Positions 1-64,000 of a stretch of DNA of 64,000 nt are shown here, piece after piece. The stretch's first letter is position 1, and every line of letters begins with the position of its first letter. The translations under genes and the position numbers were made by a program. This DNA comes from an uncultured Gammaproteobacteria bacterium (lineage in GTDB: Bacteria; Pseudomonadota; Gammaproteobacteria; Nitrosococcales; Methylophagaceae), in contig CAJIZI010000001.1 in NCBI GenBank assembly GCA_905181885.1, forward strand, positions 496,001-560,000, written 5' to 3'. Below the pieces are notes generated by a model that worked only from the letters and a program-made list of their open reading frames with translations, was not told the DNA's origin and searched no databases.

Positions 1-640
1 ACACAAGAGCACCCTCCTGAACAATATCTTGAGCAAGAGCATACTGCTTTTCTGGGTAAACCCGATCCAGTCCCGAACCCATCACCGATAAAGTTTTACC
101 TTCCACTGCTAGAGCACCTTGATGAGCTGCAGAATTAATACCATCGCTCAATCCACTAGTAATAGTTAGCCCCCCATGCGCTAAAAACCGCGAAAACTCA
201 AACGCATTATCTCGGCCTAATCTTGAAGGATTTCGACTACCAACAATACCTAACTGCCATTCCGACAGGAGGCCTGCATCGCCTTGAACAAACAAAATAC
301 TCGGAGGATCTACAATCTCTTTCAGTAAAGGCGGATATCGCTCATCTTGAATGGTGACAATATGGCGATCAGGCTCCGCAAACCAGATCAGATCTTGCTC
401 TACAAGATCCCAGTTTGGTGCTAACAAAGATTGATAGCTACGGTCTGAAATGTTCTTCGCCGCTCTCGGGTTTTCAAATAACGATTGTAGACTGGGAAAT
501 TGCGCTAACAACCGCATAAACGTAATTGGTCCTACTCCAGGTGTTCGGTGTAAGGCTAACCAGCATGCTAATAACTTTTGATCGTCTGTAAAACGTTTCA
601 GAACAACACCTTTATCTAATAATTTAGCAAAATCACTCAA
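1..640 (-). CDS. dprA: DNA processing protein DprA (3' part beyond window)
   Basis: DprA binds single-stranded DNA and loads RecA during natural transformation. My translation of the minus strand gives about 213 residues with no internal stop. It has an N-terminal helical segment (WLALHRTPGVG), then the Rossmann-like DprA core with SGLSDGINSAAHQGAL and VMGSGLDRVYP, both family hallmarks. The C-terminal part lies before position 1. The frame has a TGA directly before a TTG codon at 638-640, so TTG is the most upstream start possible; no clear ribosome site precedes it, so the start is uncertain. It is divergent from the cytochrome/def/fmt genes, a common gammaproteobacterial arrangement. Confidence 0.9.
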   Translation of the reverse strand, partial: MSDFAKLLDKGVVLKRFTDDQKLLACWLALHRTPGVGPITFMRLLAQFPSLQSLFENPRAAKNISDRSYQSLLAPNWDLVEQDLIWFAEPDRHIVTIQDERYPPLLKEIVDPPSILFVQGDAGLLSEWQLGIVGSRNPSRLGRDNAFEFSRFLAHGGLTITSGLSDGINSAAHQGALAVEGKTLSVMGSGLDRVYPEKQYALAQDIVQEGALV

Positions 641-820
641 TCATGGATCGTCAATATAAGACTAAACACAATTAAAGACTATCGCAATCCTCATAGTCTC
701 CAAACTACTCACTTGCCTGAACTTTATGGGTGGCTTGATAAAACGTTAAGTCAAGAGCACAGCATGATATACTGACGAATAATTATTAATTTAATAACAA
801 AGTCTAAGGTGGAGATCTAA

Positions 821-1138
821 ATGAAACATATTGCCTATACATTCCTAGGATTGGCTGCTCTTTTTGGCGCCAACGTAACTCTAGCTGCTGGTGATGCCGC
901 AGCAGGAGCAGGAAAAGCAGCAAGTTGTGCAGCCTGCCACGGAGCTAATGGTCAGGCAGCTGTACCTGTTTATCCTAGCCTTGCAGGTCAAAATGAAGCT
1001 TACCTAGTTTCATCTCTGCAATCATATAAGAACAAACAGCGTAGTGGCGGGATGTCTGCCATTATGGAAATGCAAGCTGCGAACTTATCTGAGCAAGATA
1101 TTGAAGACTTAGCAGCCTACTACGCCGCAATGAGATAA
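821..1138 (+). CDS. Periplasmic class I cytochrome c (c553-like)
   Basis: A 105-residue protein with a cleavable signal peptide (residues 1-22, ending ..LAAG) and a single haem-binding motif CAACH at about residues 36-40. A Met-containing segment (GGMSAIM) in the second half probably supplies the axial ligand. It is the size of small soluble cytochromes c that shuttle electrons to terminal oxidases. A purine-rich ribosome site (ggtggag) lies 7-8 bases before the ATG. A strong hairpin terminator follows, so it is probably transcribed alone, separate from def. The electron partner cannot be told from sequence. Confidence 0.88.
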   Translation: MKHIAYTFLGLAALFGANVTLAAGDAAAGAGKAASCAACHGANGQAAVPVYPSLAGQNEAYLVSSLQSYKNKQRSGGMSAIMEMQAANLSEQDIEDLAAYYAAMR

Positions 1139-1163
1139 ATCTCTATGCAAATAATTTATCAAG

Positions 1164-1185
1164 GCGGCCAATTGGCCGCTTTTTT
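1164..1185 (+). terminator. Rho-independent terminator after the cytochrome c gene
   Basis: A 16-base perfect palindrome, gcggccaattggccgc, is followed directly by six T. Folded with an AATT loop it gives a six-pair GC-only stem, a textbook intrinsic terminator 26 bases after the cytochrome stop codon. Confidence 0.85.
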
Positions 1186-1290
1186 ATTTCAACTCGCGAT
1201 ACTTATCTATTCCAAACATTAGCAACAACTTATACAATGCTCTTATAATAGGAGAGATATCCATCACCACAGTCTGATCAGGTTATCAAT

Positions 1291-1800
1291 ATGGCGCTAA
1301 GACAAATACTTCACTTCCCAGATCCTCGCTTGCGGAAAAAGGCCGCGCCAGTTGCTAAGGTTACTGATGATATACGTCAGCTCGCAGATGATATGTTAGA
1401 AACTATGTATGCTGCACCCGGCATCGGTTTAGCCGCTACCCAAATTAATATCCAAAAACGCCTCGTTGTAATCGATATTTCTGAAGATAAATCTACGCCT
1501 TATGTATTTATCAATCCTGAAATAGTCGAAAAGGATGGTGAACGTGAGCACGAAGAAGGCTGCCTATCAGTGCCAGAAGCTTATGAGCTCGTTACACGTG
1601 CTGACACAGTTCGTGTCTCAGCTCTTGACCGAGAGGGCGCCCCTTTTGTGCTGGAAGCTGATGAATTACTAGCCACTTGCATCCAGCATGAAATAGACCA
1701 CCTTGATGGCAAACTCTTTGTAGACTATCTGAGCAATTTAAAACGTCAACGCATTAAAAAACGGCTCGAAAAACAACAAAAACAACAAGAACAAAACTAG
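1291..1800 (+). CDS. def: Peptide deformylase
   Basis: Removes the formyl group from the N-terminal methionine of new proteins; a cytoplasmic metalloenzyme. All three family motifs are present: GIGLAATQ (residues 44-51), EGCLS (about 90), whose Cys is a metal ligand, and HEIDH (about 133), with two His ligands and the catalytic Glu. At 169 residues it has the usual length. The C-terminus is a Lys/Gln-rich tail, common in gammaproteobacterial forms. fmt follows after only 7 bases, the standard def-fmt pair. Confidence 0.97.
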
Positions 1801-1807
1801 GGTTTCG

Positions 1808-2737
1808 ATGCGTATTATTTTTGCTGGCACACCAGACTTTGCCGCACATAACCTCAAAGTATTGTTAACAACTGATCATACTATTTGCGCCACCTACACA
1901 CAGCCTGATCGGCCTGCTGGACGAGGAAGGAAGCTCGCTACGAGCCCCGTTAAACAAGTAGCTCTGGACAACAACATTCCTGTTGAACAGCCAGAAAGCT
2001 TCAAGCAACAATCAGACAAAGACACCCTCATTGCTTATCAAGCAGACCTAATTATAGTAGTAGCTTATGGCTTAATCTTACCTCAAGCTGTTCTCGATGC
2101 CCCAACTCTTGGCTGCATTAACATTCACGCCTCATTATTGCCTCGTTGGCGAGGTGCCGCGCCAATCCAACGTGCCATCCTTGCTGGTGACAATAAAACA
2201 GGCGTTTGTATAATGCAAATGGAAGCCGGGCTAGATACTGGGCCAGTTCTCGCCCGGGCCCAATGTCCAATTTATAATGACGATACCGCTCAAAGATTAC
2301 ATGACCGGTTAGCGCAGCTCGGTGGAGAGACGCTGCTAAATTCATTGCCTAAACTTACGACATTACAAGCAGAAGCTGAAAGCCAACACCATGAGCTAAG
2401 CACCTATGCAAAAAAACTACACAAAACAGAAGCTAACATTGATTGGAAAAATACTGCTAAAGTCATAGTTAGACAAGTGCATGCCTTTAATCCATGGCCT
2501 GTCGCCCAGACAGAGTGGAAACAAAAAACATTTCGTGTTTGGTCTGCAGAAGAAGTAGATACCCCTCATTCCGCCGCCCCAGGCCAAGTAATAAAAGTCG
2601 ATAAAAATGGTATTGATATAGCGTGTGGGCAAGGTTCATTAAGAATGACGGAAGTCCAACTTGCTGGTAAACGAGCAATGCCCGTCAGTGACTTTCTAAA
2701 TGCTAACCTTTTGTCGACAGGTGAGCACCTTGGCTAA
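1808..2737 (+). CDS. fmt: Methionyl-tRNA formyltransferase
   Basis: Formylates the initiator Met-tRNA using 10-formyltetrahydrofolate. The N-terminal Rossmann domain opens with MRIIFAGTPDFAA. The catalytic region has the HASLLPRWRGAAPIQ loop, and the MEAGLDTGP segment follows. The C-terminal OB-like domain (from about residue 205) binds tRNA. Length (309) is normal. It lies 7 bases after def and overlaps the start region of rsmB, so the three genes are probably co-transcribed. Confidence 0.97.
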   Translation: MRIIFAGTPDFAAHNLKVLLTTDHTICATYTQPDRPAGRGRKLATSPVKQVALDNNIPVEQPESFKQQSDKDTLIAYQADLIIVVAYGLILPQAVLDAPTLGCINIHASLLPRWRGAAPIQRAILAGDNKTGVCIMQMEAGLDTGPVLARAQCPIYNDDTAQRLHDRLAQLGGETLLNSLPKLTTLQAEAESQHHELSTYAKKLHKTEANIDWKNTAKVIVRQVHAFNPWPVAQTEWKQKTFRVWSAEEVDTPHSAAPGQVIKVDKNGIDIACGQGSLRMTEVQLAGKRAMPVSDFLNANLLSTGEHLG

Positions 2738-4052
2738 AAGCAAAGTCATAAAAACAGCTCGTCCTGCCGCCGCAAGAGTGATTGGTGATATTCTGCGCCA
2801 TCGCCGATCATTAAACGGAGTTTTAAGAGCAGCCCTTCTCTCATTGCCAGAGAATGAAAGAGGATTATGCCAACAACTCTGCTATGGCGTAATGCGCTGG
2901 CATCCACAATTACAATCTATTGCCGATCAATTATTGTCCAAACCACTTAAAAATAAAGATAGTGACCTGCAAGCTCTATTGCTCTGTGGCCTATATCAAC
3001 TCCGAGCCATGCGCTTACCTGAGCATGCAGCCCTCTCTGAAACTGTTAATGGCTGTGCCGCACTAGGTAAACCTTGGGCGAAAGGTCTTATAAATGCTAG
3101 CCTTCGGAATTACCAACGAAATAAATCTAGTATAGATAACAAGGCTTTAGATAATAATGATGTTGCTACCTATGCACATCCAGACTGGCTCATTGAAAAG
3201 ATTAAACAAGACTGGCCTGAAACATGGCAACAAATCTTAGAAGCTAATAATGTGCAGCCACCCATGTTCCTTCGCGTGAACCAACAACAACAATCCCGGC
3301 AAGAATATCTAACCCGGCTAATACAGAATAACTTACCTGCTAATAATGTTGACCATTCCCCAGAAGCTCTTTTGCTTGACACACCCTGTGATGTCTACCT
3401 TCTTCCCGACTTCCGTACAGGGGCTGTCTCTGTCCAAGATGCCGCTGCACAACAAGTTGCAGCTATACTACAAATTAAGCCTCAACAACGTATTTTAGAT
3501 GCTTGTGCTGCGCCAGGCGGTAAGACATGTCACATTCTGGAAACAGAACCCTCAAATGAAGTTATCGCGCTCGACATTGATCCCGAGCGCCTGACACAAA
3601 TCAAGCAAAATACTGACCGCCTAGGCTTGCATGCAACATTAAAAACTGCTGATGCAGGCGACATTGACAGCTGGTGGGATGGCAAAAAGTTTGACCGAAT
3701 TCTGATTGATGCTCCATGCACTGGTTCCGGGGTCATTCGCCGTCATCCAGACATTAAAATTCTTCGTCGGCCTAGCGATGTAAATAGTTTAGTAAAAAAA
3801 CAACAACAGTTGCTTGAAAAATTATGGCCTTTACTCAACACTAATGGTTTACTGGTTTACACTACTTGCTCACTTTTAAAACAGGAGAATGAACATCAAG
3901 TAATGGATTTCTTAACCAAACATGCCGAAGCGGAAGAGCTGCTCATCACCCCAGCACCTGCCACAAGACGAGTTGCTGGATATCAGCGCCTGCCCGGGGA
4001 CAATACTTTAGATGGTTTTTACTATGCATGCCTACGCCATCGCCAAGCATAA
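2730..4052 (+). CDS. rsmB: 16S rRNA m5C967 methyltransferase RsmB (Sun/Fmu)
   Basis: Methylates C967 of 16S rRNA with S-adenosylmethionine. An N-terminal NusB-like RNA-binding domain (about residues 10-140) is followed by the methyltransferase domain. That domain shows DACAAPGGK (SAM binding), DAPCTGSGVIRRHPDIK with one catalytic Cys, and TTCSLLKQENE with the second. The frame is open from ATG 2700, but an AGGTGAG ribosome site at 2719-2725 fits TTG 2730 best (6-base spacing, giving MAKSKVIK); GTG 2721 is also possible. The start overlaps the end of fmt. Confidence 0.93.
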   Translation: MAKSKVIKTARPAAARVIGDILRHRRSLNGVLRAALLSLPENERGLCQQLCYGVMRWHPQLQSIADQLLSKPLKNKDSDLQALLLCGLYQLRAMRLPEHAALSETVNGCAALGKPWAKGLINASLRNYQRNKSSIDNKALDNNDVATYAHPDWLIEKIKQDWPETWQQILEANNVQPPMFLRVNQQQQSRQEYLTRLIQNNLPANNVDHSPEALLLDTPCDVYLLPDFRTGAVSVQDAAAQQVAAILQIKPQQRILDACAAPGGKTCHILETEPSNEVIALDIDPERLTQIKQNTDRLGLHATLKTADAGDIDSWWDGKKFDRILIDAPCTGSGVIRRHPDIKILRRPSDVNSLVKKQQQLLEKLWPLLNTNGLLVYTTCSLLKQENEHQVMDFLTKHAEAEELLITPAPATRRVAGYQRLPGDNTLDGFYYACLRHRQA

Positions 4053-4590
4053 TCTAATAAGCTTAAGTTTATTACTCTTAAGCCTGACAGCTGAGGGAGC
4101 TGAGCACATTAGCGTTTCTTATGCACAAATCACAAAGACTGGCCCAGCTTATAACTTAAATGCAACGATCCATTACCCCTTATCCCCTCGCATTATAGAA
4201 GCAATAGATCATGGCGTACCTATTACATTTTATCAAGAGTTTCAGCTTCTTGAGCCCTTCAACATGTATTGGCTGTGGCAACAGAATAAATGGTCAACAA
4301 CTGTTCACTATCAACTGCGCTACCATGCCCTGTCAAAACAATATATTTTACTATCGATGGGCACTTTACAAAGGCGAAGTTTCCCTTCGTTAGATACCGC
4401 GCTTGATGAGCTCGGTAAAATTGAAGATCTGAACTTGCCTCTCAAACATCTTATAAATAGCAGCAACCTTACATTACAAATTCGCAGTGGCGTTGATATA
4501 CATGCTCTCCCAACACCAATGAGGCTCGGCGCTTTGATTTCGGATAAATGGCAAATCAAAAGCCCCTGGGTCAATGCCACATGGCCATGA
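4012..4590 (+). CDS. DUF4390 family protein, putative exported
   Basis: Matches the DUF4390 family, which in many gammaproteobacteria sits exactly between rsmB and an NtrY-type kinase, as here. A hydrophobic N-terminal segment (about residues 16-30) looks like a signal peptide, suggesting an exported protein. The body is beta-rich with aromatic-rich stretches (MYWLWQQNKW). The function is unknown. The start overlaps the end of rsmB; ATG 4024 is a plausible alternative to ATG 4012. The stop codon overlaps the next gene's ATG (ATGA at 4587-4590), implying translational coupling with the kinase. Confidence 0.8.
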   Translation: MVFTMHAYAIAKHNLISLSLLLLSLTAEGAEHISVSYAQITKTGPAYNLNATIHYPLSPRIIEAIDHGVPITFYQEFQLLEPFNMYWLWQQNKWSTTVHYQLRYHALSKQYILLSMGTLQRRSFPSLDTALDELGKIEDLNLPLKHLINSSNLTLQIRSGVDIHALPTPMRLGALISDKWQIKSPWVNATWP

Positions 4591-6743
4591 ACTTCATCAA
4601 ACGCTTCAGTTCTAGCCCCGTGCCTTATTATGCACTTGGTTTGCTTCTCCTTGCATTAGCTTATCTACTTAGCGCGGCCACGCAAGACAGTTCCAAGCTT
4701 AATGACATTTTTTATATTATCTTCGGCCTAGGTCTCTCTGCTCTCGTATTGCTGATAGGTATACTCATCCGAGATCTGCACCGCCTTTATCGAGACTTTA
4801 AAAACAAGAAGCCGGGGTCAAGGCTGACTATCCGACTAGTCAGCCTCTTTGTTTTATTAATTTTAGTCTCCACTACTATTGTTTATAGCTTTTCGGTGCA
4901 ATTCCTCCATCGAGGAATTGATAGTTGGTTTGATGTTAAAATAGAACAAGCGCTAGATGATGCTCTCGAGCTTAGCCGAACCGCTCTTGGCATAAGAGTC
5001 CGCACCTTGTTACGACAAACAAGGATGATGTCTGGAGTGCTGAGTGAAGTTCCAGTGTCCGAGTTTAATACAAACCTTCGTGATTTGACTCAACTCAGTG
5101 GCGCAGTTGAGCTAAGCGTCTGGACAATGGAAGGTCAACTGGTTACATCTAGCATACAAAACCCTAATATTATTGTTCCAAACCGACCCAATGAAGCTAT
5201 ATTTAGACAACTTAAACAACAAGAAGATTATATCGGTTTAGACCCCAGTGATGATGAACGTCTGCGGCTCCGTGCGGCGGTTCGAATACCCTCTCAGGAA
5301 ATAGAGTCTGAACAAAAGATGTTGCACGTACTTTTCCCGGTCAATGAACGCCTCAGTTCGCTCGGAAAAACAGTCGAGGATGCATACACCCAATACAAAG
5401 AACTGAGTTATTTGAGAAAACCTTTAGTCAGCGTTTTCACCTTAACACTAACCTTGATAGTACTCCTTACAGTCCTCGCATCTATCTGGTTTGCCATCTG
5501 GATATCGAGAAGAATCGTCCATCCCTTACAAGCACTGGCCGATGGCACACAGTCCGTTGCTTCAGGAAATTATAATACTCAGTTAACCACCACAGGACAT
5601 GATGAAATAGGCTTTCTCGTCCGATCTTTTAATCAAATGACCTTTCGCCTCACCGATGCCCGCGATGCAACTGAACTTAGCCATCTCAAACTAGAAGAAC
5701 AAACTAATTACTTAGGGGCGGTGCTTGGCAGCCTCTCCAGCGGTGTCATTACGATAGATCAGCAAAACTCACTCAAAACAGCCAATATTGCTAGCAGTGA
5801 AATTCTTAACATCGACTTAAGCCCACATCTAGAACGTCCATTTGATAAGCTGGAAACTCAGCATCAACACTTGCAAAGCTTTGTTCAAATACTTTCCAAG
5901 GCTCTCGCCAATAAAACTAGCTGGCAACATCAGATAGAATTGCACGCTGAACTTCAGCGACAAACACTGATGTGCCGGGGTACACCCCTCCCAAATAATG
6001 CTGGGTGGGTTATTGTCTTCGATGATGTAACTTCACTCATTCAAGCCCAGCGAGACATCGCTTGGGGGGAAGTTGCTAGACGTCTTGCCCACGAAATAAA
6101 GAACCCCTTAACTCCCATTCAACTATCTGCTGAAAGGTTACAGTCAAAATACATGCCGTTGTTGCCTCCAGATCAAACCGACCTCCTTCGTAAACTTACG
6201 AAGACAATCATTCAACAAGTCGATGCAATGAAAGATATGGTCAATGATTTCTCTGATTACGCTAAGAGCCCAAGTATTCACTTGGACTCGCTTCCTCTAG
6301 ATACCTTGATTCACGAAGTCATTACTCTTTACCAAAGTAACAGCAAACACACCATCACCTTAAAGCAAGAGATGGCGTTGGTACTAAAGTTAGATAGTAA
6401 TCGCTTTCGACAGGTTCTTCATAACCTAATTAAGAATGCTATAGATGCCAGCGAAGAAGCCGATATGCCCGTCACGATTGACATCGGTTATAGTATTATC
6501 CAAAAGGCAACTATAGATTGGGTAGAACTTACAGTTCGTGATTATGGCCCCGGTATTCCGGATGATATGATGAATGTGTTATTTGAACCATATGCTACCA
6601 GCAAAATTAGTGGAACAGGGCTTGGGCTTGCTATTGTGAAAAAAATTGTCGATGAACATCAAGGAACAGTTCGAGCAAAAAACCATGATCCACATGGCAC
6701 CTGTATAATAATTCAAATACCGCTAAAGAGAGTCGCACCTTGA
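4581..6743 (+). CDS. ntrY: NtrY-type membrane sensor histidine kinase
   Basis: Sensor of a two-component system. Domains in order: N-terminal membrane segments, a periplasmic domain, a further membrane segment near residues 280-305, HAMP, a PAS domain, HisKA with the phospho-accepting His in AHEIKNPLTP (about residue 504), and HATPase_c with N box NLIKNAIDAS, G1 DYGPGIPDD and G2 GTGLGLAIV. The overall plan matches NtrY. The longest open frame begins at 4548; 4581 or 4587 is favoured because 4587 makes an ATGA overlap with the DUF4390 gene. The stop overlaps the partner regulator. The signal sensed is not visible. Confidence 0.9.
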   Translation: MAMNFIKRFSSSPVPYYALGLLLLALAYLLSAATQDSSKLNDIFYIIFGLGLSALVLLIGILIRDLHRLYRDFKNKKPGSRLTIRLVSLFVLLILVSTTIVYSFSVQFLHRGIDSWFDVKIEQALDDALELSRTALGIRVRTLLRQTRMMSGVLSEVPVSEFNTNLRDLTQLSGAVELSVWTMEGQLVTSSIQNPNIIVPNRPNEAIFRQLKQQEDYIGLDPSDDERLRLRAAVRIPSQEIESEQKMLHVLFPVNERLSSLGKTVEDAYTQYKELSYLRKPLVSVFTLTLTLIVLLTVLASIWFAIWISRRIVHPLQALADGTQSVASGNYNTQLTTTGHDEIGFLVRSFNQMTFRLTDARDATELSHLKLEEQTNYLGAVLGSLSSGVITIDQQNSLKTANIASSEILNIDLSPHLERPFDKLETQHQHLQSFVQILSKALANKTSWQHQIELHAELQRQTLMCRGTPLPNNAGWVIVFDDVTSLIQAQRDIAWGEVARRLAHEIKNPLTPIQLSAERLQSKYMPLLPPDQTDLLRKLTKTIIQQVDAMKDMVNDFSDYAKSPSIHLDSLPLDTLIHEVITLYQSNSKHTITLKQEMALVLKLDSNRFRQVLHNLIKNAIDASEEADMPVTIDIGYSIIQKATIDWVELTVRDYGPGIPDDMMNVLFEPYATSKISGTGLGLAIVKKIVDEHQGTVRAKNHDPHGTCIIIQIPLKRVAP

Positions 6744-8014
6744 GCACACTAGATAAACCATACATTTTAGTTGTAGACGACGAGCCAGCCATTCGTGAGT
6801 TGATCCAGGATATTCTTCAAGACGAGGGTTATCAAGTGACTACAGCTGCTGATGGCAATACTGCACGAGCCTGCCTCACCCTTCGCATGCCTCAGCTAGT
6901 GCTTCTAGATATCTGGATGCCCGATATCGATGGTATAAGCTTACTACGCGAATTTAAGCAGCAAGAACCTGGCCTCCCTATTGTAATGATGTCTGGGCAT
7001 GGCACCATAGAGTCAGCTGTTGAAGCAACTCGCCTAGGGGCTAGCGATTTTATAGAAAAACCTCTCTCTACCGCCAAATTGCTTCGCGGTGTCGAAACAG
7101 CCATTGCCAGCCAACTCAAGCTCGCTTCCTCAAAAAAACATTTAGCCCAAGAACCCGTAGGTAAAAGCCCAGAAGCGGCTTTATTACGGAAGCAAGCTCA
7201 GCGTGTTGCCAAATACAATATGCCTATCTTGCTTATAGGTGAGCCTGGTAGTGGAAAAAGATGTTATGCACGCTACCTCCACTCTTTAGGTGCTTTTTCA
7301 GAAGGTAAGTTTATTGAATTATCACCCGAAAGCTTCCCTGTTGACAGCCTAAGGTTCGCCGCACTTGCCGACCATAACTGTCTCTATTTAAACAACCTTT
7401 CTAAGCTAGACAGCAAGGCACAGGCCTTACTACTTCATATGCTAGAAAATGACAAAGTAAATCAGTCCCAACTTATTTTTGCAGGCCAAGAAACGTTAGA
7501 AGGCGCTGTCACTAATGGCACTTTTAGTGAAACACTTCTTTATAAACTTAACAGCATTACACTTTTCATTCCTAGGCTGTCAGACCATATTGAAGATACC
7601 CCTGAGCTTATTCATCATTTCGTCGACCAGCATACAACTGAGAACCAATTACCTTATCGCCATTTTAGTGTCGCAGCCCAAAACAGACTAAGAAACTATA
7701 CATGGCCCGGCAATATTCTAGAGTTAAAAAATATCATTCAGCGCTTACTTCTGCTTGGTGACAATGATGAAATTAATGAAGCCGATGTGGATCAAGCGCT
7801 AACGCCCTCTAAAGAAAGCCAAAAAAACAGCAATACCATTAACTACCAACTCCCACTAAGAGAAGCTCGCGAGCAATTTGAGCGTATTTACTTACTATAT
7901 AAATTGCAGCAAACTGCAGGTAATGTCGGTAAAGCGGCAAAGCTAGCAGGAATGGAGCGCACGCACTTATACCGTAAACTTCGCTCGTTAGATATCGACG
8001 CCAAACAGACTTAA
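6740..8014 (+). CDS. ntrX: NtrX-type response regulator with degenerate sigma54-ATPase domain
   Basis: Cognate regulator of the preceding kinase (4-base overlap). The receiver domain has the acidic pair DDE at 13-15, the phospho-Asp in LLDIWMP (Asp57) and the Lys of EKPLS. The central AAA+ domain keeps a P-loop (GEPGSGK, 167-173). The sigma54-contacting GAFTGA loop is not in its usual place: only GAFSEG occurs, immediately after the P-loop helix. The Walker B acidic pair is replaced by Asn-Asn (LYLNNL, 215-220). A Fis-type helix-turn-helix ends the protein ([21 protein letters not shown]). It probably binds DNA under phosphorylation control but is unlikely to drive sigma54 promoters. Confidence 0.88.
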
Positions 8015-8022
8015 GGACCAAT

Positions 8023-9396
8023 ATGAAAATTCTTATTCTCGGTGCAGGTCAAGTGGGCTCCTCTGTCGCAGCTAGCCTTGCCCGCGAAGATGATGATATC
8101 ACCGTTGTCGATCAAAGTAGTGAGCTGCTAGAGCGTTTGCAAGATCATTATGATATTCGTACAGTTCAAGGAAAGGCTTCGCACCCAGAAGTCCTCACTA
8201 AAGCCGGTGCGGAAGATGCCGATTTAGTTCTTGCTGTTACCAATAGCGATGAGACGAATATCATTGCCTGCCAGATATGCCACCAGCTTTACAATACGCC
8301 AACAAAAATCGCTCGTATTAGAAGTTCTTCTTACCTCTCTACGCCAGAACTCTTTGGCCCCAGGGCCATCGCCGTTGACATGCTAATAAGCCCAGAACAA
8401 ATTGTCACCGATTATATAGAACGCTTAGTTAATCATCCCAATGCACTACAGGTACTGAACTTTGCTGATGGAAGAGTCCAGCTAGTTGCTGTCAAAGCGG
8501 TTTATGGAGGCCCCCTAGTCGGTAGCCCTTTAAAAGAACTTCGGCGCCATATTCCCAAAATAGACACCCGTGTAGCAGCAATCTTTCGGGATGGCAGCCC
8601 CATCATTCCCCAAGCTGAAACGATCATAGAAGTAGATGATGAAGTTTTTTTTATTGCCGCCAGAGAAGATACTCTTTCTGTTATGGCTGAATTAAGACGG
8701 CTCGACAAGCCCTACAAACGGATTCTTCTTGCTGGTGGCGGTAATATCGGAGCTAGGCTTGCAAAAGCCTTGGAAAATGATTATCAGGTCAAACTGATTG
8801 AATCCAATCCCGAGCGAGCAGCTGCATTATCTGAAGAATTGACCAACACTATTGTTCTCCTCGGCGACGTCGCTAATGAAGATCTATTAATCGAAGAAGA
8901 TATCGACAAAATTGACCTGTTCTGTGCACTAACGAACGATGATGAAGCCAATATCCTTTCTTCTATGTTGGCAAAAAGACTGGGAGCAAGAAAAGTATTA
9001 TCGCTAATCAACCGTGCCGCCTATGTCGACCTTGTAGAGAGCGGAAGTATCGACATTGCCTTATCACCACAACAAGCAACTATCGGTAGCTTGCTCGCAC
9101 ATATTCGGCGTGGTGATATTGTCGCAGTTCATTCACTCCGTCGTGGAGCAGCAGAAGCACTGGAGGCCATTGCCCATGGCGACAAAAACTCCTCTCTCGT
9201 TGTCGGCAGAACTATTCGCGACATTAAGTTGCCTCCAGGCACTACGATTGGTGCCATTGTCCGAGGAAAGCATGTCCTAATCTCTCATCATGACACTGTT
9301 ATAGAGGCTGGTGACCATATCATTCTTTTCCTGATAAACAAACGTTACATCACTGAAGTGGAACGTCTTTTCTCCGTCGGTGTTACCTTCTTTTAA
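8023..9396 (+). CDS. trkA: Trk potassium uptake system NAD-binding protein TrkA
   Basis: Peripheral regulator of the TrkH/TrkG potassium channel. Two tandem RCK modules are visible. Each begins with a Rossmann NAD(H)-binding motif ([10 protein letters not shown] near residue 7; [11 protein letters not shown] near residue 239) and is followed by a TrkA-C domain. At 457 residues it has the usual length of the two-module form. An AAGGA ribosome site precedes the ATG. The location downstream of rsmB and the two-component genes follows the common rsmB-trkA neighbourhood. trkH is not in the window. Confidence 0.97.
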
Positions 9397-9421
9397 TGAT
9401 GAATAATCTGGTTTGGCACAC

Positions 9422-9841
9422 ATGAGTGAGCTTCGAACCTTTCTTGGCTTTGACTTTGGAATGAAAAATATCGGCGTAGCTGTCGGTCAAGAACTTACTA
9501 AAACTGCTAATCCTCTTACGGTAATAAAAGCTCGAGAAGGCATTCCAAATTGGGATCAAATAAAGACATTACTAGATCAGTGGAGTCCGCAACTACTTGT
9601 TGTTGGCTTACCTTTAAATATGGATGGCTCTGAGCAAGAAATGACAGCCGCAGCAAGACGGTTCGGTAACCGCCTAAATGGTCGCTTTCACATCCCTGTT
9701 GACTGGCAAGATGAACGCTTGACTACTTTCGAAGCGCTCGACCAACTTGGCATTCGCAGCAAAATGCAGTCTAATAAGCGAGAAGATGTTGACCGCATCT
9801 CAGCCCAACTCATTCTTCAATCATGGTTGAACCAGCAATGA
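9422..9841 (+). CDS. ruvX: Holliday junction resolvase-like RuvX (YqgF)
   Basis: Small RNase H-fold protein that acts as an endonuclease in 16S rRNA 5' maturation and/or junction resolution. The N-terminal strand LGFDFGMKNIGVAVG carries the first catalytic Asp. VVGLPLNMDGSEQ follows, and DWQDERLTT and REDVDRISAQ supply the remaining acidic residues. Start: the frame also opens at TTG 9413 (MAHMSEL), but ATG 9422 begins exactly at the family's usual N-terminus. The stop overlaps pyrR by ATGA (9838-9841), so it heads the pyr operon. Confidence 0.93.
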   Translation: MSELRTFLGFDFGMKNIGVAVGQELTKTANPLTVIKAREGIPNWDQIKTLLDQWSPQLLVVGLPLNMDGSEQEMTAAARRFGNRLNGRFHIPVDWQDERLTTFEALDQLGIRSKMQSNKREDVDRISAQLILQSWLNQQ

Positions 9842-10368
9842 CAACAGTAATAACAGATATTAATATTCAACAAACTCTAGAGTCAATGGCTGCAGAAATT
9901 CGTCAGACACTTGCTGGAAAGCAACCTCTTCTTATTGGTATTCATAGTGGTGGGGTTTGGGTTGCTGAAGAACTAGCCAAAATATTGGGCTCCGAATTCT
10001 TCGATGGCGATTTAGGAGTGTTAAATATTGCATACTATCGTGATGACTTTACGCGCATAGGTATGCATCCCCAAGTTACTCCCTCGGACTTACCTTTCCC
10101 TGTAGAGGACCGCCACTTGCTACTTATTGATGATGTTTTGTATAGCGGCCGAACCATCAGAGCTGCTTTAAATGAAATTTTCGACTACGGCCGGCCAGCC
10201 TCAGTCACATTAGCTGTTCTCATCAAGCGAAATGGTAGAGAGCTTCCTGTGCAAGCTGATATTATCGGTCATACTCTCGAGCTAACAACGAGACCAGACA
10301 GGTTAAATTATGCAACACCGATGGCCTCCAACTTGAGCTTAAAAATAAAGGAGACCCAGCATGACTAA
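9838..10368 (+). CDS. pyrR: Bifunctional pyr operon regulator / uracil phosphoribosyltransferase PyrR
   Basis: A phosphoribosyltransferase-fold protein that converts uracil and PRPP to UMP and, in many bacteria, regulates pyr mRNA. The PRPP-binding motif [18 protein letters not shown] lies near residues 90-110, and TRPDRLNY near the C-terminus is typical. An upstream ATG at 9823 exists, but ATG 9838 overlaps the ruvX stop and gives the family-type N-terminus MTTVITD. No antiterminator-type leader can exist before it because it overlaps ruvX, so regulation here may differ from the Bacillus mode. Confidence 0.92.
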
Positions 10369-11335
10369 CAACCAGTTAACTGAAAGCGGCAAGCTCAAGC
10401 ACTTCTTAACTATCGAAGGACTAAAACGCGATTTACTTACAGATATTATGGACCGTGCCGAACAGTTTTCTAGCCTCTCTGGCCGCCAAGTAAAAAAAGT
10501 ACCCCTGTTACGCGGCAAAACCATAATGAATTTGTTTTTTGAGGACAGTACCCGCACACGCACAACTTTTGAGCTGGCAGCAAAAAGACTGTCGGCAGAT
10601 GTAATGAGTCTTAATATCAACACTTCTGCTACCTCAAAAGGCGAAAGCCTTTTGGATACTCTGCACAATCTACAGGCTATGCATGCAGACATGTTTGTTG
10701 TTCGGCATAATGAAAGTGGTGCCGCCGAATTTATCGCGCAACATGTAGCACCTCATGTTAGCGTCATCAACGCCGGCGATGGCTGCCATGCCCACCCTAC
10801 CCAAGCAATGCTCGACATGTTCACTATTCGTCGGCATAAACAACATTTTCCCGATTTATGCGTTGCCATTGTAGGTGATGTTCTACACTCTCGAGTGGCT
10901 CGCTCACAAATACAAGCTCTTGCAATATTGGGCGTAGGCGAGGTTCGTATCATAGGCCCTCAAACCCTATTACCAACAGATAGTCAAACCCTCGGGGTTC
11001 ACGTCTATCATGACATGGAAAAAGGCCTAAAAGATGTAGATGTTGTTATCACCTTACGGTTACAATTTGAGCGAATGCAAGGCGCCCTATTGCCTAGCCC
11101 ACAAGAGTATTACGAAAGCTATGGCCTTACACAAGCAAAACTGGACTTAGCAAAACCTGATGCTATCGTTATGCACCCTGGTCCAATAAATCGGGGAGTA
11201 GAAATTGCATCTTCCATCGCTGATGGCCCCCAATCTGTCATTTTAGAACAAGTCACTCATGGAATTGCAGTTCGCATGGCTGTTATGTCCATGGCGCTCG
11301 GCTCACAACCTGAGCAACAGGATAAGACGGCATGA
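10361..11335 (+). CDS. pyrB: Aspartate carbamoyltransferase catalytic subunit
   Basis: Joins carbamoyl phosphate and aspartate, the committed step of pyrimidine synthesis. The carbamoyl phosphate loop [12 protein letters not shown] is near residues 60-72, HPTQAMLDM mid-protein, and the aspartate-site motif [11 protein letters not shown] near the C-terminus. Length (324) is in the class A/B range. It overlaps pyrR by 8 bases, with a GGAG ribosome site, and overlaps the next gene by ATGA. That neighbour is an inactive dihydroorotase homologue, as in the Pseudomonas ATCase complex, so a dodecameric PyrB-PyrC' assembly is likely. Confidence 0.97.
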
Positions 11336-12639
11336 AGTTAAAAATATCTAATGGCCGCGTCATTGACCCTGCTAATCACATTGATGATCAATTAGACATT
11401 TTCATCGATAATGGCCTGATTTTAGCTGTTGGGAAAACACCGGAAGCATTCATACCAGATCGAATTATTGATGCAACAGATCAGATTGTTTGCCCGGGCC
11501 TAGTCGATATATCAGCTCGTTTAGGTGAGCCTAGTCAACAGCACGCTTCCAGTATTTCGAGCGAAACTCAGGCCGCCATAAAAGGCGGGATCACAAGTCT
11601 ATGCATTCCTCCCGACACCGATCCTATTATTGATTCTCCAGCAGCTGTGGAGCTACTAGGAGATCGTGCAAACAAAGCAGGAAGCGCCAACATCTACATC
11701 ATTGGCGCCCTGACACAGGGGCTTGAGGGTGAATTGCTCAGTGAAATGTTAGCCCTTAAAAAGGCTGGGTGTATTGGTGTTAGCAATGGTTTAAACCCTA
11801 TTCGAAACACATTAGTACTCCGCCGCGCAATGGAATACGCAGCAACTCTAGACCTTACAATTTTTATTAATGCTGCCGATCCTTGGCTACAGTCTCAAGG
11901 CTGTATCCATGAAGGCATGGTTAGTACTCGTTTAGGATTAGGCGGTATTCCTGAAGCGGCTGAAACTATCGCAATTGCACGAGATATTTCCCTAATAGAA
12001 CACTCGCGCGTAACGGCACATTTCCATAATATATCCTCTGGAAAGTCTGCTGCCCTGATAAAGGAAGCACAAGAAAGGGGCCTGCCTATTACTGCTGACG
12101 TCAGCCCCCATCACCTTCACCTAAGCGAACATGACATTGGAAATTACGATAGCTTGAGTCATGTTATTCCTCCTCTACGTAGCACTCGAGATCGAGAGCA
12201 ATTACAACAAAGCGTAAGAGAAGGCGTAATCAATACGATTAGCTCGCATCACCACCCCTTGGATAGTGATGCTAAGCTTGGTCCTTTTGCCGACACAACC
12301 CCCGGCATTTCTGGCCTGGAAACCCTGCTCCCCCTGACATTAAAACTAGTCGATGATGATGAGCTGTCATTACAACAAGCCATCGCCAGCTTAACAATTA
12401 ACCCTGCTCAGATCTTAGGCCTCGATGCCGGACACCTCTCTGTTGGTGCTAAGGCTGATATTTGTATCTTCAACCCTGAATCCCATTGTGAGTGCCTGCC
12501 AGAAAAATTCTTAAGTGCGGGTAAAAATAGCCCCTTTGCTGGGTGGCATTTTCATAACGAAGTCACTTTTACCCTACTTAATGGGCAGATCTTATACGAA
12601 AGAGAACCAAACGACCTCCTTTCCAGTCATACTATTTAA
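11332..12639 (+). CDS. pyrX: Dihydroorotase-like, probably non-catalytic PyrC' (PyrX)
   Basis: An amidohydrolase-superfamily protein of 435 residues similar throughout to class I dihydroorotase. The N-terminal metal motif, normally H-x-H after PGLVD, reads [13 protein letters not shown]: the two His positions are Ser61 and Arg63. Later parts of the fold ([31 protein letters not shown]) are kept. Loss of the H-x-H pair implies no zinc centre and no activity. Known pseudo-dihydroorotases of pseudomonads are structural partners needed for ATCase assembly, and the ATGA overlap with pyrB supports that role. A separate active pyrC should exist elsewhere. Confidence 0.9.
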
Positions 12640-12656
12640 CAACATAAGAGAAAATC

Positions 12657-13124
12657 ATGATTACAAAAAAAGCATTTTTTATTTTAGCTGCTCCAATCCT
12701 ATTACTAACAACGGGCTGTGCTACTAACTTACAAGGTGATAGTTATTCTCGTGAAGATGCTCGGCAAGTTCAAACCGTAGAGTTTGGGACTCTCGAAGAT
12801 GTACGCTTGGTCGCTATCGAAGGCACAAAAACACCGATAGGGACTTTAGCCGGCGCCGCTATTGGTGGCATTGTTGGAAATAGTGTTGGCGGAGGAAAAG
12901 GTTCACAAGTAGCAACTGTTATAGGTGCTGTTGCCGGCAGCCTTGCCGGTGCCGCCGCAGAAGAAGGGCTAACCAAATCACAAGGAGTCGAATTAGTTAT
13001 TCGCCTTCATAACAGCAATAAAATCATATCTCTTGTACAAGGCCACAATCCTAACCGGCCTTTTTACACTGGAGACCGAGTCAGGCTCATGACTATTAAC
13101 GGTCAAATACGTGTAGCGCGGTAA
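12657..13124 (+). CDS. Outer membrane lipoprotein, glycine-zipper (SlyB/17 kDa antigen-like)
   Basis: A lipoprotein signal with lipobox LLTTGC puts the modified Cys at about residue 21. A Gly/Ala-rich glycine-zipper segment (about residues 60-105, AGAAIGGIVGNSVGG and AVAGSLAGAAAEEG) is followed by a small beta domain. This is the plan of SlyB/Pcp outer membrane lipoproteins, which help keep the envelope intact under stress. It lies 17 bases after pyrX and may be read through from the pyr operon, but no functional link is evident. Confidence 0.85.
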   Translation: MITKKAFFILAAPILLLTTGCATNLQGDSYSREDARQVQTVEFGTLEDVRLVAIEGTKTPIGTLAGAAIGGIVGNSVGGGKGSQVATVIGAVAGSLAGAAAEEGLTKSQGVELVIRLHNSNKIISLVQGHNPNRPFYTGDRVRLMTINGQIRVAR

Positions 13125-13170
13125 AAAGAAGTATGTGTGATATAAACCCTGCCTCTTAAGCAGACAGACT

Positions 13171-13923
13171 ATGTCAAAACCTCAGCTTTATGCCCTCGAT
13201 TTTGATGGCGTCCTCTGCGATAGCGCCCTTGAAACAAGTATTACGGCTTGGAGAGCGGCCAGAAGCTATCTCTGGCCCAAAATGCCAGAGCATATTCCGG
13301 CTGAAGTCATCGAGCAATTTAAATACGTTCGACCAGCGCTAGAAACGGGCTATGAATCGATTCTTATCGTCAGGCTCCTTTTTGAGGGGCTTACTGCTGA
13401 CACTCTACTTAATGAATTTCATCATCGTCTCGAAGGTTTAATTAGGCGCGACCAGCTCGACACAGAAAAGCTCAAGCAGCGATTTGGGAGTGCTCGTGAT
13501 GAATGGCTAAAATGCGATCTTCCTGGATGGCTGAAAATGAATCCTTTGTTCCCTGGCATACAAACCAAGTTAACATCTATCAACAGTGAGCATTGTTTCA
13601 TTATCACCACCAAACAAGAACGATTTGTAGAGCAAATCTTATCTGCTAATAAAATCCCTTTTCCTAAAGAGCAGATCTTTGGCCTTGACCGAAAACTCAG
13701 CAAGCAGCAAGTCTTAAGAGAACTACAAGATCAATATCCTAATCACCCTATTGTTTTTCTAGAAGATCGTTTGCCCACCCTTATCAATGTTATGAATGAT
13801 CATGACTTAACAAATATACAATTAGTGCTCGCAAGCTGGGGTTACAACACTATGCAAGATGAGCAACAAGCAACGAAGCATCACATTAAACAAATCAATC
13901 TCCATGAGTTTCAGCATCTGTAG
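13171..13923 (+). CDS. HAD-superfamily hydrolase of unknown substrate
   Basis: A 250-residue HAD-fold protein. Motif I is LDFDGVLCDS (residues 9-18), with the nucleophile and acid Asp. A helical cap fills about residues 25-125. Motif II is probably the IITTK segment near residue 148, and an acidic motif (FLEDRLPT) near residue 196 fits motif IV. It resembles phosphoglycolate-phosphatase-like family members, but the substrate cannot be named. It stands alone between two lipoprotein genes on the same strand. Confidence 0.78.
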   Translation: MSKPQLYALDFDGVLCDSALETSITAWRAARSYLWPKMPEHIPAEVIEQFKYVRPALETGYESILIVRLLFEGLTADTLLNEFHHRLEGLIRRDQLDTEKLKQRFGSARDEWLKCDLPGWLKMNPLFPGIQTKLTSINSEHCFIITTKQERFVEQILSANKIPFPKEQIFGLDRKLSKQQVLRELQDQYPNHPIVFLEDRLPTLINVMNDHDLTNIQLVLASWGYNTMQDEQQATKHHIKQINLHEFQHL

Positions 13924-14091
13924 TTAGACAGCAAATCATCTTCTGTAGATTGCACCAAAAGCTTGACGAATAATATTAAATGCTCAGCTCCTTTTTCTTT
14001 ATCTTCTATTACCGCAAAATTACTCTCACCCAATTACACCTCTCCACATAAAGCAGGTAGAATCACAGGACTTGTTTAGAGAACATATTTT

Positions 14092-14280
14092 ATGAAATTA
14101 TTTATCTACGGCTTACTAGCCCTCAGCTTAAGCATAACGACTGGCTGTACTATTATTACTGTCGCCGACACCATCGCAAGTACAGCCATTGGTGTCACCG
14201 TAGGAACAGCAAAAGTGGCAGCAAAAATTACAACATCTGTTATTGATGCTGCTATCCCGGATAGTGTGGAGGAAAAATAA
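14092..14280 (+). CDS. Small lipoprotein, function unknown
   Basis: A 62-residue protein with a clear lipobox (ITTGC, Cys at residue 19) after a hydrophobic signal. The mature part is Thr/Ala/Val-rich, with an amphipathic or membrane-associated stretch, and ends in an acidic tail (DSVEEK). Similar short lipoproteins occur in many gammaproteobacteria without assigned function. A weak promoter-like AT-rich region and no strong ribosome site precede the ATG. Confidence 0.65.
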   Translation: MKLFIYGLLALSLSITTGCTIITVADTIASTAIGVTVGTAKVAAKITTSVIDAAIPDSVEEK

Positions 14281-14321
14281 CACTCCTTTAACTATATTGA
14301 TCTGGATTAAACCACATGAAA

Positions 14322-14398
14322 TGGCGGAGCGGACGGGACTCGAACCCGCGACCTCCGGCGTGACAGGCCAGCATTCTAACCAGCTGAACTACCGCTCC
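14322..14398 (-). tRNA. tRNA-Asp (GTC)
   Basis: On the minus strand a 77-base cloverleaf begins GGAGCGGTAGTTCAG and ends CCGCTCCGCCA, with the CCA encoded. The acceptor arm pairs GGAGCGG with CCGCTCC. The anticodon loop CTGTCAC gives anticodon GTC. The T arm contains GGGTTCGAGTCCC. No integrase or other mobile gene lies beside it. Confidence 0.97.
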
Positions 14399-14617
14399 GC
14401 ACTGACTTGCTCACCTGATACCCTGATGAACAAGAAGCGAGGAGAATACAGTAATAATCCCACCCGTGGAGCATTCTTTTAACTTATTACCCGAACCGGC
14501 CCCCACCAGACCCTACTCATTTCATTGCTAGAATCCATTTATAGGGGTATAACGGTTAGTAAGTAGATTTTACTTTTAAACCTTAAAAGTGGCTTACATA
14601 GCTAGGGAGTACCTGTC

Positions 14618-15118
14618 ATGGTTAAACATTATTATGTTTCGGATGATCTTGATGAATTAGAGCTGGTTGAGCAAGAGCTAGAGTCTATAGGCATTAAAGA
14701 ATCACAAATACATGTATTAAGCCAAAGTACTGTTGATGTAGAAAACCACCATTTGCATATGGTTGACTCCCTGCACCAACGAGATGTTATTCACTCCGGA
14801 GAGATTGGAGCAGTCTTTGGCGCCATAGGCGCGCTATTTATTATAGCTGTCACAAGCTTGATGGGCTGGGCGGAAAGCGCTGCTGGTTGGATGCCTTTTA
14901 CTTTTTTAGCAATAATAATTTTCGGGTTTTGTACCTGGGAGGGTGGGTTTATTGGCATACAAAAGGTGAACGTTAACCACGTCCCTTTCGAGAAAGCATT
15001 AAAGGAAGGCAAACATATCCTGTTGGTTGATAGCAATAAACAACAAAAACAAGCCGTGAAAAAAGTGTTTAAAGCTCACCCGCGCATACAGCCAGCTGGC
15101 GCAAGCATAGAAAGCTAA
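14618..15118 (+). CDS. Membrane protein of unknown function
   Basis: A 166-residue protein. An acidic N-terminal domain (about 1-60, starting MVKHYYVSDDLDELE) precedes two hydrophobic segments (about residues 67-85 and 93-110) and a Lys-rich C-terminal tail. It resembles the short membrane proteins of pseudomonads and relatives with an N-terminal ferredoxin-like or DUF1269-type fold, but I cannot assign a family firmly. A GGGAG-type ribosome site precedes the ATG. It stands alone between the tRNA and the convergent ycaO gene. Confidence 0.7.
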   Translation: MVKHYYVSDDLDELELVEQELESIGIKESQIHVLSQSTVDVENHHLHMVDSLHQRDVIHSGEIGAVFGAIGALFIIAVTSLMGWAESAAGWMPFTFLAIIIFGFCTWEGGFIGIQKVNVNHVPFEKALKEGKHILLVDSNKQQKQAVKKVFKAHPRIQPAGASIES

Positions 15119-15262
15119 ACTAAAGTCCACACCTTATATAGAACGGGTCGCAACACGCCCAAACCGTTATGCTAAAAAATACTGTAGCCGAATTCAACAA
15201 ATGACTTGGACGACCGCCTCTACCATGTCAATGTGGTGAGTCACTTCACACGTACAAAGAAG

Positions 15263-16996
15263 CTATTTTAACTTTACCTTTTGTAGCTTTTTATAGGCTG
15301 CTAATAGGTTTTGATGCCGCTCAAAACCCTTTAATACTTTTCCTGGAGAGATCAAACCTTCAAATACATTGCTACCTTCCACTACAGCCAATGCGACCTG
15401 AGCTGTTTGTTTGCCATACAATGTTTCTAACCCTTTCAAATAATGGTCATAATCACGGTCGTTATGCCATTTTATTTCTAACAAGGCCTTAACGCAGCGA
15501 TAGTGCTTAAGCTGCTGCTCTGTCATGTCTTCTAAAGTCAAGCACCACTCAACCCAGTCCAGCGCTAACTGTTCATTTAAAGCTAGGTATAGCATTGCTT
15601 TAATTTCACCCAGACGAATTCTTCCCCAAAGACTGTCTTCATCGGGCAACAAACCAATAAATTGAGCAACGAGCGTTTGGTCGTTATAACTTCCACCATC
15701 AAGCGCCTCTATAAGGCATTGCCAATCGGAATGAGCGGCCCCTTTAAGGTTTAACAAGGCTTCTCTAAAAGCCGCTCCTTCATTATTATTTTCCCAAACC
15801 AACTCATCAACAGGATATATATCAGACATGCCCGGAACCAAAATACGGCATGCCGGCACACCAAGGTGATCGTATTCTGCACAGTATATTTCATAACCTT
15901 GCTGGTGTATCAATGAGGTTAGTGAGTGATGCTCCTCTTCAGTAGTGGCCTCAGTATTCCAATCGCAAAAAACATAGTCAGCCTCAGACCTAAAAAACTC
16001 ATTCGAGATGTAACCGCTTGAATCAATAAAATGCATTTCGATATTCTGCGGTGCCGCCACCTCTTCTAAATCAAAAATAGGCGGATGAAAAACATTCATT
16101 TGATTTAACTCCCGGCCTTGCAATAACTCTGTTACTGTTCGCTCTAACGCTACTTCAAAACACGGGTGGGCTCCAAAGGAAGCGAATACCGACCCATCTG
16201 ATGGGTTGATCAACGTCACACTTATAACCGGGTATATACCGCCCAGTGATGCATCCGCAACTTTGAGATGATAACCATAATCTTCTATGGCTTGAATAGA
16301 TTTAGAAATCAAAGGGAAACGTTCGATCACTGTCTTAGGAATATCCGGTAGACATACACCTTCTGAAATAACTCTGTGCTTTACATAGCGTTCGCAAATT
16401 TCTGACAAGGCTTGTACCTTAGCCTCAGCACTGCTATTCCCGGCTGACATTCCATTGCTAACAAAAATATTACCAATGATATTAACCGGTATAAATACTG
16501 TCTCTTGGGTCGACAATTGCAAAAAAGGCAAGGCACAAACACCTCGTTTGCCATCACTCGAGTTAATATCAAATAAAGCTGCCGGGTCTAAATCGTCTTC
16601 CGGGTCAAAATAAGCCCACAAACTGTCATTCATTAAACCTAAGGGAGCCTGCTCCGTCTCGACTTGAAACCAACGCTCGCCCGGATAGTGCACAAAACCT
16701 TCCTTAGATATTTCTTCACCTAAGTAATAGTCAGCAAAAAAATAGTTACAACTAAGTCGCTCAAAGAACTCACCTAAAGCACTAGCTAGACAGGCCTTTT
16801 TTGAGCTCCCTTTGCCATTGGTAAATAAGGCATGACAATGCTTATCTCGAATATGAACCGAATACACACCTTGCACAGGGTTAAGCCAAGACACTTCCTC
16901 AATATCAAAGCCCAAGATCACTAACTGGCTCTGCATGAAGGCGATACTCGACTCTAAGTCTTTATCTTTACCCTTAATTAGCGTCTTTTCGCCCAT
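15263..16996 (-). CDS. ycaO: YcaO family protein (RimO-associated type)
   Basis: 577 residues, close in length and pattern to E. coli YcaO (586): DLESSIAFMQSQL at the start, then SWLNPVQGVYSVHIRDK, FTNGKGSSKKACLASALGE, NGMSAGNSSAEAKVQ and TVTELLQGRELN. Together these form the ATP-binding YcaO fold. A C-terminal tetratricopeptide-like helical domain follows from about residue 470. In E. coli the protein supports methylthiolation of ribosomal protein S12 by RimO. The peptide-cyclising YcaO enzymes sit beside precursor-peptide genes; none is seen here, so this is the housekeeping type. Confidence 0.92.
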   Translation of the reverse strand: MGEKTLIKGKDKDLESSIAFMQSQLVILGFDIEEVSWLNPVQGVYSVHIRDKHCHALFTNGKGSSKKACLASALGEFFERLSCNYFFADYYLGEEISKEGFVHYPGERWFQVETEQAPLGLMNDSLWAYFDPEDDLDPAALFDINSSDGKRGVCALPFLQLSTQETVFIPVNIIGNIFVSNGMSAGNSSAEAKVQALSEICERYVKHRVISEGVCLPDIPKTVIERFPLISKSIQAIEDYGYHLKVADASLGGIYPVISVTLINPSDGSVFASFGAHPCFEVALERTVTELLQGRELNQMNVFHPPIFDLEEVAAPQNIEMHFIDSSGYISNEFFRSEADYVFCDWNTEATTEEEHHSLTSLIHQQGYEIYCAEYDHLGVPACRILVPGMSDIYPVDELVWENNNEGAAFREALLNLKGAAHSDWQCLIEALDGGSYNDQTLVAQFIGLLPDEDSLWGRIRLGEIKAMLYLALNEQLALDWVEWCLTLEDMTEQQLKHYRCVKALLEIKWHNDRDYDHYLKGLETLYGKQTAQVALAVVEGSNVFEGLISPGKVLKGFERHQNLLAAYKKLQKVKLK

Positions 16997-17310
16997 TAGT
17001 TCTTACCCTTTCAAACAATCTTCTATAATAACAGGCTATACCTCTTAACTATGGGCCAATGACTCCCGACCATAGATAAGAGCGTAACTTAGACATGCTC
17101 AGCAAAAGCCGGTAATGAGCACCCAGCCTTTAAAGATCGTAGTGACGATTCTTTATCTTTTGAAAACACCATGGCCTTAATTAAAAATCGCCCTTAAACT
17201 CTTCAGTTAATCTTCAACTTCTATGCATTATAAAGCACCGAATTAACACGATTTAACAACACCATATTCCGATAACCTGTAAGCTACGTAGCCTTTTATA
17301 CATAACTTAA
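16997..17310. other. Intergenic region between ycaO and rhlE
   Basis: This 314-base divergent gap must hold promoters for ycaO (minus) and rhlE (plus). I see no recognisable RNA gene, repeat or clear hairpin terminator. The rhlE start has no obvious ribosome site. Confidence 0.5.
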
Positions 17311-18628
17311 ATGAGCCTCGACCCTATGCACTTTACCGACCTCGGTTTGCCAGAACCTATTCTCAAAGCCCTTACGCAGCAAGGTTATGACACACCGACT
17401 CCTATTCAGGCTCAGGCTATTCCTGCAATCATGGAAGGTCACGATGTCATGGCCGCGGCGCAAACTGGGACAGGAAAAACCGCTGGGTTTACGCTCCCTA
17501 TGCTTGTTCGCTTGTCAAAAGGCAGGCCTGCATCAGCCAATCAGGCCCGCGCCCTAGTCTTGACTCCCACGCGTGAATTAGCAGCACAAGTTAATGAGAG
17601 TGTTGTCAATTACGCCCAGTTTTTACCTTTAAAATCCGCCGTTGTTTTTGGCGGGGTCAAAATCAACCCTCAAATGATGAAGCTACGCCGTGGCGTTGAT
17701 GTTCTTGTTGCTACTCCCGGCAGACTGCTAGACTTATACAATCAGAAAGCAATACGTTTCAATAACTTAGAAATACTCGTGCTAGATGAAGCTGACCGTA
17801 TGCTAGACATGGGCTTTATTAATGACATCAAGAAAATTTTGGCCCTTCTGCCAAAACAACGCCAAAACCTAATGTTCTCAGCGACCTTTTCTGAAGACAT
17901 TCGAAAACTCGCCAAAGGATTAGTCACAATCCCGTCGAAATCTCTGTCAGCCCCGAAATACAACAGTTAAATCTGTTGAACAATGGCTTTGTCCCGTTGA
18001 TAAAGGACAAAAATCTCGCCTACTGTGCCACCTGATAAATGACAACCAATGGCATCAAGTTTTAGTTTTTTCTAGAACTAAACATGGTGCAAATAAACTG
18101 GTCAAGCAACTTGAAGCTACAGGGTTAAAAGCCGCAGCTATTCATGGTAATAAAAGCCAGGGTGCTCGCACTAAAGCACTAGCAAATTTCAAAGACAACA
18201 CTGTACAGGTTCTTGTTGCAACTGATATTGCTGCTCGCGGTATCGATATTGATCAATTACCTTATGTGATCAATTTTGACTTACCTAATATTCCCGAAGA
18301 CTATGTCCATCGTATCGGTCGAACTGGCCGAGCCAATTCGACAGGCCACGCAATATCTTTGGTCTGTTCAGATGAGTTTGAATACCTATCCGATATAGAA
18401 CATTTAACGGGTGAATTAATAGAGCGTCGAGTTGTTGAAGGCTTTGAGCCTGTTCATGACTTACGACCTTCCAGCTTAACTAAGCGTCATAAACATCAAA
18501 AGAGAAAACCGAAGTCATCAGGTAACCGGACTGGCAGTCGCGGCAAACAGCAAGCTTCAGACTCAGCCAATAAGCCAAGCTCATCACGTAGGCGGAGGAA
18601 GCCTCCCACTAGAGCTCCCGCCCCATAA
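17311..18628 (+). pseudogene. rhlE: DEAD-box RNA helicase RhlE, interrupted by two frameshifts
   Basis: The N-terminal half has the Q motif, [26 protein letters not shown] and the SAT motif. The downstream frame has [12 protein letters not shown] and HRIGRTGRA plus a basic tail rich in Lys/Arg. The two halves join in register only if one base is restored near 17927-17930 (giving LVTNPVE) and another in the C run at 17951-17954 (giving [15 protein letters not shown]). As written, translation stops at 17970. Both lesions are single-base losses in short homopolymers, so read error is a serious alternative to true inactivation. Confidence 0.88.
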
Positions 18629-18754
18629 CTTTATACTATGCAAAAAGATACTTTTCCTCGGCACTTACGCTACCCGGCCCGCGCTTTTAACTCATAGCAA
18701 CCCCAAGCACTATGCGATGGCGTAGACTAAGGTGAATAGTTAGGACTATAAGTT

Positions 18755-19300
18755 ATGAATGAACAGGAAACACCGCCGGCTTTCAACACCTTCACAATCG
18801 TACTCATCTGGATCGGGTTACTGGCTGGTGGCAGTTTCTTTTTTGACGATGTTTTGGACAAAATCAATAATCCCAACCGCACTATTACGACCATCAATAA
18901 TGAAAATGGCAGCCGTGATATCACGCTAAAACAAAATCGCCAAGGTCACTATGTTGCAGCAGGAAAAATAAATCACCAAACTGTAAAGTTTCTCCTCGAT
19001 ACAGGCGCTACTAACGTTGCCATACCTGAACATTTAGCCAAAAGACTGGGCTTAAAGAAAGGGGCTGCTCACAGCACTGTCACCGCCAATGGCACCAGTA
19101 TTTCCTACTCGACATCCCTCGCAAGTATTTCACTTGGGGATATTGAGATGCGAAACGTCCCAGCCAGCATCAGCAGCGGAATGCAGTTTGATGAGGTCCT
19201 TCTCGGAATGTCTTTTATAAAACACTTAAAAATGTCACAGCAAGGTAAAATACTCACCATCCAAATACCAGACTCATTAAATAGGACCCTAAATGACTAA
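18755..19300 (+). CDS. Membrane-anchored retropepsin-like aspartic protease (clan AA)
   Basis: A 181-residue protein with one N-terminal membrane segment (about residues 11-29) and a single retropepsin-like domain. The catalytic motif is FLLDTGATN near residues 80-88, and the hydrophobic LLGMSFIKHL motif lies near the C-terminus. It matches the TIGR02281-type clan AA proteases. One lobe implies activity as a dimer, probably facing the periplasm. Substrates are unknown. Its last codons overlap the start region of the following SDR gene. Confidence 0.87.
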   Translation: MNEQETPPAFNTFTIVLIWIGLLAGGSFFFDDVLDKINNPNRTITTINNENGSRDITLKQNRQGHYVAAGKINHQTVKFLLDTGATNVAIPEHLAKRLGLKKGAAHSTVTANGTSISYSTSLASISLGDIEMRNVPASISSGMQFDEVLLGMSFIKHLKMSQQGKILTIQIPDSLNRTLND

Positions 19301-19972
19301 AAAAGAAACATTATCAAGCCTCTAGCTATCATTACAGGATACGGGCACGGTTTTGGGCGCGCCCTTAATGAACGTTTTGAAAAAGGTGGTTATCAAAGCA
19401 TAGGTGTCGCTCGTTCTTCTGGTGACTTTCAAGCCGATCTAACTGATCCTAAACAAACTCATACTATTATCAATGAAATCATAAAACAGTATGGTAAGCC
19501 TAAAGTTGTTATACATAACGCCTCTGAACTAATAAGAGGGAAATTTCTCGAACTTGAAGCTAGTGATTTTGAGCAGGCTTGGCGTAGTAGCGTCCTAACC
19601 GCCATCAATGTAAGCCAAGCTGCAATTCCATTCATGCAGGAGCATGAAGCTAGCACACTCATTCTCACAGGCGCTACAGCCAGCACTAGAGGCAGCGCAG
19701 GCTTTAGTCCTTTTAGTTCGGCTAAGTTTGCGCTCCGTGGCCTTGCCCAGTCATTGGCAAGAGAGTTCCAGCCACAAGGTGTTCATATCGTCCACCCTAT
19801 AATTGATGGCATAATTTGGTCCGAACGCAGTCAGCAACGATTCCCAAACCTTAAACAAGAAAACTGCCTGGAAAGCGAAAGTCTAGCCAACATCTACTGG
19901 GATCTAGCACACCAGCCACCCTCAGCTTGGACACATGAACTGGATATTAGGCCCCGGTCAGAAACATTTTAA
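19293..19972 (+). pseudogene. Short-chain dehydrogenase/reductase, frameshifted near its start
   Basis: From the third frame I read KPLAIITGYGHGFGRAL, a Rossmann nucleotide-binding start, then VVIHNASEL (NAG-type motif), a Ser in ILTGATAST and the SSAKFALRG segment (YxxxK-type region with Phe/Ala in place of Tyr). ATG 19293 is in a different frame and hits TAG 19322; adding one A to the run at 19299-19304 restores a continuous 226-codon gene. The lesion is a homopolymer indel. The substitution of the usual catalytic Tyr suggests an atypical SDR. Substrate unknown. Confidence 0.75.
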
Positions 19973-19986
19973 TATAGATAAATTTA

Positions 19987-21108
19987 ATGACAATATCGAT
20001 TGAAACACCCGTCGCTATTATTGGAGGAGGACTCAGCGGCCTATACACCGCCTACCTTCTCCAGCAACAAGGCATCGAGTCCACAGTTTTCGAAGCCCGT
20101 GATCGCTTAGGTGGCCGCATTATGTCCATGTCTCCATCAAACAGAGAACAAGGCGTAGCGCTAGAGATGGAGCGCTATGATCTTGGTCCTTCATGGTTCT
20201 GGCCAGATATGCAGCCTAATATGGACAAGCTCGTTAAAGACCTGAAACTAACCGCTTTTCCTCAGCATCAGACGGGCGCTCATTTGTTTGATCAAGGCCG
20301 AGGTATTGACCCACAGCGTCATGAATTAGGTAGGGCAAGTAGTCCACTTTCTATGCGTTTATCTGGTGGAATGCTAGCGCTGATCGAGGCCTTAACGCTT
20401 CAACTCCCTGTCGGTACCATTAAGCTAAATCATCAAGCAACAAAGATAGAGTTTGAAGCTAGCGGCTCTATCACACTCAAAATGAGCGGGAACATCACGA
20501 CAGTGATAGCACAGCACATTGTATTAGCATTACCACTTAGGCTCGTCAGCAATACGATTCAATTTACGCCTGCTTTACCAGAGAACCTTCTTAAGCACTG
20601 TCAAAACACCATGACTTGGATGGCGGCTCACGCCAAGTTTGTTGCCGTTTATGACCAGCCTTTTTGGCGCCATCAGGGCTTATCCGGTTCGGTAAGCAGT
20701 CAAACGGGGCCTTTAGTAGAGATTCATGATGCAAGCTCACTTCATGGTAAACCAGCACTCTTTGGTTTTGTCGGTATTAATGCTGCAGCACGAAAAGCAG
20801 CTGGTCGCAAAGCTCTTACGCAGGTAGTTTTAAATCAACTTTCCGACTTGTTTGGTGAACAAGCAGCCAAACCCGTAGATACATTCTTGACCGATTGGTC
20901 AGAAGAAGCTTTTACCTCAACAGATCAAGATCAAGTCGCTTCCAACAGTCATCCCACCTATGGACTGCCAGTAAGTGCGGACGACCTTTGGAAGGGCCAT
21001 TTACTATTTGCCGGGACTGAATCAGCAAGAATTGCTGGTGGTTATCTAGAAGGTGCTTTAGAAGCCGCAGAGCTTGCCACAAAAAAACTTACTTCTAGTT
21101 ATAGCTAG
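19987..21108 (+). CDS. FAD-dependent amine oxidase-like oxidoreductase
   Basis: A 373-residue flavoprotein. The N-terminal dinucleotide-binding motif IIGGGLSGLYTAYLL (residues 11-25) is followed by FEARDRLGGRI, as in the monoamine oxidase/protoporphyrinogen oxidase superfamily. The C-terminal FAD motif is LFAGTESARIAGGYLEGAL. It lies 14 bases after the SDR gene, so the two may act in one pathway. The substrate is not identifiable; amine oxidation is only a family inference. Confidence 0.85.
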   Translation: MTISIETPVAIIGGGLSGLYTAYLLQQQGIESTVFEARDRLGGRIMSMSPSNREQGVALEMERYDLGPSWFWPDMQPNMDKLVKDLKLTAFPQHQTGAHLFDQGRGIDPQRHELGRASSPLSMRLSGGMLALIEALTLQLPVGTIKLNHQATKIEFEASGSITLKMSGNITTVIAQHIVLALPLRLVSNTIQFTPALPENLLKHCQNTMTWMAAHAKFVAVYDQPFWRHQGLSGSVSSQTGPLVEIHDASSLHGKPALFGFVGINAAARKAAGRKALTQVVLNQLSDLFGEQAAKPVDTFLTDWSEEAFTSTDQDQVASNSHPTYGLPVSADDLWKGHLLFAGTESARIAGGYLEGALEAAELATKKLTSSYS

Positions 21109-21342
21109 CTATAATTTTGAAGCCCAAATAGCGAGTTTATGCTTCATTGTCTGCTGAGAGACTTGATCTTCGGGTAAGGATTGGAGCACTTTATCATGAA
21201 CCAACAACCGATAAATATATTCTATCTTTTCACTTGCAGAGTCAGTCGGTTCAAACTCAACAACCCCTCTTTTTTCGGCATAAGCCACTCCTTCAACAAG
21301 GGCTTTTTTAACTAGTTCTTTTTCATTCTTTAGTTTTTTCAT
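21109..21342 (-). CDS. DUF5062 family small protein
   Basis: 77 residues matching DUF5062, a small Lys-rich cytoplasmic family of gammaproteobacteria. Conserved features are MKKLKNE at the start, a GVAYAEKRG segment, IYRLLVHDK mid-protein and a C-terminal MKHKLAIWASKL helix. Function unknown. It is convergent with the amine oxidase gene (1-base gap) and upstream of fbp on the same strand. Confidence 0.8.
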   Translation of the reverse strand: MKKLKNEKELVKKALVEGVAYAEKRGVVEFEPTDSASEKIEYIYRLLVHDKVLQSLPEDQVSQQTMKHKLAIWASKL

Positions 21343-21390
21343 TTAGACTCCCTAGCGTAGTCAACATTGAGAAAAAAGTCTCGCCATCAT

Positions 21391-22404
21391 TTAATATCTC
21401 TCTTGATGATATAACACCAAGCGTTCCACTTCCTTTTTAGAGCCTAAAATAACAGGCACTCTTTGATGTAGGCCCTCAGGCTGTATAGCCATGATCCGCA
21501 TACGGCCAGTGGAGCTAACTCCTCCAGCCTGCTCAATAATAAAGCTCATCGGACTCGCTTCATACATCAACCTGAGTTTACCACCCTCAGTCTTTAGCTT
21601 CGTATCTAGTGGGTACATGAAAATACCACCCCGCGTAAGCACACGATAGACCTCTGCTACCATCGATGCCACCCAACGCATATTAAAGTCTTTCTCGCGA
21701 GCGCCATCAACACCCAATAGGCACTCATCAATATAACGTTGAACTGGTGGCTCCCAAAATCGTTGATTAGACATATTGATTGCAAACTCAGCGGTCTCTT
21801 CTGGAATAGTCATTTTAGGATGAGTTAAGATAAACTCATCAAGATCCCTATCCAAAGTGAAACCATTCACACCATTGCCTGTTGTAACGACCATCATCGT
21901 CACCGGCCCATAAACACAAAAACCAGCACAGACCTGCTCTGTACCCCGCTGCAGAAAATCCTCAGCCGTTGGCTCTGTGATACCAGCTGGACATCTGAGA
22001 ACAGAGAATATCGTACCGACTGAGATATTCACATCAATATTAGAAGAGCCATCCAAAGGATCAAAAGCAACCAAATAATCACCCTTCGGCATACCGCTAG
22101 GCGTCCTAATGATCCCTTCAACTTCTTCAGATAACATCGCTGCCAAATGTCCCGTTGAACTTAAATGTCTGACCATCACATCATTCGTAATAATATCGAG
22201 CTTTTTCTGAACCTCTCCCTGAATATTTTCTGATCCTGCAACCCCGTTAAGATCATTAGTTCCGCCGCACTCAATAAGACCTGCTATCTCTTTGCAAGCA
22301 TCTGTAATGTTAGTTATCAAACCTGTTAATGAACCTCTGGAGCTTGGCTCGTTACTCTGCGACTCATCAACAAACTGAATCATGGGCTTACCAATATCAG
22401 ACAT
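21391..22404 (-). CDS. fbp: Fructose-1,6-bisphosphatase, class I
   Basis: Hydrolyses fructose 1,6-bisphosphate in gluconeogenesis. In methylotrophs it also serves the rearrangement phase of the ribulose monophosphate cycle. The metal-binding signature [11 protein letters not shown] lies near residue 113, followed by [10 protein letters not shown]; a second segment [10 protein letters not shown] lies near residue 255. Length (337) is normal for class I. A weak AAGG ribosome site precedes ATG 22404. It neighbours the fhc genes but is separated from them by the DUF2721 gene. Confidence 0.97.
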
Positions 22405-22624
22405 AATTCAAACCTTAATAAACATAGTTAGTTTCGATAATACGTGATCTTAAGTCAGCTATTATACGGTTATTAAATTAAGCTCTAGTGCTGTGAATAA
22501 GTTTTTCTTGTAAATACAACCAAGCGCAAGCATCTTTCTTGATTTTGCTTAAAAAAAACTCATAAAAAATAAACCTTAGTATTTCAGTTAAAATAATAGA
22601 CTTATTTGGCTTATTGGTCTCACT

Positions 22625-23032
22625 ATGAACTTAAATATTACTGATCCCGCTATTATGTTTTCAGGTATTTCACTATTATTCCTGGCGTATACAAACCGCT
22701 ACTTAGCCCTAGCTAGTATAGTACGCTCGCTAAATAAGGGGCTAAGAAATCAGGCTCAAGAAAACAGTATTAGACAAATTCAAAACCTTAACCTGAGAAT
22801 CAATCTCATCAAATACATGCAAGTATTCGGAATAATTTCTTTTTTATTTTGCGTCTTTGCCATGTTGTCTTTATTTTGGGGAAATCAAATTCTAGGCGAA
22901 GTGTTCTTCGTAATGAGTCTCGTCACCATGGTTATTTCACTGCTAATATCGTTAAATGAAATTCTTAAATCAGGCGAGTCACTCAAAATTGAGCTCGAAA
23001 CAACCCGTGCTCATGATCTTAAGAATAAATAG
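22625..23032 (+). CDS. DUF2721 family membrane protein
   Basis: 135 residues with three hydrophobic segments (about 10-27, 64-85 and 89-111) and the DUF2721 pattern: FLAYTNRYLALASIVR near the N-terminus and a conserved LSLNEI-like segment (ISLNEILKS) near residue 115. An inner membrane protein of unknown function, transcribed divergently from fbp. A hairpin resembling a terminator follows at once. Confidence 0.8.
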   Translation: MNLNITDPAIMFSGISLLFLAYTNRYLALASIVRSLNKGLRNQAQENSIRQIQNLNLRINLIKYMQVFGIISFLFCVFAMLSLFWGNQILGEVFFVMSLVTMVISLLISLNEILKSGESLKIELETTRAHDLKNK

Positions 23033-23056
23033 GGTGTGCAACAGCTATGCACCCTT
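23031..23056 (+). terminator. Putative terminator after DUF2721 gene
   Basis: The arms agggtg and caccct flank a loop that itself contains TGCA repeats, and TTTGATTTG follows. The hairpin starts at the stop codon of the DUF2721 gene. The T run is short, so efficiency is uncertain. Confidence 0.45.
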
Positions 23057-23122
23057 TGATTTGAACTCCTAAACAAGCATCCTAAGGCTCAAGGTTACTC
23101 TTTGAAGCCATTGCTATCATGA

Positions 23123-23939
23123 TTAAATCTTAACTAAAATCTCGCCCATTCCAATACCGGCTAGATCACCAGCATATCGTTGTACACGAGAAAAATTATC
23201 GATCCGTGAAAATATACTATCTAGCTTTTTAAATGATGAAAATAGTAAGGATAAATAACCCAAGGTGTGGGCGCCACAATCATTGAAATTAGCAGTGATG
23301 CCTCTTGATGGCATTTGATTTAACAGAATCGTCCCCCGCTTCATGGCATAACCCAAGTGACTACCACAGTCACCTAGCACAGCAATCGTACCCGAAATCA
23401 TTCTAGAGCCACAATAATCACCAGCGTTACCCTCGATCAAGATAATGCCTCTGCGCATGTGATCGCCAGTTCGGGATCCAGCATTACCAGAGACAATAAC
23501 TGTTCCACCTGTCATACCATTTCTCCTTCCTGGACGGGCACCACCAATGAAGTCACCGGCATCACCGTTGACTTTTATTTGCCCCCCCTTCATTTCACAG
23601 CCGGTATAAATGGAGCTATCGCCTTTTACTGAGAGCTCACCACCTTCCATAAAGATGCCAAAATAAGCCCCAACATCCCCATCAACAGAGATCTTCCCTT
23701 GCGTCATATTATGGCCAATAAAATCGAGCTTGCTGTTAGCTCCCTTTAAACTCAATGGACTCACTATCTCCCTCAGTGATGATAAACAAGGCATCAGCTC
23801 GTTCGCTTAGATTACCGGTCATTAGTTGAGTTTTAGCAATATCAGCTAATGATTTATCGGCCAATTTATTGGGGGTTAAAGGAGAGCAATCAATACGCTG
23901 TCGAGTCGCTTCCTTTAAAGTGAAAATTAAGCTGCTCAT
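23123..23939 (-). pseudogene. fhcC: Formyltransferase/hydrolase complex subunit C, one frameshift
   Basis: FhcC is the beta-helical subunit of the complex that releases formate from formyl-H4MPT. The long frame shows the typical repeating Gly-rich turns (DGDVGAYFG, GGQIKVNGDAGDFIGG, GGTVIVSGNAGS, RRGIILIEGNAGDYCG) of the FwdC/GXGXG fold. The N-terminal 60 or so codons (MSSLIFTLKEA..) are in another frame, which ends at a TAA inside SIEFKG. Removing one G at about 23742-23744 joins EFKG to ANSKLDFIGHN. ATG 23939 overlaps the fhcD stop, supporting that start and translational coupling. Confidence 0.87.
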
Positions 23940-24832
23940 TTCATGATCTCCTGCAAATGGAAATGGAAGGGGCCTAACTTACCACCATAATTGCCTGCAC
24001 TGATGCGCCTGATTCCATGTTTTGATCCCAATTTACATACGGCTTGAATGCCTACTTTCATTGCCTTATCAATATCTTCTTTAGCCAAACCATCAATGAC
24101 GATCTCCATCACCGACTCAACTTCTGCCGGTAAATCACTACTAGTCTGGCCTTTTAATGTCGGACAAAATGCATCATTGGTCGAGGCATTAAGCGCTTTA
24201 TATTTTGATCCAACTTTAGAGCCTGACCGAACTACTCCGCCAGGGAAGGGCATGATCACATTCGGGATTTTTTTCATCTCTTCAATGGCCGCTTCACAAG
24301 CGGCTAGTGCCTGGCCTTGTGACTCCGCAAGCACCAAGAAATTACCACCTCCGACCGCTGCCGTCACACCTGTTTTTTCCTGTGCTAAAAACTCACCGTC
24401 CATGACAGGAATACGCCAGTAGCGTTTACCGCCAATCATTTTAGAAATTTGGAAGCCGTCACCAAAGTAACGTAAATTTTGGCCCAAGGGCATGTTTTTT
24501 TCGCTCTCAAGACCTGAAAATAAAGCAGACGTTGGTGAGGTTAGAACACATTGCCCCGAACGCGTTTCAACTTGTTTGGCTAGACCTTTGCCACCCATCG
24601 CAAAAATCAATATTGAGACACCCGGGCGACCGTCTGGAGTTTCACTACCATCTAGCTGACGCTCAATCCCTGCTTCACAGCCACAGGCAATCACCGATGT
24701 AGCAAACCCCGTAAAAGCTTGAGCTGATATCATTGCCCATTTGGCATTATGTGCAGTAATAATAAGCCGTGTTGCTTTCATCGGAAAGGCTTCTGCGAAA
24801 GTCTCATCAATTGTGACACCATTAATAATCAT
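23936..24832 (-). CDS. fhcD: Formylmethanofuran--tetrahydromethanopterin formyltransferase
   Basis: Ftr-type formyltransferase, subunit D of the Fhc complex; transfers the formyl group between H4MPT and the methanofuran-like cofactor. 298 residues, typical length. Family segments include INGVTIDETFAEAFPMKATR at the N-terminus, CGCEAGIER near 50, PDGRPGVS near 65 and MPFPGGVVRSGSKVG near 195. Overlaps of about 4 bases with fhcA upstream and fhcC downstream indicate one coupled operon. Its presence shows a tetrahydromethanopterin-linked formaldehyde oxidation pathway. Confidence 0.96.
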   Translation of the reverse strand: MIINGVTIDETFAEAFPMKATRLIITAHNAKWAMISAQAFTGFATSVIACGCEAGIERQLDGSETPDGRPGVSILIFAMGGKGLAKQVETRSGQCVLTSPTSALFSGLESEKNMPLGQNLRYFGDGFQISKMIGGKRYWRIPVMDGEFLAQEKTGVTAAVGGGNFLVLAESQGQALAACEAAIEEMKKIPNVIMPFPGGVVRSGSKVGSKYKALNASTNDAFCPTLKGQTSSDLPAEVESVMEIVIDGLAKEDIDKAMKVGIQAVCKLGSKHGIRRISAGNYGGKLGPFHFHLQEIMK

Positions 24833-26497
24833 ACCGGCCCTCCCTTATGCAGGGGTTGTATGGTCAAGCTTCCTCGTCCATCATCGACAATTTCATCATC
24901 ACTAATCTTAAAGTTACCCATTTTCATCGTGAGGTACTTATCAAAGTATCCTTTTAATGATGTCTCGATACTTTTGTCATATTCAGGTTTAACGACATGG
25001 GTTGTCCCCCATGTCACATCAATTAGATCGCCGTCTTTAACCACCATCCGACCATCTTTAAATACATAGTCTGGCTTGCTAAACATTTTTTCGCGATCGG
25101 CATGGTCCGTATACACTGTAATATCTGCTGCACCACCAACACCCAAGTGACCACGATCAGCTAAGCCAACCAGTTTTGCCGCACCTGCACGCGTCATAAT
25201 GGCTATTTCGTATAAAGAATATTCCCTGTCAATCGAAGCCAATCGGCTCGCCTTTTGTGCTTCAGGGTGAAGTCGAGACAACACTTCATTTCTGAATGTT
25301 TTATCCATCAACAATCTAATCAAATGCGGGTAACTAGTAAAAGGGGCTCCATTTGGGTGATCAGTCGTTAAGAAAATTCTCCACGGATCTTCTACAAGGA
25401 GAAAGGTTTCTAAGCCAATCATCCACTGCAGCGCATTAACGAAGCTTTGATCTTTGTATTTAAACGGTAAAACTCCGCAGCCAGCATCACATTCAATATC
25501 CATTGTGACCCATTTATTGGGGTGGGCATGAGCATGTCCTGCGTGTTGATGCATGCTATCACCAGATGCTGTCACTGTTTGGCCAAAAAGTATTTGACCT
25601 ACATCAACAGTAATATTTTTGTGACGATTAATCGCTTCAGCAATCTCAGCAGCACCCGAGGAAAACTTGTAATCACCCTCCGTCCCGTAACTATGAAACT
25701 GAATATGAGTCATGTGCATTGGCAAACCCCCAATGCCATCCATCGTGTCGAGCGTTGTATCCATGTTCCCCGGTACGCCCAAATTACAACCATGAACATG
25801 AAGCGGATGAGGGATACCCAGTTCTTTTACAGCTCTTGCTAAGCGCAATAAAATTTCACGTGGCGTCACACCATAAAAACTATTCTTTTCATCAAGGTCC
25901 AGTTTACGCTGATTAAACTTAAAGGCATTTATCCCGCCCGGATTTACCACCTTAACTCCAATCGCTTGGCTATGCGTTATAGTCCATGCAACATAATTAT
26001 TGATCGACTCCTGATCATTGTTGGCCGCCATCATTCGTAGCAAATAGTCATCACTGCCGAGCATGACGTAGCCACCCTTATCAATAATTGGCGTGTCATG
26101 CATTTCCATATGCGCTTGACGAGCATTACTTGGTAATATCGCAGGCTCAAAGCCGGCCGTATAGCCCATTTCTGCATATCTGATAGCCCGCGGTTAAGGT
26201 GCTTGGAGCCGCATGACCACAACCTGAGCGCATAAGCTCTGTCCGTGCCACCACATCTGCTGCGTGATCTTCCGGCAGCATCGTTCGAGCAATATTAACT
26301 TTACCCCCACCGATATGAGTATGCATATCAATAGCTCCAGCCATTACTACCTTGCCCCGCAAGTCCACTTCTTGCAAAACCTTTCCATCTGTAGGGGGGT
26401 CTACTATCCAACCATCATCCACATAGATATCACGAACTATGCCATTGATGCCATGGGCAGGATCGTAAACTCGGCCGCCAGTTAATTTCATTAACAT
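24829..26497 (-). pseudogene. fhcA: Formyltransferase/hydrolase complex subunit A, one frameshift
   Basis: The amidohydrolase-type catalytic subunit (FwdA homologue) that hydrolyses the formyl carrier to formate. The first 115 codons include DMHTHIGGGKVN with the metal-binding H-x-H. The second, 446-codon part carries the rest: HVHGCNLGVPGN, HIQFHSYGTEG, a TTDHPNGAPFTSYP segment and GVGGAADITVY. The parts join in register if one base (the C of TATCAGA on the minus strand, near 26187) is removed, giving AGYRYAEMGYTAGFEPA. A single indel in a core methylotrophy gene with intact flanks argues for a sequence error. Confidence 0.9.
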
Positions 26498-26512
26498 TTC
26501 TTCATGAACCCC

Positions 26513-27787
26513 TTATAGAGCTTTTTCAATAGCGCTTAACACATCAAAGGTGCTTGGCAAACCACTGTTTCTTAATTGTCTTAATGGTAATGAAACAACG
26601 CCGTCCGATCTAAAAGCGCGACCCGAATGATCAATACCTGGTATGCCGACAGGAATGAACACGGCAGGCTCTGAATCAAACGACATCCCAGAGCGCCCTA
26701 TAACGACGGTGACGGCTTTTGAGGCGGGAGCCTTGCGTTCGATATCAAAACTCGATACCCACAGCAGAGTGTCGACCTCATCGTCCTTCAGCATGCGAAG
26801 GCTATCTGACAGGTAGGGATCATAATCAGGATAGCCGCGATTAAAGTTGGTCCGCATTGGATAACCTGACTGCCAAACGGCGACCTGGTTTACCGTCACC
26901 TCTCCATCTTTTCCGCCTAAAGGCAGGCCACTAGAACGAGTTTTAGTATTTAGATCTTTCACCATCTCACAGACCATCTGCACTGATACTTCGGCATGAT
27001 CGAAATCGAGCATACTTGCGGCCCAAGTAACAACTGAATACTTGGCAGCTTTTAAGCGAGCCGCTAATCTTGCCAAATCAGTAACGGCAATCCCACCAAT
27101 GTCCACAGCGTTTATAGCTCGGCCCGCCACCAAAGCCCTCAATATAGAAAGCACTTCTGGCAAATCAGCGTCATCGCAAAGCATTACTTCAGCTTTTTTT
27201 CCTTCTGGCGATGTTGAAGCTCTACCAGACGGGCCCTTACCCAGGTAAATAACATCTCTAGATTCAATATCTTGACCGAACAATGTGTCTTCGGGCCAAA
27301 TAATTCGCTCGAAAAAACGAGGAAAGCCAGCTTCAATATCACTTCCCACAATAAGTAACATATCAACACGGTTTTTTACTTCAGACAGCGTCGTATTCAT
27401 CCAGCCCGTGTCTTGCAATACCAGTGTGTTCTTAAAAGATTCCACTGAATTCATATGGTCAATGGTTGCCCTACTTTTATCTGCCAAGGCCATGGCCGCT
27501 CTTGCACCATTCAAATCTGTAGCCAACCCAGATATAACCGTTTGCTTACTATTGTTTATAAGTCTCGCGGTATGCTCGACCGCAACAGCTAAAGTTACTA
27601 CTTTTCCGTTTACCCTTGGAGCCTTGTCTGTTACCGGGGTTTCAAAACCGGAGGCTGTATACGCATCACCATTCTCAAGGACACTAACTTTTTGACCCTT
27701 AACACTGACGGTTAAATCATCAGAAGCAATACCACAGAACGGGCTCGGCACATCTTGCCAAACACCCTCTTCAACCTTTTCTGTCAT
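26513..27787 (-). CDS. fhcB: Formyltransferase/hydrolase complex subunit B
   Basis: FwdB-like subunit of the Fhc complex; bacterial members keep the molybdopterin-enzyme fold without the cofactor and act structurally. Family segments include PSPFCGIASDDLTV near the N-terminus (with its Cys), FFERIIWPEDTLFG near residue 160, SGLPLGGKDGEVTVNQV and FIPVGIPGIDHSGRAFR near the C-terminus. The frame opens at TTG 27799, but ATG 27787 has a GGAG ribosome site at 7-base spacing, giving MTEKVEEG. First gene of fhcBADC; the gap to fhcA is about 15 bases. Confidence 0.95.
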   Translation of the reverse strand: MTEKVEEGVWQDVPSPFCGIASDDLTVSVKGQKVSVLENGDAYTASGFETPVTDKAPRVNGKVVTLAVAVEHTARLINNSKQTVISGLATDLNGARAAMALADKSRATIDHMNSVESFKNTLVLQDTGWMNTTLSEVKNRVDMLLIVGSDIEAGFPRFFERIIWPEDTLFGQDIESRDVIYLGKGPSGRASTSPEGKKAEVMLCDDADLPEVLSILRALVAGRAINAVDIGGIAVTDLARLAARLKAAKYSVVTWAASMLDFDHAEVSVQMVCEMVKDLNTKTRSSGLPLGGKDGEVTVNQVAVWQSGYPMRTNFNRGYPDYDPYLSDSLRMLKDDEVDTLLWVSSFDIERKAPASKAVTVVIGRSGMSFDSEPAVFIPVGIPGIDHSGRAFRSDGVVSLPLRQLRNSGLPSTFDVLSAIEKAL

Positions 27788-27912
27788 CGCTTGCTCCAAT
27801 TATTGAACAGAATTCTTTTTTCTTAAAACCACGAGAAAAGTACTTTTTTAGCTTTTAACTAGATGGAAAGATCGCTCTTTTTAGTTGGTTTTTGAAAGCA
27901 TAACTTAAACAA

Positions 27913-28470
27913 CTAACCATGTCTCGCACGCAGTAATAGATACTCTATTTTATTTTTCTTAAGCTGCTTTTGCAGCATCTCTACTTTGTCCCGTCCAACA
28001 ATAGGCCCGATTTGTACCCTATGCCACGTTGCCTCATTATCTATTTTTACGGTCTGTACTTTAGACTCAACCCCTAGCAAGGCAAGTTTAGCTTTTCGTC
28101 CGTCGGCATCCTTGGCACTTTTAAATGAACCCGCTTGTATCAAATAACTAGCCTTATCTAGTGGTTTTAAATTGGCTATCTTTTGTGGCGGTGAAGAAAC
28201 AATTCTTTTCTTTTTTGCTTGTCTTGGCTCATCTACCACTGTTTCCATTTCTGGCAATAAAGTAAAAAACTCAAATGTCGGCTCTATGGCCCTGCTACTT
28301 TTTTCAGCAGCTTTAGCTACGGGTGGCTCGATAGCGTTGTCTGGTGACGCTGAGTCTTTAATATGAATTAAAAACATCACAAAAGCACCCACCATGAAAC
28401 TAATTATCATTGCAGCTAGTGGCAATGATTTTTTCGCTGCCTGTTTGCGCTGGTTTCGCTTTGCTGCCAC
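27913..28470 (-). CDS. SPOR-domain cell division protein (FtsN-like)
   Basis: 185 residues with a Lys/Arg-rich cytoplasmic tip (MAAKRNQRKQAAKKS), one membrane segment (about 18-40), a Pro/Ala/Lys-rich linker and a C-terminal SPOR domain (about 105-183, starting SYLIQAGSFKSAKDAD). This is the FtsN layout: the SPOR domain binds denuded peptidoglycan at the division site. Its place directly downstream of argS (adjacent stop and start) matches the argS-ftsN order of many gammaproteobacteria. The linker is short for FtsN, so I give no symbol. Confidence 0.88.
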   Translation of the reverse strand: MAAKRNQRKQAAKKSLPLAAMIISFMVGAFVMFLIHIKDSASPDNAIEPPVAKAAEKSSRAIEPTFEFFTLLPEMETVVDEPRQAKKKRIVSSPPQKIANLKPLDKASYLIQAGSFKSAKDADGRKAKLALLGVESKVQTVKIDNEATWHRVQIGPIVGRDKVEMLQKQLKKNKIEYLLLRARHG

Positions 28471-30231
28471 TTACATTGCCTCCGGAGCAGACACGCCAAG
28501 TATCAATAGGCCGTTTGCAATCACCTGCCTGGTTGCCACCACCAAGGTCAGCCTAGCCTGGCTAAGAGCTTGCTCCTCGACAATAAACTGATGAGCATTG
28601 TAGTAAGTGTGGAAGTCTCGCGCTAAATCCATGAGATAGTGCGCTAAGGAGTGCGGTGTGTAGGCCGCTGCCGCAGAACTTACCACTTCTGGATAACGAG
28701 CCAACATGGATAACAATGCCTGCTCATGATCTTCAGTTAAATACTCAAGGTTTTTTTCACCGACACCTTGATCCCAGGCCAACCCTCGTTCGGACAACTG
28801 TCTAAAAACGCTACAAACCCTGGCGTGAGCATATTGCACATAATAAACAGGATTATCATTACTTTGAGATTTAGCCAGCTCTAGATCAAAGTCCATATGC
28901 TGATCAGCGCTTCGTAATACATAGAAAAAACGAGCAGCGTCCTTACCGACCTCTTCTCGCAGCTCTCTTAACGTTACGAACTGGCCACTACGAGTCGACA
29001 TGGCGACCTTTTCACTTCCACGATAAAGCACCGCAAATTGAACCAGTAAAACTTCTAGTTTATCTACCTTTTGCTTCATTGCAGACAGGGATGCTTTAAC
29101 ACGAGGAATATACCCATGATGATCAGAGCCCCAAATATCAATAACCTTATCAAAGCCCCGCTTAAGTTTGTTTAAATGATAAGCAATATCAGATGCAAAA
29201 TATGTCGTTTGGCCATTATCACGCACCACAACACGATCTTTTTCATCACCAAAAGCTGTCGACTTGAACCACCAAGCACCATCTTGCTGGTACAGCATCT
29301 CCGCTTCTTTCAGTTCTACAATCGCTTTTTCAACCATACCCGACTCCATTAGCGATCTTTCTGAAAACCATTCGTCGTATTCGGTTCCAAAGTCAGCTAG
29401 GTCCCGCCGAATACCTCCCAAAATTTGGTTTAATCCGGCATCAAAGACTTTTTTATAAGCATCGGGCCCCAAGAGATCTTTTGCTTTGCCAATTAAAGCG
29501 TCTACATGCTCCTCTTTATCGCCACCCTTCGGTTCATCTTTTGGAATGCCATCATAGACGGTGCTTGTTTCTTTTAATAATGCACGGCCGTATTTGTCTT
29601 TTAGACTTTTTGCAATAGAAAGAACATATCCACCTTTATACCCATTGCTAGGGAAAATGAGCTTTTCACCACAAGCTTCCAGATAGCGGAGCCAAACACT
29701 GGTTGCTAAAATATCCATTTGCCGGCCAGCATCATTAACATAGTATTCACGATGGACATCGAAGCCGACAGCCATAAGCAAGCTACTAACAACTGACCCA
29801 TAGGCTGCTCCTCTCCCATGACCCACATGCAAAGGCCCTGTTGGGTTTGCCGATACAAACTCAACCTGAACAGACTTACCCTTACCATGCTTGCTTAAGC
29901 CAAACTTCGGGCCTTGTTCTAAAATATCTCTAACTACTTGCTGTGCCGTGCCGGCTGATAAAGTGAAGTTAATAAAGCCTGGCCCTGCAATTTCAACTTC
30001 AGCAATATAGTCAGCTTGGACTATGTTTTCAACGAGCAATGTCGCGATCTGACGAGGATTCATTTTCACTGTGCGAGCCAACATCATTGCAATATTACAA
30101 GCAAAGTCCCCGTGTGCTTTATCTTTTGTTCGCTCTATTTCTATAGCGGGTATATCAAACTTTGGTAAGCGATCTTTCTTAATAAGCTGCATTAAGGACT
30201 GCTTGATGATTTCTTTAAGCTGATCTTTCAA
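28471..30231 (-). CDS. argS: Arginyl-tRNA synthetase
   Basis: Charges tRNA-Arg. Class I synthetase, 586 residues. The N-terminal Add-1 domain is followed by the HIGH motif as HVGHG (in [13 protein letters not shown], about residue 131), the KMSK-like loop as AMSTRSG, common in ArgRS, and the DALR anticodon-binding domain at the C-terminus ([16 protein letters not shown] onwards). Unbroken and of usual length. The next gene downstream is the SPOR protein, with no gap. Confidence 0.97.
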
Positions 30232-30360
30232 TTTGATGAGGCCTTAATAAATATCTATTCTTAACATTTTAACCGATCCTAGGCAGGGATAACATCATTG
30301 ATTACCCCTAATACTTTTTTAAAGCTCTTCAAAAAAAACAATGCTCCAACCAGTAATAGC

Positions 30361-32544
30361 TCAATATAAATCAATAGGATCGACGTCAATGGACCACTGA
30401 CATTCTCTACTACTTTTCAGTTTAGACATGGCTTCAATATGGTGATCTAGTAATTGATGAAGAGCTTTCCTGTTTTGAGTCGTCAATAACAGTTGTGCAC
30501 GAAAGTTTCCTGCTCGTTTTTCCATCATTGCCGGTACAGGACCTAGAACCATAACTAGCTTTTGGTTCTGGTTTAACAAAGCTGATGCCTCTGTTAAAAA
30601 CTTTAACGGAGAGGCTTGTTTTTTAGCTCGGGCTCGAATCACGCATAATGATCCAATCGGCGGCATTAAACTGCTTTTTCTTTCTTGTAATAATTTTTTT
30701 GCCATTTTTATATAACCACCTTGTAACAAATCTTGCCAAAAAGGATGTACAACCTGGCTTGTTTGAATATAAACCTTGCCTGGCTTTCTTCCCCTTCCTG
30801 CTCGCCCCGTAACCTGTGTGATTAGCTGTGCTAAGGATTCTGTTGCCCTAAAATCCGCACTAAATAAGCCTTGATCTGCGTCTAAAATACCCACCAAAGT
30901 TACATCATGAAAATCATGACCCTTAGCTAACATTTGAGTGCCAATCAAAATTTTGGCCCCACCTGCCTGTATGTCTGCTACTAATTTAACAAAGGAACCC
31001 ACTCTTTGAGTGCTGTCACGATCCATTCGCAAGACGGGTGTTTCTGGAAAAAGCGTTTGAAGGTTTTCCTCAATCTGTTGCGTCCCGACACCATAATTAC
31101 CCATCTCTGTAGACTCACACTCTGGGCACTCTTTAGGGAGCGGCTGGTTAAAACCACAATGATGGCAACGCAATTGATACCGGCTTTGGTGAACAATCAT
31201 TTTAGCGTCACAATGTTTACAGCTTGCTTGCCAAGAACAATCATGACAAATCAAAACAGGGGCATAACCTCTTTGGTTGATGAAAAGGAGTACCTGATTC
31301 CCTTCCTCCAGCGTCTTTCCTATCTCCTTGTAAAGTATGCTTGATAAACCGTTACACGCTTTTGGGCCAGAGCTATCTATTAGCTCTACTTCCGGTAGCT
31401 CCGCCCCTGTTGCCCTCTGCGCTAAAGTTATGAGGCTATAGCGTTGTGACTGCGCATGATAAAAAGACTCTAAGGAAGGTGTTGCGCTGCCCAATAAAAC
31501 AGGAATGTTTTCTCTTTTTGCTCTAATTATAGCTACATTTCTAGCATGGTATCTTAGGCTGTCTTGTTGTTTATATGAACTATCATGCTCTTCGTCAATT
31601 ATCACCAAGCCCAAACGACTTAAAGGCGAAAAAACGGCTGAGCGTGTTCCTATTACAATGTCAGCATCACCAGACTGTGCCAAAAGCCAGGCCTGTTGTC
31701 GTTCGCTATCATTCATGGAGGAGTTAAAGACTACAATACAGACAGACAGGTGTTGTTTGAACCTATTTACAAATTGTTCTGTTAAACCTATTTCAGGTAT
31801 CAAAATAAGAACTTGTTTGCCTTTAGAGACAACTAGTGAAGCAAGCTGTATATAAACCTCTGTTTTACCACTGCCTGTAATGCCGTGAAGCAGTATGGAT
31901 GAAAATTTATTTTGTTTTTCCCAAACAGCATTAACTGCCGCTTCTTGGTCATTATTTAGTTTTTTTAGAGGTATCAGGTCGGTTACCAAGGCTGGTTTTT
32001 TAACTTGCTTTTCCTTTTTAACAAGCCTTTTAACCTCTAGCCTTTTTAGTGCGTCATTATGATTGCCTATTGCGTCAGTTATTTCTTGTTGGGAAAGGTG
32101 TGTGCTGTTTTTTTGTAGCAGCTTCAAAACATTTTCTTGCTTCTTACCTAGCTTACTCTCTGACGCGCTATCACTGGCTAATGACCAGTACGTCTCCTTC
32201 ATTAATAAAGCTGGCTCACCAAGACGTATTTTTTTCGGCAAAGCAACTTGAAAGCAATCTCCCACAGGATGGTGGTAATATTCACTCACCCAAGAAATCA
32301 AGTTCAGAAGCTCTTCTGAAATTATTGGTAGCTCATCAAGTCTCGTGATTATAGGCTTCACCTTTGATAGCTGTACCTTGTCTTGCATATCTTCTATATC
32401 AAAAATTATTCCTACGAGCTCACGTGAACCAAAAGGGACCCTCACTCTAAGCCCTCTTTGCCACGCCGCTTCAGATTGGTCTGGCAAATAGTCAAAACAG
32501 AACCGCAAAGGACAAGGAAGAGCCACTTTTAAAATAAAAGGCAT
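30361..32544 (-). CDS. priA: Primosomal protein N', replication restart helicase
   Basis: PriA reloads the replisome at stalled forks. An N-terminal DNA-binding domain (about 1-190) is followed by helicase lobe 1 with GITGSGKTEVYIQ and DEEHDSSYKQQ. A zinc-binding module inserted in lobe 2 has paired Cys (CHDC, CKHC, CHHC, CPEC, about residues 425-470). GTQMLAKGHDFHDVTLVG and TQVTGRAGRG form the C-terminal helicase motifs. 727 residues, full length. A gap rich in DnaA-box-like sequences precedes it. Confidence 0.97.
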   Translation of the reverse strand: MPFILKVALPCPLRFCFDYLPDQSEAAWQRGLRVRVPFGSRELVGIIFDIEDMQDKVQLSKVKPIITRLDELPIISEELLNLISWVSEYYHHPVGDCFQVALPKKIRLGEPALLMKETYWSLASDSASESKLGKKQENVLKLLQKNSTHLSQQEITDAIGNHNDALKRLEVKRLVKKEKQVKKPALVTDLIPLKKLNNDQEAAVNAVWEKQNKFSSILLHGITGSGKTEVYIQLASLVVSKGKQVLILIPEIGLTEQFVNRFKQHLSVCIVVFNSSMNDSERQQAWLLAQSGDADIVIGTRSAVFSPLSRLGLVIIDEEHDSSYKQQDSLRYHARNVAIIRAKRENIPVLLGSATPSLESFYHAQSQRYSLITLAQRATGAELPEVELIDSSGPKACNGLSSILYKEIGKTLEEGNQVLLFINQRGYAPVLICHDCSWQASCKHCDAKMIVHQSRYQLRCHHCGFNQPLPKECPECESTEMGNYGVGTQQIEENLQTLFPETPVLRMDRDSTQRVGSFVKLVADIQAGGAKILIGTQMLAKGHDFHDVTLVGILDADQGLFSADFRATESLAQLITQVTGRAGRGRKPGKVYIQTSQVVHPFWQDLLQGGYIKMAKKLLQERKSSLMPPIGSLCVIRARAKKQASPLKFLTEASALLNQNQKLVMVLGPVPAMMEKRAGNFRAQLLLTTQNRKALHQLLDHHIEAMSKLKSSRECQWSIDVDPIDLY

Positions 32545-32846
32545 TAGTTAATAATAAATATATTATTTAAAAGATTATTGATGATAATGATTAGTTCCTG
32601 TGGATAAGTGAGTAAGTCTTTTTTATAATTACAATTCAGAGGTTTAAACTATTACGGCCTGTTGATAAAGACAAGACTAAACATGTTTTAGTTGTGGACA
32701 ACCAAACGCTTTATCCACAGCTTAACTTATCCACAGCTTCTTATGCCTTTTATCAGTACACTTGTACATAAGTTATTAGCGGAAGGGCTCCCAGTTTTAA
32801 AACTGGATCTGGTAGTATCTTATCTTGTTAAATTATAGGCTAAAAA
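32545..32846. promoter_or_regulatory. AT-rich divergent gap with DnaA-box cluster (possible origin or DnaA-controlled promoters)
   Basis: 302 bases between priA (minus) and folA (plus). An almost pure A/T stretch lies at 32548-32592. Perfect TTATCCACA sites occur at 32599-32607 (reverse), 32711-32719 and 32727-32735. A one-mismatch site lies at 32660-32668 (TTATCAACA, reverse), and a looser one, TTGTGGACA, at 32692-32700. The combination of an AT-rich element and several DnaA boxes is what oriC regions show. DnaA-regulated promoters for priA/folA are the alternative. Confidence 0.5.
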
Positions 32847-33332
32847 ATGAAGTTATCCATTATTGTAGCAACAGATGAAGAGGGGCTCATAGGAAAAGAT
32901 AACGATCTTCCTTGGAAGTTATCTGCCGATTTACAGTATTTTCGCCGAGTGACTATGGGTAAAGCGCTAATAATGGGTAGACGGACCCATGAGTCAATAG
33001 GGAGAGCGCTGCCGGGAAGAAAAAACATCGTTATTACAAGCGACCAGGAGTATGAAAGCGACGGTTGTACTATCAGCTTTTCAGTCCAACAGGCCCTTCA
33101 GGAATGTGAAAACATAGAAGAAGTTATGGTGATGGGGGGGGCCTCGCTATATAAGCAGTTTTTACCAGAAGCGAGCACAATTTATCTGACGCTCGTCCAC
33201 GCAACGCTATCAGGTGATACTTGGTTTCCAGACTGGGACAAAAACCAGTGGCAGGTTCTCAGCGAAGAAAAGTTTTTTGCGGATGAAAAAAACGAACACC
33301 CTTACAGCTTCATTGTATATAAGCGTAATTAA
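32847..33332 (+). CDS. folA: Dihydrofolate reductase
   Basis: Reduces dihydrofolate with NADPH to supply tetrahydrofolate. 161 residues, typical. Seen: SIIVATDEEGLIGKDNDLPWKL at the N-terminus, with the active-site acidic residue and Pro-Trp; MGRRTHESIGRALPGRKNIV, the cofactor-binding segment; VMVMGGASLYKQFLP, the conserved Gly-Gly region; and DTWFPDWD. It is the only plus-strand gene between 23 and 60 kb and is convergent with the TIGR02647 gene. Confidence 0.97.
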   Translation: MKLSIIVATDEEGLIGKDNDLPWKLSADLQYFRRVTMGKALIMGRRTHESIGRALPGRKNIVITSDQEYESDGCTISFSVQQALQECENIEEVMVMGGASLYKQFLPEASTIYLTLVHATLSGDTWFPDWDKNQWQVLSEEKFFADEKNEHPYSFIVYKRN

Positions 33333-33340
33333 AGGCTTGT

Positions 33341-33574
33341 TCAGGCCCTTAAGAGGCTAAGAAGGGCCTCGGTGTGTTTTGCCGCGTCATGGCCTAAGTC
33401 GGTCAAGTAGCCCCCATCTTTTTGGTTTATTAAACCTTTTTCAAACAAACGGCGTGTAGCATCACGCAGCTCCTGTCGAGCATCATTATGCACTTTAAGA
33501 CCCTCATGTTTTGTCTCAAGGCTATAACGCAACAAGACTTCAATTTCATCAACAAGCTGTTGTTTAAGCGGCAT
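33341..33574 (-). CDS. TIGR02647 family small protein
   Basis: 77 residues matching the conserved hypothetical family TIGR02647. Hallmarks are a winged-helix-like pattern with EGLKVH near residue 24, RRLFEKGLINQKDGGYLTDLG mid-protein, and AAKHTEALLSLL at the end. Members are annotated as possible DNA-binding proteins, but function is not established. It is convergent with folA (8-base gap) and downstream of tatC. Confidence 0.82.
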   Translation of the reverse strand: MPLKQQLVDEIEVLLRYSLETKHEGLKVHNDARQELRDATRRLFEKGLINQKDGGYLTDLGHDAAKHTEALLSLLRA

Positions 33575-33616
33575 CTAAATCTCTCCAGAAGGTTATATTT
33601 TTTGTGCTTAGAAAGC

Positions 33617-34363
33617 CTAAGCTTTTTCTTCATCATCGCTTTGTGTTTTTTTGGGTAGCCAACGAGAACAAACCAGACCAAGCTCAAATAAGAGCCAAAC
33701 AGGCAAGGCAAGCAGTGTTTGAGAAATGATATCTGGAGGCGTGAGCAACATACCAATTATAAAGGCCCCAACAATAATATAAGGACGCTTCTCTCCTAAG
33801 CTTTCCACTGTTGACACGCCTGACCAAATTAAGAGAAGGGTTGCAATAGGAACCTCAAAAGCAAAGCCAAAAGCAAAAAACAGCTTGAGGACAAAGTCCA
33901 AATAACTACTAATGTCCGTCATCACTGCAACCCCTTCGGGCGCTGCTTGGGTTAAAAAACCAAAGACAAGAGGAAAGACCACGTAATAAGCAAAAACAAT
34001 ACCCAAGAAAAACAAAGCGGTGCTAGCAAATAATAAAGGAAAAACAATTTTACGCTCATTCTCGTATAAACCGGGGGCAACAAACCCCCAGAGCTGGAAC
34101 AATAGAACAGGCACGGCCAACATAATGGCGGTGCTGAGCGTAAGTTTAAAGGGAGTTAAGAAGGGAGAGGCTACTTCTGTTGCTATCATTGTGCTGCTTT
34201 CAGGTAAGTGCCTTAATAAAGGCTCAGCCAGAAAATGATAGAGGTCATTGGAAAAAGGTAAAAGTATAACGGCTATAACAAGAACGGCTAAGATACCCCT
34301 TAACAGTCTATCGCGAAGCTCAACGAGGTGAGAAACTAATTGTTCTTGACTATCCTTTTCCAT
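33617..34363 (-). CDS. tatC: Sec-independent protein translocase TatC
   Basis: Core receptor of the twin-arginine pathway, 248 residues with six hydrophobic segments. Family signatures: LVSHLVELRDRLLR at the N-terminus, signal-recognition residues near FLTPFKL and FQLWGFVAPGLYENER, and FVLKLFFAFGFAFEVPI mid-protein. The C-terminal tail is Lys/Asp-rich. It overlaps tatB by about 14 bases. Several proteins in this window (SoxB, SoxC, SoxY) have twin-arginine-like signals and are likely clients. Confidence 0.97.
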   Translation of the reverse strand: MEKDSQEQLVSHLVELRDRLLRGILAVLVIAVILLPFSNDLYHFLAEPLLRHLPESSTMIATEVASPFLTPFKLTLSTAIMLAVPVLLFQLWGFVAPGLYENERKIVFPLLFASTALFFLGIVFAYYVVFPLVFGFLTQAAPEGVAVMTDISSYLDFVLKLFFAFGFAFEVPIATLLLIWSGVSTVESLGEKRPYIIVGAFIIGMLLTPPDIISQTLLALPVWLLFELGLVCSRWLPKKTQSDDEEKA

Positions 34364-34661
34364 TGTTGGCCTTAGCGGAGGGCTTCTCTACAGGTTCAGC
34401 GCCGCTCTCTGATAGGTTTGCTTCGTCAGGAACTACGTAGCGCGGGACGGAGGGTGTGCCCTCTTGATCCAAAATCGTTTTCTTTAGATCTTCAGCGCTC
34501 AATTCACGTGAAATCTCGCTACGGACAGACTGTATAGACGCGTTGGCGCGGCCAATCCATAGGCCTGTGACACGGATAAGCCGAGGCATACGTTCGGGCC
34601 CAACGACCACTAGCGCAACGATAGCTATTAACAATAATTCCCAAAAACCAATATCAAACAT
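34350..34661 (-). CDS. tatB: Sec-independent protein translocase TatB
   Basis: 103 residues. An N-terminal membrane helix (MFDIGFWELLLIAIVALVV) carries the conserved Glu-8. A hinge (VGPERMPRLIR) and an amphipathic helix follow, then a Pro/Ser/Ala-rich tail. It partners TatC in substrate recognition. The start lies about 106 bases from tatA, and the end overlaps tatC. Confidence 0.94.
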   Translation of the reverse strand: MFDIGFWELLLIAIVALVVVGPERMPRLIRVTGLWIGRANASIQSVRSEISRELSAEDLKKTILDQEGTPSVPRYVVPDEANLSESGAEPVEKPSAKANNGKG

Positions 34662-34767
34662 AAGCGTCTCTTTTGCTACCTATCAAACGAGCTATGAAGA
34701 AGAACATTAATAGCCGTCTATTGTTAAACCAAGCCGGCCATAACGAAGCAAGTCAATAAGAGAGCTG

Positions 34768-35007
34768 TTAACCTGTATGGTTATCTTTTTTTGACTGCGA
34801 AGAGCCGGGCTCTTCACTTGTGTGATGAAGCGTGACGTCGTCTTTCTTGTTAACGTCATCCTCGCCCTCTCGCACCGATTGTTTAAAGCTTTTAATCGCG
34901 CTGCCTAAATCACCACCCATAGATCGTAGTTTTTTAGTTCCAAACAAAAGGATAACAATTGCCAACACAATCACTAACTGCCAAATACTAATTCCGCCCA
35001 AACCCAT
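34768..35007 (-). CDS. tatA: Sec-independent protein translocase TatA
   Basis: 79 residues with the TatA plan: a short membrane helix ([18 protein letters not shown]), the [20 protein letters not shown] hinge and amphipathic helix, and a polar tail. It forms the protein-conducting assembly of the Tat system. First of the tatABC set on the minus strand, immediately after the HIT gene (9 bases), so it may be co-transcribed with the his genes upstream. Confidence 0.95.
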
Positions 35008-35016
35008 GGTTTTCTC

Positions 35017-35355
35017 CTAATTGAAACTGGACAGGCCCTGACCGCCCAGTATGTGTATATGTAAGTGCCCTACTTCTTGTCCGCCATCAGGGCCGGTATT
35101 GATAATGGTTCTGAACCCATTAACGAGGCCTTGTGACCTTGCTAGCTGAGGTAATATGTACATTATATGCCCAATGAGCATTTGATGCTCGGCTGTTAGA
35201 TGATCAAGGTTATCAATATGAATTCTAGGGATCACTAATAAATGGACAGCAGCTCGCGGGTTTATATCCTTAAAAGCTATTACTTGGTCATCTTCAAAGA
35301 CCTTATCTGACGGGATATCGCCATCAATAATTTTACAGAACAGGCAATCACTCAC
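35017..35355 (-). CDS. hinT: HIT-family nucleotide-binding hydrolase (HinT type)
   Basis: 112 residues. It begins [22 protein letters not shown], the HinT zinc-site-like Cys pair and first strand, and carries the histidine triad HLHIHILGG (about residues 98-106). Cytoplasmic purine nucleoside phosphoramidase. It overlaps hisE by 8 bases, which places it in the his-tat gene string. Confidence 0.93.
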
Positions 35356-35671
35356 TATTTTTCCTGTTGGCTTTTTCTTCTAAGCCAGACAAACCAAAGC
35401 GGCGAGCAAGCTCATCTAATACCTGCTGGGGTTTGATATTATTATGGGCCAATAACACCATGCTGTGAAACCAAAGATCGGCCGTCTCATAAATTATTTG
35501 ATCCTTGTCTCCACCTTTGCCAGCAATTATTGTTTCAGTTGCTTCCTCGCCAAGCTTTTTAAGGATCTTATCTGTGCCTCCCTTGTAGAGGTTTGCTACA
35601 TAGGAGTCGTCAGCTTTTGCATTTTTGCGCGCCTCAAGGACTGCAGCTAATTGGGTCAAGACATCACTCAT
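35348..35671 (-). CDS. hisE: Phosphoribosyl-ATP diphosphatase
   Basis: Second step of histidine synthesis. 107 residues of the MazG-like all-helical family. Seen: [24 protein letters not shown], where the Lys/Glu cluster binds metal and substrate, and [15 protein letters not shown] with EexxD-type acidic residues. It is separate from hisI, not fused as in enterobacteria. Overlaps hisI by 4 bases. Confidence 0.95.
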
Positions 35672-36048
35672 TTGTATATCTCTTTAGGATCTTTTAATAC
35701 CGGCTCGGTAGTCTGCCAGCGCTCATCTTCTAGTTGTTGATAAAAACAATGGTGTCGACCCGTGTGACATGCAATCCCACCTTTTTGGACAACTTGTAGC
35801 AGGACGGCATCATTATCACAATCTAGGCGGATCGACGTCACTTTTTGCTGGTGGCCAGACTCTTCACCTTTATGCCATAATTTTTGACGTGAACGTGACC
35901 AGTATACGGCATGACCAGTTTCTACAGTTAGTTGTAGGGCTTCACTGTTCATCCAGGCTAAGGTTAGAACTTGATGAGTCGTGGCCTCTTGAGTAATAAC
36001 AGGTACGAGACCATCAGAGTCCCACCTTACTTTGGTGTGCCAGTCCAT
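35668..36048 (-). CDS. hisI: Phosphoribosyl-AMP cyclohydrolase
   Basis: Third step of histidine synthesis, a zinc enzyme. 126 residues. Motifs: [46 protein letters not shown] (metal-binding Asp/Cys) and [14 protein letters not shown] (zinc Cys and His). Its ATG shares one base with the hisF stop region. Confidence 0.96.
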
Positions 36049-36821
36049 TATATTCGAACCTCAATACCTTGGCTGGCCATCTGGGCTTTAGCTTCTCCAA
36101 CAGAATGTTCACCAAAATGAAAAATGCTAGCGGCTAATACGGCGTCAGCTTGGCCTATCTTCACCCCGTCAGTTAGATCTTGCAGCTTTCCTACGCCACC
36201 AGAAGCGATTACAGGAGTGTTCACAGCTTGACTGACCGCACGGGTAAGGGCTAAGTCAAAACCTGATTTAGTGCCATCGCGATCCATACTGGTTAGCAAA
36301 ATTTCCCCTGCGCCATAAGACACCATTTTTTTTGCCCACTCAATGGCATTGAGCCCGGTAGCTTTCCGACCCCCGTGGGTGAAAATTTCCCAAGTCTCGG
36401 GCTGCCCTTTGCTTGAGGTACATTTAGCATCGATAGCAACGACGATACACTGAGAGCCAAATTTTTCAGCAGCTTCACGAACAAATTCAGGGCGAAGAAT
36501 AGCTGCAGAATTGATACCGACTTTATCGGCACCAGCATTAAGCATACGCCGAATGTCTTCTAACTTGCGAATGCCGCCACCTACTGTGAGGGGGATAAAA
36601 ACCTCACTAGCAATAGCCTCAACGACGTGCACAATGGTGTCACGATTATTATGCGTTGCTGTGATATCTAAAAAAGTAAGTTCATCAGCGCCTTGCTGAT
36701 CATAACGCTTAGCAATTTCAACGGGATCTCCAGCATCACGAATATCAACAAACTTAACACCTTTGACTACGCGGCCGTTGTCAACATCGAGACAGGGGAT
36801 AATACGTTTTGCGAGAGCCAT
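36048..36821 (-). CDS. hisF: Imidazole glycerol phosphate synthase cyclase subunit
   Basis: Cyclises PRFAR with ammonia from HisH into IGP and AICAR. A 257-residue TIM barrel. Catalytic Asp of [15 protein letters not shown] (Asp11), second Asp in [13 protein letters not shown] (about 130-140), and phosphate-binding segments [13 protein letters not shown] and [13 protein letters not shown]. 10-base gap to hisA. Confidence 0.98.
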
Positions 36822-36831
36822 AATACCGCCT

Positions 36832-37584
36832 TTATTTGTATTGTTGCGGAGGGTTAAGCTTATCAGCTAAAGCCTGGCCTTTTGCTAAATCAATTGTTCC
36901 TTCATATATAGCACGGCCAACGATGGCTCCCATAACACCTTCACTTTCGTAATGACATAGGGCCTTGACATCGTTATAGTCGGTAACTCCACCAGAAGCA
37001 ATTACAGGGATACTGATAGCGCGAGCAAGGTCTCGGGTAGACTCAAGATTAACACCTTGCATCATTCCATCTCGACTAATATCTGTATAGACAATTGCTT
37101 CGACACCATCTTGTTCAAAATGTTTAGCAATATCAGTTACATCATGATGGGAAAGTTTGGACCAGCCATCAATTGCAACCTTTCCGTTCTTGGCGTCTAA
37201 ACCAACAATAATATGTCCGGGGAATTCAGCACAAACATCACCAACAAAGTGTGGAGCATTAATGGCTTTGGTGCCAATGATGGTGTAACGGACCCCAGCT
37301 TCTAAATATGTCTGGATCGTTTCTTCATCACGAATACCTCCTCCGATCTGAACATCGAGCTCAGGGAAGGAGCTACATATTTCATGTATAACCCCGGCAT
37401 TAACGGGTTTTCCGGCAAAAGCGCCATCCAGATCGACAATATGAAGGCGTTTTGCCCCTGCGTCTACCCACTGCTTTGCAATAGCGATGGGATCTTCAGA
37501 AAATACTGTATTGTCTTCCATTCTGCCTTGTCGGAGGCGGACGCAGTGCCCCTCTTTGAGGTCAATAGCAGGAATTAACAACAT
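36832..37584 (-). CDS. hisA: ProFAR isomerase
   Basis: Isomerises ProFAR to PRFAR. A 250-residue TIM barrel homologous to HisF. Catalytic Asp of [16 protein letters not shown] (Asp8), second Asp in [14 protein letters not shown], and the phosphate-binding [11 protein letters not shown] and [13 protein letters not shown]. It lies between hisH and hisF in the normal order. Confidence 0.98.
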
Positions 37585-37608
37585 AACCTTGTCTCCATTT
37601 TGTTGAGG

Positions 37609-38250
37609 CTAGGACTGGCCATCCCAGTTTAAAAAGTTCTGTAACAATTGTAGCCCATCGTGTTGACTTTTTTCTGGGTGAAATTGCGCAGCAAAAATAT
37701 TGTCTTTACAGAGTGCCGAAGTAAAGTCGTGTTGGTAATCTGTCGTTGCCGCCGTCACTGCTTTGTCCTTGGGCTCGGCATAGTAACTATGGACAAAATA
37801 AAAGCGACTATCTTGCTTAATGTCCTTCCAGAGGGGGTGAGAAAAAAGTTGATGTACTTGATTCCAGCCCATTTGAGGCACCTTAAAATCCCTTTCAGTG
37901 CGGGGTAGGGCGACATCAAATTGTCGTACGCGGCCAGGAATTATATTTAAAGCATTTATACCGTTATTTTCTTCACTGTGACTGAGTAACGCCTGCATGC
38001 CAAGACAAATGCCTAGCAGGGGCTTGGTTTGAGCAACCTCTTGAATAATCATATCTAGGTTAAGGCGCGCTAACTCATCAATACAATCACGTATTGCTCC
38101 AACACCGGGAAGTACGACATGGCTAGCACTTTGAATGAGCTTAGGATCTGCTGTTACTTTAACAGTAACGTCACTTGCTACGGCTTCTAGCGCTTTAGAG
38201 ACAGAGCGTAAATTACCCATGCCATAGTCAATAACTGCAACGTGGCGCAT
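37609..38250 (-). CDS. hisH: Imidazole glycerol phosphate synthase glutaminase subunit
   Basis: Class I glutamine amidotransferase that feeds ammonia to HisF. 213 residues. Catalytic Cys in LLGICLGMQ, and the His-x-Glu pair in AAQFHPEKSQHDG near the C-terminus. IDYGMGNLRSV at the N-terminus is standard. 24 bases before hisA. Confidence 0.97.
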   Translation of the reverse strand: MRHVAVIDYGMGNLRSVSKALEAVASDVTVKVTADPKLIQSASHVVLPGVGAIRDCIDELARLNLDMIIQEVAQTKPLLGICLGMQALLSHSEENNGINALNIIPGRVRQFDVALPRTERDFKVPQMGWNQVHQLFSHPLWKDIKQDSRFYFVHSYYAEPKDKAVTAATTDYQHDFTSALCKDNIFAAQFHPEKSQHDGLQLLQNFLNWDGQS

Positions 38251-38317
38251 AACAGACCTGTTTAAAAAATTAAAAGTTTATTTTACGCACTAAAGACGCA
38301 ATTTTGTAGGCTCTTTT

Positions 38318-38911
38318 TTAAAGGCTACCTTTCGTTGAAGGTAATTGTTCTAGTGCGCGCTGATCGAGAGTGACGGCCATTCTTAATGCGCGACCAAAGC
38401 CTTTAAACATCGTTTCGGCGATATGGTGTGCGTTGCGGCCCTTAATGTTGTCAATATGTAATGAAATACCGGCATGGTTTACCAGTCCCTGGAAAAACTC
38501 ATAAAACAAATCGACATCGAACTCACCAATTTTGTCCCGATTAAAAGCTACATCATATTCAAAGCCGGGACGGCCGGATAGGTCCAAGACAACACGCGTC
38601 AGCGCTTCATCGAGAGGTATATAGGCATGGCCATAGCGCACGACACCTTTTTTACTGCCTAAGGCCTGTTTGAAGGCCTGGCCGATTGTAATGCCTATAT
38701 CTTCAACAGTGTGGTGGGCGTCAATGTGTAAGTCGCCCTTCGCTTTAATAGCTAAATCAAACAAACCATGTCGAGCAATTTGCTCGACCATGTGATCCAG
38801 AAAGGGGACTCCAGTTTCTGCACTAAACAGGCCCTGCCCATCAAGGTTAATTGTCACCTCAATTTGGGTTTCAATGGTATTACGCGCAACAGTGGCGGTG
38901 CGAGATGTCAT
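38318..38911 (-). CDS. hisB: Imidazoleglycerol-phosphate dehydratase (monofunctional HisB)
   Basis: Dehydrates IGP in histidine synthesis. 197 residues with two paired half-repeats, each with a metal-binding His cluster: [11 protein letters not shown] and the C-terminal [33 protein letters not shown] is also typical. The histidinol-phosphatase domain fused in enterobacteria is absent. First his gene of the string; hisG, hisD and hisC are not in the window. Confidence 0.97.
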
Positions 38912-39024
38912 GATGTGTCCTAGATCTATGATTAAGAAAGAGAATGATAACTGTTTAAGTCTTTAGTTTGAAGTATTATTGCTTAAAAAGGGCAAGTTAC
39001 ATCAGCTTTTAAGCAGAGTTTTAA

Positions 39025-40215
39025 TCAAAAGCGTCCTTTAAGCATGCCGTGCCAGTAGAGTTTCGGCATAATATATTTTTTAAGAATATACATGCTCATT
39101 CTTTCAGTGCTTTGGTCAAAGGGAAGCGTTTCTCTCAGGCTAAGGTCATAATCAAACTCAGCTAACATAGAGCGGCCATAGCCAGTCACTATTGAGCAAG
39201 AAGTATATCCATTGTAGTAATCAACTAATGGCAGACCATCTCTTGCAGATAAGATGTTTCTAACCATTATTGGAACTTGTGCGCGAATTGCTGCTGCTGT
39301 TTTTGATGTTGGTAAGCTACTGCAGTCACCGCAGGAAAAAACATTATCGAAGTGATTATGCTGCATGGTGTCTTTATCAACATCGACCCAACCGGCTTCC
39401 GTAGAGAGGAGGCTTTTCTTGATGAAGTCCGGAGGACCCATCTTAGGGGTTACATGAAGGAAGTCATACTCGACTGAATTAAGTTCATTTGAATCGAGAT
39501 CTTTGAAAATTGCGACCTTATTATCAGCATCTACTTCGACCAAGTCATGAAGAAAAGTTTTTTGAATTCCGCGCTGGTCACAGAGGCTATTGAGCTTTTC
39601 TGCGTATTTCTTCACAGGAAAGATATCGGGCATCCCTGAGAAGAATTTCACATTAATTTGATTTGTCTGTCCGGAAAGTCTGAAGTAGTCTTCGGCGAGG
39701 TACGTTATTTCTTGAGGCGCGCCATCTCCCTTTATAGGACTAGCAGGCTGAGAGAATAGAGCCGTACCTTTGCTCAAGTTGCGAATATTTTCCCAGGTCG
39801 ATTCAACTGACTTGTAACTATAGTTACTACAGATACCTTTTTTGCCTAAATTACGTGAGAGGCCCTTAATATCTGTCCAGTTTATTTGTAAACCAACAGT
39901 AATAATTAAGTATTCATAACTAAACTTTCCGCTTTGTTTTGTCGATAGTTTACTTTTTTCAGGGTCAAAGTTTGTTACAGCGTCTCTGATCCAGTCACAA
40001 TCTTTAGGTATGAGCATTGCAGTGTCTTTCTGCGAGGCCTCTTTTGGAAAAACACCAGCACCAACGAGTGTCCATAGCGATTGATAGTAGTGATCGGCTG
40101 ATGGTTCGATAATGGCAATGCTGCCAGCAGGCAGTTCTTTTGCAAGCCTTGCCGCTGCGGCGATACCTGCTGCACCACCACCTACGATCACGATTTCATA
40201 ATGTTGTTCTGTCAT
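39025..40215 (-). CDS. sqr: Sulfide:quinone oxidoreductase, type II-like
   Basis: A membrane-associated flavoprotein that oxidises sulfide and reduces quinone. 396 residues. FAD-binding IVGGGAAGIAAAARL at the N-terminus, a second nucleotide segment LIITVGLQINW, a conserved Cys near residue 127 (GICSNYSY), FSCGDCSSLPTSKTAAAIRAQ (FAD motif) and a C-terminal YNGYTSCSIVTGYGRSMLAEFDY typical of type II enzymes. Residues 360-396 form an amphipathic tail. It is the last gene of the run mtoX-mauG-tlpA-sqr, so its sulfide may come from methanethiol oxidation. Confidence 0.88.
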   Translation of the reverse strand: MTEQHYEIVIVGGGAAGIAAAARLAKELPAGSIAIIEPSADHYYQSLWTLVGAGVFPKEASQKDTAMLIPKDCDWIRDAVTNFDPEKSKLSTKQSGKFSYEYLIITVGLQINWTDIKGLSRNLGKKGICSNYSYKSVESTWENIRNLSKGTALFSQPASPIKGDGAPQEITYLAEDYFRLSGQTNQINVKFFSGMPDIFPVKKYAEKLNSLCDQRGIQKTFLHDLVEVDADNKVAIFKDLDSNELNSVEYDFLHVTPKMGPPDFIKKSLLSTEAGWVDVDKDTMQHNHFDNVFSCGDCSSLPTSKTAAAIRAQVPIMVRNILSARDGLPLVDYYNGYTSCSIVTGYGRSMLAEFDYDLSLRETLPFDQSTERMSMYILKKYIMPKLYWHGMLKGRF

Positions 40216-40319
40216 AATTCATGTCCCTCACTAGCGAGGTCTTTGCTTAGCTAAGACGTTCTAGGAAAGTAACTCAGACTCTTATGATAGCGGCTGCTGT
40301 GGCTATCGAAGATAGTTTT

Positions 40320-40811
40320 TTATTTTTCAGTCATTAATGCTTGCATGTGTTCAACTTCCCATTCTCTTGGACCTTGTGCCTGATAAATAAGTTTCCCTTC
40401 AGGGCTTATTAGGTAGCTGACAGGCAGTACTGGTACGTCCCAGCCATGAGCTGACATGTTTGCATCAAGAACGGTCTTAAAGGTGATATTGTGTTTTTTT
40501 AGGAACGGTCTAACACGACCTTGTGGCGGACCTGCGTGAACAGCAATAATTTCAAAGCCATCATCCTTTAATGCGTCGTAAAGCTTTTGCATTGCAGGAA
40601 ACTCTTTAACACAAGGCCCGCACCAATGGGCCCAGAAATTCACAAGTATGTATTTACCTTCATATTCTTTCATGCTGAAGGGTTGGCCATTGCTATCGGG
40701 CAGTTCAATGGGGGGTGCAGTTCGGACACCTGCCATGGGCGTCATTAATTCGTCGTTTGCAAAACTGACTGTTGCAAACAAAGTAAGCCATATAGCAACT
40801 ACTACGCGCAT
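40320..40811 (-). CDS. TlpA/ResA-type periplasmic thioredoxin
   Basis: 163 residues with an N-terminal signal peptide (about 1-18) and a thioredoxin fold of the AhpC-TSA/TlpA class. The active site is WAHWCGPCVKEFPAM (CGPC, about residues 63-66), and the cis-Pro loop is PVLPVSYLI. TlpA-like proteins reduce disulfides during cytochrome c or copper-centre maturation. In known mtoX loci an SCO1/SenC copper chaperone is the companion; this gene may play that part here, which is an inference. Confidence 0.88.
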   Translation of the reverse strand: MRVVVAIWLTLFATVSFANDELMTPMAGVRTAPPIELPDSNGQPFSMKEYEGKYILVNFWAHWCGPCVKEFPAMQKLYDALKDDGFEIIAVHAGPPQGRVRPFLKKHNITFKTVLDANMSAHGWDVPVLPVSYLISPEGKLIYQAQGPREWEVEHMQALMTEK

Positions 40812-40842
40812 TAAAAAGTCCTTGAATATCTTGAGATAAAAA

Positions 40843-42249
40843 TCAGTTTATGCTGATCGTGTCACCAACAGGTGTTGAGAAAGCATCAGAAATGACTTCT
40901 GAAATATTGTCACCATTCAATGTTTTTAGAAAAGCAATTAAGTCCTCGCTTTCATTTTCTGTTAACCCTAGAGGAGTTATCAGAGGTGACTGCGTGACAT
41001 TTGGATAACCACTTTCATTCTTTAGTACGCCGCCTTGGTTGTACAAATCAATCACTTCGGCCAAGCTAAGCATAGAGCCGTCATGCATATAAGGTGCTGT
41101 TAATGCGACATTACGCAATGATGGTGTGCGGTATTTCCATCGATCATCAGGATCCTGAGTTACTTCATAGACACCGACATCTGGCATTGGTGCGTGCCCA
41201 ACTATGGCCTTTTTAGATTTCATCACATATGCATAAGTACCAGGAGCAATCAGCATACGCTCTTTCTCTGGCTCTTTACCCATCGTGCGTTTGAAACCTA
41301 AACCAGTGTTATGAACTTTCATATCGGTGAAAAGTGCTGTTTTTTGACCGACACTATGACAGGCGATGCATTGGCCTTTTCCTTTAAACAGATCGAAGCC
41401 GCGAATAGCTTGGTCAGAAATGGCGTTAGTTTCTTTACCGTAATACCATTTATCAAAAGGTGAGTTGCCAGAGACAAGTATGCGCTGGTAGCTTGCAAGA
41501 GCTTTACCTAAATTTACAATATCAACAGATTTGCCATCAAAAGCTTCTTCAAACATGCCGTCATAATCTGACATGTCTTTTACTTTTTGGATGACTTGTC
41601 CCATAGATGTCATGGCCATTTCATTACGAGATAATAACGGGCCCCAGATCTGATTTTCAAGCGTGGTTTCACGTGCATCATGGAACAGGCGCTCCAAATA
41701 TGCTGTGTTGTATATGGTCGGAGCATTACGTCGGTTTGAGCGACCTTCAAAGCCAACAGCCTTCTCTAGTTCATGACTTGAAAAGCCTTGCTCCGGTATG
41801 TGGCACATTGCACACGAGAAGGTGTCATTAAGAGATAAACGTCGGTCGAAGAATAATTTTTTACCCAGGTCAATTTTTTCTACAGTCATTGGGTTGTCGA
41901 CTGGTATAGGAATTTTGGGAAGGCCTAAAGGTGGCTCGTTAAGAACACGAATTAAATCAGCTTTTTTCCCGTGGCGGGCAGAAATGGCGACGGAGTTGGT
42001 CTCGTAGCCAGTAGTTTCATACCCAGTTTTATCATCACCAGCACCTATGCGAATGCCATCTATATTTTGGGCATTGCCAGAAGCAGAGGGCGAACCCTCT
42101 GCTTCTGGTGCCTTTATCATGAAGTGATCTGAGTTATAAAAATCACGAGTCTTTACTTGTTCTCGTATGGCGTTATCCTCTGACAAGCCATAGCTACTAT
42201 AAAAACAAAGGGACAATAGTAAACTTATTTTTAAACTCAAATATCTCAT
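40843..42249 (-). CDS. Dihaem cytochrome c peroxidase/MauG family protein
   Basis: 468 residues with an N-terminal signal peptide and two CxxCH haem sites: CAMCH at 146-150 and CIACH at 294-298. Family segments LGKKLFFDRRLSLNDTFSC, NAPTIYN, RGFDLFKGKGQC and TPSLRNVALTAPYMHDGSM are all present. MauG-like proteins make tryptophan-derived quinone cofactors. Reported mtoX clusters carry such a gene next to the methanethiol oxidase, as here (27-base gap). An N-terminal extension of about 90 residues before the peroxidase core is longer than usual. Confidence 0.9.
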   Translation of the reverse strand: MRYLSLKISLLLSLCFYSSYGLSEDNAIREQVKTRDFYNSDHFMIKAPEAEGSPSASGNAQNIDGIRIGAGDDKTGYETTGYETNSVAISARHGKKADLIRVLNEPPLGLPKIPIPVDNPMTVEKIDLGKKLFFDRRLSLNDTFSCAMCHIPEQGFSSHELEKAVGFEGRSNRRNAPTIYNTAYLERLFHDARETTLENQIWGPLLSRNEMAMTSMGQVIQKVKDMSDYDGMFEEAFDGKSVDIVNLGKALASYQRILVSGNSPFDKWYYGKETNAISDQAIRGFDLFKGKGQCIACHSVGQKTALFTDMKVHNTGLGFKRTMGKEPEKERMLIAPGTYAYVMKSKKAIVGHAPMPDVGVYEVTQDPDDRWKYRTPSLRNVALTAPYMHDGSMLSLAEVIDLYNQGGVLKNESGYPNVTQSPLITPLGLTENESEDLIAFLKTLNGDNISEVISDAFSTPVGDTISIN

Positions 42250-42276
42250 TTTCTCTTTCTTACTTTGGTACTGTTA

Positions 42277-43647
42277 CTATTTACTCATTGCTACGATATT
42301 GTTTTTTGCTTGTTCTACTTTAGCTGTTTTGCCGTATAGAGAGTAAGCACCAAAACGCATTTGATGAGCACGTCCTAGCTTCTCAGCTTGGAAGTCAATA
42401 GCGAACTGTTCAGTCATTTCTGTACCATCCCAATGGTATAGCTTGATGAACTGGTCGTTGTCACCGGCTTTCTTGTCCCAGTTACCTAGTAAAGAAGTGG
42501 TGTAGTACAAACGTTTACCATCCCAGCTAGAAGAAACCATGTTTACTTGATTACCGATCTGTTTTTCATAGACCTGTTTAGGGTTATGAGGATCAGTGAT
42601 GTCAAATCCACGTGTTTTACCATCTAGGAAAGTGTTAACCCAAAGCATAGTATCAGAACTGTTGATAGAAATATCAACTGGTAATGGGATATCTGCAGGG
42701 TTACCTACATCAGCAACATTAGTTGCTTTCCAGACATCATTTTCTTCGTTCAAAAGTACGAGTTGTGATGTAAGTGCTGTTGTTGTGAAACAGTAGTTAT
42801 TCTCTGGTTTCCATGCACAACGGATTTCAAGTGGTGCACCTGGTACGTCTAAAACTTGTTTAGGCTTACGAGTGTGAAGATCCCAAATAACCATTGTGTT
42901 ACCGAAACGTTTCATTGCTTCTGCATCACCAAGCATTGCACCGAAGTCCATCATGTAGTTAGACCAGCCAGTGAATGAAGATGTCAACATTACGTTTTTA
43001 GCAGGTAATGCACGGATGTCATAACCGTAACCATCAGCGAATTGACCGCCTTTATGAGCACCTTGAAGGTTATCATCAGTAGGCATCCAGTAAGTATCAA
43101 TGTACTCACCGCCGTTAGTGTACTCAACTAATGCAGTACGACCACCGTGGTCTTGGTTGTTAGAAAGACCTGTAACAATCATACGACCCGGAAGAGCGTA
43201 AGTTGTGTGAGGGCCAACAACACCACCTGTTTTGCTAACAAAATCGTCAATAGTTTTGACTAGTTTTGGTGCAGCTGGATCTGTGTGAACGTCAAAGATA
43301 AAGATTTTGTTTGAATCTAGACCACCGGCCCATAAGAATTTACGATCATCCGTGAAACCAGAGTGATGAGCTTCGTTACGTCCGCCAACTGATTCAGAGT
43401 TGATGACTTTACCGTAGTGTTCAGATTTTGGGTTTACATCTACTGTTACCATTTTATCTTGTCCGTCACCTAGGCCTTCAACACCTAAAGTCCAAACGTA
43501 GACAAAATCTTCTTGACCGACGATTTTAACCATGTACGGTGACATACAGGTTTCGTCAGCCATAACAGGGTTTGTAGCTAGCACAGAGGCCGCCACAAAT
43601 GGCGCTAAAACTGCTAGCGGTTTGCTGATAAATTTCTTGATATTCAT
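42277..43647 (-). CDS. mtoX: Methanethiol oxidase, selenium-binding protein 56 (SBP56) family
   Basis: SBP56-family beta-propeller protein with a periplasmic signal peptide (ending PVMADETC). Bacterial members characterised as methanethiol oxidase convert methanethiol and oxygen to formaldehyde, sulfide and hydrogen peroxide. Family segments: CMSPYMVK at the mature N-terminus, GGRNEAHHSGFTDDR, VGPHTTYALPGRM, GYGYDIRALPAKNVMLTSSF and GRAHQMRFG at the end. The frame opens at 43674, but ATG 43647 has an AGGAG ribosome site at good spacing. The MauG-like neighbour supports the MtoX reading over a generic SBP56 role. Confidence 0.88.
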   Translation of the reverse strand: MNIKKFISKPLAVLAPFVAASVLATNPVMADETCMSPYMVKIVGQEDFVYVWTLGVEGLGDGQDKMVTVDVNPKSEHYGKVINSESVGGRNEAHHSGFTDDRKFLWAGGLDSNKIFIFDVHTDPAAPKLVKTIDDFVSKTGGVVGPHTTYALPGRMIVTGLSNNQDHGGRTALVEYTNGGEYIDTYWMPTDDNLQGAHKGGQFADGYGYDIRALPAKNVMLTSSFTGWSNYMMDFGAMLGDAEAMKRFGNTMVIWDLHTRKPKQVLDVPGAPLEIRCAWKPENNYCFTTTALTSQLVLLNEENDVWKATNVADVGNPADIPLPVDISINSSDTMLWVNTFLDGKTRGFDITDPHNPKQVYEKQIGNQVNMVSSSWDGKRLYYTTSLLGNWDKKAGDNDQFIKLYHWDGTEMTEQFAIDFQAEKLGRAHQMRFGAYSLYGKTAKVEQAKNNIVAMSK

Positions 43648-44132
43648 AACATCTCCTAAATTTACGATTCGCATCTAAGTAGGGGGAACCTTGGATACAC
43701 TGTTTGGTAGAGATCACAATAAAAACAAAGCTAGCTTTGCGTCCATTAAGACATTCGATTTAAACAATTTGTTCCGAGCCTACGAATGATACGCCTTCAA
43801 ACAGGCATCATAGTTTTACATACCTATAATTAATAGATACCTATGTGGATGATACATCAATGATATTTAAATAGAGCCTAGTATTAATACTAGGTTTGAT
43901 GCTTGGCGTCTCTTTTTTTCTTGTGCTGTGAAATAAGTGAGAATGAGACTTCACAAGCTTGTTTCATCAGTTTTTATGGTAGCATTAATTGGTGGGCATT
44001 AGAAGATGGGGCCGTCTATTCTGGCTATCTGGTAGTCATCAAGATTCTTATCGCTATGAAGGCTAATTTAAGTCTTAATAAGTTTAAATAGATCGATGCT
44101 CTATTTAAAAGGACTAAAAGTTTAGTATTGAG
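43648..44132. promoter_or_regulatory. Leader region of mtoX with an 18-base perfect palindrome
   Basis: 485 bases with no credible gene. A perfect 18-base palindrome, cctagtattaatactagg, lies at 43877-43894, about 230 bases before the mtoX ATG, and tandem atacctat-like words occur near 43820-43845. The palindrome is a plausible operator. A short plus-strand open frame (43903-44091) has no coding character. Confidence 0.45.
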
Positions 44133-45053
44133 TCAATAAAAAATTAGTTCATTACCAACGCCTATTTTCATTAAATCATGCCCCATACGTACATCGCCAT
44201 TAAAACTTTCTCGTGTTGCCTCTAACACCGCTCGCTCGCTTATACCAAACAGTAACACGTGGTTAAAAACGGCCGCTTTAGGCTCTGTTGCTGTAAAGAT
44301 CTTGCCTGCCTGCTTAGGCGTAGTGTGATAAGAGATAACTTTTTGTAAGCGTGGGTTGCCTGCGAGTAGCTCACTGTTGGCTGCAGCAACTTCATGTATC
44401 AAAAGGTCAGCACCCTTAGCATGCTTGATTAAGTTTTCTGAAAAACTAGTGTCACCAGAAATAACGATCGATTGTTCACCGCTATCAATGCGATAACCGT
44501 ATGCGGGTTCTACGGGGTAATGGTTGACCAAAAATGCAGTTATTTTAATGCCGTTATGTTGGTAAATAATACCCTCAGAAACAATTTCTTTTGCAAGGAT
44601 CGGAAAAAAGTTCGAGTTCAAACTTGTGTTTTTCGTCCGATATGAAAAATCAGCTTGATGGGCAAGCTCTAAGTGTTGTGACAAGGCTAATGTTCCGACA
44701 GGGCCCGTTAATTGTAATGGGTGCTGTCTTTGCCAGATCCAGCTTGTTAGCCAAAGGTCGCTTAAGCCTGATATATGATCGGAGTGCAAATGTGTTAAGA
44801 ATATATTTTCAATTTTTGATAAAGCTACACCGGCTTGCTGTAGGCGAATGCTGACGCCTCTCCCACTGTCAAAAATAAAGTAACGACCATTTGCTTCTAT
44901 TAGTGTTGAGGGGCCAAAGCGGTCGATGCTTGGCTTTGGAGTGCCGGTTCCTAGTAATGTGACTTCCATATAACCAGCTCGTGCGGTATCAATGGAAAAG
45001 AGAACTACCAGAACAAGACTAATAGAGAGAGATAAAGAGAGTTTGAGTGTCAT
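44133..45053 (-). CDS. Exported metallo-beta-lactamase-fold hydrolase
   Basis: 306 residues with an N-terminal signal (about 1-26). The MBL metal motif is THLHSDHISGL (H-x-H-x-D-H, about residues 88-93), with further ligands in ISGDTSF (Asp) and SYHTTPKQ / FNHVLLFG. The sequence resembles RNase Z/arylsulfatase-like members (LLGTGTPKPSIDRFGPSTLI). A signal peptide makes a tRNA-processing role unlikely. It stands between mtoX and the sox genes on the same strand; a part in periplasmic sulfur ester or thiol chemistry is possible but unproven. Confidence 0.82.
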   Translation of the reverse strand: MTLKLSLSLSISLVLVVLFSIDTARAGYMEVTLLGTGTPKPSIDRFGPSTLIEANGRYFIFDSGRGVSIRLQQAGVALSKIENIFLTHLHSDHISGLSDLWLTSWIWQRQHPLQLTGPVGTLALSQHLELAHQADFSYRTKNTSLNSNFFPILAKEIVSEGIIYQHNGIKITAFLVNHYPVEPAYGYRIDSGEQSIVISGDTSFSENLIKHAKGADLLIHEVAAANSELLAGNPRLQKVISYHTTPKQAGKIFTATEPKAAVFNHVLLFGISERAVLEATRESFNGDVRMGHDLMKIGVGNELIFY

Positions 45054-45172
45054 CTGTACCTCGGGAGCCTACGCTAGAGTTAATAAAATATTACAGGAAA
45101 AAAAGGCTTTGTATAGATAGGTTTGGTCCATAAGCAATCATTATTACACAGAACATTAGATGGTTTGCTCAG

Positions 45173-46930
45173 CTAGCTGATAATACCTTTATTGCCTTCC
45201 ATGTTAAGCAGTTTTGGCGTATTCATTTTCTCGATTGAGAATTGTTTCTTATCTCGTAAGTAGTCAGCCACAACATCCCAAATGAGCGGCCCATCAGCTT
45301 GAGAGTTTACGGTCGCCCAGCCAGCAACTTTATAGACTTTCTTTGCCTCTATAGCTTTGCCGTTATCTAATGTCATATTGGAAATTCGTTTGCCAAATAC
45401 TCCTAATGGGTCACAGACATAGTCCATACCTCCTAAGCGAACCATGTCTCCACCTTGGCGGTAGAAAGGATCTAAATTAAAGATATTGTCACAGACGTCT
45501 TCTAAAATAGCTTTTATTTGTTCGCCAGTCATATCGCGATTGTATGTTTCTGGATAGGTTATGCAGGTTTGATCCATCACATGTTCCATAGTGATATTTT
45601 GTCCTGGCATGACAGTTGTCCCCCAGCGAAAACCTGGAGAGAGTGAAATGTCTGCTCCGCTTACTTGGCGAAGTGCATCACAGATAACCTGATCAAAGGT
45701 ACCATTGAAATTACCCCGGCGGTACAATAAGTTATCTGAGACTGCCAGCGGCTCAGCAAGTTGGCTTGCATAAGGTGCGCGAACATCATTAATGAACGTC
45801 TCCATTTCAGGATCTGCTTCAATGTAGTTTGAAAATACAGGGAGCAGAGTATAGCGAAAGTCTTTAACCTGACCCTTACCAAGTTCTAAATCAAGGACGC
45901 CAATATACTTTCCATTTGATCCCGCATTTGTCACTAATGTTTTACCTGTTGCATTTTTAACATGTACTGGCTTAGGAACACCGTCATGAGTATGCCCGCC
46001 TAATATAACGTCTAGCCCTGAAACTGTTGCTGCTAGTTTAAGGTCAACATCCATACCGTTGTGTGACAATAAAATAATGGCATCTGGTTGCTCAGCTTCC
46101 TTGACCTCATCAATAAGCTGTTGTAGTTCTCCTGATTGAATGCCGAAGGTCCAATCAGGAATAAATCGTTTAGGGTTGGCAATAGGAGTGTATGGGAAGG
46201 CTTGACCAATGATCGCTACGCGATGTTCACCCATTGGTTTTATTACGTAAGGCTTAAAGGCATGGCCTGTATCTTCATCGTAGGCTGGCGAGCCTTCGAA
46301 CAAGGCATCTTCATTGACCTTGACATTTTGTGCAATAAATTCACCGTTAAAGGCTTCAATATTTTCGAGCACCTCTGTGTCTTGATATGTAAATTCCCAA
46401 TGGCCGGTCATTACGTCAACACCTAATATATTAGAAGCTTCAACCATGTCTTTGCCCCGGGTCCAATATGCGGTAGCTGACCCTTGCCATGTATCGCCAC
46501 CATCAAGCAACAACGAGTGGTCATCAGGTCCGTAACTTTGGCGCAATTGTTTTACTAATGTACTTAAGTAAGCATAACCACCTACTTTTCCATATCTCTT
46601 GGCACAACTAACAAAGTCTAAAGATGTGAATGCATGAGCTTGTGCTGTTCCTGCAGTCATATTGAAATAATCTAAAAACGGTTTGCCAACTATATGAGGT
46701 GGCTTACCATCTTCGCGATGTATACCAATATTAATACTGGGCTCTCGGAAGTAGACAGGGAGTAGCTGGGCATGACTATCAGTGATGTGAAGTAATCGTG
46801 CGTTACCAAACTTGGGCACGTTATACATGCCTTCAGGAGTAGATTCTGAATGATTAGAAAATGCAGTTCTTGGCAATAAGTTAGCTGCACTTGCGATAGC
46901 AAGTAATTGTGTAAATTCACGACGATTCAT
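45173..46930 (-). CDS. soxB: Thiosulfohydrolase SoxB
   Basis: Releases sulfate from the SoxY-bound thiosulfonate. 585 residues with a twin-arginine-type signal (MNRREFTQLL). A 5'-nucleotidase-family dimanganese domain shows LLHITDSHAQLLP, LLDGGDTWQGSATAYW, MTGHWEFTYQD and ILGGHTHDGVPKP. The 5'-nucleotidase C-terminal domain follows from about residue 385. A terminator lies upstream of its start, so soxB appears to be transcribed apart from the main sox string. Confidence 0.97.
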   Translation of the reverse strand: MNRREFTQLLAIASAANLLPRTAFSNHSESTPEGMYNVPKFGNARLLHITDSHAQLLPVYFREPSINIGIHREDGKPPHIVGKPFLDYFNMTAGTAQAHAFTSLDFVSCAKRYGKVGGYAYLSTLVKQLRQSYGPDDHSLLLDGGDTWQGSATAYWTRGKDMVEASNILGVDVMTGHWEFTYQDTEVLENIEAFNGEFIAQNVKVNEDALFEGSPAYDEDTGHAFKPYVIKPMGEHRVAIIGQAFPYTPIANPKRFIPDWTFGIQSGELQQLIDEVKEAEQPDAIILLSHNGMDVDLKLAATVSGLDVILGGHTHDGVPKPVHVKNATGKTLVTNAGSNGKYIGVLDLELGKGQVKDFRYTLLPVFSNYIEADPEMETFINDVRAPYASQLAEPLAVSDNLLYRRGNFNGTFDQVICDALRQVSGADISLSPGFRWGTTVMPGQNITMEHVMDQTCITYPETYNRDMTGEQIKAILEDVCDNIFNLDPFYRQGGDMVRLGGMDYVCDPLGVFGKRISNMTLDNGKAIEAKKVYKVAGWATVNSQADGPLIWDVVADYLRDKKQFSIEKMNTPKLLNMEGNKGIIS

Positions 46931-46956
46931 AGTTAACCATTATTTTCAATTAGATA

Positions 46957-47005
46957 ATAAAAAGCAGCCCAGAAGTAGAGTGTAAAAACTCAGTTCTGGG
47001 CTGCT
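46957..47005 (-). terminator. Terminator between the rhodanese gene and soxB
   Basis: On the minus strand a 12-base perfect stem (AGCAGCCCAGAA with TTCTGGGCTGCT, 46963-46974 and 46994-47005) is followed by a T run (46957-46962). It lies 30 bases after the rhodanese-like gene stop and ends the soxC-to-rhodanese string. Confidence 0.85.
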
Positions 47006-47034
47006 GGGTAGGGCTTTAAGTAAAACTAATTAAC

Positions 47035-47685
47035 TTACTTAGGCTTAACTGTTGATAAGCCAAGAGCTTGCCAGTTTTGCATGCCGCCACGGTACCATTT
47101 GATTTTTTCTGCTGGGTAGCCAAATTTTAACAAAGTTAAAATATTTCTAGGTGATTGGCCACACCACATACCATTACAGAACAGAACTAATGTTTTAGCA
47201 TTTGTGTAGTTCCAAAGACCTTCTTGTTCTTCAACGTTGAATTTCTCTTGCATGATTTCAGCAATATCGAATGGGCTTGCACCTTTAGCAGTATCTAAGT
47301 GAGTCCAAGGAATGTTGACTGAACCAGGTATAGTACCTTTAGCAACCCAATCTGGAGTGCGTGAGTCAATAATTAGGATTGAATCATCACCATCACTGTG
47401 CATTTTTACGTAATGAATAATTTCTAGCTCGCCTAATGTCTCAACACCCTCAGCGATAACGATCGGGCGGATACAAAATGGAGGACATTTTCTTGACGTC
47501 TTCGCATAATCAGCAATGATCGTATTTTTAGTATCTTGGTTTCTCATGATTGTAACCATCTCACCATGATTATTCACTTCCACTGATGGAAGGGTAGGTG
47601 TGATTTGTACATCAAGTGCTGAGGCTGAACCAGCGATGAAAAGTGATGCAAAAAGACCACCTAATATTTGTGTGGTTTTATTCAT
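47035..47685 (-). CDS. Periplasmic rhodanese-like protein of the sox cluster
   Basis: 216 residues with a signal peptide (1-23) and one rhodanese domain (about 90-210). The active-site loop is FCNGMWCGQSPR, with the catalytic Cys followed five residues later by a second Cys; the entry strand is ILIIDSRTPDWVAKGTIPGSVNIPW. A second Cys pair (RKCPPFCIRP) precedes the domain. It may carry sulfane sulfur to or from SoxYZ or glutathione. Similar rhodaneses are found in other sox loci (SoxL-like), but I do not assign the name. Confidence 0.85.
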   Translation of the reverse strand: MNKTTQILGGLFASLFIAGSASALDVQITPTLPSVEVNNHGEMVTIMRNQDTKNTIIADYAKTSRKCPPFCIRPIVIAEGVETLGELEIIHYVKMHSDGDDSILIIDSRTPDWVAKGTIPGSVNIPWTHLDTAKGASPFDIAEIMQEKFNVEEQEGLWNYTNAKTLVLFCNGMWCGQSPRNILTLLKFGYPAEKIKWYRGGMQNWQALGLSTVKPK

Positions 47686-47714
47686 GTTATTTCCTTTGCT
47701 TATTTGTAAATAAA

Positions 47715-48074
47715 TTAATCAATAACAGGGACAAGCATTTGCCAATTTTCATCAGCGTATCGTGCTTGATCTATAGCAAGTAGTGACTGGAGTTTCACCT
47801 CTTGGAACAAGGTTGTCGCTTGCTCATGATTACCGGCTTTGTATGTAGCGTGAGCCACTTCTAATAAGGGGCCCGTGACACTCCATTCAAATCCTAGTCT
47901 ACCAGCTTCAGCTCGAGCTTGTTCTGCTTGCTCTATTAGAGTGTTAATATCGAGAGCATGTTCGTGCTCGTTCGATGCCGTTGAGCCACTTGTTAGGTCT
48001 GTATCTAGGCATGCTGTTAGCATAGTCAGTGATGATGCTAGTAATAGCACTAACTGAAGTTTATTTCTTGTCAT
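47715..48074 (-). CDS. SoxAX-binding lipoprotein (SoxK/SAXB-like)
   Basis: About 119 residues from ATG 48074, which has an AAGGAAG ribosome site; the open frame extends further to 48116. A lipobox (LTMLTAC) gives a lipid-anchored protein. The mature part is a helical Ala/Glu-rich repeat (LIEQAEQARAEAGRLGFEW..TGPLLEVAHATYKAGNHEQATTLFQEVK), the pattern of the SoxXA-binding protein that links SoxA to SoxX in some bacteria. Position directly after soxA supports this. Sequence is low-complexity, so the family call is moderate. Confidence 0.75.
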   Translation of the reverse strand: MTRNKLQLVLLLASSLTMLTACLDTDLTSGSTASNEHEHALDINTLIEQAEQARAEAGRLGFEWSVTGPLLEVAHATYKAGNHEQATTLFQEVKLQSLLAIDQARYADENWQMLVPVID

Positions 48075-48078
48075 GAGT

Positions 48079-48915
48079 TTACTTCCTTGAGCCGGGGCCG
48101 TTAAGGGGCAGGCCATTAGCCATGTATGTGTGGAAATATTCTAAATTACGATACTCTTCACTTTGTAAAGCAAACGGCTTGGCGCGAACCTGTGTATTAC
48201 AACCGGCATAGCGTTTTTGTAGCGTACCAATGTCATCCCAACCAAAACGAAATGCGGGGAAGTGTGTGGTCTGGCCTAAAGCCGGGCTAGTTATTTCTGC
48301 GCGTAGCTGTCCTCCGGCAATACTAATATGGCAGGTAGCACAGGCCATGTTTAGTTGACCCTTACGCTCATAAAACATTTTTTTACCAGCTTCGTATGCA
48401 GCTAAAGCTCCTTCATCATCAGGTATGACTACGTTGATAATGTTTTCCCTTGATGTGGAGGCCATATAAGCGGAGACATATGCTAGTTCGCCTTGCCCAT
48501 AGGGAAGAGCAGCTTCACCATTGCTAGTGCGGCATTGATTAATTGCGTACTCAACTGTGATGACTTGTTGGGTTTCAGTATCATATTTAGGGTAATTCTG
48601 CTTAATGCCAATGCCTCCATTCGGGAAGCAGGTCGCATAGCTTTTGCCATTTGCAAAAGGTGTTTCGAATAAAACCATGCCTTCATCAACAGCATCTTCA
48701 TATGGAGGGAACTCTTCTATTTCTTCCCATTGCATGCGGGCATTTTCATTGAGGGCATAGGCGCCGTCAGCATAATCTTCAAGGGTAATGTTAGAGAAGC
48801 GTTTTTGAAAAAAAGCTCGAACATCATCACTATCTGATTGCGGATCTGCAAAGCTTGGCACACTAATAAATAATGAACCAACCAACATAGCAGATAAACA
48901 AGTTAAACCTTTCAT
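48079..48915 (-). CDS. soxA: L-cysteine S-thiosulfotransferase subunit SoxA (monohaem)
   Basis: With SoxX it couples thiosulfate to the SoxY carrier. 278 residues with a signal peptide (ending SFAD), a single haem site CATCH (about residue 191) and the C-terminal RYAGCNTQVRAKPF, whose Cys is the persulfide haem ligand. Only one CxxCH is present: the N-terminal haem of dihaem SoxA is missing, though Cys remain (YATCFPNGG, INQCRTS), as in monohaem SoxA types. Confidence 0.93.
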   Translation of the reverse strand: MKGLTCLSAMLVGSLFISVPSFADPQSDSDDVRAFFQKRFSNITLEDYADGAYALNENARMQWEEIEEFPPYEDAVDEGMVLFETPFANGKSYATCFPNGGIGIKQNYPKYDTETQQVITVEYAINQCRTSNGEAALPYGQGELAYVSAYMASTSRENIINVVIPDDEGALAAYEAGKKMFYERKGQLNMACATCHISIAGGQLRAEITSPALGQTTHFPAFRFGWDDIGTLQKRYAGCNTQVRAKPFALQSEEYRNLEYFHTYMANGLPLNGPGSRK

Positions 48916-48939
48916 GGTAAAGACCCTTGACTGTGTTGT

Positions 48940-49242
48940 TTATTTAATGACTGTTTCGACAGTTAATGTTTCTTCATCGCTATCTGTCCATGTCATGGCA
49001 ATACTGTCACCTTTCTTAGCGCCTGCGAAAGTAAATGCAACATATGGGTTTTTTGAAACAGAGCGGCCAAAGTCAGCGTGGTATACAACTTTGTCACCAT
49101 GCTTGCAAACGAGCTCTTTAATAAATTTGGCTGGAATAATTTTATCTGTCTTCTTATCTTTACGTAGGCCAGTTTCCATAGGGTGCTTTGCAAGCGCCTT
49201 AACAACGGCCATATCTCTTCTAATTTTTGCTTTGATTTTCAT
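48940..49242 (-). CDS. soxZ: Thiosulfate oxidation carrier complex protein SoxZ
   Basis: A 100-residue immunoglobulin-like protein without a signal peptide; it is exported with SoxY. Family features: MKIKAKIRRDMAVVKALAKHPMETGLRKD at the start, HADFGRSVSKNPYVAFTF mid-protein and MTWTDSDEE near the end. It pairs with soxY, whose stop is 26 bases upstream. Confidence 0.96.
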   Translation of the reverse strand: MKIKAKIRRDMAVVKALAKHPMETGLRKDKKTDKIIPAKFIKELVCKHGDKVVYHADFGRSVSKNPYVAFTFAGAKKGDSIAMTWTDSDEETLTVETVIK

Positions 49243-49268
49243 TTTTTTATCCTCAATATCTTTATGGA

Positions 49269-49727
49269 TTAACCGCCACAGCCGCCGATAGTAACTTTAA
49301 CTTCTTGCTCAGTTGTATATAACTTGCCGTCTGCTTCTACAACAGCTTTTACAATTTGTGATTCGCCAAGGCGGATACGAATAGAAACATCTGCTGCAGT
49401 GCCTTCAGGTAAAGTGAATGAAGCTGCTAAGGGTTGTGGGTTTTTTTCAGCAAAGATACTGATTTTGGTCACATTAGCCATTTTTGTTTTGACGGTGACA
49501 GGAACTACAGCACCATTTTCCGCAATTTCGGGTATTTTTAATGTGATTGTATCGTCAGTAGTCAGTGCCGTCGTACCATAAAGGTCATTTAAAGCATCAT
49601 CTACAGATGAGCTATCAAAGGCTTTAGACCATTTTGCCATTGCTAATCTTGGCATTGCTGTCATGGCAGTAGCCATAGTTGTGATCCCAAGGAGCCCCTT
49701 GAGCAGTAATCTTCGTTTTTCACGCAT
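49269..49727 (-). CDS. soxY: Thiosulfate oxidation carrier protein SoxY
   Basis: Carries sulfur intermediates on the Cys of its mobile C-terminal arm. 152 residues ending VTIGGCGG, the invariant GGCGG-type arm. The N-terminus (REKRRLLLKGLLG) is a twin-arginine-type signal. Between them lies an immunoglobulin-like domain (NAPLAAS-type region as NPQPLAASFTL). Confidence 0.97.
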   Translation of the reverse strand: MREKRRLLLKGLLGITTMATAMTAMPRLAMAKWSKAFDSSSVDDALNDLYGTTALTTDDTITLKIPEIAENGAVVPVTVKTKMANVTKISIFAEKNPQPLAASFTLPEGTAADVSIRIRLGESQIVKAVVEADGKLYTTEQEVKVTIGGCGG

Positions 49728-49763
49728 TGTTTTTCTCCAGTTTATCTTTAAATTTGTTGGCAG

Positions 49764-50105
49764 CTATAGTGTATATAGGTAGTCGACAACCTTATCAATT
49801 TCTTCTTCGGTTAGCATTCTATGTTTGCCATATGGAGGCATTGATGTTGCCGGGTTTCTCTCGGTAGCATCCCAGATTTGGGCTCTTAGTACGGCTCTTT
49901 CTGGAAACCTAACCTTCATCATTATTAGAGGCGGACCAACTAAACCAGCTAATTCACCATCATCCATTACATGACATGCTAAGCAATTTCCTTTCTTTCT
50001 ATCAAAGGAGATCTCCTTGCCCTCTGCAATGCTGTCAGCGTATGCATTAGACAGCAATAAGGGGAACAAGAGTATCGCTGTAATAAGTCGTGTTAACTTT
50101 TTCAT
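49764..50105 (-). CDS. soxX: Sulfur oxidation c-type cytochrome SoxX
   Basis: Small subunit of SoxAX. 113 residues with a signal peptide (ending SNAYAD), one haem site CLACH (about residue 41) and a Met ligand region (ATSMPPYGKHRML). It lies between soxD and soxY. Confidence 0.93.
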   Translation of the reverse strand: MKKLTRLITAILLFPLLLSNAYADSIAEGKEISFDRKKGNCLACHVMDDGELAGLVGPPLIMMKVRFPERAVLRAQIWDATERNPATSMPPYGKHRMLTEEEIDKVVDYLYTL

Positions 50106-50142
50106 TATCGATTATATCCTCTTTGGTTCATTCTATTTCAGC

Positions 50143-51081
50143 TTATTGACTTTGTTCGACCATGTAGTGAACAGCTGCCGCTACATCTTCATCGCTTAAG
50201 CTCATGTTGCCACCCTTAGCTGGCATAGCGCCATCTTCACCAACATAGCCATTGATAGCTCGATTAATAACAGCTTCCATTCCCGGTTTAGTACGGTCGG
50301 CCCAAACTTCCTTGTCTCCCGTTATTGGTGCACCAGCCATACCATTATTGTGACAAACTGCGCACGACTGGTTATAAATTCCTTTCCCGTGCTCATTAAT
50401 AGGCGCTTCTTCCGTCATATTAGAAGCACCTTCTTCCATGTGTTCTGTTGGGGTCACACCTGCAATTGTGGATGTAACCTTGATTGAGCTAGGATCTTTA
50501 CAGTCCTTCATGCAAGTTGGGTTTCTAACATCTGGCCGATCATCTTCGAAAAAGCCATCTGCATTTGGCATGACGATGGTAGAAAAATTATCTTTTGTTA
50601 AAACAAATTCCTCATCGACGATCTCATTCAAATATAAAACATAAGCCGTTATTGCATAGGTCTCATCAGCTGTCAGAGATTGGGGTGCTGTAAATGGCAT
50701 AGCACGCCTTATGTAGTCATAGAGTGTGCTGGCATGGGGCCAGTAACTACCTACAGTTTTTTCTGGACGTCCCTCGCTTAAGGTATCAAAACCACCGGCT
50801 AGAATTGGCCAGCGGCCCTCACCTTCACCAAAAAGCCCGTGACATGACGCACACTGGCCTTCATAAAGCCCTTCACCATCAGCAACAGAGCCGCTTCCAG
50901 CAGGCAGTCCAAGACCATCTGGGCGAACATCAATATCCCATCCGGCTATCTCTTCCGGAGTTGCAATTCTGCCAAGGCCATAGTGACCTGCTTCTTCAGC
51001 ATAGGCCGGGGAAATAAAAAGCCCTTGAGCTGCTGATGCTAAAACGAGTATTTTTAAATATTTTTTAACCGAGTTGTACAT
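50143..51081 (-). CDS. soxD: Sulfane dehydrogenase cytochrome subunit SoxD
   Basis: A dihaem cytochrome c that takes electrons from the molybdenum subunit SoxC. 312 residues with a signal peptide and two haem sites: CASCHGL (about residue 77) and CAVCHNN (about 240). An extra Cys pair CMKDC near 193 sits in the linker. SoxCD oxidises SoxY-bound sulfane sulfur, giving full oxidation to sulfate without stored sulfur. It overlaps soxC by about 17 bases. Confidence 0.92.
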   Translation of the reverse strand: MYNSVKKYLKILVLASAAQGLFISPAYAEEAGHYGLGRIATPEEIAGWDIDVRPDGLGLPAGSGSVADGEGLYEGQCASCHGLFGEGEGRWPILAGGFDTLSEGRPEKTVGSYWPHASTLYDYIRRAMPFTAPQSLTADETYAITAYVLYLNEIVDEEFVLTKDNFSTIVMPNADGFFEDDRPDVRNPTCMKDCKDPSSIKVTSTIAGVTPTEHMEEGASNMTEEAPINEHGKGIYNQSCAVCHNNGMAGAPITGDKEVWADRTKPGMEAVINRAINGYVGEDGAMPAKGGNMSLSDEDVAAAVHYMVEQSQ

Positions 51082-52384
51082 TGTTCACCGCCCCGTCTGT
51101 CTGTACCTGCCATGTGTGTATAGAGTTTTTGTGGTAGATAGAGTTTGTGCCTCTAACCTCACGCAATTGAGAGAGTGTTGGTTGAACATAGCCTGTTTCA
51201 TCAACTGCACGACTCTGTAACAGTAGGGGTTCACCTTGCCAGTTAATTTCCATACCAAAGCGTGTTAAAGATTTGGAAAGGACTAAGCCTTTTAGCTTAG
51301 CGGTCTGCCAGCTCACGCCACCATCCAAGGAAACATCAACACGTTTAACTTTTCCGTGCCCTGACCAAGCAAGACCTTCAAGCTGAAGAAGACCTTTGCG
51401 TTTTATAGGGTTTTCAGGACAAGGTGAGGTGATAACAGAATTAACTTCTTGGACGAAACTATGTTTGCGTGCCTTACCGTCAGCGAGTAAATCTGTGTAT
51501 TTAGAGGTTTCTTCACGTTGAGCCCAAGGCATATCACCGACTTCTAAACGACGTAGCCATTTAACACTGGTATTTCCTTCCCAGCCTGGTGTGAACAAAC
51601 GTACTGGGTAACCTTGTTCTGGTCTCAGCATTTCACCATTTTGAGCAAAAACGACAAGTGTGTCATCAAGCGCTTTATCGAGTGGGATGCTGCGTGTCAT
51701 TCCCGCTGCATCAGCACCTTCTGCTAAAACCCATTTGGCGCCAGGTTTAATGCCGGCTTCTTGTAAGATGGTAGACAACTTAACACCGGTCCATTCGGAA
51801 CCGCTTAACATGCCGTGAGTAAACTGTAAGGCTTCCATTTGAGCACCACGCCATTCCATTCCTCCGTTGGCGGGGCATTCTAGGAAATGGATATGAGATT
51901 CTGAAGGGAAGCTCATTAATTCATCCATTGTTAAAAGTAGGGGCCGCTCTACCATACCGTTGATCATGATCCGGTGATCATCTGGGTTAACTTCTGGTAC
52001 GCCACCGTGATAACGTTCAAAATGTAGTCCGCTAGGCGTTATGATGCCTTTCATTTTGTGCAGTGGCGACATACTGATAGAGGCAATCTTATCAGCGGTC
52101 AACCATTCTACTGTCCGTCTAATGAGATTCGCTTCATGTTTGGATGGCTGGCCATAAGGAACAGAAACTACACCTCGTCCTAACGATTTTTGCCATGTAG
52201 GAACATTTGGCGGTAGATTTTCTTGTCCAGCGACAACTTTCCCAACAGCTGTTGCCAGTGCTGTGCCTGCGGTCAGTTTTAGTCCGTTTAGCATAAAGTC
52301 ACGACGTTTGTTCTGTGGTAACTCTGCTGCTTCAGTTTTGATTTCCTGAAGTAAATCAGTTGTGTTCTCAGATAACTTTTTCAC
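51065..52384 (-). CDS. soxC: Sulfane dehydrogenase molybdenum subunit SoxC
   Basis: Sulfite oxidase-family molybdoenzyme, 439 residues. The N-terminus carries NKRRDFMLNGLKLTAGTALA, a twin-arginine-type signal within an extended leader. The molybdopterin domain includes HFLECPANGGMEW, where the conserved Cys binds molybdenum, and GEMLRPEQGYPVRL. The C-terminal Mo-co dimerisation domain has DVSLDGGVSWQTAKL. First gene of soxCDXYZA-K-rhodanese. Presence of SoxCD means thiosulfate can be oxidised fully. Confidence 0.94.
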   Translation of the reverse strand: MKKLSENTTDLLQEIKTEAAELPQNKRRDFMLNGLKLTAGTALATAVGKVVAGQENLPPNVPTWQKSLGRGVVSVPYGQPSKHEANLIRRTVEWLTADKIASISMSPLHKMKGIITPSGLHFERYHGGVPEVNPDDHRIMINGMVERPLLLTMDELMSFPSESHIHFLECPANGGMEWRGAQMEALQFTHGMLSGSEWTGVKLSTILQEAGIKPGAKWVLAEGADAAGMTRSIPLDKALDDTLVVFAQNGEMLRPEQGYPVRLFTPGWEGNTSVKWLRRLEVGDMPWAQREETSKYTDLLADGKARKHSFVQEVNSVITSPCPENPIKRKGLLQLEGLAWSGHGKVKRVDVSLDGGVSWQTAKLKGLVLSKSLTRFGMEINWQGEPLLLQSRAVDETGYVQPTLSQLREVRGTNSIYHKNSIHTWQVQTDGAVNNVQLG

Positions 52385-52853
52385 TATCCACCTGTATGGG
52401 TTTCTATAAAATAATGGTTCAACATATACTCTACTTCATTCACATTAGTTTGTGAGTACGTATATATCTCTATCCCTTTGTTCAATTGCGCTGCTGCATT
52501 AAACAAGACACTACTATCAACTACTTGGTTCATCGTATGCTTCATATCATCCACAATATTTTGTGAATAGGCATATTTGAGCTTTTAACTGTGCAGTTGA
52601 TCTCGCTCTCTAACCGGACATTATTAACAACTATTATCCTGATATCAAATAAGATTTTTATATTATGCCGTGATATTCAGTTATGAGTCGCCTTAAAAAA
52701 GAGCTAAACGATGGCAATTCATAGTATTTTTATCCGTAATGTAGTTTATCTTGATTTAGTAATTTAGTGTTCTAAATCAGAGTAGATGTTCAATATAAGC
52801 AAGGTGTTGCGCTTCAGTCTGCGTATCTTTGCATTGTGATCCTCAGAACTTAA
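52385..52853. promoter_or_regulatory. Promoter region of the sox string with two matching inverted repeats
   Basis: 469 bases with no gene. Two dyads share the form (T/C)CACA-N6-TGTGA: TCACA-TTAGTT-TGTGA at 52440-52455 and CCACA-ATATTT-TGTGA at 52551-52566. They are about 55 and 165 bases upstream of the soxC ATG. A shared spacing and half-site suggest one dimeric regulator controlling sox. No regulator gene is adjacent. Confidence 0.5.
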
Positions 52854-54044
52854 CTATTTTTCAACAACCCAGAAGACGCCTTCTTTATTGTCTCTCTCAT
52901 TTTCAAGTTCTTGTTCTATGAGCGATGAGTAATGACTAATTTTGATACCTGGTTTGTGCTCAGAAGCTGCAATTGATGAATAATACTTTACTGTGCCTAA
53001 AGAGTTTAGTTTCGATTCTATCTGCTCAGCACTGAGGTTTTTTGAGGCGATGTGTTTATCCTGGTGAACTATCAATAACCCGCCTGGAGCTAGTAATCTC
53101 CATGTGGTCTCGATCGTGTCAGCAGCAGCCCCATTTATTAAGGTGATGACTTGCGGCTGAGCCCCAGAAGAGACCAATTCATTTTGGTTTGAATTTGTTA
53201 TTAGTTTGTTCTTTATCATGTGGCTGTTAAATGCTGTCACTTCATTGGCTTGTAGAAGCGCTGATGTTGTGGATGAGGTTTGAGCAAGTGCACTTTCAAT
53301 ATTTATGTATGAGCTTAGTAGTAATTCAATCGCTAATAGGCCATTATTTTCATCATCTCCAAGGGTTGCCAAGTTGACTTCTTTTTTTCTGCCAAATTGA
53401 TCCTGAATAATTCTTTCAACAATCGCGCTATTGGTAACATTAGTCCAGTGGGCCTGGTGTAAGTTCAAAAAATGTTCTTTTACTGAAGAGTCACTATCTT
53501 TATTGACAAGTATTTGTCGCGTGATGGCATGGGAGCCCTGTCTTAGAAGGTAATTGGCAGTGCTATTTATTTCAGGAGGTTGTTTTCGGCCTATTCTCAT
53601 CGACATTACGCCATCATTCTCAGCCCATATATTACTCATGCCTTTCCAGCGACTTCTACTAATGAATATATCTTCCAGGATGCTTCTTGCCCAATAGTTT
53701 TTTTCTGATGCCTGCATTTCAGGGTACACGGGTAAAACGACATAGCCTTCGGGTTTAACTAGTGTCATGAGGTGCCTAAGAAATGCAGCACCCCAGTTAT
53801 TAGCAAAAAGTGGAAAGCTGATGCCTATATAGATCCTATCAATTGATCCTGGCGTAAAAGGGAAAAAAAGATTACCGATCTCTTCATTTTTAAATTCAAT
53901 GTTTAGCTGTTTCGAGTCAGGCGTGAGACTGAATATATCCTGACCAGGTTTAACTTGGCTATGTATATCTCTTTCACCAGAAAAGTAATATTCTAGATCT
54001 TCTGTTATATATTTTTCAGATTTATGGAATACCAAGTCAGTCAT
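52854..54044 (-). CDS. Unrecognised protein with methyltransferase-like segments
   Basis: 396 residues, no signal peptide. I do not recognise the family. Two stretches look like strand-turn motifs of Rossmann-type methyltransferases (HLMTLVKPEGYVVLPV near residue 90 and TTWRLLAPGGLLIVHQD near 318), with helical, Asn/Ser-rich sequence between. The Gly-rich SAM-binding motif I is not evident in either half, so catalytic activity is doubtful. It lies between the sox promoter and the FadL gene on the same strand and may belong with the monooxygenase module. Confidence 0.6.
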   Translation of the reverse strand: MTDLVFHKSEKYITEDLEYYFSGERDIHSQVKPGQDIFSLTPDSKQLNIEFKNEEIGNLFFPFTPGSIDRIYIGISFPLFANNWGAAFLRHLMTLVKPEGYVVLPVYPEMQASEKNYWARSILEDIFISRSRWKGMSNIWAENDGVMSMRIGRKQPPEINSTANYLLRQGSHAITRQILVNKDSDSSVKEHFLNLHQAHWTNVTNSAIVERIIQDQFGRKKEVNLATLGDDENNGLLAIELLLSSYINIESALAQTSSTTSALLQANEVTAFNSHMIKNKLITNSNQNELVSSGAQPQVITLINGAAADTIETTWRLLAPGGLLIVHQDKHIASKNLSAEQIESKLNSLGTVKYYSSIAASEHKPGIKISHYSSLIEQELENERDNKEGVFWVVEK

Positions 54045-54175
54045 TATTTTCTACAGCTATTATATAAAAAGTCGTGACTATAACCTGTTTGCTTATTTTT
54101 GCCAATTGTCCCTTATTTTCTTCTTTATAGAATATTACTCATATCTGTATAAGTTGATTACGCTTTTTCTTTAGA

Positions 54176-54206
54176 CAAAAAAAAGCCAGGACATAAAGTC
54201 CTGGCT
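54176..54206 (-). terminator. Terminator after the FadL-type gene
   Basis: On the minus strand a 9-base stem (AGCCAGGAC with GTCCTGGCT, loop TTTAT) is followed by a run of eight T (54176-54183). It lies 66 bases after the restored FadL stop. Confidence 0.85.
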
Positions 54207-54272
54207 TCTAATCTTTAGCAGTTAACTACAGTATAAAAGACTACCGTATTCTGCTACTAAATAAGCTTAAGC

Positions 54273-55594
54273 TTATTCAAAGTGCCATGTTAGTGCGAAA
54301 CCAGCATGCCATGAATCAACTTTAGCATTTGTGTGATTAGGGAACGAGAAGTTGCTTACCGTAATCTCTATCTTCAGAGAATTGACGAGCAACATGCGTA
54401 TCTAAATCCAAGAATGGTGCTAAGAAGCCTTTGTAACCGAAACCAGCTGTGAAGCGGTGACGGTAGATAACTTCTGCTTGTGCAGCCATTAGGTATTCAG
54501 TTACCGCTATACCAGCAGCACTGTTACCAGATGGGATTGCAGTACATCGATCTGGTAGACCAGAACAAACGTTAGCTAATTGGCTTAGGCCTTTAGTTTT
54601 TTCACGTGTTGGGTCATCAGCATAACCATAACCTGCACGCCATTCCCAAGGTCCATCAGTTAACTGAGCACCCATAGAGAAGATCCATTGATCTTTATAT
54701 ATATCTTTCCAGAAGTTAGCATTGCCCCAGTTTTTGTACATGATGTCTGCAGCTAGTAACAAGTTACCATCCATCATCATCTCATTACTGATACCTATAC
54801 CTAACGTACGAGGTTGTTCGATATTAAGGCTTTGGAAAGAACCATCCGTCGTTCAGCAATATGTTAATGCGCTCTGACCTGACTAGGTGATGTTTGGATT
54901 ATATCATCGAAATCTTGACGCAATTCTGAATGATAAAACATACCAATTTGTGTGTGATGTGGCAGTTTATAGGTCATACCTAATGAACCTTTAACTGCGA
55001 TATCATGTGTTTGTGCTGCTACTGAAGCAATACCAAGATCTAACATTGAGTAAGTTACTGTCGCTGCAGAACCAATTGTTAAGTTCTCAGACAAGTCCCA
55101 ACTTAAACCTAAGTTAGCACCAATTACGATTAACTCTGCACTTGCACCAATTGAATTTGGGTTTTCACGAAATTCAGCACCGATACCGTTAGTTGCAGTA
55201 ACACCTGCACCTAATGTTCCTGGAATACCAAGTCCACGTAGATCTTGAGTAACACCAATTTCAGGGACTAAGTAACCTTCGTTACCATTACCTTCTTTAA
55301 ATGCTGTACCTAGCCGAAGCTCTTTGTAATTGTACTTGTTAGTTCTACGTTTGGCTTGTACCAAGTTGCACCGAATGTGAATTCTGTACCACGAAACTCA
55401 GATAGACCCGCTGGGTTACCAAAGATTGCAGATACGTTATCTAGTGGTTTAGCAATACTTGTTCCAGCCATCGATGCTGATACAGGCGCTAATACGTTGT
55501 GAAGGTCATACCCGTATGGGCCTGCCATCACACTTGTAGACGTCATTGCTGTTAGCAATGCTGTCGACAAAGCTAAGCGATTAAATTTTTTCAT
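54273..55594 (-). pseudogene. FadL/TodX-type outer membrane channel, several frameshifts
   Basis: FadL-family channels bring hydrophobic substrates across the outer membrane. The N-terminal fragment has a signal peptide and the hallmark IFGNPAGL. A middle fragment (LGTAFKEGNGNEGYLVPEIG.. to LPHHTQIGMFYHSEL) and a C-terminal fragment (ADIMYKNWGNANFWKDIY) are in other frames. I also recover the true end, a beta-strand closing ALTWHFE. Joining them needs shifts near 55312, 54870, 54848 and 54356. Restored length (about 440 codons) is normal. It sits downstream of the AlkB-like module and fits a hydrocarbon uptake role. Confidence 0.82.
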
Positions 55595-55814
55595 TTATTT
55601 GCCTCTTTGTGATTCATTTCTATTTCAAGTTGTTACACCGAAATAATCTTTATATTAAGTTACTCAATTGACATTCACTTCGTTCTTGCAATCAATTTCA
55701 TAACTGTCGTAGTTAACACATCGTGTTGACTCGACTATATACGTTTAATGTTTTCGTAGTCTATAGTTTGAGGCGATTTGTCTCAAATATGTGACCATTT
55801 TTAAAATTCTGTTG

Positions 55815-55858
55815 CAAAAAAGCAACGACATTAGCTTAATCACTAATAATCGTTGCTT
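55815..55858 (-). terminator. Terminator after the small membrane protein gene
   Basis: On the minus strand AGCAACGA pairs with TCGTTGCT (55850-55857 with 55821-55828), with further ATTAG/CTAAT pairing inside, and a T run follows (plus-strand A run 55816-55820). It closes the reductase-small protein transcript and separates it from the FadL gene. Confidence 0.75.
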
Positions 55859-55878
55859 CTAGTTTTTGCTAAATGGTG

Positions 55879-56082
55879 TTATTTAAACCATTCAAATGGA
55901 CGTTCACCAGCAATTTTGAAATACAAAGACATATTGATCATATGTATAACAAGCAATGCAATACCGGTTCCAACTGCCCAGATTGGGTTTCTGAAGTGCT
56001 CATGTGCACCAATGGCAACAAGACCATAAAATGCGATAGCTGTCCAGATAACCATAACTATTAAAGCTTTGAAAGAAGCCAT
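55879..56082 (-). CDS. Small two-helix membrane protein of the monooxygenase module
   Basis: 67 residues from ATG 56082, which has a TTGGAGA ribosome site (the frame opens at 56094). Two membrane segments (about residues 6-24 and 34-52) separated by a His-containing loop (GAHEHFRNP), and a short C-terminal tail ending RPFEWFK. I do not recognise a family. Its place between the reductase and its own terminator suggests it is co-expressed with the reductase, perhaps as an accessory subunit anchoring it to the membrane hydroxylase. Confidence 0.7.
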   Translation of the reverse strand: MASFKALIVMVIWTAIAFYGLVAIGAHEHFRNPIWAVGTGIALLVIHMINMSLYFKIAGERPFEWFK

Positions 56083-56150
56083 ATTTATCTCCAATTTAAA
56101 GTTTAAGTAACGAAGCTAACTTAATAACCTCGGCTTATTTTTTCTATCAG

Positions 56151-57221
56151 TTACTGTGGCGTATTACTCTTATCTAGGAATTTATCATAGAATATCGAAT
56201 CTTTGGTAATACCATTTTTCTTGAATACACTAATAGATGCGTCAATCATGCCGGGTGGACCACAAAGATAAGCTTGGCCCCTGAGTGCCTTTCTAGAATC
56301 TTTGATAAAATCTACACAAGAACCTCTATTTCCTTCCCATGAGCTATCTTCTGGCTCTTCTGATAGGCAAGGAATATATTCGAACCTTCCAAGACCTTTA
56401 CTAACCCAGTCTGCTGATAATTTATCAATCAGCTCTCCAAGATATAGATCTTTTTGTGTACGAGCGCCAAAGAGGAAGCGAACATCAGCCATTCTGCCTG
56501 ATTCAAGTGCATCTTGTAGAACACCTACAATAGCACTCATGCCACTACCACCTGCGACACAGGTCATTTGGGCAGGCTTTTTAGCCAAACCAAATACACC
56601 ATAGGGGCCGCTCATTGTCATAGTTTCTCCGGTACGATCACCCTCAAACAACCAGTCGGTAAATTCACCACCAGGGACTTTTCTGATGTAGAACAAGAAT
56701 TCTTTTTGACCAAGACTTGGTGCTGTTGCAAATGAGTAACTACGCCCTTCATCAAGATGGGGTAGTTTCAGATCTGCATACTGACCAGCTTTGTACAAAA
56801 GCTCTGTCGATGAGACCACAGAGTCATCAATTTCAATGACAAGCTCTTTGATATCATGTGTTAAGTCACGGATCTGCTTAATAACCGCTTCTGATTCCCA
56901 ATGAAGTTGTCCTTCACCAGCAAGAAGTTCAACTTCAACTTCTATATCAGTCTTGAGTGCCGTTTGACACGCTAGAATGTAGTTATTTTGTAGGTCCTCG
57001 GCTTCTAAGGTATATGCAAAATCAGCTAAAGGATTTATTTTACCTTCAACTAAGCGACATTTGCATGAACCACAGCTGCCTACTCGACAATCATGTGGCC
57101 AAGGTATTCCGGCTTCGAGCGCTGTCTGTAAAAGGTTGTCACCAGCCTTTACAATTAACGTTTCGGTGCCATTTATCTTGGCTGTAGTTTCTTGTTTCTT
57201 ACTTTTGAAAAAACCAAACAT
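56151..57221 (-). CDS. XylA-like NAD(P)H:ferredoxin-type oxygenase reductase
   Basis: Three-domain electron transfer protein, 356 residues. A plant-type 2Fe-2S domain has Cys45, Cys50, Cys53 and Cys85 (DCRVGSCGSCKC, ILACQ). An FAD domain has the EGRSYSFATAP motif near residue 170. An NAD-binding domain has CVAGGSGMSAIVGVL and the final YLCGPPGMID. This matches reductases of xylene/alkane-type membrane monooxygenases (XylA) and similar oxygenases. It lies 34 bases after the GST gene on the same strand as the hydroxylase and probably feeds it electrons. Confidence 0.9.
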   Translation of the reverse strand: MFGFFKSKKQETTAKINGTETLIVKAGDNLLQTALEAGIPWPHDCRVGSCGSCKCRLVEGKINPLADFAYTLEAEDLQNNYILACQTALKTDIEVEVELLAGEGQLHWESEAVIKQIRDLTHDIKELVIEIDDSVVSSTELLYKAGQYADLKLPHLDEGRSYSFATAPSLGQKEFLFYIRKVPGGEFTDWLFEGDRTGETMTMSGPYGVFGLAKKPAQMTCVAGGSGMSAIVGVLQDALESGRMADVRFLFGARTQKDLYLGELIDKLSADWVSKGLGRFEYIPCLSEEPEDSSWEGNRGSCVDFIKDSRKALRGQAYLCGPPGMIDASISVFKKNGITKDSIFYDKFLDKSNTPQ

Positions 57222-57255
57222 ATTTTAATATTCTTTGAGGCTAAAAGTTGTAATA

Positions 57256-57936
57256 TTATACGTTAATACTTACTGAACGTAATGTATTACTACGAATTTC
57301 ATCTAATGAAGGAAGAACTGTGTATGCAACATAGTTTTCTTTGCTCATACTCTTTCTTACTTTCATGTGTCCCCACCAAGCTTTAACGCCAGGTAAAGAG
57401 TCAACTAGCGATTCGTTATTGTAGAGGCATAATGCATGAACACTTGGTGCCCAATGGATATCAGCAAGGCTGAATTCACCAACAACATAATCACCACGTT
57501 TTGTTTTAGCATTTAGCTGCGCTTCAAGTGCTGCTAAGCCTGCTTTAACGGTTTCCATTGCACTGTCGTCACCGCCAGTTAATGATGCTACTGCTGGAGC
57601 AAACGAAGCACTTGCGATATGCGCCCATTGGTAGTTGATTGCACGAGCTACACCATTACGGGGCACTAATGAGTTACCAAAGCCTTTGTCATCTAAGTAC
57701 GACATGATTGCTTCGGTACCGTATATATAGAAGTCAACATCTTTTAGAACGGGAACTGAACCGAACGGAGAATGCTTTTTGATCTCGTTCATTTCAACTT
57801 CTGAGTTGACATCAACAGAACGGCCGTCTATGTCGACGCCTTTTTCTGCTGCTGTTAGAAGGATTTTGCTTGTGTTAGGACAACCAGCAACACCCCATAA
57901 TACTTTTACATCTGATAAATGATCTCCAATAGCCAT
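57256..57936 (-). CDS. Glutathione S-transferase family protein
   Basis: 226 residues. A thioredoxin-like N-terminal domain (residues 12-85: VKVLWGVAGCPNTSKILLTAAEKG, cis-Pro in GSVPVLKD, TEAIMSYLDD) and an all-helical C-terminal domain with GEFSLADIHWAPSVH. GSTs in oxygenase clusters, for example those for isoprene or alkenes, conjugate reactive epoxide or aldehyde products. This one is between the ferredoxin and the reductase, so detoxifying the hydroxylase product is a reasonable inference. A repeated dyad element precedes its start by 36 bases. Confidence 0.9.
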   Translation of the reverse strand: MAIGDHLSDVKVLWGVAGCPNTSKILLTAAEKGVDIDGRSVDVNSEVEMNEIKKHSPFGSVPVLKDVDFYIYGTEAIMSYLDDKGFGNSLVPRNGVARAINYQWAHIASASFAPAVASLTGGDDSAMETVKAGLAALEAQLNAKTKRGDYVVGEFSLADIHWAPSVHALCLYNNESLVDSLPGVKAWWGHMKVRKSMSKENYVAYTVLPSLDEIRSNTLRSVSINV

Positions 57937-57971
57937 TTAATTTTACTCCAATTATATTGTTATTTTAATGA

Positions 57972-58012
57972 GTGAGCATTTATTTGCATTTATGTGCAAT
58001 TAACACGTGCTC
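57972..58012 (-). repeat. 41-base dyad element, copy 1 (upstream of GST gene)
   Basis: First of two near-identical 41-base copies (37 of 41 positions equal). Outer arms GAGCA/TGCTC surround an inner perfect dyad TTGCA-N6-TGCAA (57984-57999). It is 36 bases before the GST start codon. It may be an operator or a leader-RNA hairpin. Confidence 0.7.
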
Positions 58013-58030
58013 TACTACGCTTAGTTTAAA

Positions 58031-58210
58031 CTAGTCTTTAATTGTTAAAGCACCAGACGGGCACTTTGATACTGTTCCACGAATCTCAGCTTCAGAAGCT
58101 GCATCCGTATCAATTACAAAGCTACCATCTTCTACTTTGAAGACCTTTGGTAAAGAATTAACACATACGCCTGCGTGACTGCAGACATCTTGATCCCATT
58201 TTACTTCCAT
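58031..58210 (-). CDS. Small three-cysteine ferredoxin (Fer4_19-like)
   Basis: 59 residues from ATG 58210 (GAGGG ribosome site; an upstream in-frame ATG at 58255 falls inside the repeat element and is less likely). Pattern C10-x-His-x3-C16 and C50-Pro (KCPSGALTI), typical of the Fer4_19 group and of three-Cys ferredoxins that hold a 3Fe-4S or 4Fe-4S cluster. It is probably an electron carrier for the neighbouring hydroxylase or a partner reductase, which already has its own 2Fe-2S domain, so two carriers would serve the module. Confidence 0.82.
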   Translation of the reverse strand: MEVKWDQDVCSHAGVCVNSLPKVFKVEDGSFVIDTDAASEAEIRGTVSKCPSGALTIKD

Positions 58211-58237
58211 TTTTGTACCCTCGGTTAGTAAAAAATT

Positions 58238-58278
58238 GTGAGCATCTATTTGCATTTATGTGCAATTAAATCATGCTC
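58238..58278 (-). repeat. 41-base dyad element, copy 2 (upstream of ferredoxin gene)
   Basis: Second copy of the element at 57972-58012, 28 bases before the ferredoxin start. The inner TTGCA-N6-TGCAA dyad is unchanged and the outer arms pair better (GAGCAT/ATGCTC), so the differences keep the fold. Confidence 0.7.
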
Positions 58279-58317
58279 ATCTTTCAAACGCATTGACGAC
58301 AATGCACAAAAAAGTCT

Positions 58318-58360
58318 TTGAAAAAAAAATGGGCCCGATGTCAAAGACATCGAGCCCATT
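58318..58360 (-). terminator. Terminator after the AlkB/XylM-like gene
   Basis: On the minus strand a stem of ATGGGCTCGATGTC with GACATCGGGCCCAT (one bulge or mismatch), loop TTT, is followed by nine T (58321-58329). It lies 27 bases after the hydroxylase stop, so the ferredoxin and GST genes must have their own promoters. Confidence 0.85.
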
Positions 58361-58386
58361 CAGGTTTTATCTAGATTGGAGCATGT

Positions 58387-59553
58387 TTATGCATAGTTCT
58401 CTGGTACTACGTAGCCAGCTTGTTCATTGATTCTGTTCGCAATCTCTAACTCGCCTTCTGTAGCGAAATCTCTGTCCCATGTTGCTAATTTTTTCTTCAT
58501 CATCATATGGTATAGAGGTGGAATTAACGCTACAGTAAACTCTGTAAAGTAACCCCAACGAGCGTTTGGTGAACCTACTTCATCTAATTCCCAGAAGTGA
58601 GTTTCGCCACGGTCATGGTGATCACCTTGACGACCGATTTCAATGAAGAACCAACTTGTGAACAAGTTGCTGTTATCCCATGAATGACGGTAATCAATTG
58701 GTTGACCTTTTTCACGAATAAGACCGTAATGCTCCATGTAGTTCAACGCTTCTAACTCAAAGTTAGAAATAGTCAATACTAAGAACATTGCAGCTATACC
58801 CATAACACCACCAGCATAAGTAAATAATACTAATGTTGGTAAGCTCATGAAGTAACCACGGATCCAACGGTTTTCAGTTGAAAGGAATGATTTGCCTAAT
58901 TTAGCTAGACGAGTCTGTTCCATTCTGAACAAGAATTTTGATTGACCCATGTGTGACAACCAGAAATGTCTGTAGATAGAACGACCGCGTGGCGAAGTAG
59001 CAGGATCATCTTCATGTGCTAGTTCTAGATGGTGGTTGTATACGTGAGCATACGCAAAGTGTGAAGAACCACTTAAACCCATCATCAAACGAGAAATAAC
59101 AAAGCTGAAGCCTTTAGTATGAGATAACTCGTGTCCGTAGATAATACCGATACCAGCGAAGATACCTGTAGAAGCTGCAGCAACTGCTAACTCAAGACCT
59201 GTAATACCATTTGTCATCGGTATCATGCCGTATAACATAGTAGTTGTGATAGCAGTACCATCTACATACTGCATTACACGCCATGCTAGAGCAATTTGTA
59301 ACAAAGCAAATACAGGTAACATAACGTACATTACTGTGTTTTGTAATGTTGGCATGCCCATTGTATCGCCGTTGTCATCAAAGCCAGCACCTGGTGGGTG
59401 GAAAGGCATAGTGATTGTATCAAGAATGATACCGACACCAAATAGTGCGATACCTACCCAGACGAACATTCCGCCCAGTATAATACTTGCTAGCGTTACT
59501 AAGATTAGTACGGGTGCTAGCCAGTATCTGATGTTAATTAAAAGCTTTTTCAT
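58387..59553 (-). CDS. AlkB/XylM-family membrane diiron monooxygenase
   Basis: An integral membrane hydroxylase of 388 residues from ATG 59553 (the frame opens 18 codons earlier; AGGGG lies about 11 bases before this ATG). Several membrane segments (about 11-50, 72-92, 108-140, 236-266). His boxes: HELSH (141-145), His170-x3-HH174-175 followed by HEDDPATS, and EHYGL (274-278). The third box reads RQGDHH (308-313): AlkB has a His where Gln309 stands. It should hydroxylate a small hydrophobic or methylated substrate. The reductase, ferredoxin, GST and FadL channel nearby complete the module. Confidence 0.88.
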   Translation of the reverse strand: MKKLLINIRYWLAPVLILVTLASIILGGMFVWVGIALFGVGIILDTITMPFHPPGAGFDDNGDTMGMPTLQNTVMYVMLPVFALLQIALAWRVMQYVDGTAITTTMLYGMIPMTNGITGLELAVAAASTGIFAGIGIIYGHELSHTKGFSFVISRLMMGLSGSSHFAYAHVYNHHLELAHEDDPATSPRGRSIYRHFWLSHMGQSKFLFRMEQTRLAKLGKSFLSTENRWIRGYFMSLPTLVLFTYAGGVMGIAAMFLVLTISNFELEALNYMEHYGLIREKGQPIDYRHSWDNSNLFTSWFFIEIGRQGDHHDRGETHFWELDEVGSPNARWGYFTEFTVALIPPLYHMMMKKKLATWDRDFATEGELEIANRINEQAGYVVPENYA

Positions 59554-60078
59554 GGTATAAATACCCCTTAAAAATAAAGCATTGTTATAATTATTATTAT
59601 AAATCAATAAGATAAGCCAAATGACTCATCATAATGTTAGCCGAAATTTTCCGAACTAGGCTGTTACTCTAAGTGATCGCCGGTCACCTTAAAATACGTA
59701 TAAATCCCTAGCTAGGATTTATTGTTTAGTTACAGCAACTTATGCTCTATATATTCTATTTTTTGTGCATATATTTTAATAGAATCATCTGTACACTAAG
59801 ACTTACGCACTTATTTACAACATTTAAGATGACAGATGAGCTTACATGTATTGATTTGTATCCTCTTTAATTTCTAAGGTTTCTAACTTTATACCTTATA
59901 TATACATTTGCCAGTCAATAGTTGTTTAAGTTCTGCTGATCCCGCTAGGCTGTAGGTTCTTATACAACATTGTTCTTTTGTATAACTACGTATTCTCCTC
60001 TAGTTAATAATCAAATAGGATAGTATCTAATTATTAATGTGTCATTCATTCTGCACTATAATCTGGGTATATTAAAAT
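59554..60078. promoter_or_regulatory. Divergent control region between AlkB-like gene and norD-like gene
   Basis: 525 bases without a gene. A 7-7-7 inverted repeat TAAATCC-N7-GGATTTA lies at 59701-59721, about 150 bases upstream of the hydroxylase ATG. TACGTAT words occur at about 59696 and 59985. The region is AT-rich and must carry promoters for both directions. No -24/-12 sigma54 sequence was seen. Confidence 0.45.
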
Positions 60079-62184
60079 ATGGGACTTTTTTCAGACATAC
60101 TGAAAAAGCTAGATGCTGGCAATGTAAAAAGGTTTAGTAAGGGTGGTGCTCGTACGGGCGGGGCTCTCGAGCTAAGGCAAACTGCCTCTACTGGGGGTAT
60201 GGCTACTACCGAACTTCTAATCCGTCTTGAGCTTATTATGGGCCAAGCTTCTGGCTTACCACTAATGGATTATGCTAATGAAATGGTCCATTTAAGCCAT
60301 CCATTACAATTATTTATATTTTCAGAAACGTCAGAAATATCAAACCTGTCTTATGAGCATGCCCATGAGTTTCTTAGTGTCGCATCTACTGCTTTAGTTC
60401 TCATGGAGCAGAAACAATATGAACGTTGGCTTTCTGGAGTAAAACAGGCATTCGCATCTGGTGACCCTGAATCTGCATCATATCAAATCAAAAATTACCT
60501 TGATTATACTAGTGAAAGAGACACGCGAACTGCTTATCTAAGTGATATAACCTATACTCTAGAGAAGCTAGTTTTGAGTATACATAAAACTGAACTACCT
60601 ATTGTCGCGGCTGAATTAGTAACTGAAAATAAACTGATGAGCTATACAGATGATGAGGCTTTATACCTCCCACTCAGCATTTCTCACTTTGATAATTATG
60701 AAGACAATAATCGTCTCTACAAGGTTCTTACGTTTCAATTGTTGGGACAGATTCATTGTAAAACTGCTCTAGCTTTAGATACACTTAGTGATGGTATTAG
60801 AGAATATGGCGATGACTTTTTAACTATATTTTCCACTATAGAAACATTAAGAATCGACCAGTACATAAAGGCTGAATTCCCAGGCTTGTGGAATGATATA
60901 GTTTTATTACATAAAAAAGCTAAAGTCGTTTATCCTCTCAATATTTTTGATAATGCAGATATTCACACGGTTGAGACGAGTCTTCAGCTCACAAAGTCAC
61001 TGCTCGAGTCTAAGCTTGATTTACCTGAGCTGATATACCAGTCAACTTTCCAGCTAGCCCTAATGGCTCATGTCCAAAATGTAACAATCAAACAAGAAAG
61101 CAAGCGTAAAGCACCATTAATACTAAACCCAACAACGGATGTGCATGACGAGCTGCTTGGAACAGGAGATCCAAAAACTGCAGATAGAGGATATTTAAGA
61201 GCCCTCAAAGACAACGCCGGAGATAGCGTCTTAAATAGTCCTCCTCCAGGCTGGATCCCAGGTTCATCAGATGAAGCTGAAGTCGCTCAACACATAACAA
61301 AGCACAATGAGAAAGGTGTTTTTTACTACAGAGAGTGGGACACCTCACTTAAGAGCTATCGTAAAGATTGGTGCCGATTAAAAGAAACGGTGGATGAGGA
61401 TTTAGTTGAAGATGTTGTAATTGAAGATCCGGAAGCACTTCGACATGCCGAAAATCGTATTAGAAAAACTTTTGATCAGCTAATCAATGACCAAAAATTT
61501 ATGCGTGGCCAAAATGATGGTGATGAGATTGATATTGATGCCTGGGTTTCTGCTAGATCAGGCAAAAGTAAAGATGCTGATGATTATCAGAACTTATATA
61601 TAAGGAATAATACAAATAACCGTGATGTTGCCATTATGTTTGCTGTTGATCTTAGTGGCTCAACATCTGGATGGAAAAACACCATGATAAAACAGTCAAC
61701 TTGGTTGCTATGTAAAACGTTGGCACGTATGGGCGATCAGTATGCTGTATATGGTTTTTCAGGAGCTGGTCGAAACGATTGTCGGGTATATCCTGTAAAG
61801 AGATTTGAGGAAAACTACACTAAATCAGTTAAGTCGAGGATCTTTTCGATGAAACCTGATCAATATACACGAATGGGTGTTGCTATAAGGCACTTAAGCA
61901 AGCTGCTAGGTAAAACATCAGCAAAAACCCGAATTTTATTCGTTTTAACCGATGGCCGTCCAGACGATGTGGACAGTTATAGGGGGCAATATGGCGTAGA
62001 AGATACGCGGTTGGCTTTAAACGAGGCAAAGGCACTATCTCTTAAACCGTTTGTATTAACTTTTGATAAAGAAGGTATGGATTACTTACCATACATGTTG
62101 GGGTCAAATCGTTATCAATTAATAACGGATATCTCTCAACTACCAATACAAATTTCTACCATTTATAAACAACTGACGACATAA
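60079..62184 (+). CDS. norD: von Willebrand A-domain protein, NorD/CbbO type
   Basis: 701 residues. A long helical N-terminal region (1-500) precedes a C-terminal vWA domain with the metal-dependent adhesion site DLSGSTSG (Asp about 523), a conserved Thr and LTDGRPDD. NorD and CbbO pair with MoxR-type ATPases to activate nitric oxide reductase or Rubisco. The NorQ/CbbQ partner follows after 2 bases. No norCB, cbbLS or cbbM gene is near, so the name reflects family only; it may activate the divergent diiron hydroxylase. Confidence 0.85.
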
Positions 62185-62186
62185 AT

Positions 62187-63002
62187 ATGACTACTGCAAA
62201 TATTATCGAAAACTCAAAATATTACATTAAAGATGAACCTTACTACTTGCCTACGGCAAATGAGGTGGAAATTTTTAATACCGCTCTAGAAGAAAACATA
62301 CCTGTTCTACTCAAGGGTCCAACAGGCTGTGGTAAAACACGCTTTATGGAATATATGAGTTGGTACACTAAGCGGCCTCTAATTACGGTGTCGTGCCATG
62401 ACGATCTGACAACTGCAGATCTGGTTGGACGCTATTTAATTCAGAATGATACAACTGTCTGGCAAGATGGACCCTTAACCACAGCGGTAAGAAATGGCTG
62501 TATCTGTTACTTAGATGAAATTGTAGAGGCACGAAAAGATACAACCGTCGTGATCCATCCTTTGTGTGATGATCGCCGGATTTTGCCCATAGAAAAATTA
62601 GGTCAGTTATTGCAAGCACCTCCTGAATTTTGCCTAGCAATGTCTTATAACCCCGGATATCAAAGCGCTGTTAAAGATCTGAAGCCTAGTACTCGCCAAC
62701 GATTTATTTCAATCGACTTTAGCTATCCTGCTGCAGACGTTGAAGCAAAAATTGTTAATCAGGAAGCGGGCCTAGATATGGCTGTGTGTGAGCGGTTAGT
62801 AAAACTAGCAGAAATGACAAGAAACTTAGTGGGTAACGGGCTTGATGAAGGTGCGAGTACGCGTTTACTTGTCCACGCAGCGAAATTAATCAACCGTGGT
62901 TTTGAACCTAAAATGGCATGCCGATGCGGTATTGCTGATGTATTGACCGATGATAATGAAACAGTTACGTTGTTGCATGAAATGATAGAAACGCTTTTTT
63001 AG
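62187..63002 (+). CDS. norQ: MoxR-family AAA+ ATPase, NorQ/CbbQ type
   Basis: 271 residues. Walker A GPTGCGKT (44-51), Walker B ICYLDEI (near 111-116), sensor 1 region MSYNPGYQS, and an arginine-finger segment [11 protein letters not shown]. The C-terminal CbbQ domain has [18 protein letters not shown]. Such ATPases remodel a target protein through their vWA partner. It is coupled to the preceding gene and faces the convergent FixJ-type regulator. Confidence 0.92.
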
Positions 63003-63035
63003 ACAATACTTCTAAAGAGGGGGTTGAGATTAATT

Positions 63036-63650
63036 TTAAAGCTTAATGTTTTCATAATCAGCTGCGATCGCAATTTTTATTACGTCTGATAGTGATTTAG
63101 CTTCTAATTTATCCATAACATGAACACGGTGAAGTTCTACTGTTCGGATACTAATATTCATGTTGTAAGCTATTTGTTTATTTCTTAATCCGTCAATAAG
63201 ACCTTGTAAAACCTCAAGCTCCCGTGGTGTTAGTGTGGAGACAATCTCTTTAGCGCTAATAGTGAAGGCATCACGTTGTCTTTGACTCCGTTGTTCTTGT
63301 AGGCAGTGTTTAACACGCTCTATTAGTTTACTTGACTCAAAAGGTTTTTCGAAAAAGTCTGAGGCTCCCATTTTAAGGGCTTTGACGGCTGTACCTACAT
63401 CACCGTGCCCGGTGATACAAATAATCGGCATTGTTAAGCCGCGAAGGTTTAATTCTTCAATCACATCAAGGCCTGACATGCCAGGCATCCAAAGATCGAG
63501 AATAATCAACCCTTCAGGCAAGTCATTAACCTCTTCTAAAAAAGCAGCTGGTGTAGCATACGGAGTAGCATTAAAGTCTTCTGCTTTAAGAAGCATACTG
63601 AGAGAGCCTCTAACAGCTTCATCATCATCAACGATGTAAACATTATCCAT
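63036..63650 (-). CDS. FixJ-family (TodT/StyR-like) response regulator
   Basis: 204 residues. The receiver domain has DDDEAVRG and the phospho-Asp in IILDLWMPGMSG (about residue 54), ITGHGDVG and EKPFE. A LuxR-type helix-turn-helix follows (LTPRELEVLQGLIDGLRNKQIAYNMNISIRTVELHR). It is downstream of a histidine kinase (11-base gap) and adjacent to the monooxygenase module, so control of that module is plausible. FixJ-like regulators control aromatic oxygenase operons elsewhere. Confidence 0.93.
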   Translation of the reverse strand: MDNVYIVDDDEAVRGSLSMLLKAEDFNATPYATPAAFLEEVNDLPEGLIILDLWMPGMSGLDVIEELNLRGLTMPIICITGHGDVGTAVKALKMGASDFFEKPFESSKLIERVKHCLQEQRSQRQRDAFTISAKEIVSTLTPRELEVLQGLIDGLRNKQIAYNMNISIRTVELHRVHVMDKLEAKSLSDVIKIAIAADYENIKL

Positions 63651-63661
63651 TTTTTTGTAGC

Positions 63662-64000
63662 CTAGTTGTTGGCCCTAAGTGGGAGGGTGAATTTAAATGT
63701 GGTGCCGGCTTCGCTTTCATTAGCCTGCACGTCTAATTCACCGCCATGTGAATCAATAATGGAACGAATAATCGCTAAGCCCATTCCCATTCCTTCGGGT
63801 TTTGTTGTGTAGAAAGGTTCAAAAATTTTACCGGCCTCATAGTCTGAGATGCCAGGTCCACTGTCTCTTACTGAGACGAATATCCCTGAATCGTGACATA
63901 TATTAGTCTTCAGAGTCAAACGGCGAGCATTTTTATCCAAAACTTGCATTGCTTCTATTGCATTTTTGACTAGGTTAACAATGACCTGCTCTATCAGCAC
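63662..64000 (-). CDS. Sensor histidine kinase, C-terminal part (5' end beyond window)
   Basis: The visible 112 residues are the HATPase_c domain: N box NLVKNAIEAM, G1 VRDSGPGISD, F box FEPFYTTK and G2 GMGMGLAIIRSIIDSHGG. The sensor domains and phospho-accepting His lie beyond position 64000. It is the presumed partner of the FixJ-type regulator. Confidence 0.9.
   Translation of the reverse strand: MLIEQVIVNLVKNAIEAMQVLDKNARRLTLKTNICHDSGIFVSVRDSGPGISDYEAGKIFEPFYTTKPEGMGMGLAIIRSIIDSHGGELDVQANESEAGTTFKFTLPLRANN

Follow-up and report, generated by a model that had tools for sequence, protein, structure and literature searches.

A NorQ/NorD-like pair travelling with an AlkB-like hydroxylase and a methanethiol gene suggests a dedicated assembly system for a marine sulfur-gas breakdown enzyme

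Introduction

Few clients are known for the MoxR/VWA pairs, a large family that has received little study (PMC9976466). CbbQO frees inhibited Rubisco (PMC9976466), and NorQD, the sole homologue with a membrane target, inserts iron (PMC13036017). No link between NorQ/NorD or other MoxR/VWA proteins and an alkane hydroxylase or monooxygenase was found in the open-licence literature of PubMed Central. Purified FtAlkB is described as carrying two irons (PMC10110569) and FtAlkBG as made in E. coli (PMC10113152); as far as these accounts go, AlkB in general therefore needs no such pair. The locus presented here combines a pair of this family with an AlkB-like enzyme.

Results

Organization of the locus

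The window, the whole stretch of 64,000 nucleotides analysed, comes from the genome of a small marine bacterium (1.50 Mb, 99.73% complete). An initial annotation had described NorD-like vWA and NorQ-like AAA+ genes (60079-63002) divergent from an AlkB-like hydroxylase, and the open reading frames are indeed found there. The NorD-like VWA protein (60079..62184, plus strand, 701 residues) matches VWA PF00092 with an E-value of 7.2e-07. The gene of the NorQ-like ATPase (62187..63002, plus strand, 271 residues; AAA_5 1.3e-33, CbbQ_C 5.7e-28), the only NorQ-like gene of the whole genome, begins two bases past it. The Q-type AlkB-like membrane hydroxylase (58387..59553, minus strand) comprises 388 residues from MKKLL and matches PF00487 (FA_desaturase, 4.9e-25). 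Its frame as listed spans 58387-59607 of the minus strand with a TTG start; the start was placed at 59553 because the conserved beginning MKKLLINIRY points there. The shared alkB/norD intergenic region contains the motif TACGTATAWAYCC (59695..59707, plus strand), found without mismatch in all 11 such regions of the family genomes (11/11).

Behind alkB, all on the minus strand, lie the genes of a glutathione S-transferase-like protein (57256..57936; GST_N_2 6.7e-10), which keeps this place in relatives, and of a ferredoxin-NAD reductase with 2Fe-2S, FAD and NAD domains (56151..57221; Fer2, FAD_binding_6, NAD_binding_1), the likely electron donor. A FadL/TodX-like outer-membrane protein (54337..55364, minus strand) is split over two frames and scores 6.9e-06 against Toluene_X, under the cut-off of that profile; its homologues in relatives are intact, with 415-427 residues. 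A conserved protein of 396 residues without Pfam match (52854..54044, minus strand; homologues in L013, L045, L046 and L047) also stays near alkB. On the other side, a FixJ-like response regulator (63036..63650, minus strand; Response_reg 1.2e-26, GerE 2.8e-20) is convergent with norQ, followed by a PAS histidine kinase (63662..64000, minus strand; PAS_4, HATPase_c) that is cut by the window end and has 659 residues in the genome. The methanethiol oxidase MtoX is encoded at 42277..43674 of the minus strand (NF052453, 751 bits for a cut-off of 650).

The NorQ- and NorD-like proteins

The tested features of MoxR/VWA pairs at large are all present: ATPase motifs, H2 insert, MIDAS and adjacent genes. 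The NorQ-like protein has the Walker motifs, with YLDE as Walker B, and the H2 insert. The MIDAS of the NorD-like protein consists of D524, S526, S528, T597 and D625, which are invariant in the 12 sequences aligned (12/12). The interface elements of NorQD (PMC13036017), namely the H2-insert motif, both cysteines of the P-loop region and the MIDAS, are retained.

The pair resembles NorQ and NorD of cNOR (9qhd, 9qh4) in domain build, MIDAS and Walker motifs; the H2-insert motif GRXLL/IXXXXT is common to both, and the finger and VWA regions are similar. The closest solved structure of the NorD-like protein is NorD 9qhd (9.6e-43). The NorD-like protein is about 90 residues longer than the NorD of the family genomes, and the postS1 loop has AV in the NorQ of the pair (VV in the relative G012), whereas Paracoccus NorQ has I159/L160 (PMC13036017). 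The pair is like CbbQ/CbbO (5c3c, 6l1q) in its VWA partner and in its ATPase, the best match of which among solved chains is CbbQ 5c3c (3.4e-100). CbbO types, however, adjoin Rubisco and form a separate clade. A model of the NorD-like protein from an alignment of eight rows had a mean pLDDT of 38.3.

Domain content thus agrees with NorQ/NorD, with a NorQ-type AAA+ protein carrying CbbQ_C and a VWA partner carrying a MIDAS. By clade the pair belongs with neither known type: the NorQ-like and NorD-like proteins each form a clade of their own (100/100), outside NorQD and CbbQO.

Nitric oxide reductase and Rubisco as targets

The initial annotation had found no norCB and no Rubisco genes in reach, and had named their presence just outside the window as grounds for abandoning its proposal. 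The absence extends to the whole 1.50-Mb genome. A search with the RuBisCO_large profile gave no match there and was positive in 5 of 14 control genomes. The single COX1-family gene is surrounded by CoxB-, CtaG- and CoxC-like reading frames, as read by eye, and was therefore assigned to an aa3 oxidase, not to NorB. The pair thus has neither a linked NorB, as NorQ/NorD have, nor a Rubisco in its genome, as CbbQ/CbbO have. Rubisco activation and cNOR maturation are both ruled out as present roles in this genome, the former by the profile search and the latter by the identity of the COX1-family gene. The relative G012 keeps three kinds of pair, each by its own target: norC-norB with NorQ and NorD, Rubisco with CbbQ and CbbO, and the hydroxylase with a pair of the window type.

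An altered diiron site

The closest solved structure of the hydroxylase is AlkB 8sbb (1.1e-26). Homology over the catalytic half and the conserved Glu271 agree with AlkB/XylM. Compared with AlkB (8sbb, 8f6t; ligands as given in PMC10113152), eight of the nine ligand histidines and the glutamate preceding the fourth-box histidine are retained. In this hydroxylase clade, Gln takes the place of the ninth, the Fe2 ligand His311 (8f6t numbering; His321 in 8sbb), and the third His box reads RQGDHH. This predicted ligand change is new here. A model of the hydroxylase from a four-row alignment had a mean pLDDT of 35.9. The hydroxylase is 28.9% identical to XylM of pWW0, and a nearby 2Fe-2S reductase is common to the locus and to xylMA; norQD was not found within 3 kb on either side of xylMA in pWW0.

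Linkage among relatives

A survey of relatives bore out the expected linkage of the hydroxylase with norDQ-like genes. Among 57 family genomes, the pair occurs in 11, the hydroxylase in 12 and MtoX in 12, with all three together in 11; the co-occurrence of pair and hydroxylase has a Fisher probability of 6.5e-11, uncorrected for kinship. Wherever the pair occurs in the family (11/11), the beginning of the hydroxylase gene lies next to it in divergent orientation. Six of these hydroxylases are complete, one has 374 residues, and four are cut by a contig end (123, 112, 62 and 22 residues). Adjacency is still kept where NorD identity is only 45-47%. In Cocleimonas, the pair and a hydroxylase (67%) share one 38-kb contig, 13 kb apart with other genes between.

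In a sample of the class outside the family, NorQ is present in seven of the ten genomes with this kind of hydroxylase and in none of the four with the canonical one. G203 and G411 have the Q-type hydroxylase and G315 has hydroxylase fragments (the third box lying outside the visible part), all three without a NorQ at E 1e-40. The sole NorQs of G182 and G307, where placed, group with NorQ or CbbQ types; an 18-kb stretch of G307 has a globin, a reductase, a kinase and a regulator along with the hydroxylase but lacks such a pair.

That AlkB-type enzymes generally require a pair of this kind is ruled out by pWW0, by the FtAlkB papers as far as their accounts go, and by the genomes with NorQ-free hydroxylases.

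Discussion

The pair probably acts in some way on the adjacent AlkB-like hydroxylase, as a dedicated MoxR/VWA chaperone. Against this stand the hydroxylases without NorQ in G203, G411 and G315, the NorQs of other types in G182 and G307, the iron content of FtAlkB, the genes lying between in Cocleimonas, and the equally good co-occurrence of MtoX; linkage within one family can also be plain inheritance. The initial annotation had proposed that the pair inserts or reactivates the diiron site. A dedicated role for the hydroxylase is the best reading, given the linkage and the lack of Rubisco and NorB; contact with the hydroxylase, action on its metal site and any need for the pair are presumptive. 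Insertion of iron, by analogy, may be the task of the pair, at somewhat less than an even chance. The NorQ-like hexamer would turn the VWA domain of the NorD-like protein, as in NorQD, while the opposite end of the latter would grip the membrane hydroxylase. ATP-driven twisting could then open the metal site on the cytoplasmic side, allowing iron to be inserted or an inactive site to be reset. This lineage may keep its own helper because the diiron site of its hydroxylase is altered, with Gln replacing His311.

It is unlikely that the pair is a motor that repairs or disassembles the hydroxylase and takes no part in iron insertion. CbbQO is the precedent (PMC9976466), CbbQ 5c3c tops the solved-chain matches of the NorQ-like protein, and an oxygen-activating site would be prone to damage; the one homologue with a membrane target, NorQD, nevertheless inserts iron.

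It is quite unlikely that the pair derives from a NorQ/NorD-like pair that is widespread in Gammaproteobacteria, unlinked to the hydroxylase and in the service of a general client, the linkage being inherited hitch-hiking in one lineage. Of 369 class genomes, 60 do have a NorD-like relative at E 1e-80, with NorQ identities of 61-67%; none of the 20 neighbourhoods read, five reading frames either side, contains the hydroxylase, and relatives in three families are unlinked or loosely linked to it. However, the clade of the window pair stands on a long branch of its own (100/100), and its gene order is D then Q, whereas Q is upstream in nine of the ten neighbourhoods having NorQ. Moreover, of the NorD matches outside the family, the five with the highest scores include four from genomes with such a hydroxylase, against 1 among the remaining 52, and the five NorD relatives from hydroxylase-bearing genomes group in one clade (97/93).

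It is improbable that the pair works for a different metalloprotein of this lifestyle (MtoX, a component of Sox or of an oxidase, or the truncated globin by the hydroxylase), adjacency being pathway co-regulation. MtoX is found in 11/11 pair genomes and just one besides, lies 4.4 kb from norQ in G055, and the Cocleimonas norQ adjoins DUF1326 and PpoB2 genes (copper chaperone in Pfam). However, the hydroxylase is adjacent in 11/11, whereas in the stretches read G055 alone has MtoX nearby. MtoX is also reported to be periplasmic and to have dedicated SCO1/MauG maturation genes (PMC6548844), whereas NorQ and NorD are described as most likely cytosolic (PMC9976466).

If the dedicated chaperone reading is true, a third dedicated client, found in genomes with NorQD and CbbQO as well, would offer a natural comparison of how these motors choose their targets. 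The purpose of the nine-histidine site could be probed with an AlkB-type enzyme that has Gln as a ligand.

Possible substrates

Both the substrate and C-H hydroxylation itself are presumptive. A tentative proposal, rather doubtful as a whole, is that the enzyme missing from the first step of dimethylsulfide (DMS) breakdown in Methylophaga-type marine bacteria is encoded here. The Gln-site AlkB-like monooxygenase, assembled by its own NorQD-type machine, would convert DMS to methanethiol, for use by MtoX, and to formaldehyde, for the C1 pathway. The account of Methylophaga thiooxydans in PMC6548844 has the first DMS enzyme as still missing and DMS monooxygenase activity as not detected. Growth on DMS is reported to raise a FadL-like porin, a flavin reductase and MDMS009_226, a 'fatty acid desaturase' that the authors interpret as serving membrane repair (PMC6548844). 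MDMS009_226 may correspond to this hydroxylase. The mto clusters of G055 match those given for M. thiooxydans gene by gene (PMC6548844), and the first DMS enzyme of that species could be this hydroxylase.

The FadL-like porin, the glutathione S-transferase and the XylM-like reductase may instead indicate plain hydrocarbon degradation. The hydroxylase may also have a lipid role in light or oxidative stress, as judged from MerR, photolyase and CMAS neighbours of a second copy and from divergent MerR-type frames.

The second alkB is adjoined by a second copy of the ferredoxin-NAD reductase gene. Genes of MerR-type regulator, photolyase, CMAS, DUF1365 and amine-oxidase type also adjoin this second hydroxylase copy. 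In G105, G240, G100 and G347, a MerR-type reading frame, checked with Pfam in one of the four, is divergent from the hydroxylase.

Gene content and absence of the usual clients

In the initial annotation, an AlkB-like membrane diiron hydroxylase gene was divergent from a NorD-like VWA gene and a NorQ-like AAA+ gene (58387-63002 in all). The open reading frames (ORFs), the expected domains and solved relatives confirm this arrangement, with the genes at 58387-59553 (minus strand), 60079-62184 (plus strand) and 62187-63002 (plus strand), respectively. The norD and norQ ORFs are separated by two bases. A FixJ-like response regulator gene is convergent with norQ, followed by a PAS histidine kinase gene extending beyond the window. 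Behind the hydroxylase gene lie a GST-like gene, a ferredoxin-NAD reductase gene, a FadL/TodX-like gene and the gene of a conserved 396-aa protein, which had no match in a Pfam search of the window ORFs. The genes soxC, soxB and mtoX (methanethiol oxidase) are found at greater distance within the window, together with formylmethanofuran dehydrogenase/formyltransferase genes of tetrahydromethanopterin C1 oxidation. The FadL/TodX-like gene (54337-55364) is split into two frames by either an assembly error or decay, and is intact in relatives (415-427 aa). The subunit A ORF of formylmethanofuran dehydrogenase (24829-26512) matches its model only from position 110, which hints at frame errors in the assembly; the N-terminal portion may be encoded upstream in a different frame. 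An acyl-CoA-dehydrogenase-like flavoprotein gene accompanies the kinase/regulator genes of the locus in three settings (L006, 2594-3757; L136, 14941-16152; L187, 5222-6436).

That norCB and Rubisco genes are out of reach holds genome-wide. Rubisco gave no match in the 1.50-Mb genome, and the sole COX1-family gene is set in an aa3 oxidase cluster, its neighbours being judged by eye. The usual clients are thus missing from the genome, beyond the window alone. The genome has one NorQ-like gene.

A distinct kind of NorQ/NorD-like pair

Some NorD-like match was present in 40 of the 57 family genomes, and three kinds can be told apart. Proteins of about 700 aa, from 11 genomes, resemble the window protein along its entire length; the NorD kinds measure about 610 aa and the CbbO kinds about 750-790 aa. 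These last two kinds match the window protein over the C-terminal ~285 residues only, and a few weaker matches fit none of the three. In the stretches examined, the NorD kinds adjoin a COX1-family NorB (Pfam-tested in loci L138, L142 and L143) and the CbbO kinds adjoin Rubisco (Pfam-tested in L139, L144 and L145). One genome, G012, has all three kinds, each adjoining its own target. In the trees of both proteins, all 12 window-type rows group in a single clade (100/100), separate from NorQD and CbbQO and nested in a large group of other NorQ/NorD-like pairs. The window pair is a new form of the MoxR/VWA pair, with a probable new client. NorQ/NorD-like genes are widespread in Gammaproteobacteria (L115-L134; NorD-like in 60/369 class genomes), and neither norCB, Rubisco nor hydroxylase was recognised near those of L115-L134.

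Linkage and co-occurrence with the hydroxylase

Linkage with the hydroxylase is conserved, as its gene is next to the pair and divergent in all 11 family genomes carrying the pair. It is complete in the source genome G000 and in G017, G030, G012, G055 and G052, encodes 374 aa in G028, and is truncated at the contig edge in G022 (123 aa), G027 (112 aa), G015 (62 aa) and G029 (22 aa). Contigs probably break there because several near-copies are present. In the source genome, a second hydroxylase copy (97.7%) and a reductase copy (95.8%) lie without norDQ at 7116-9473 of L052 (G000:C1:623000-640000), adjoining MerR-type regulator, photolyase, CMAS, DUF1365, epimerase and amine-oxidase-type genes. 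Of seven loci from a further search, all but that of Cocleimonas are contigs of family genomes already counted and are not independent. In Cocleimonas (Thiotrichaceae at NCBI), the pair and the hydroxylase (67%) are 13 kb apart on one 38-kb contig, with globin, GST and reductase genes adjoining the hydroxylase. The contig also carries genes for formate dehydrogenase, S-formylglutathione hydrolase, glutathione-dependent formaldehyde dehydrogenase and MtoX. There, DUF1326 and PpoB2 (copper chaperone, Pfam) genes follow norQ (L136, 5082-7582).

The pair occurs in 11, the hydroxylase in 12 and MtoX in 12 of the 57 family genomes; 11 have all three and 44 have none. Of the other two, G018 (81% complete) carries the hydroxylase alone and G005 (82% complete) MtoX alone. 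G029 was scored hydroxylase-positive on short end fragments only. Pair and hydroxylase are associated with a Fisher's p of 6.5e-11 over these 57 genomes, kinship being ignored.

An altered iron site

The iron ligands of FtAlkB are described, in the part of PMC10113152 consulted, as nine histidines and Glu271, with His171, His272, His311, His315 and Glu271 at Fe2. The nine histidines of GPo1 AlkB are termed invariant and indispensable in the consulted part of PMC10110569. Where its alignment with 8sbb is free of gaps, the window hydroxylase reads RQGDHH against RHSDHH in AlkB, so that Gln replaces His311 (His321 in 8sbb numbering). RQ[GA]DHH is found in all complete family copies aligned, including paralogues at 57-59%. 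Close relatives exist in 13/369 class genomes, and the Gln was seen in 12 of these 13, the other, G315, having N-terminal fragments only. In contrast, XylM and the Hydrocarboniclastica and Polaromonas homologues have His at this position, as do the four next matches among the class genomes (~30% identity). Judged from these alignments, the window hydroxylase is an AlkB branch with a predicted changed ligand.

A plausible NorQD-like motor

According to the consulted part of PMC13036017, the VWA finger of NorD sits in the NorQ pore with the NorD C-terminus on the postS1 loop, iron insertion into cNOR requires twisting of the NorD linker, and two cysteines are said to form a regulatory disulphide. 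The window pair keeps these cysteines, Walker A and B, the H2-insert motif and the MIDAS, which makes it plausible that it works by the motor of NorQD. Among the aligned window-type NorD proteins, variation is greatest in the middle linker, as would be expected if this part met the client.

Distribution beyond the family

The window-type pair was seen only in the family and in Cocleimonas. At E 1e-40, NorQ was found in 7 of the 10 extra-family class genomes with close relatives of the window hydroxylase and in none of the four genomes of the class sample with canonical-kind hydroxylases. Its identity was 63-67% in five of the seven and 53-57% in G307 and G182. G203, G411 and G315 have the hydroxylase and no NorQ at this threshold, which argues against a strict need for the pair. 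The proposal that the pair matures the diiron site of the adjoining hydroxylase is supported in part.

In the class survey, only family genomes gave full-length window-like NorD; G245 and G105 each gave a looser match, and elsewhere the matches were C-terminal. Four of the five best extra-family NorD scores came from hydroxylase-bearing genomes, against 1/52 of the others. The NorD relatives of G245, G105, G240, G100 and G347 form one clade (97/93), starred in the tree. Its joining the window clade (p-AU 0.46 for NorD, 73/89 for NorQ) is neither established nor rejected; L207 and five NorQ rows were chosen because their genomes carry the hydroxylase. The distance between a NorQ gene and one hydroxylase copy is 6.6 kb in G245 and 13.7 kb in G105; unrelated genes occupy the interval, and NorD is located elsewhere in both genomes.

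A candidate role in dimethylsulfide breakdown

Two MtoX ORFs, of 467 and 465 aa, are present in G055. A SCO1/MauG-type fusion comes after each of them, and adenylylsulfate kinase and methylated-DNA-cysteine methyltransferase genes close one of the mto clusters. The consulted part of PMC6548844 gives the same fusions and end genes for the mto clusters of M. thiooxydans, with one MtoX of 465 aa and another of 427 aa that an alternative start would lengthen by 40 aa; this agreement indicates that G055 is M. thiooxydans or a very close species. In G055, mtoX lies 4.4 kb beyond the norQ end. Among the 24 genomes of their genus, only G055 and G052 have the pair, hydroxylase and MtoX, and the same source part reports mtoX in two of six species only, M. 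thiooxydans and M. sulfidovorans.

The hydroxylase may be the first enzyme of dimethylsulfide (DMS) breakdown. This enzyme is missing from the account of M. thiooxydans in the part of PMC6548844 consulted, where a fatty acid desaturase, a FadL-like porin and a flavin reductase are up on DMS, and its gene was still unidentified according to the consulted part of PMC9563715. Against this role, the same portion of PMC6548844 describes the M. thiooxydans strain as having no detected DMS monooxygenase activity, and M. aminisulfidivorans reportedly grows on DMS without mtoX. The MerR/photolyase/CMAS setting of the second hydroxylase copy also argues against it.

A conserved intergenic motif

The motif TACGTATAWAYCC is exact in 11/11 shared hydroxylase/norD intergenic regions (300-525 bp). 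It is exact in 43/206 loci, all 43 being copies of this shared region by origin. At two mismatches, 4 were found in the window versus 3.5 expected, which is unremarkable within the window alone; the weight of the putative motif is in its conservation across genomes. A one-mismatch copy (52457-52469) lies upstream of soxC, possibly reflecting a regulon shared with the locus.
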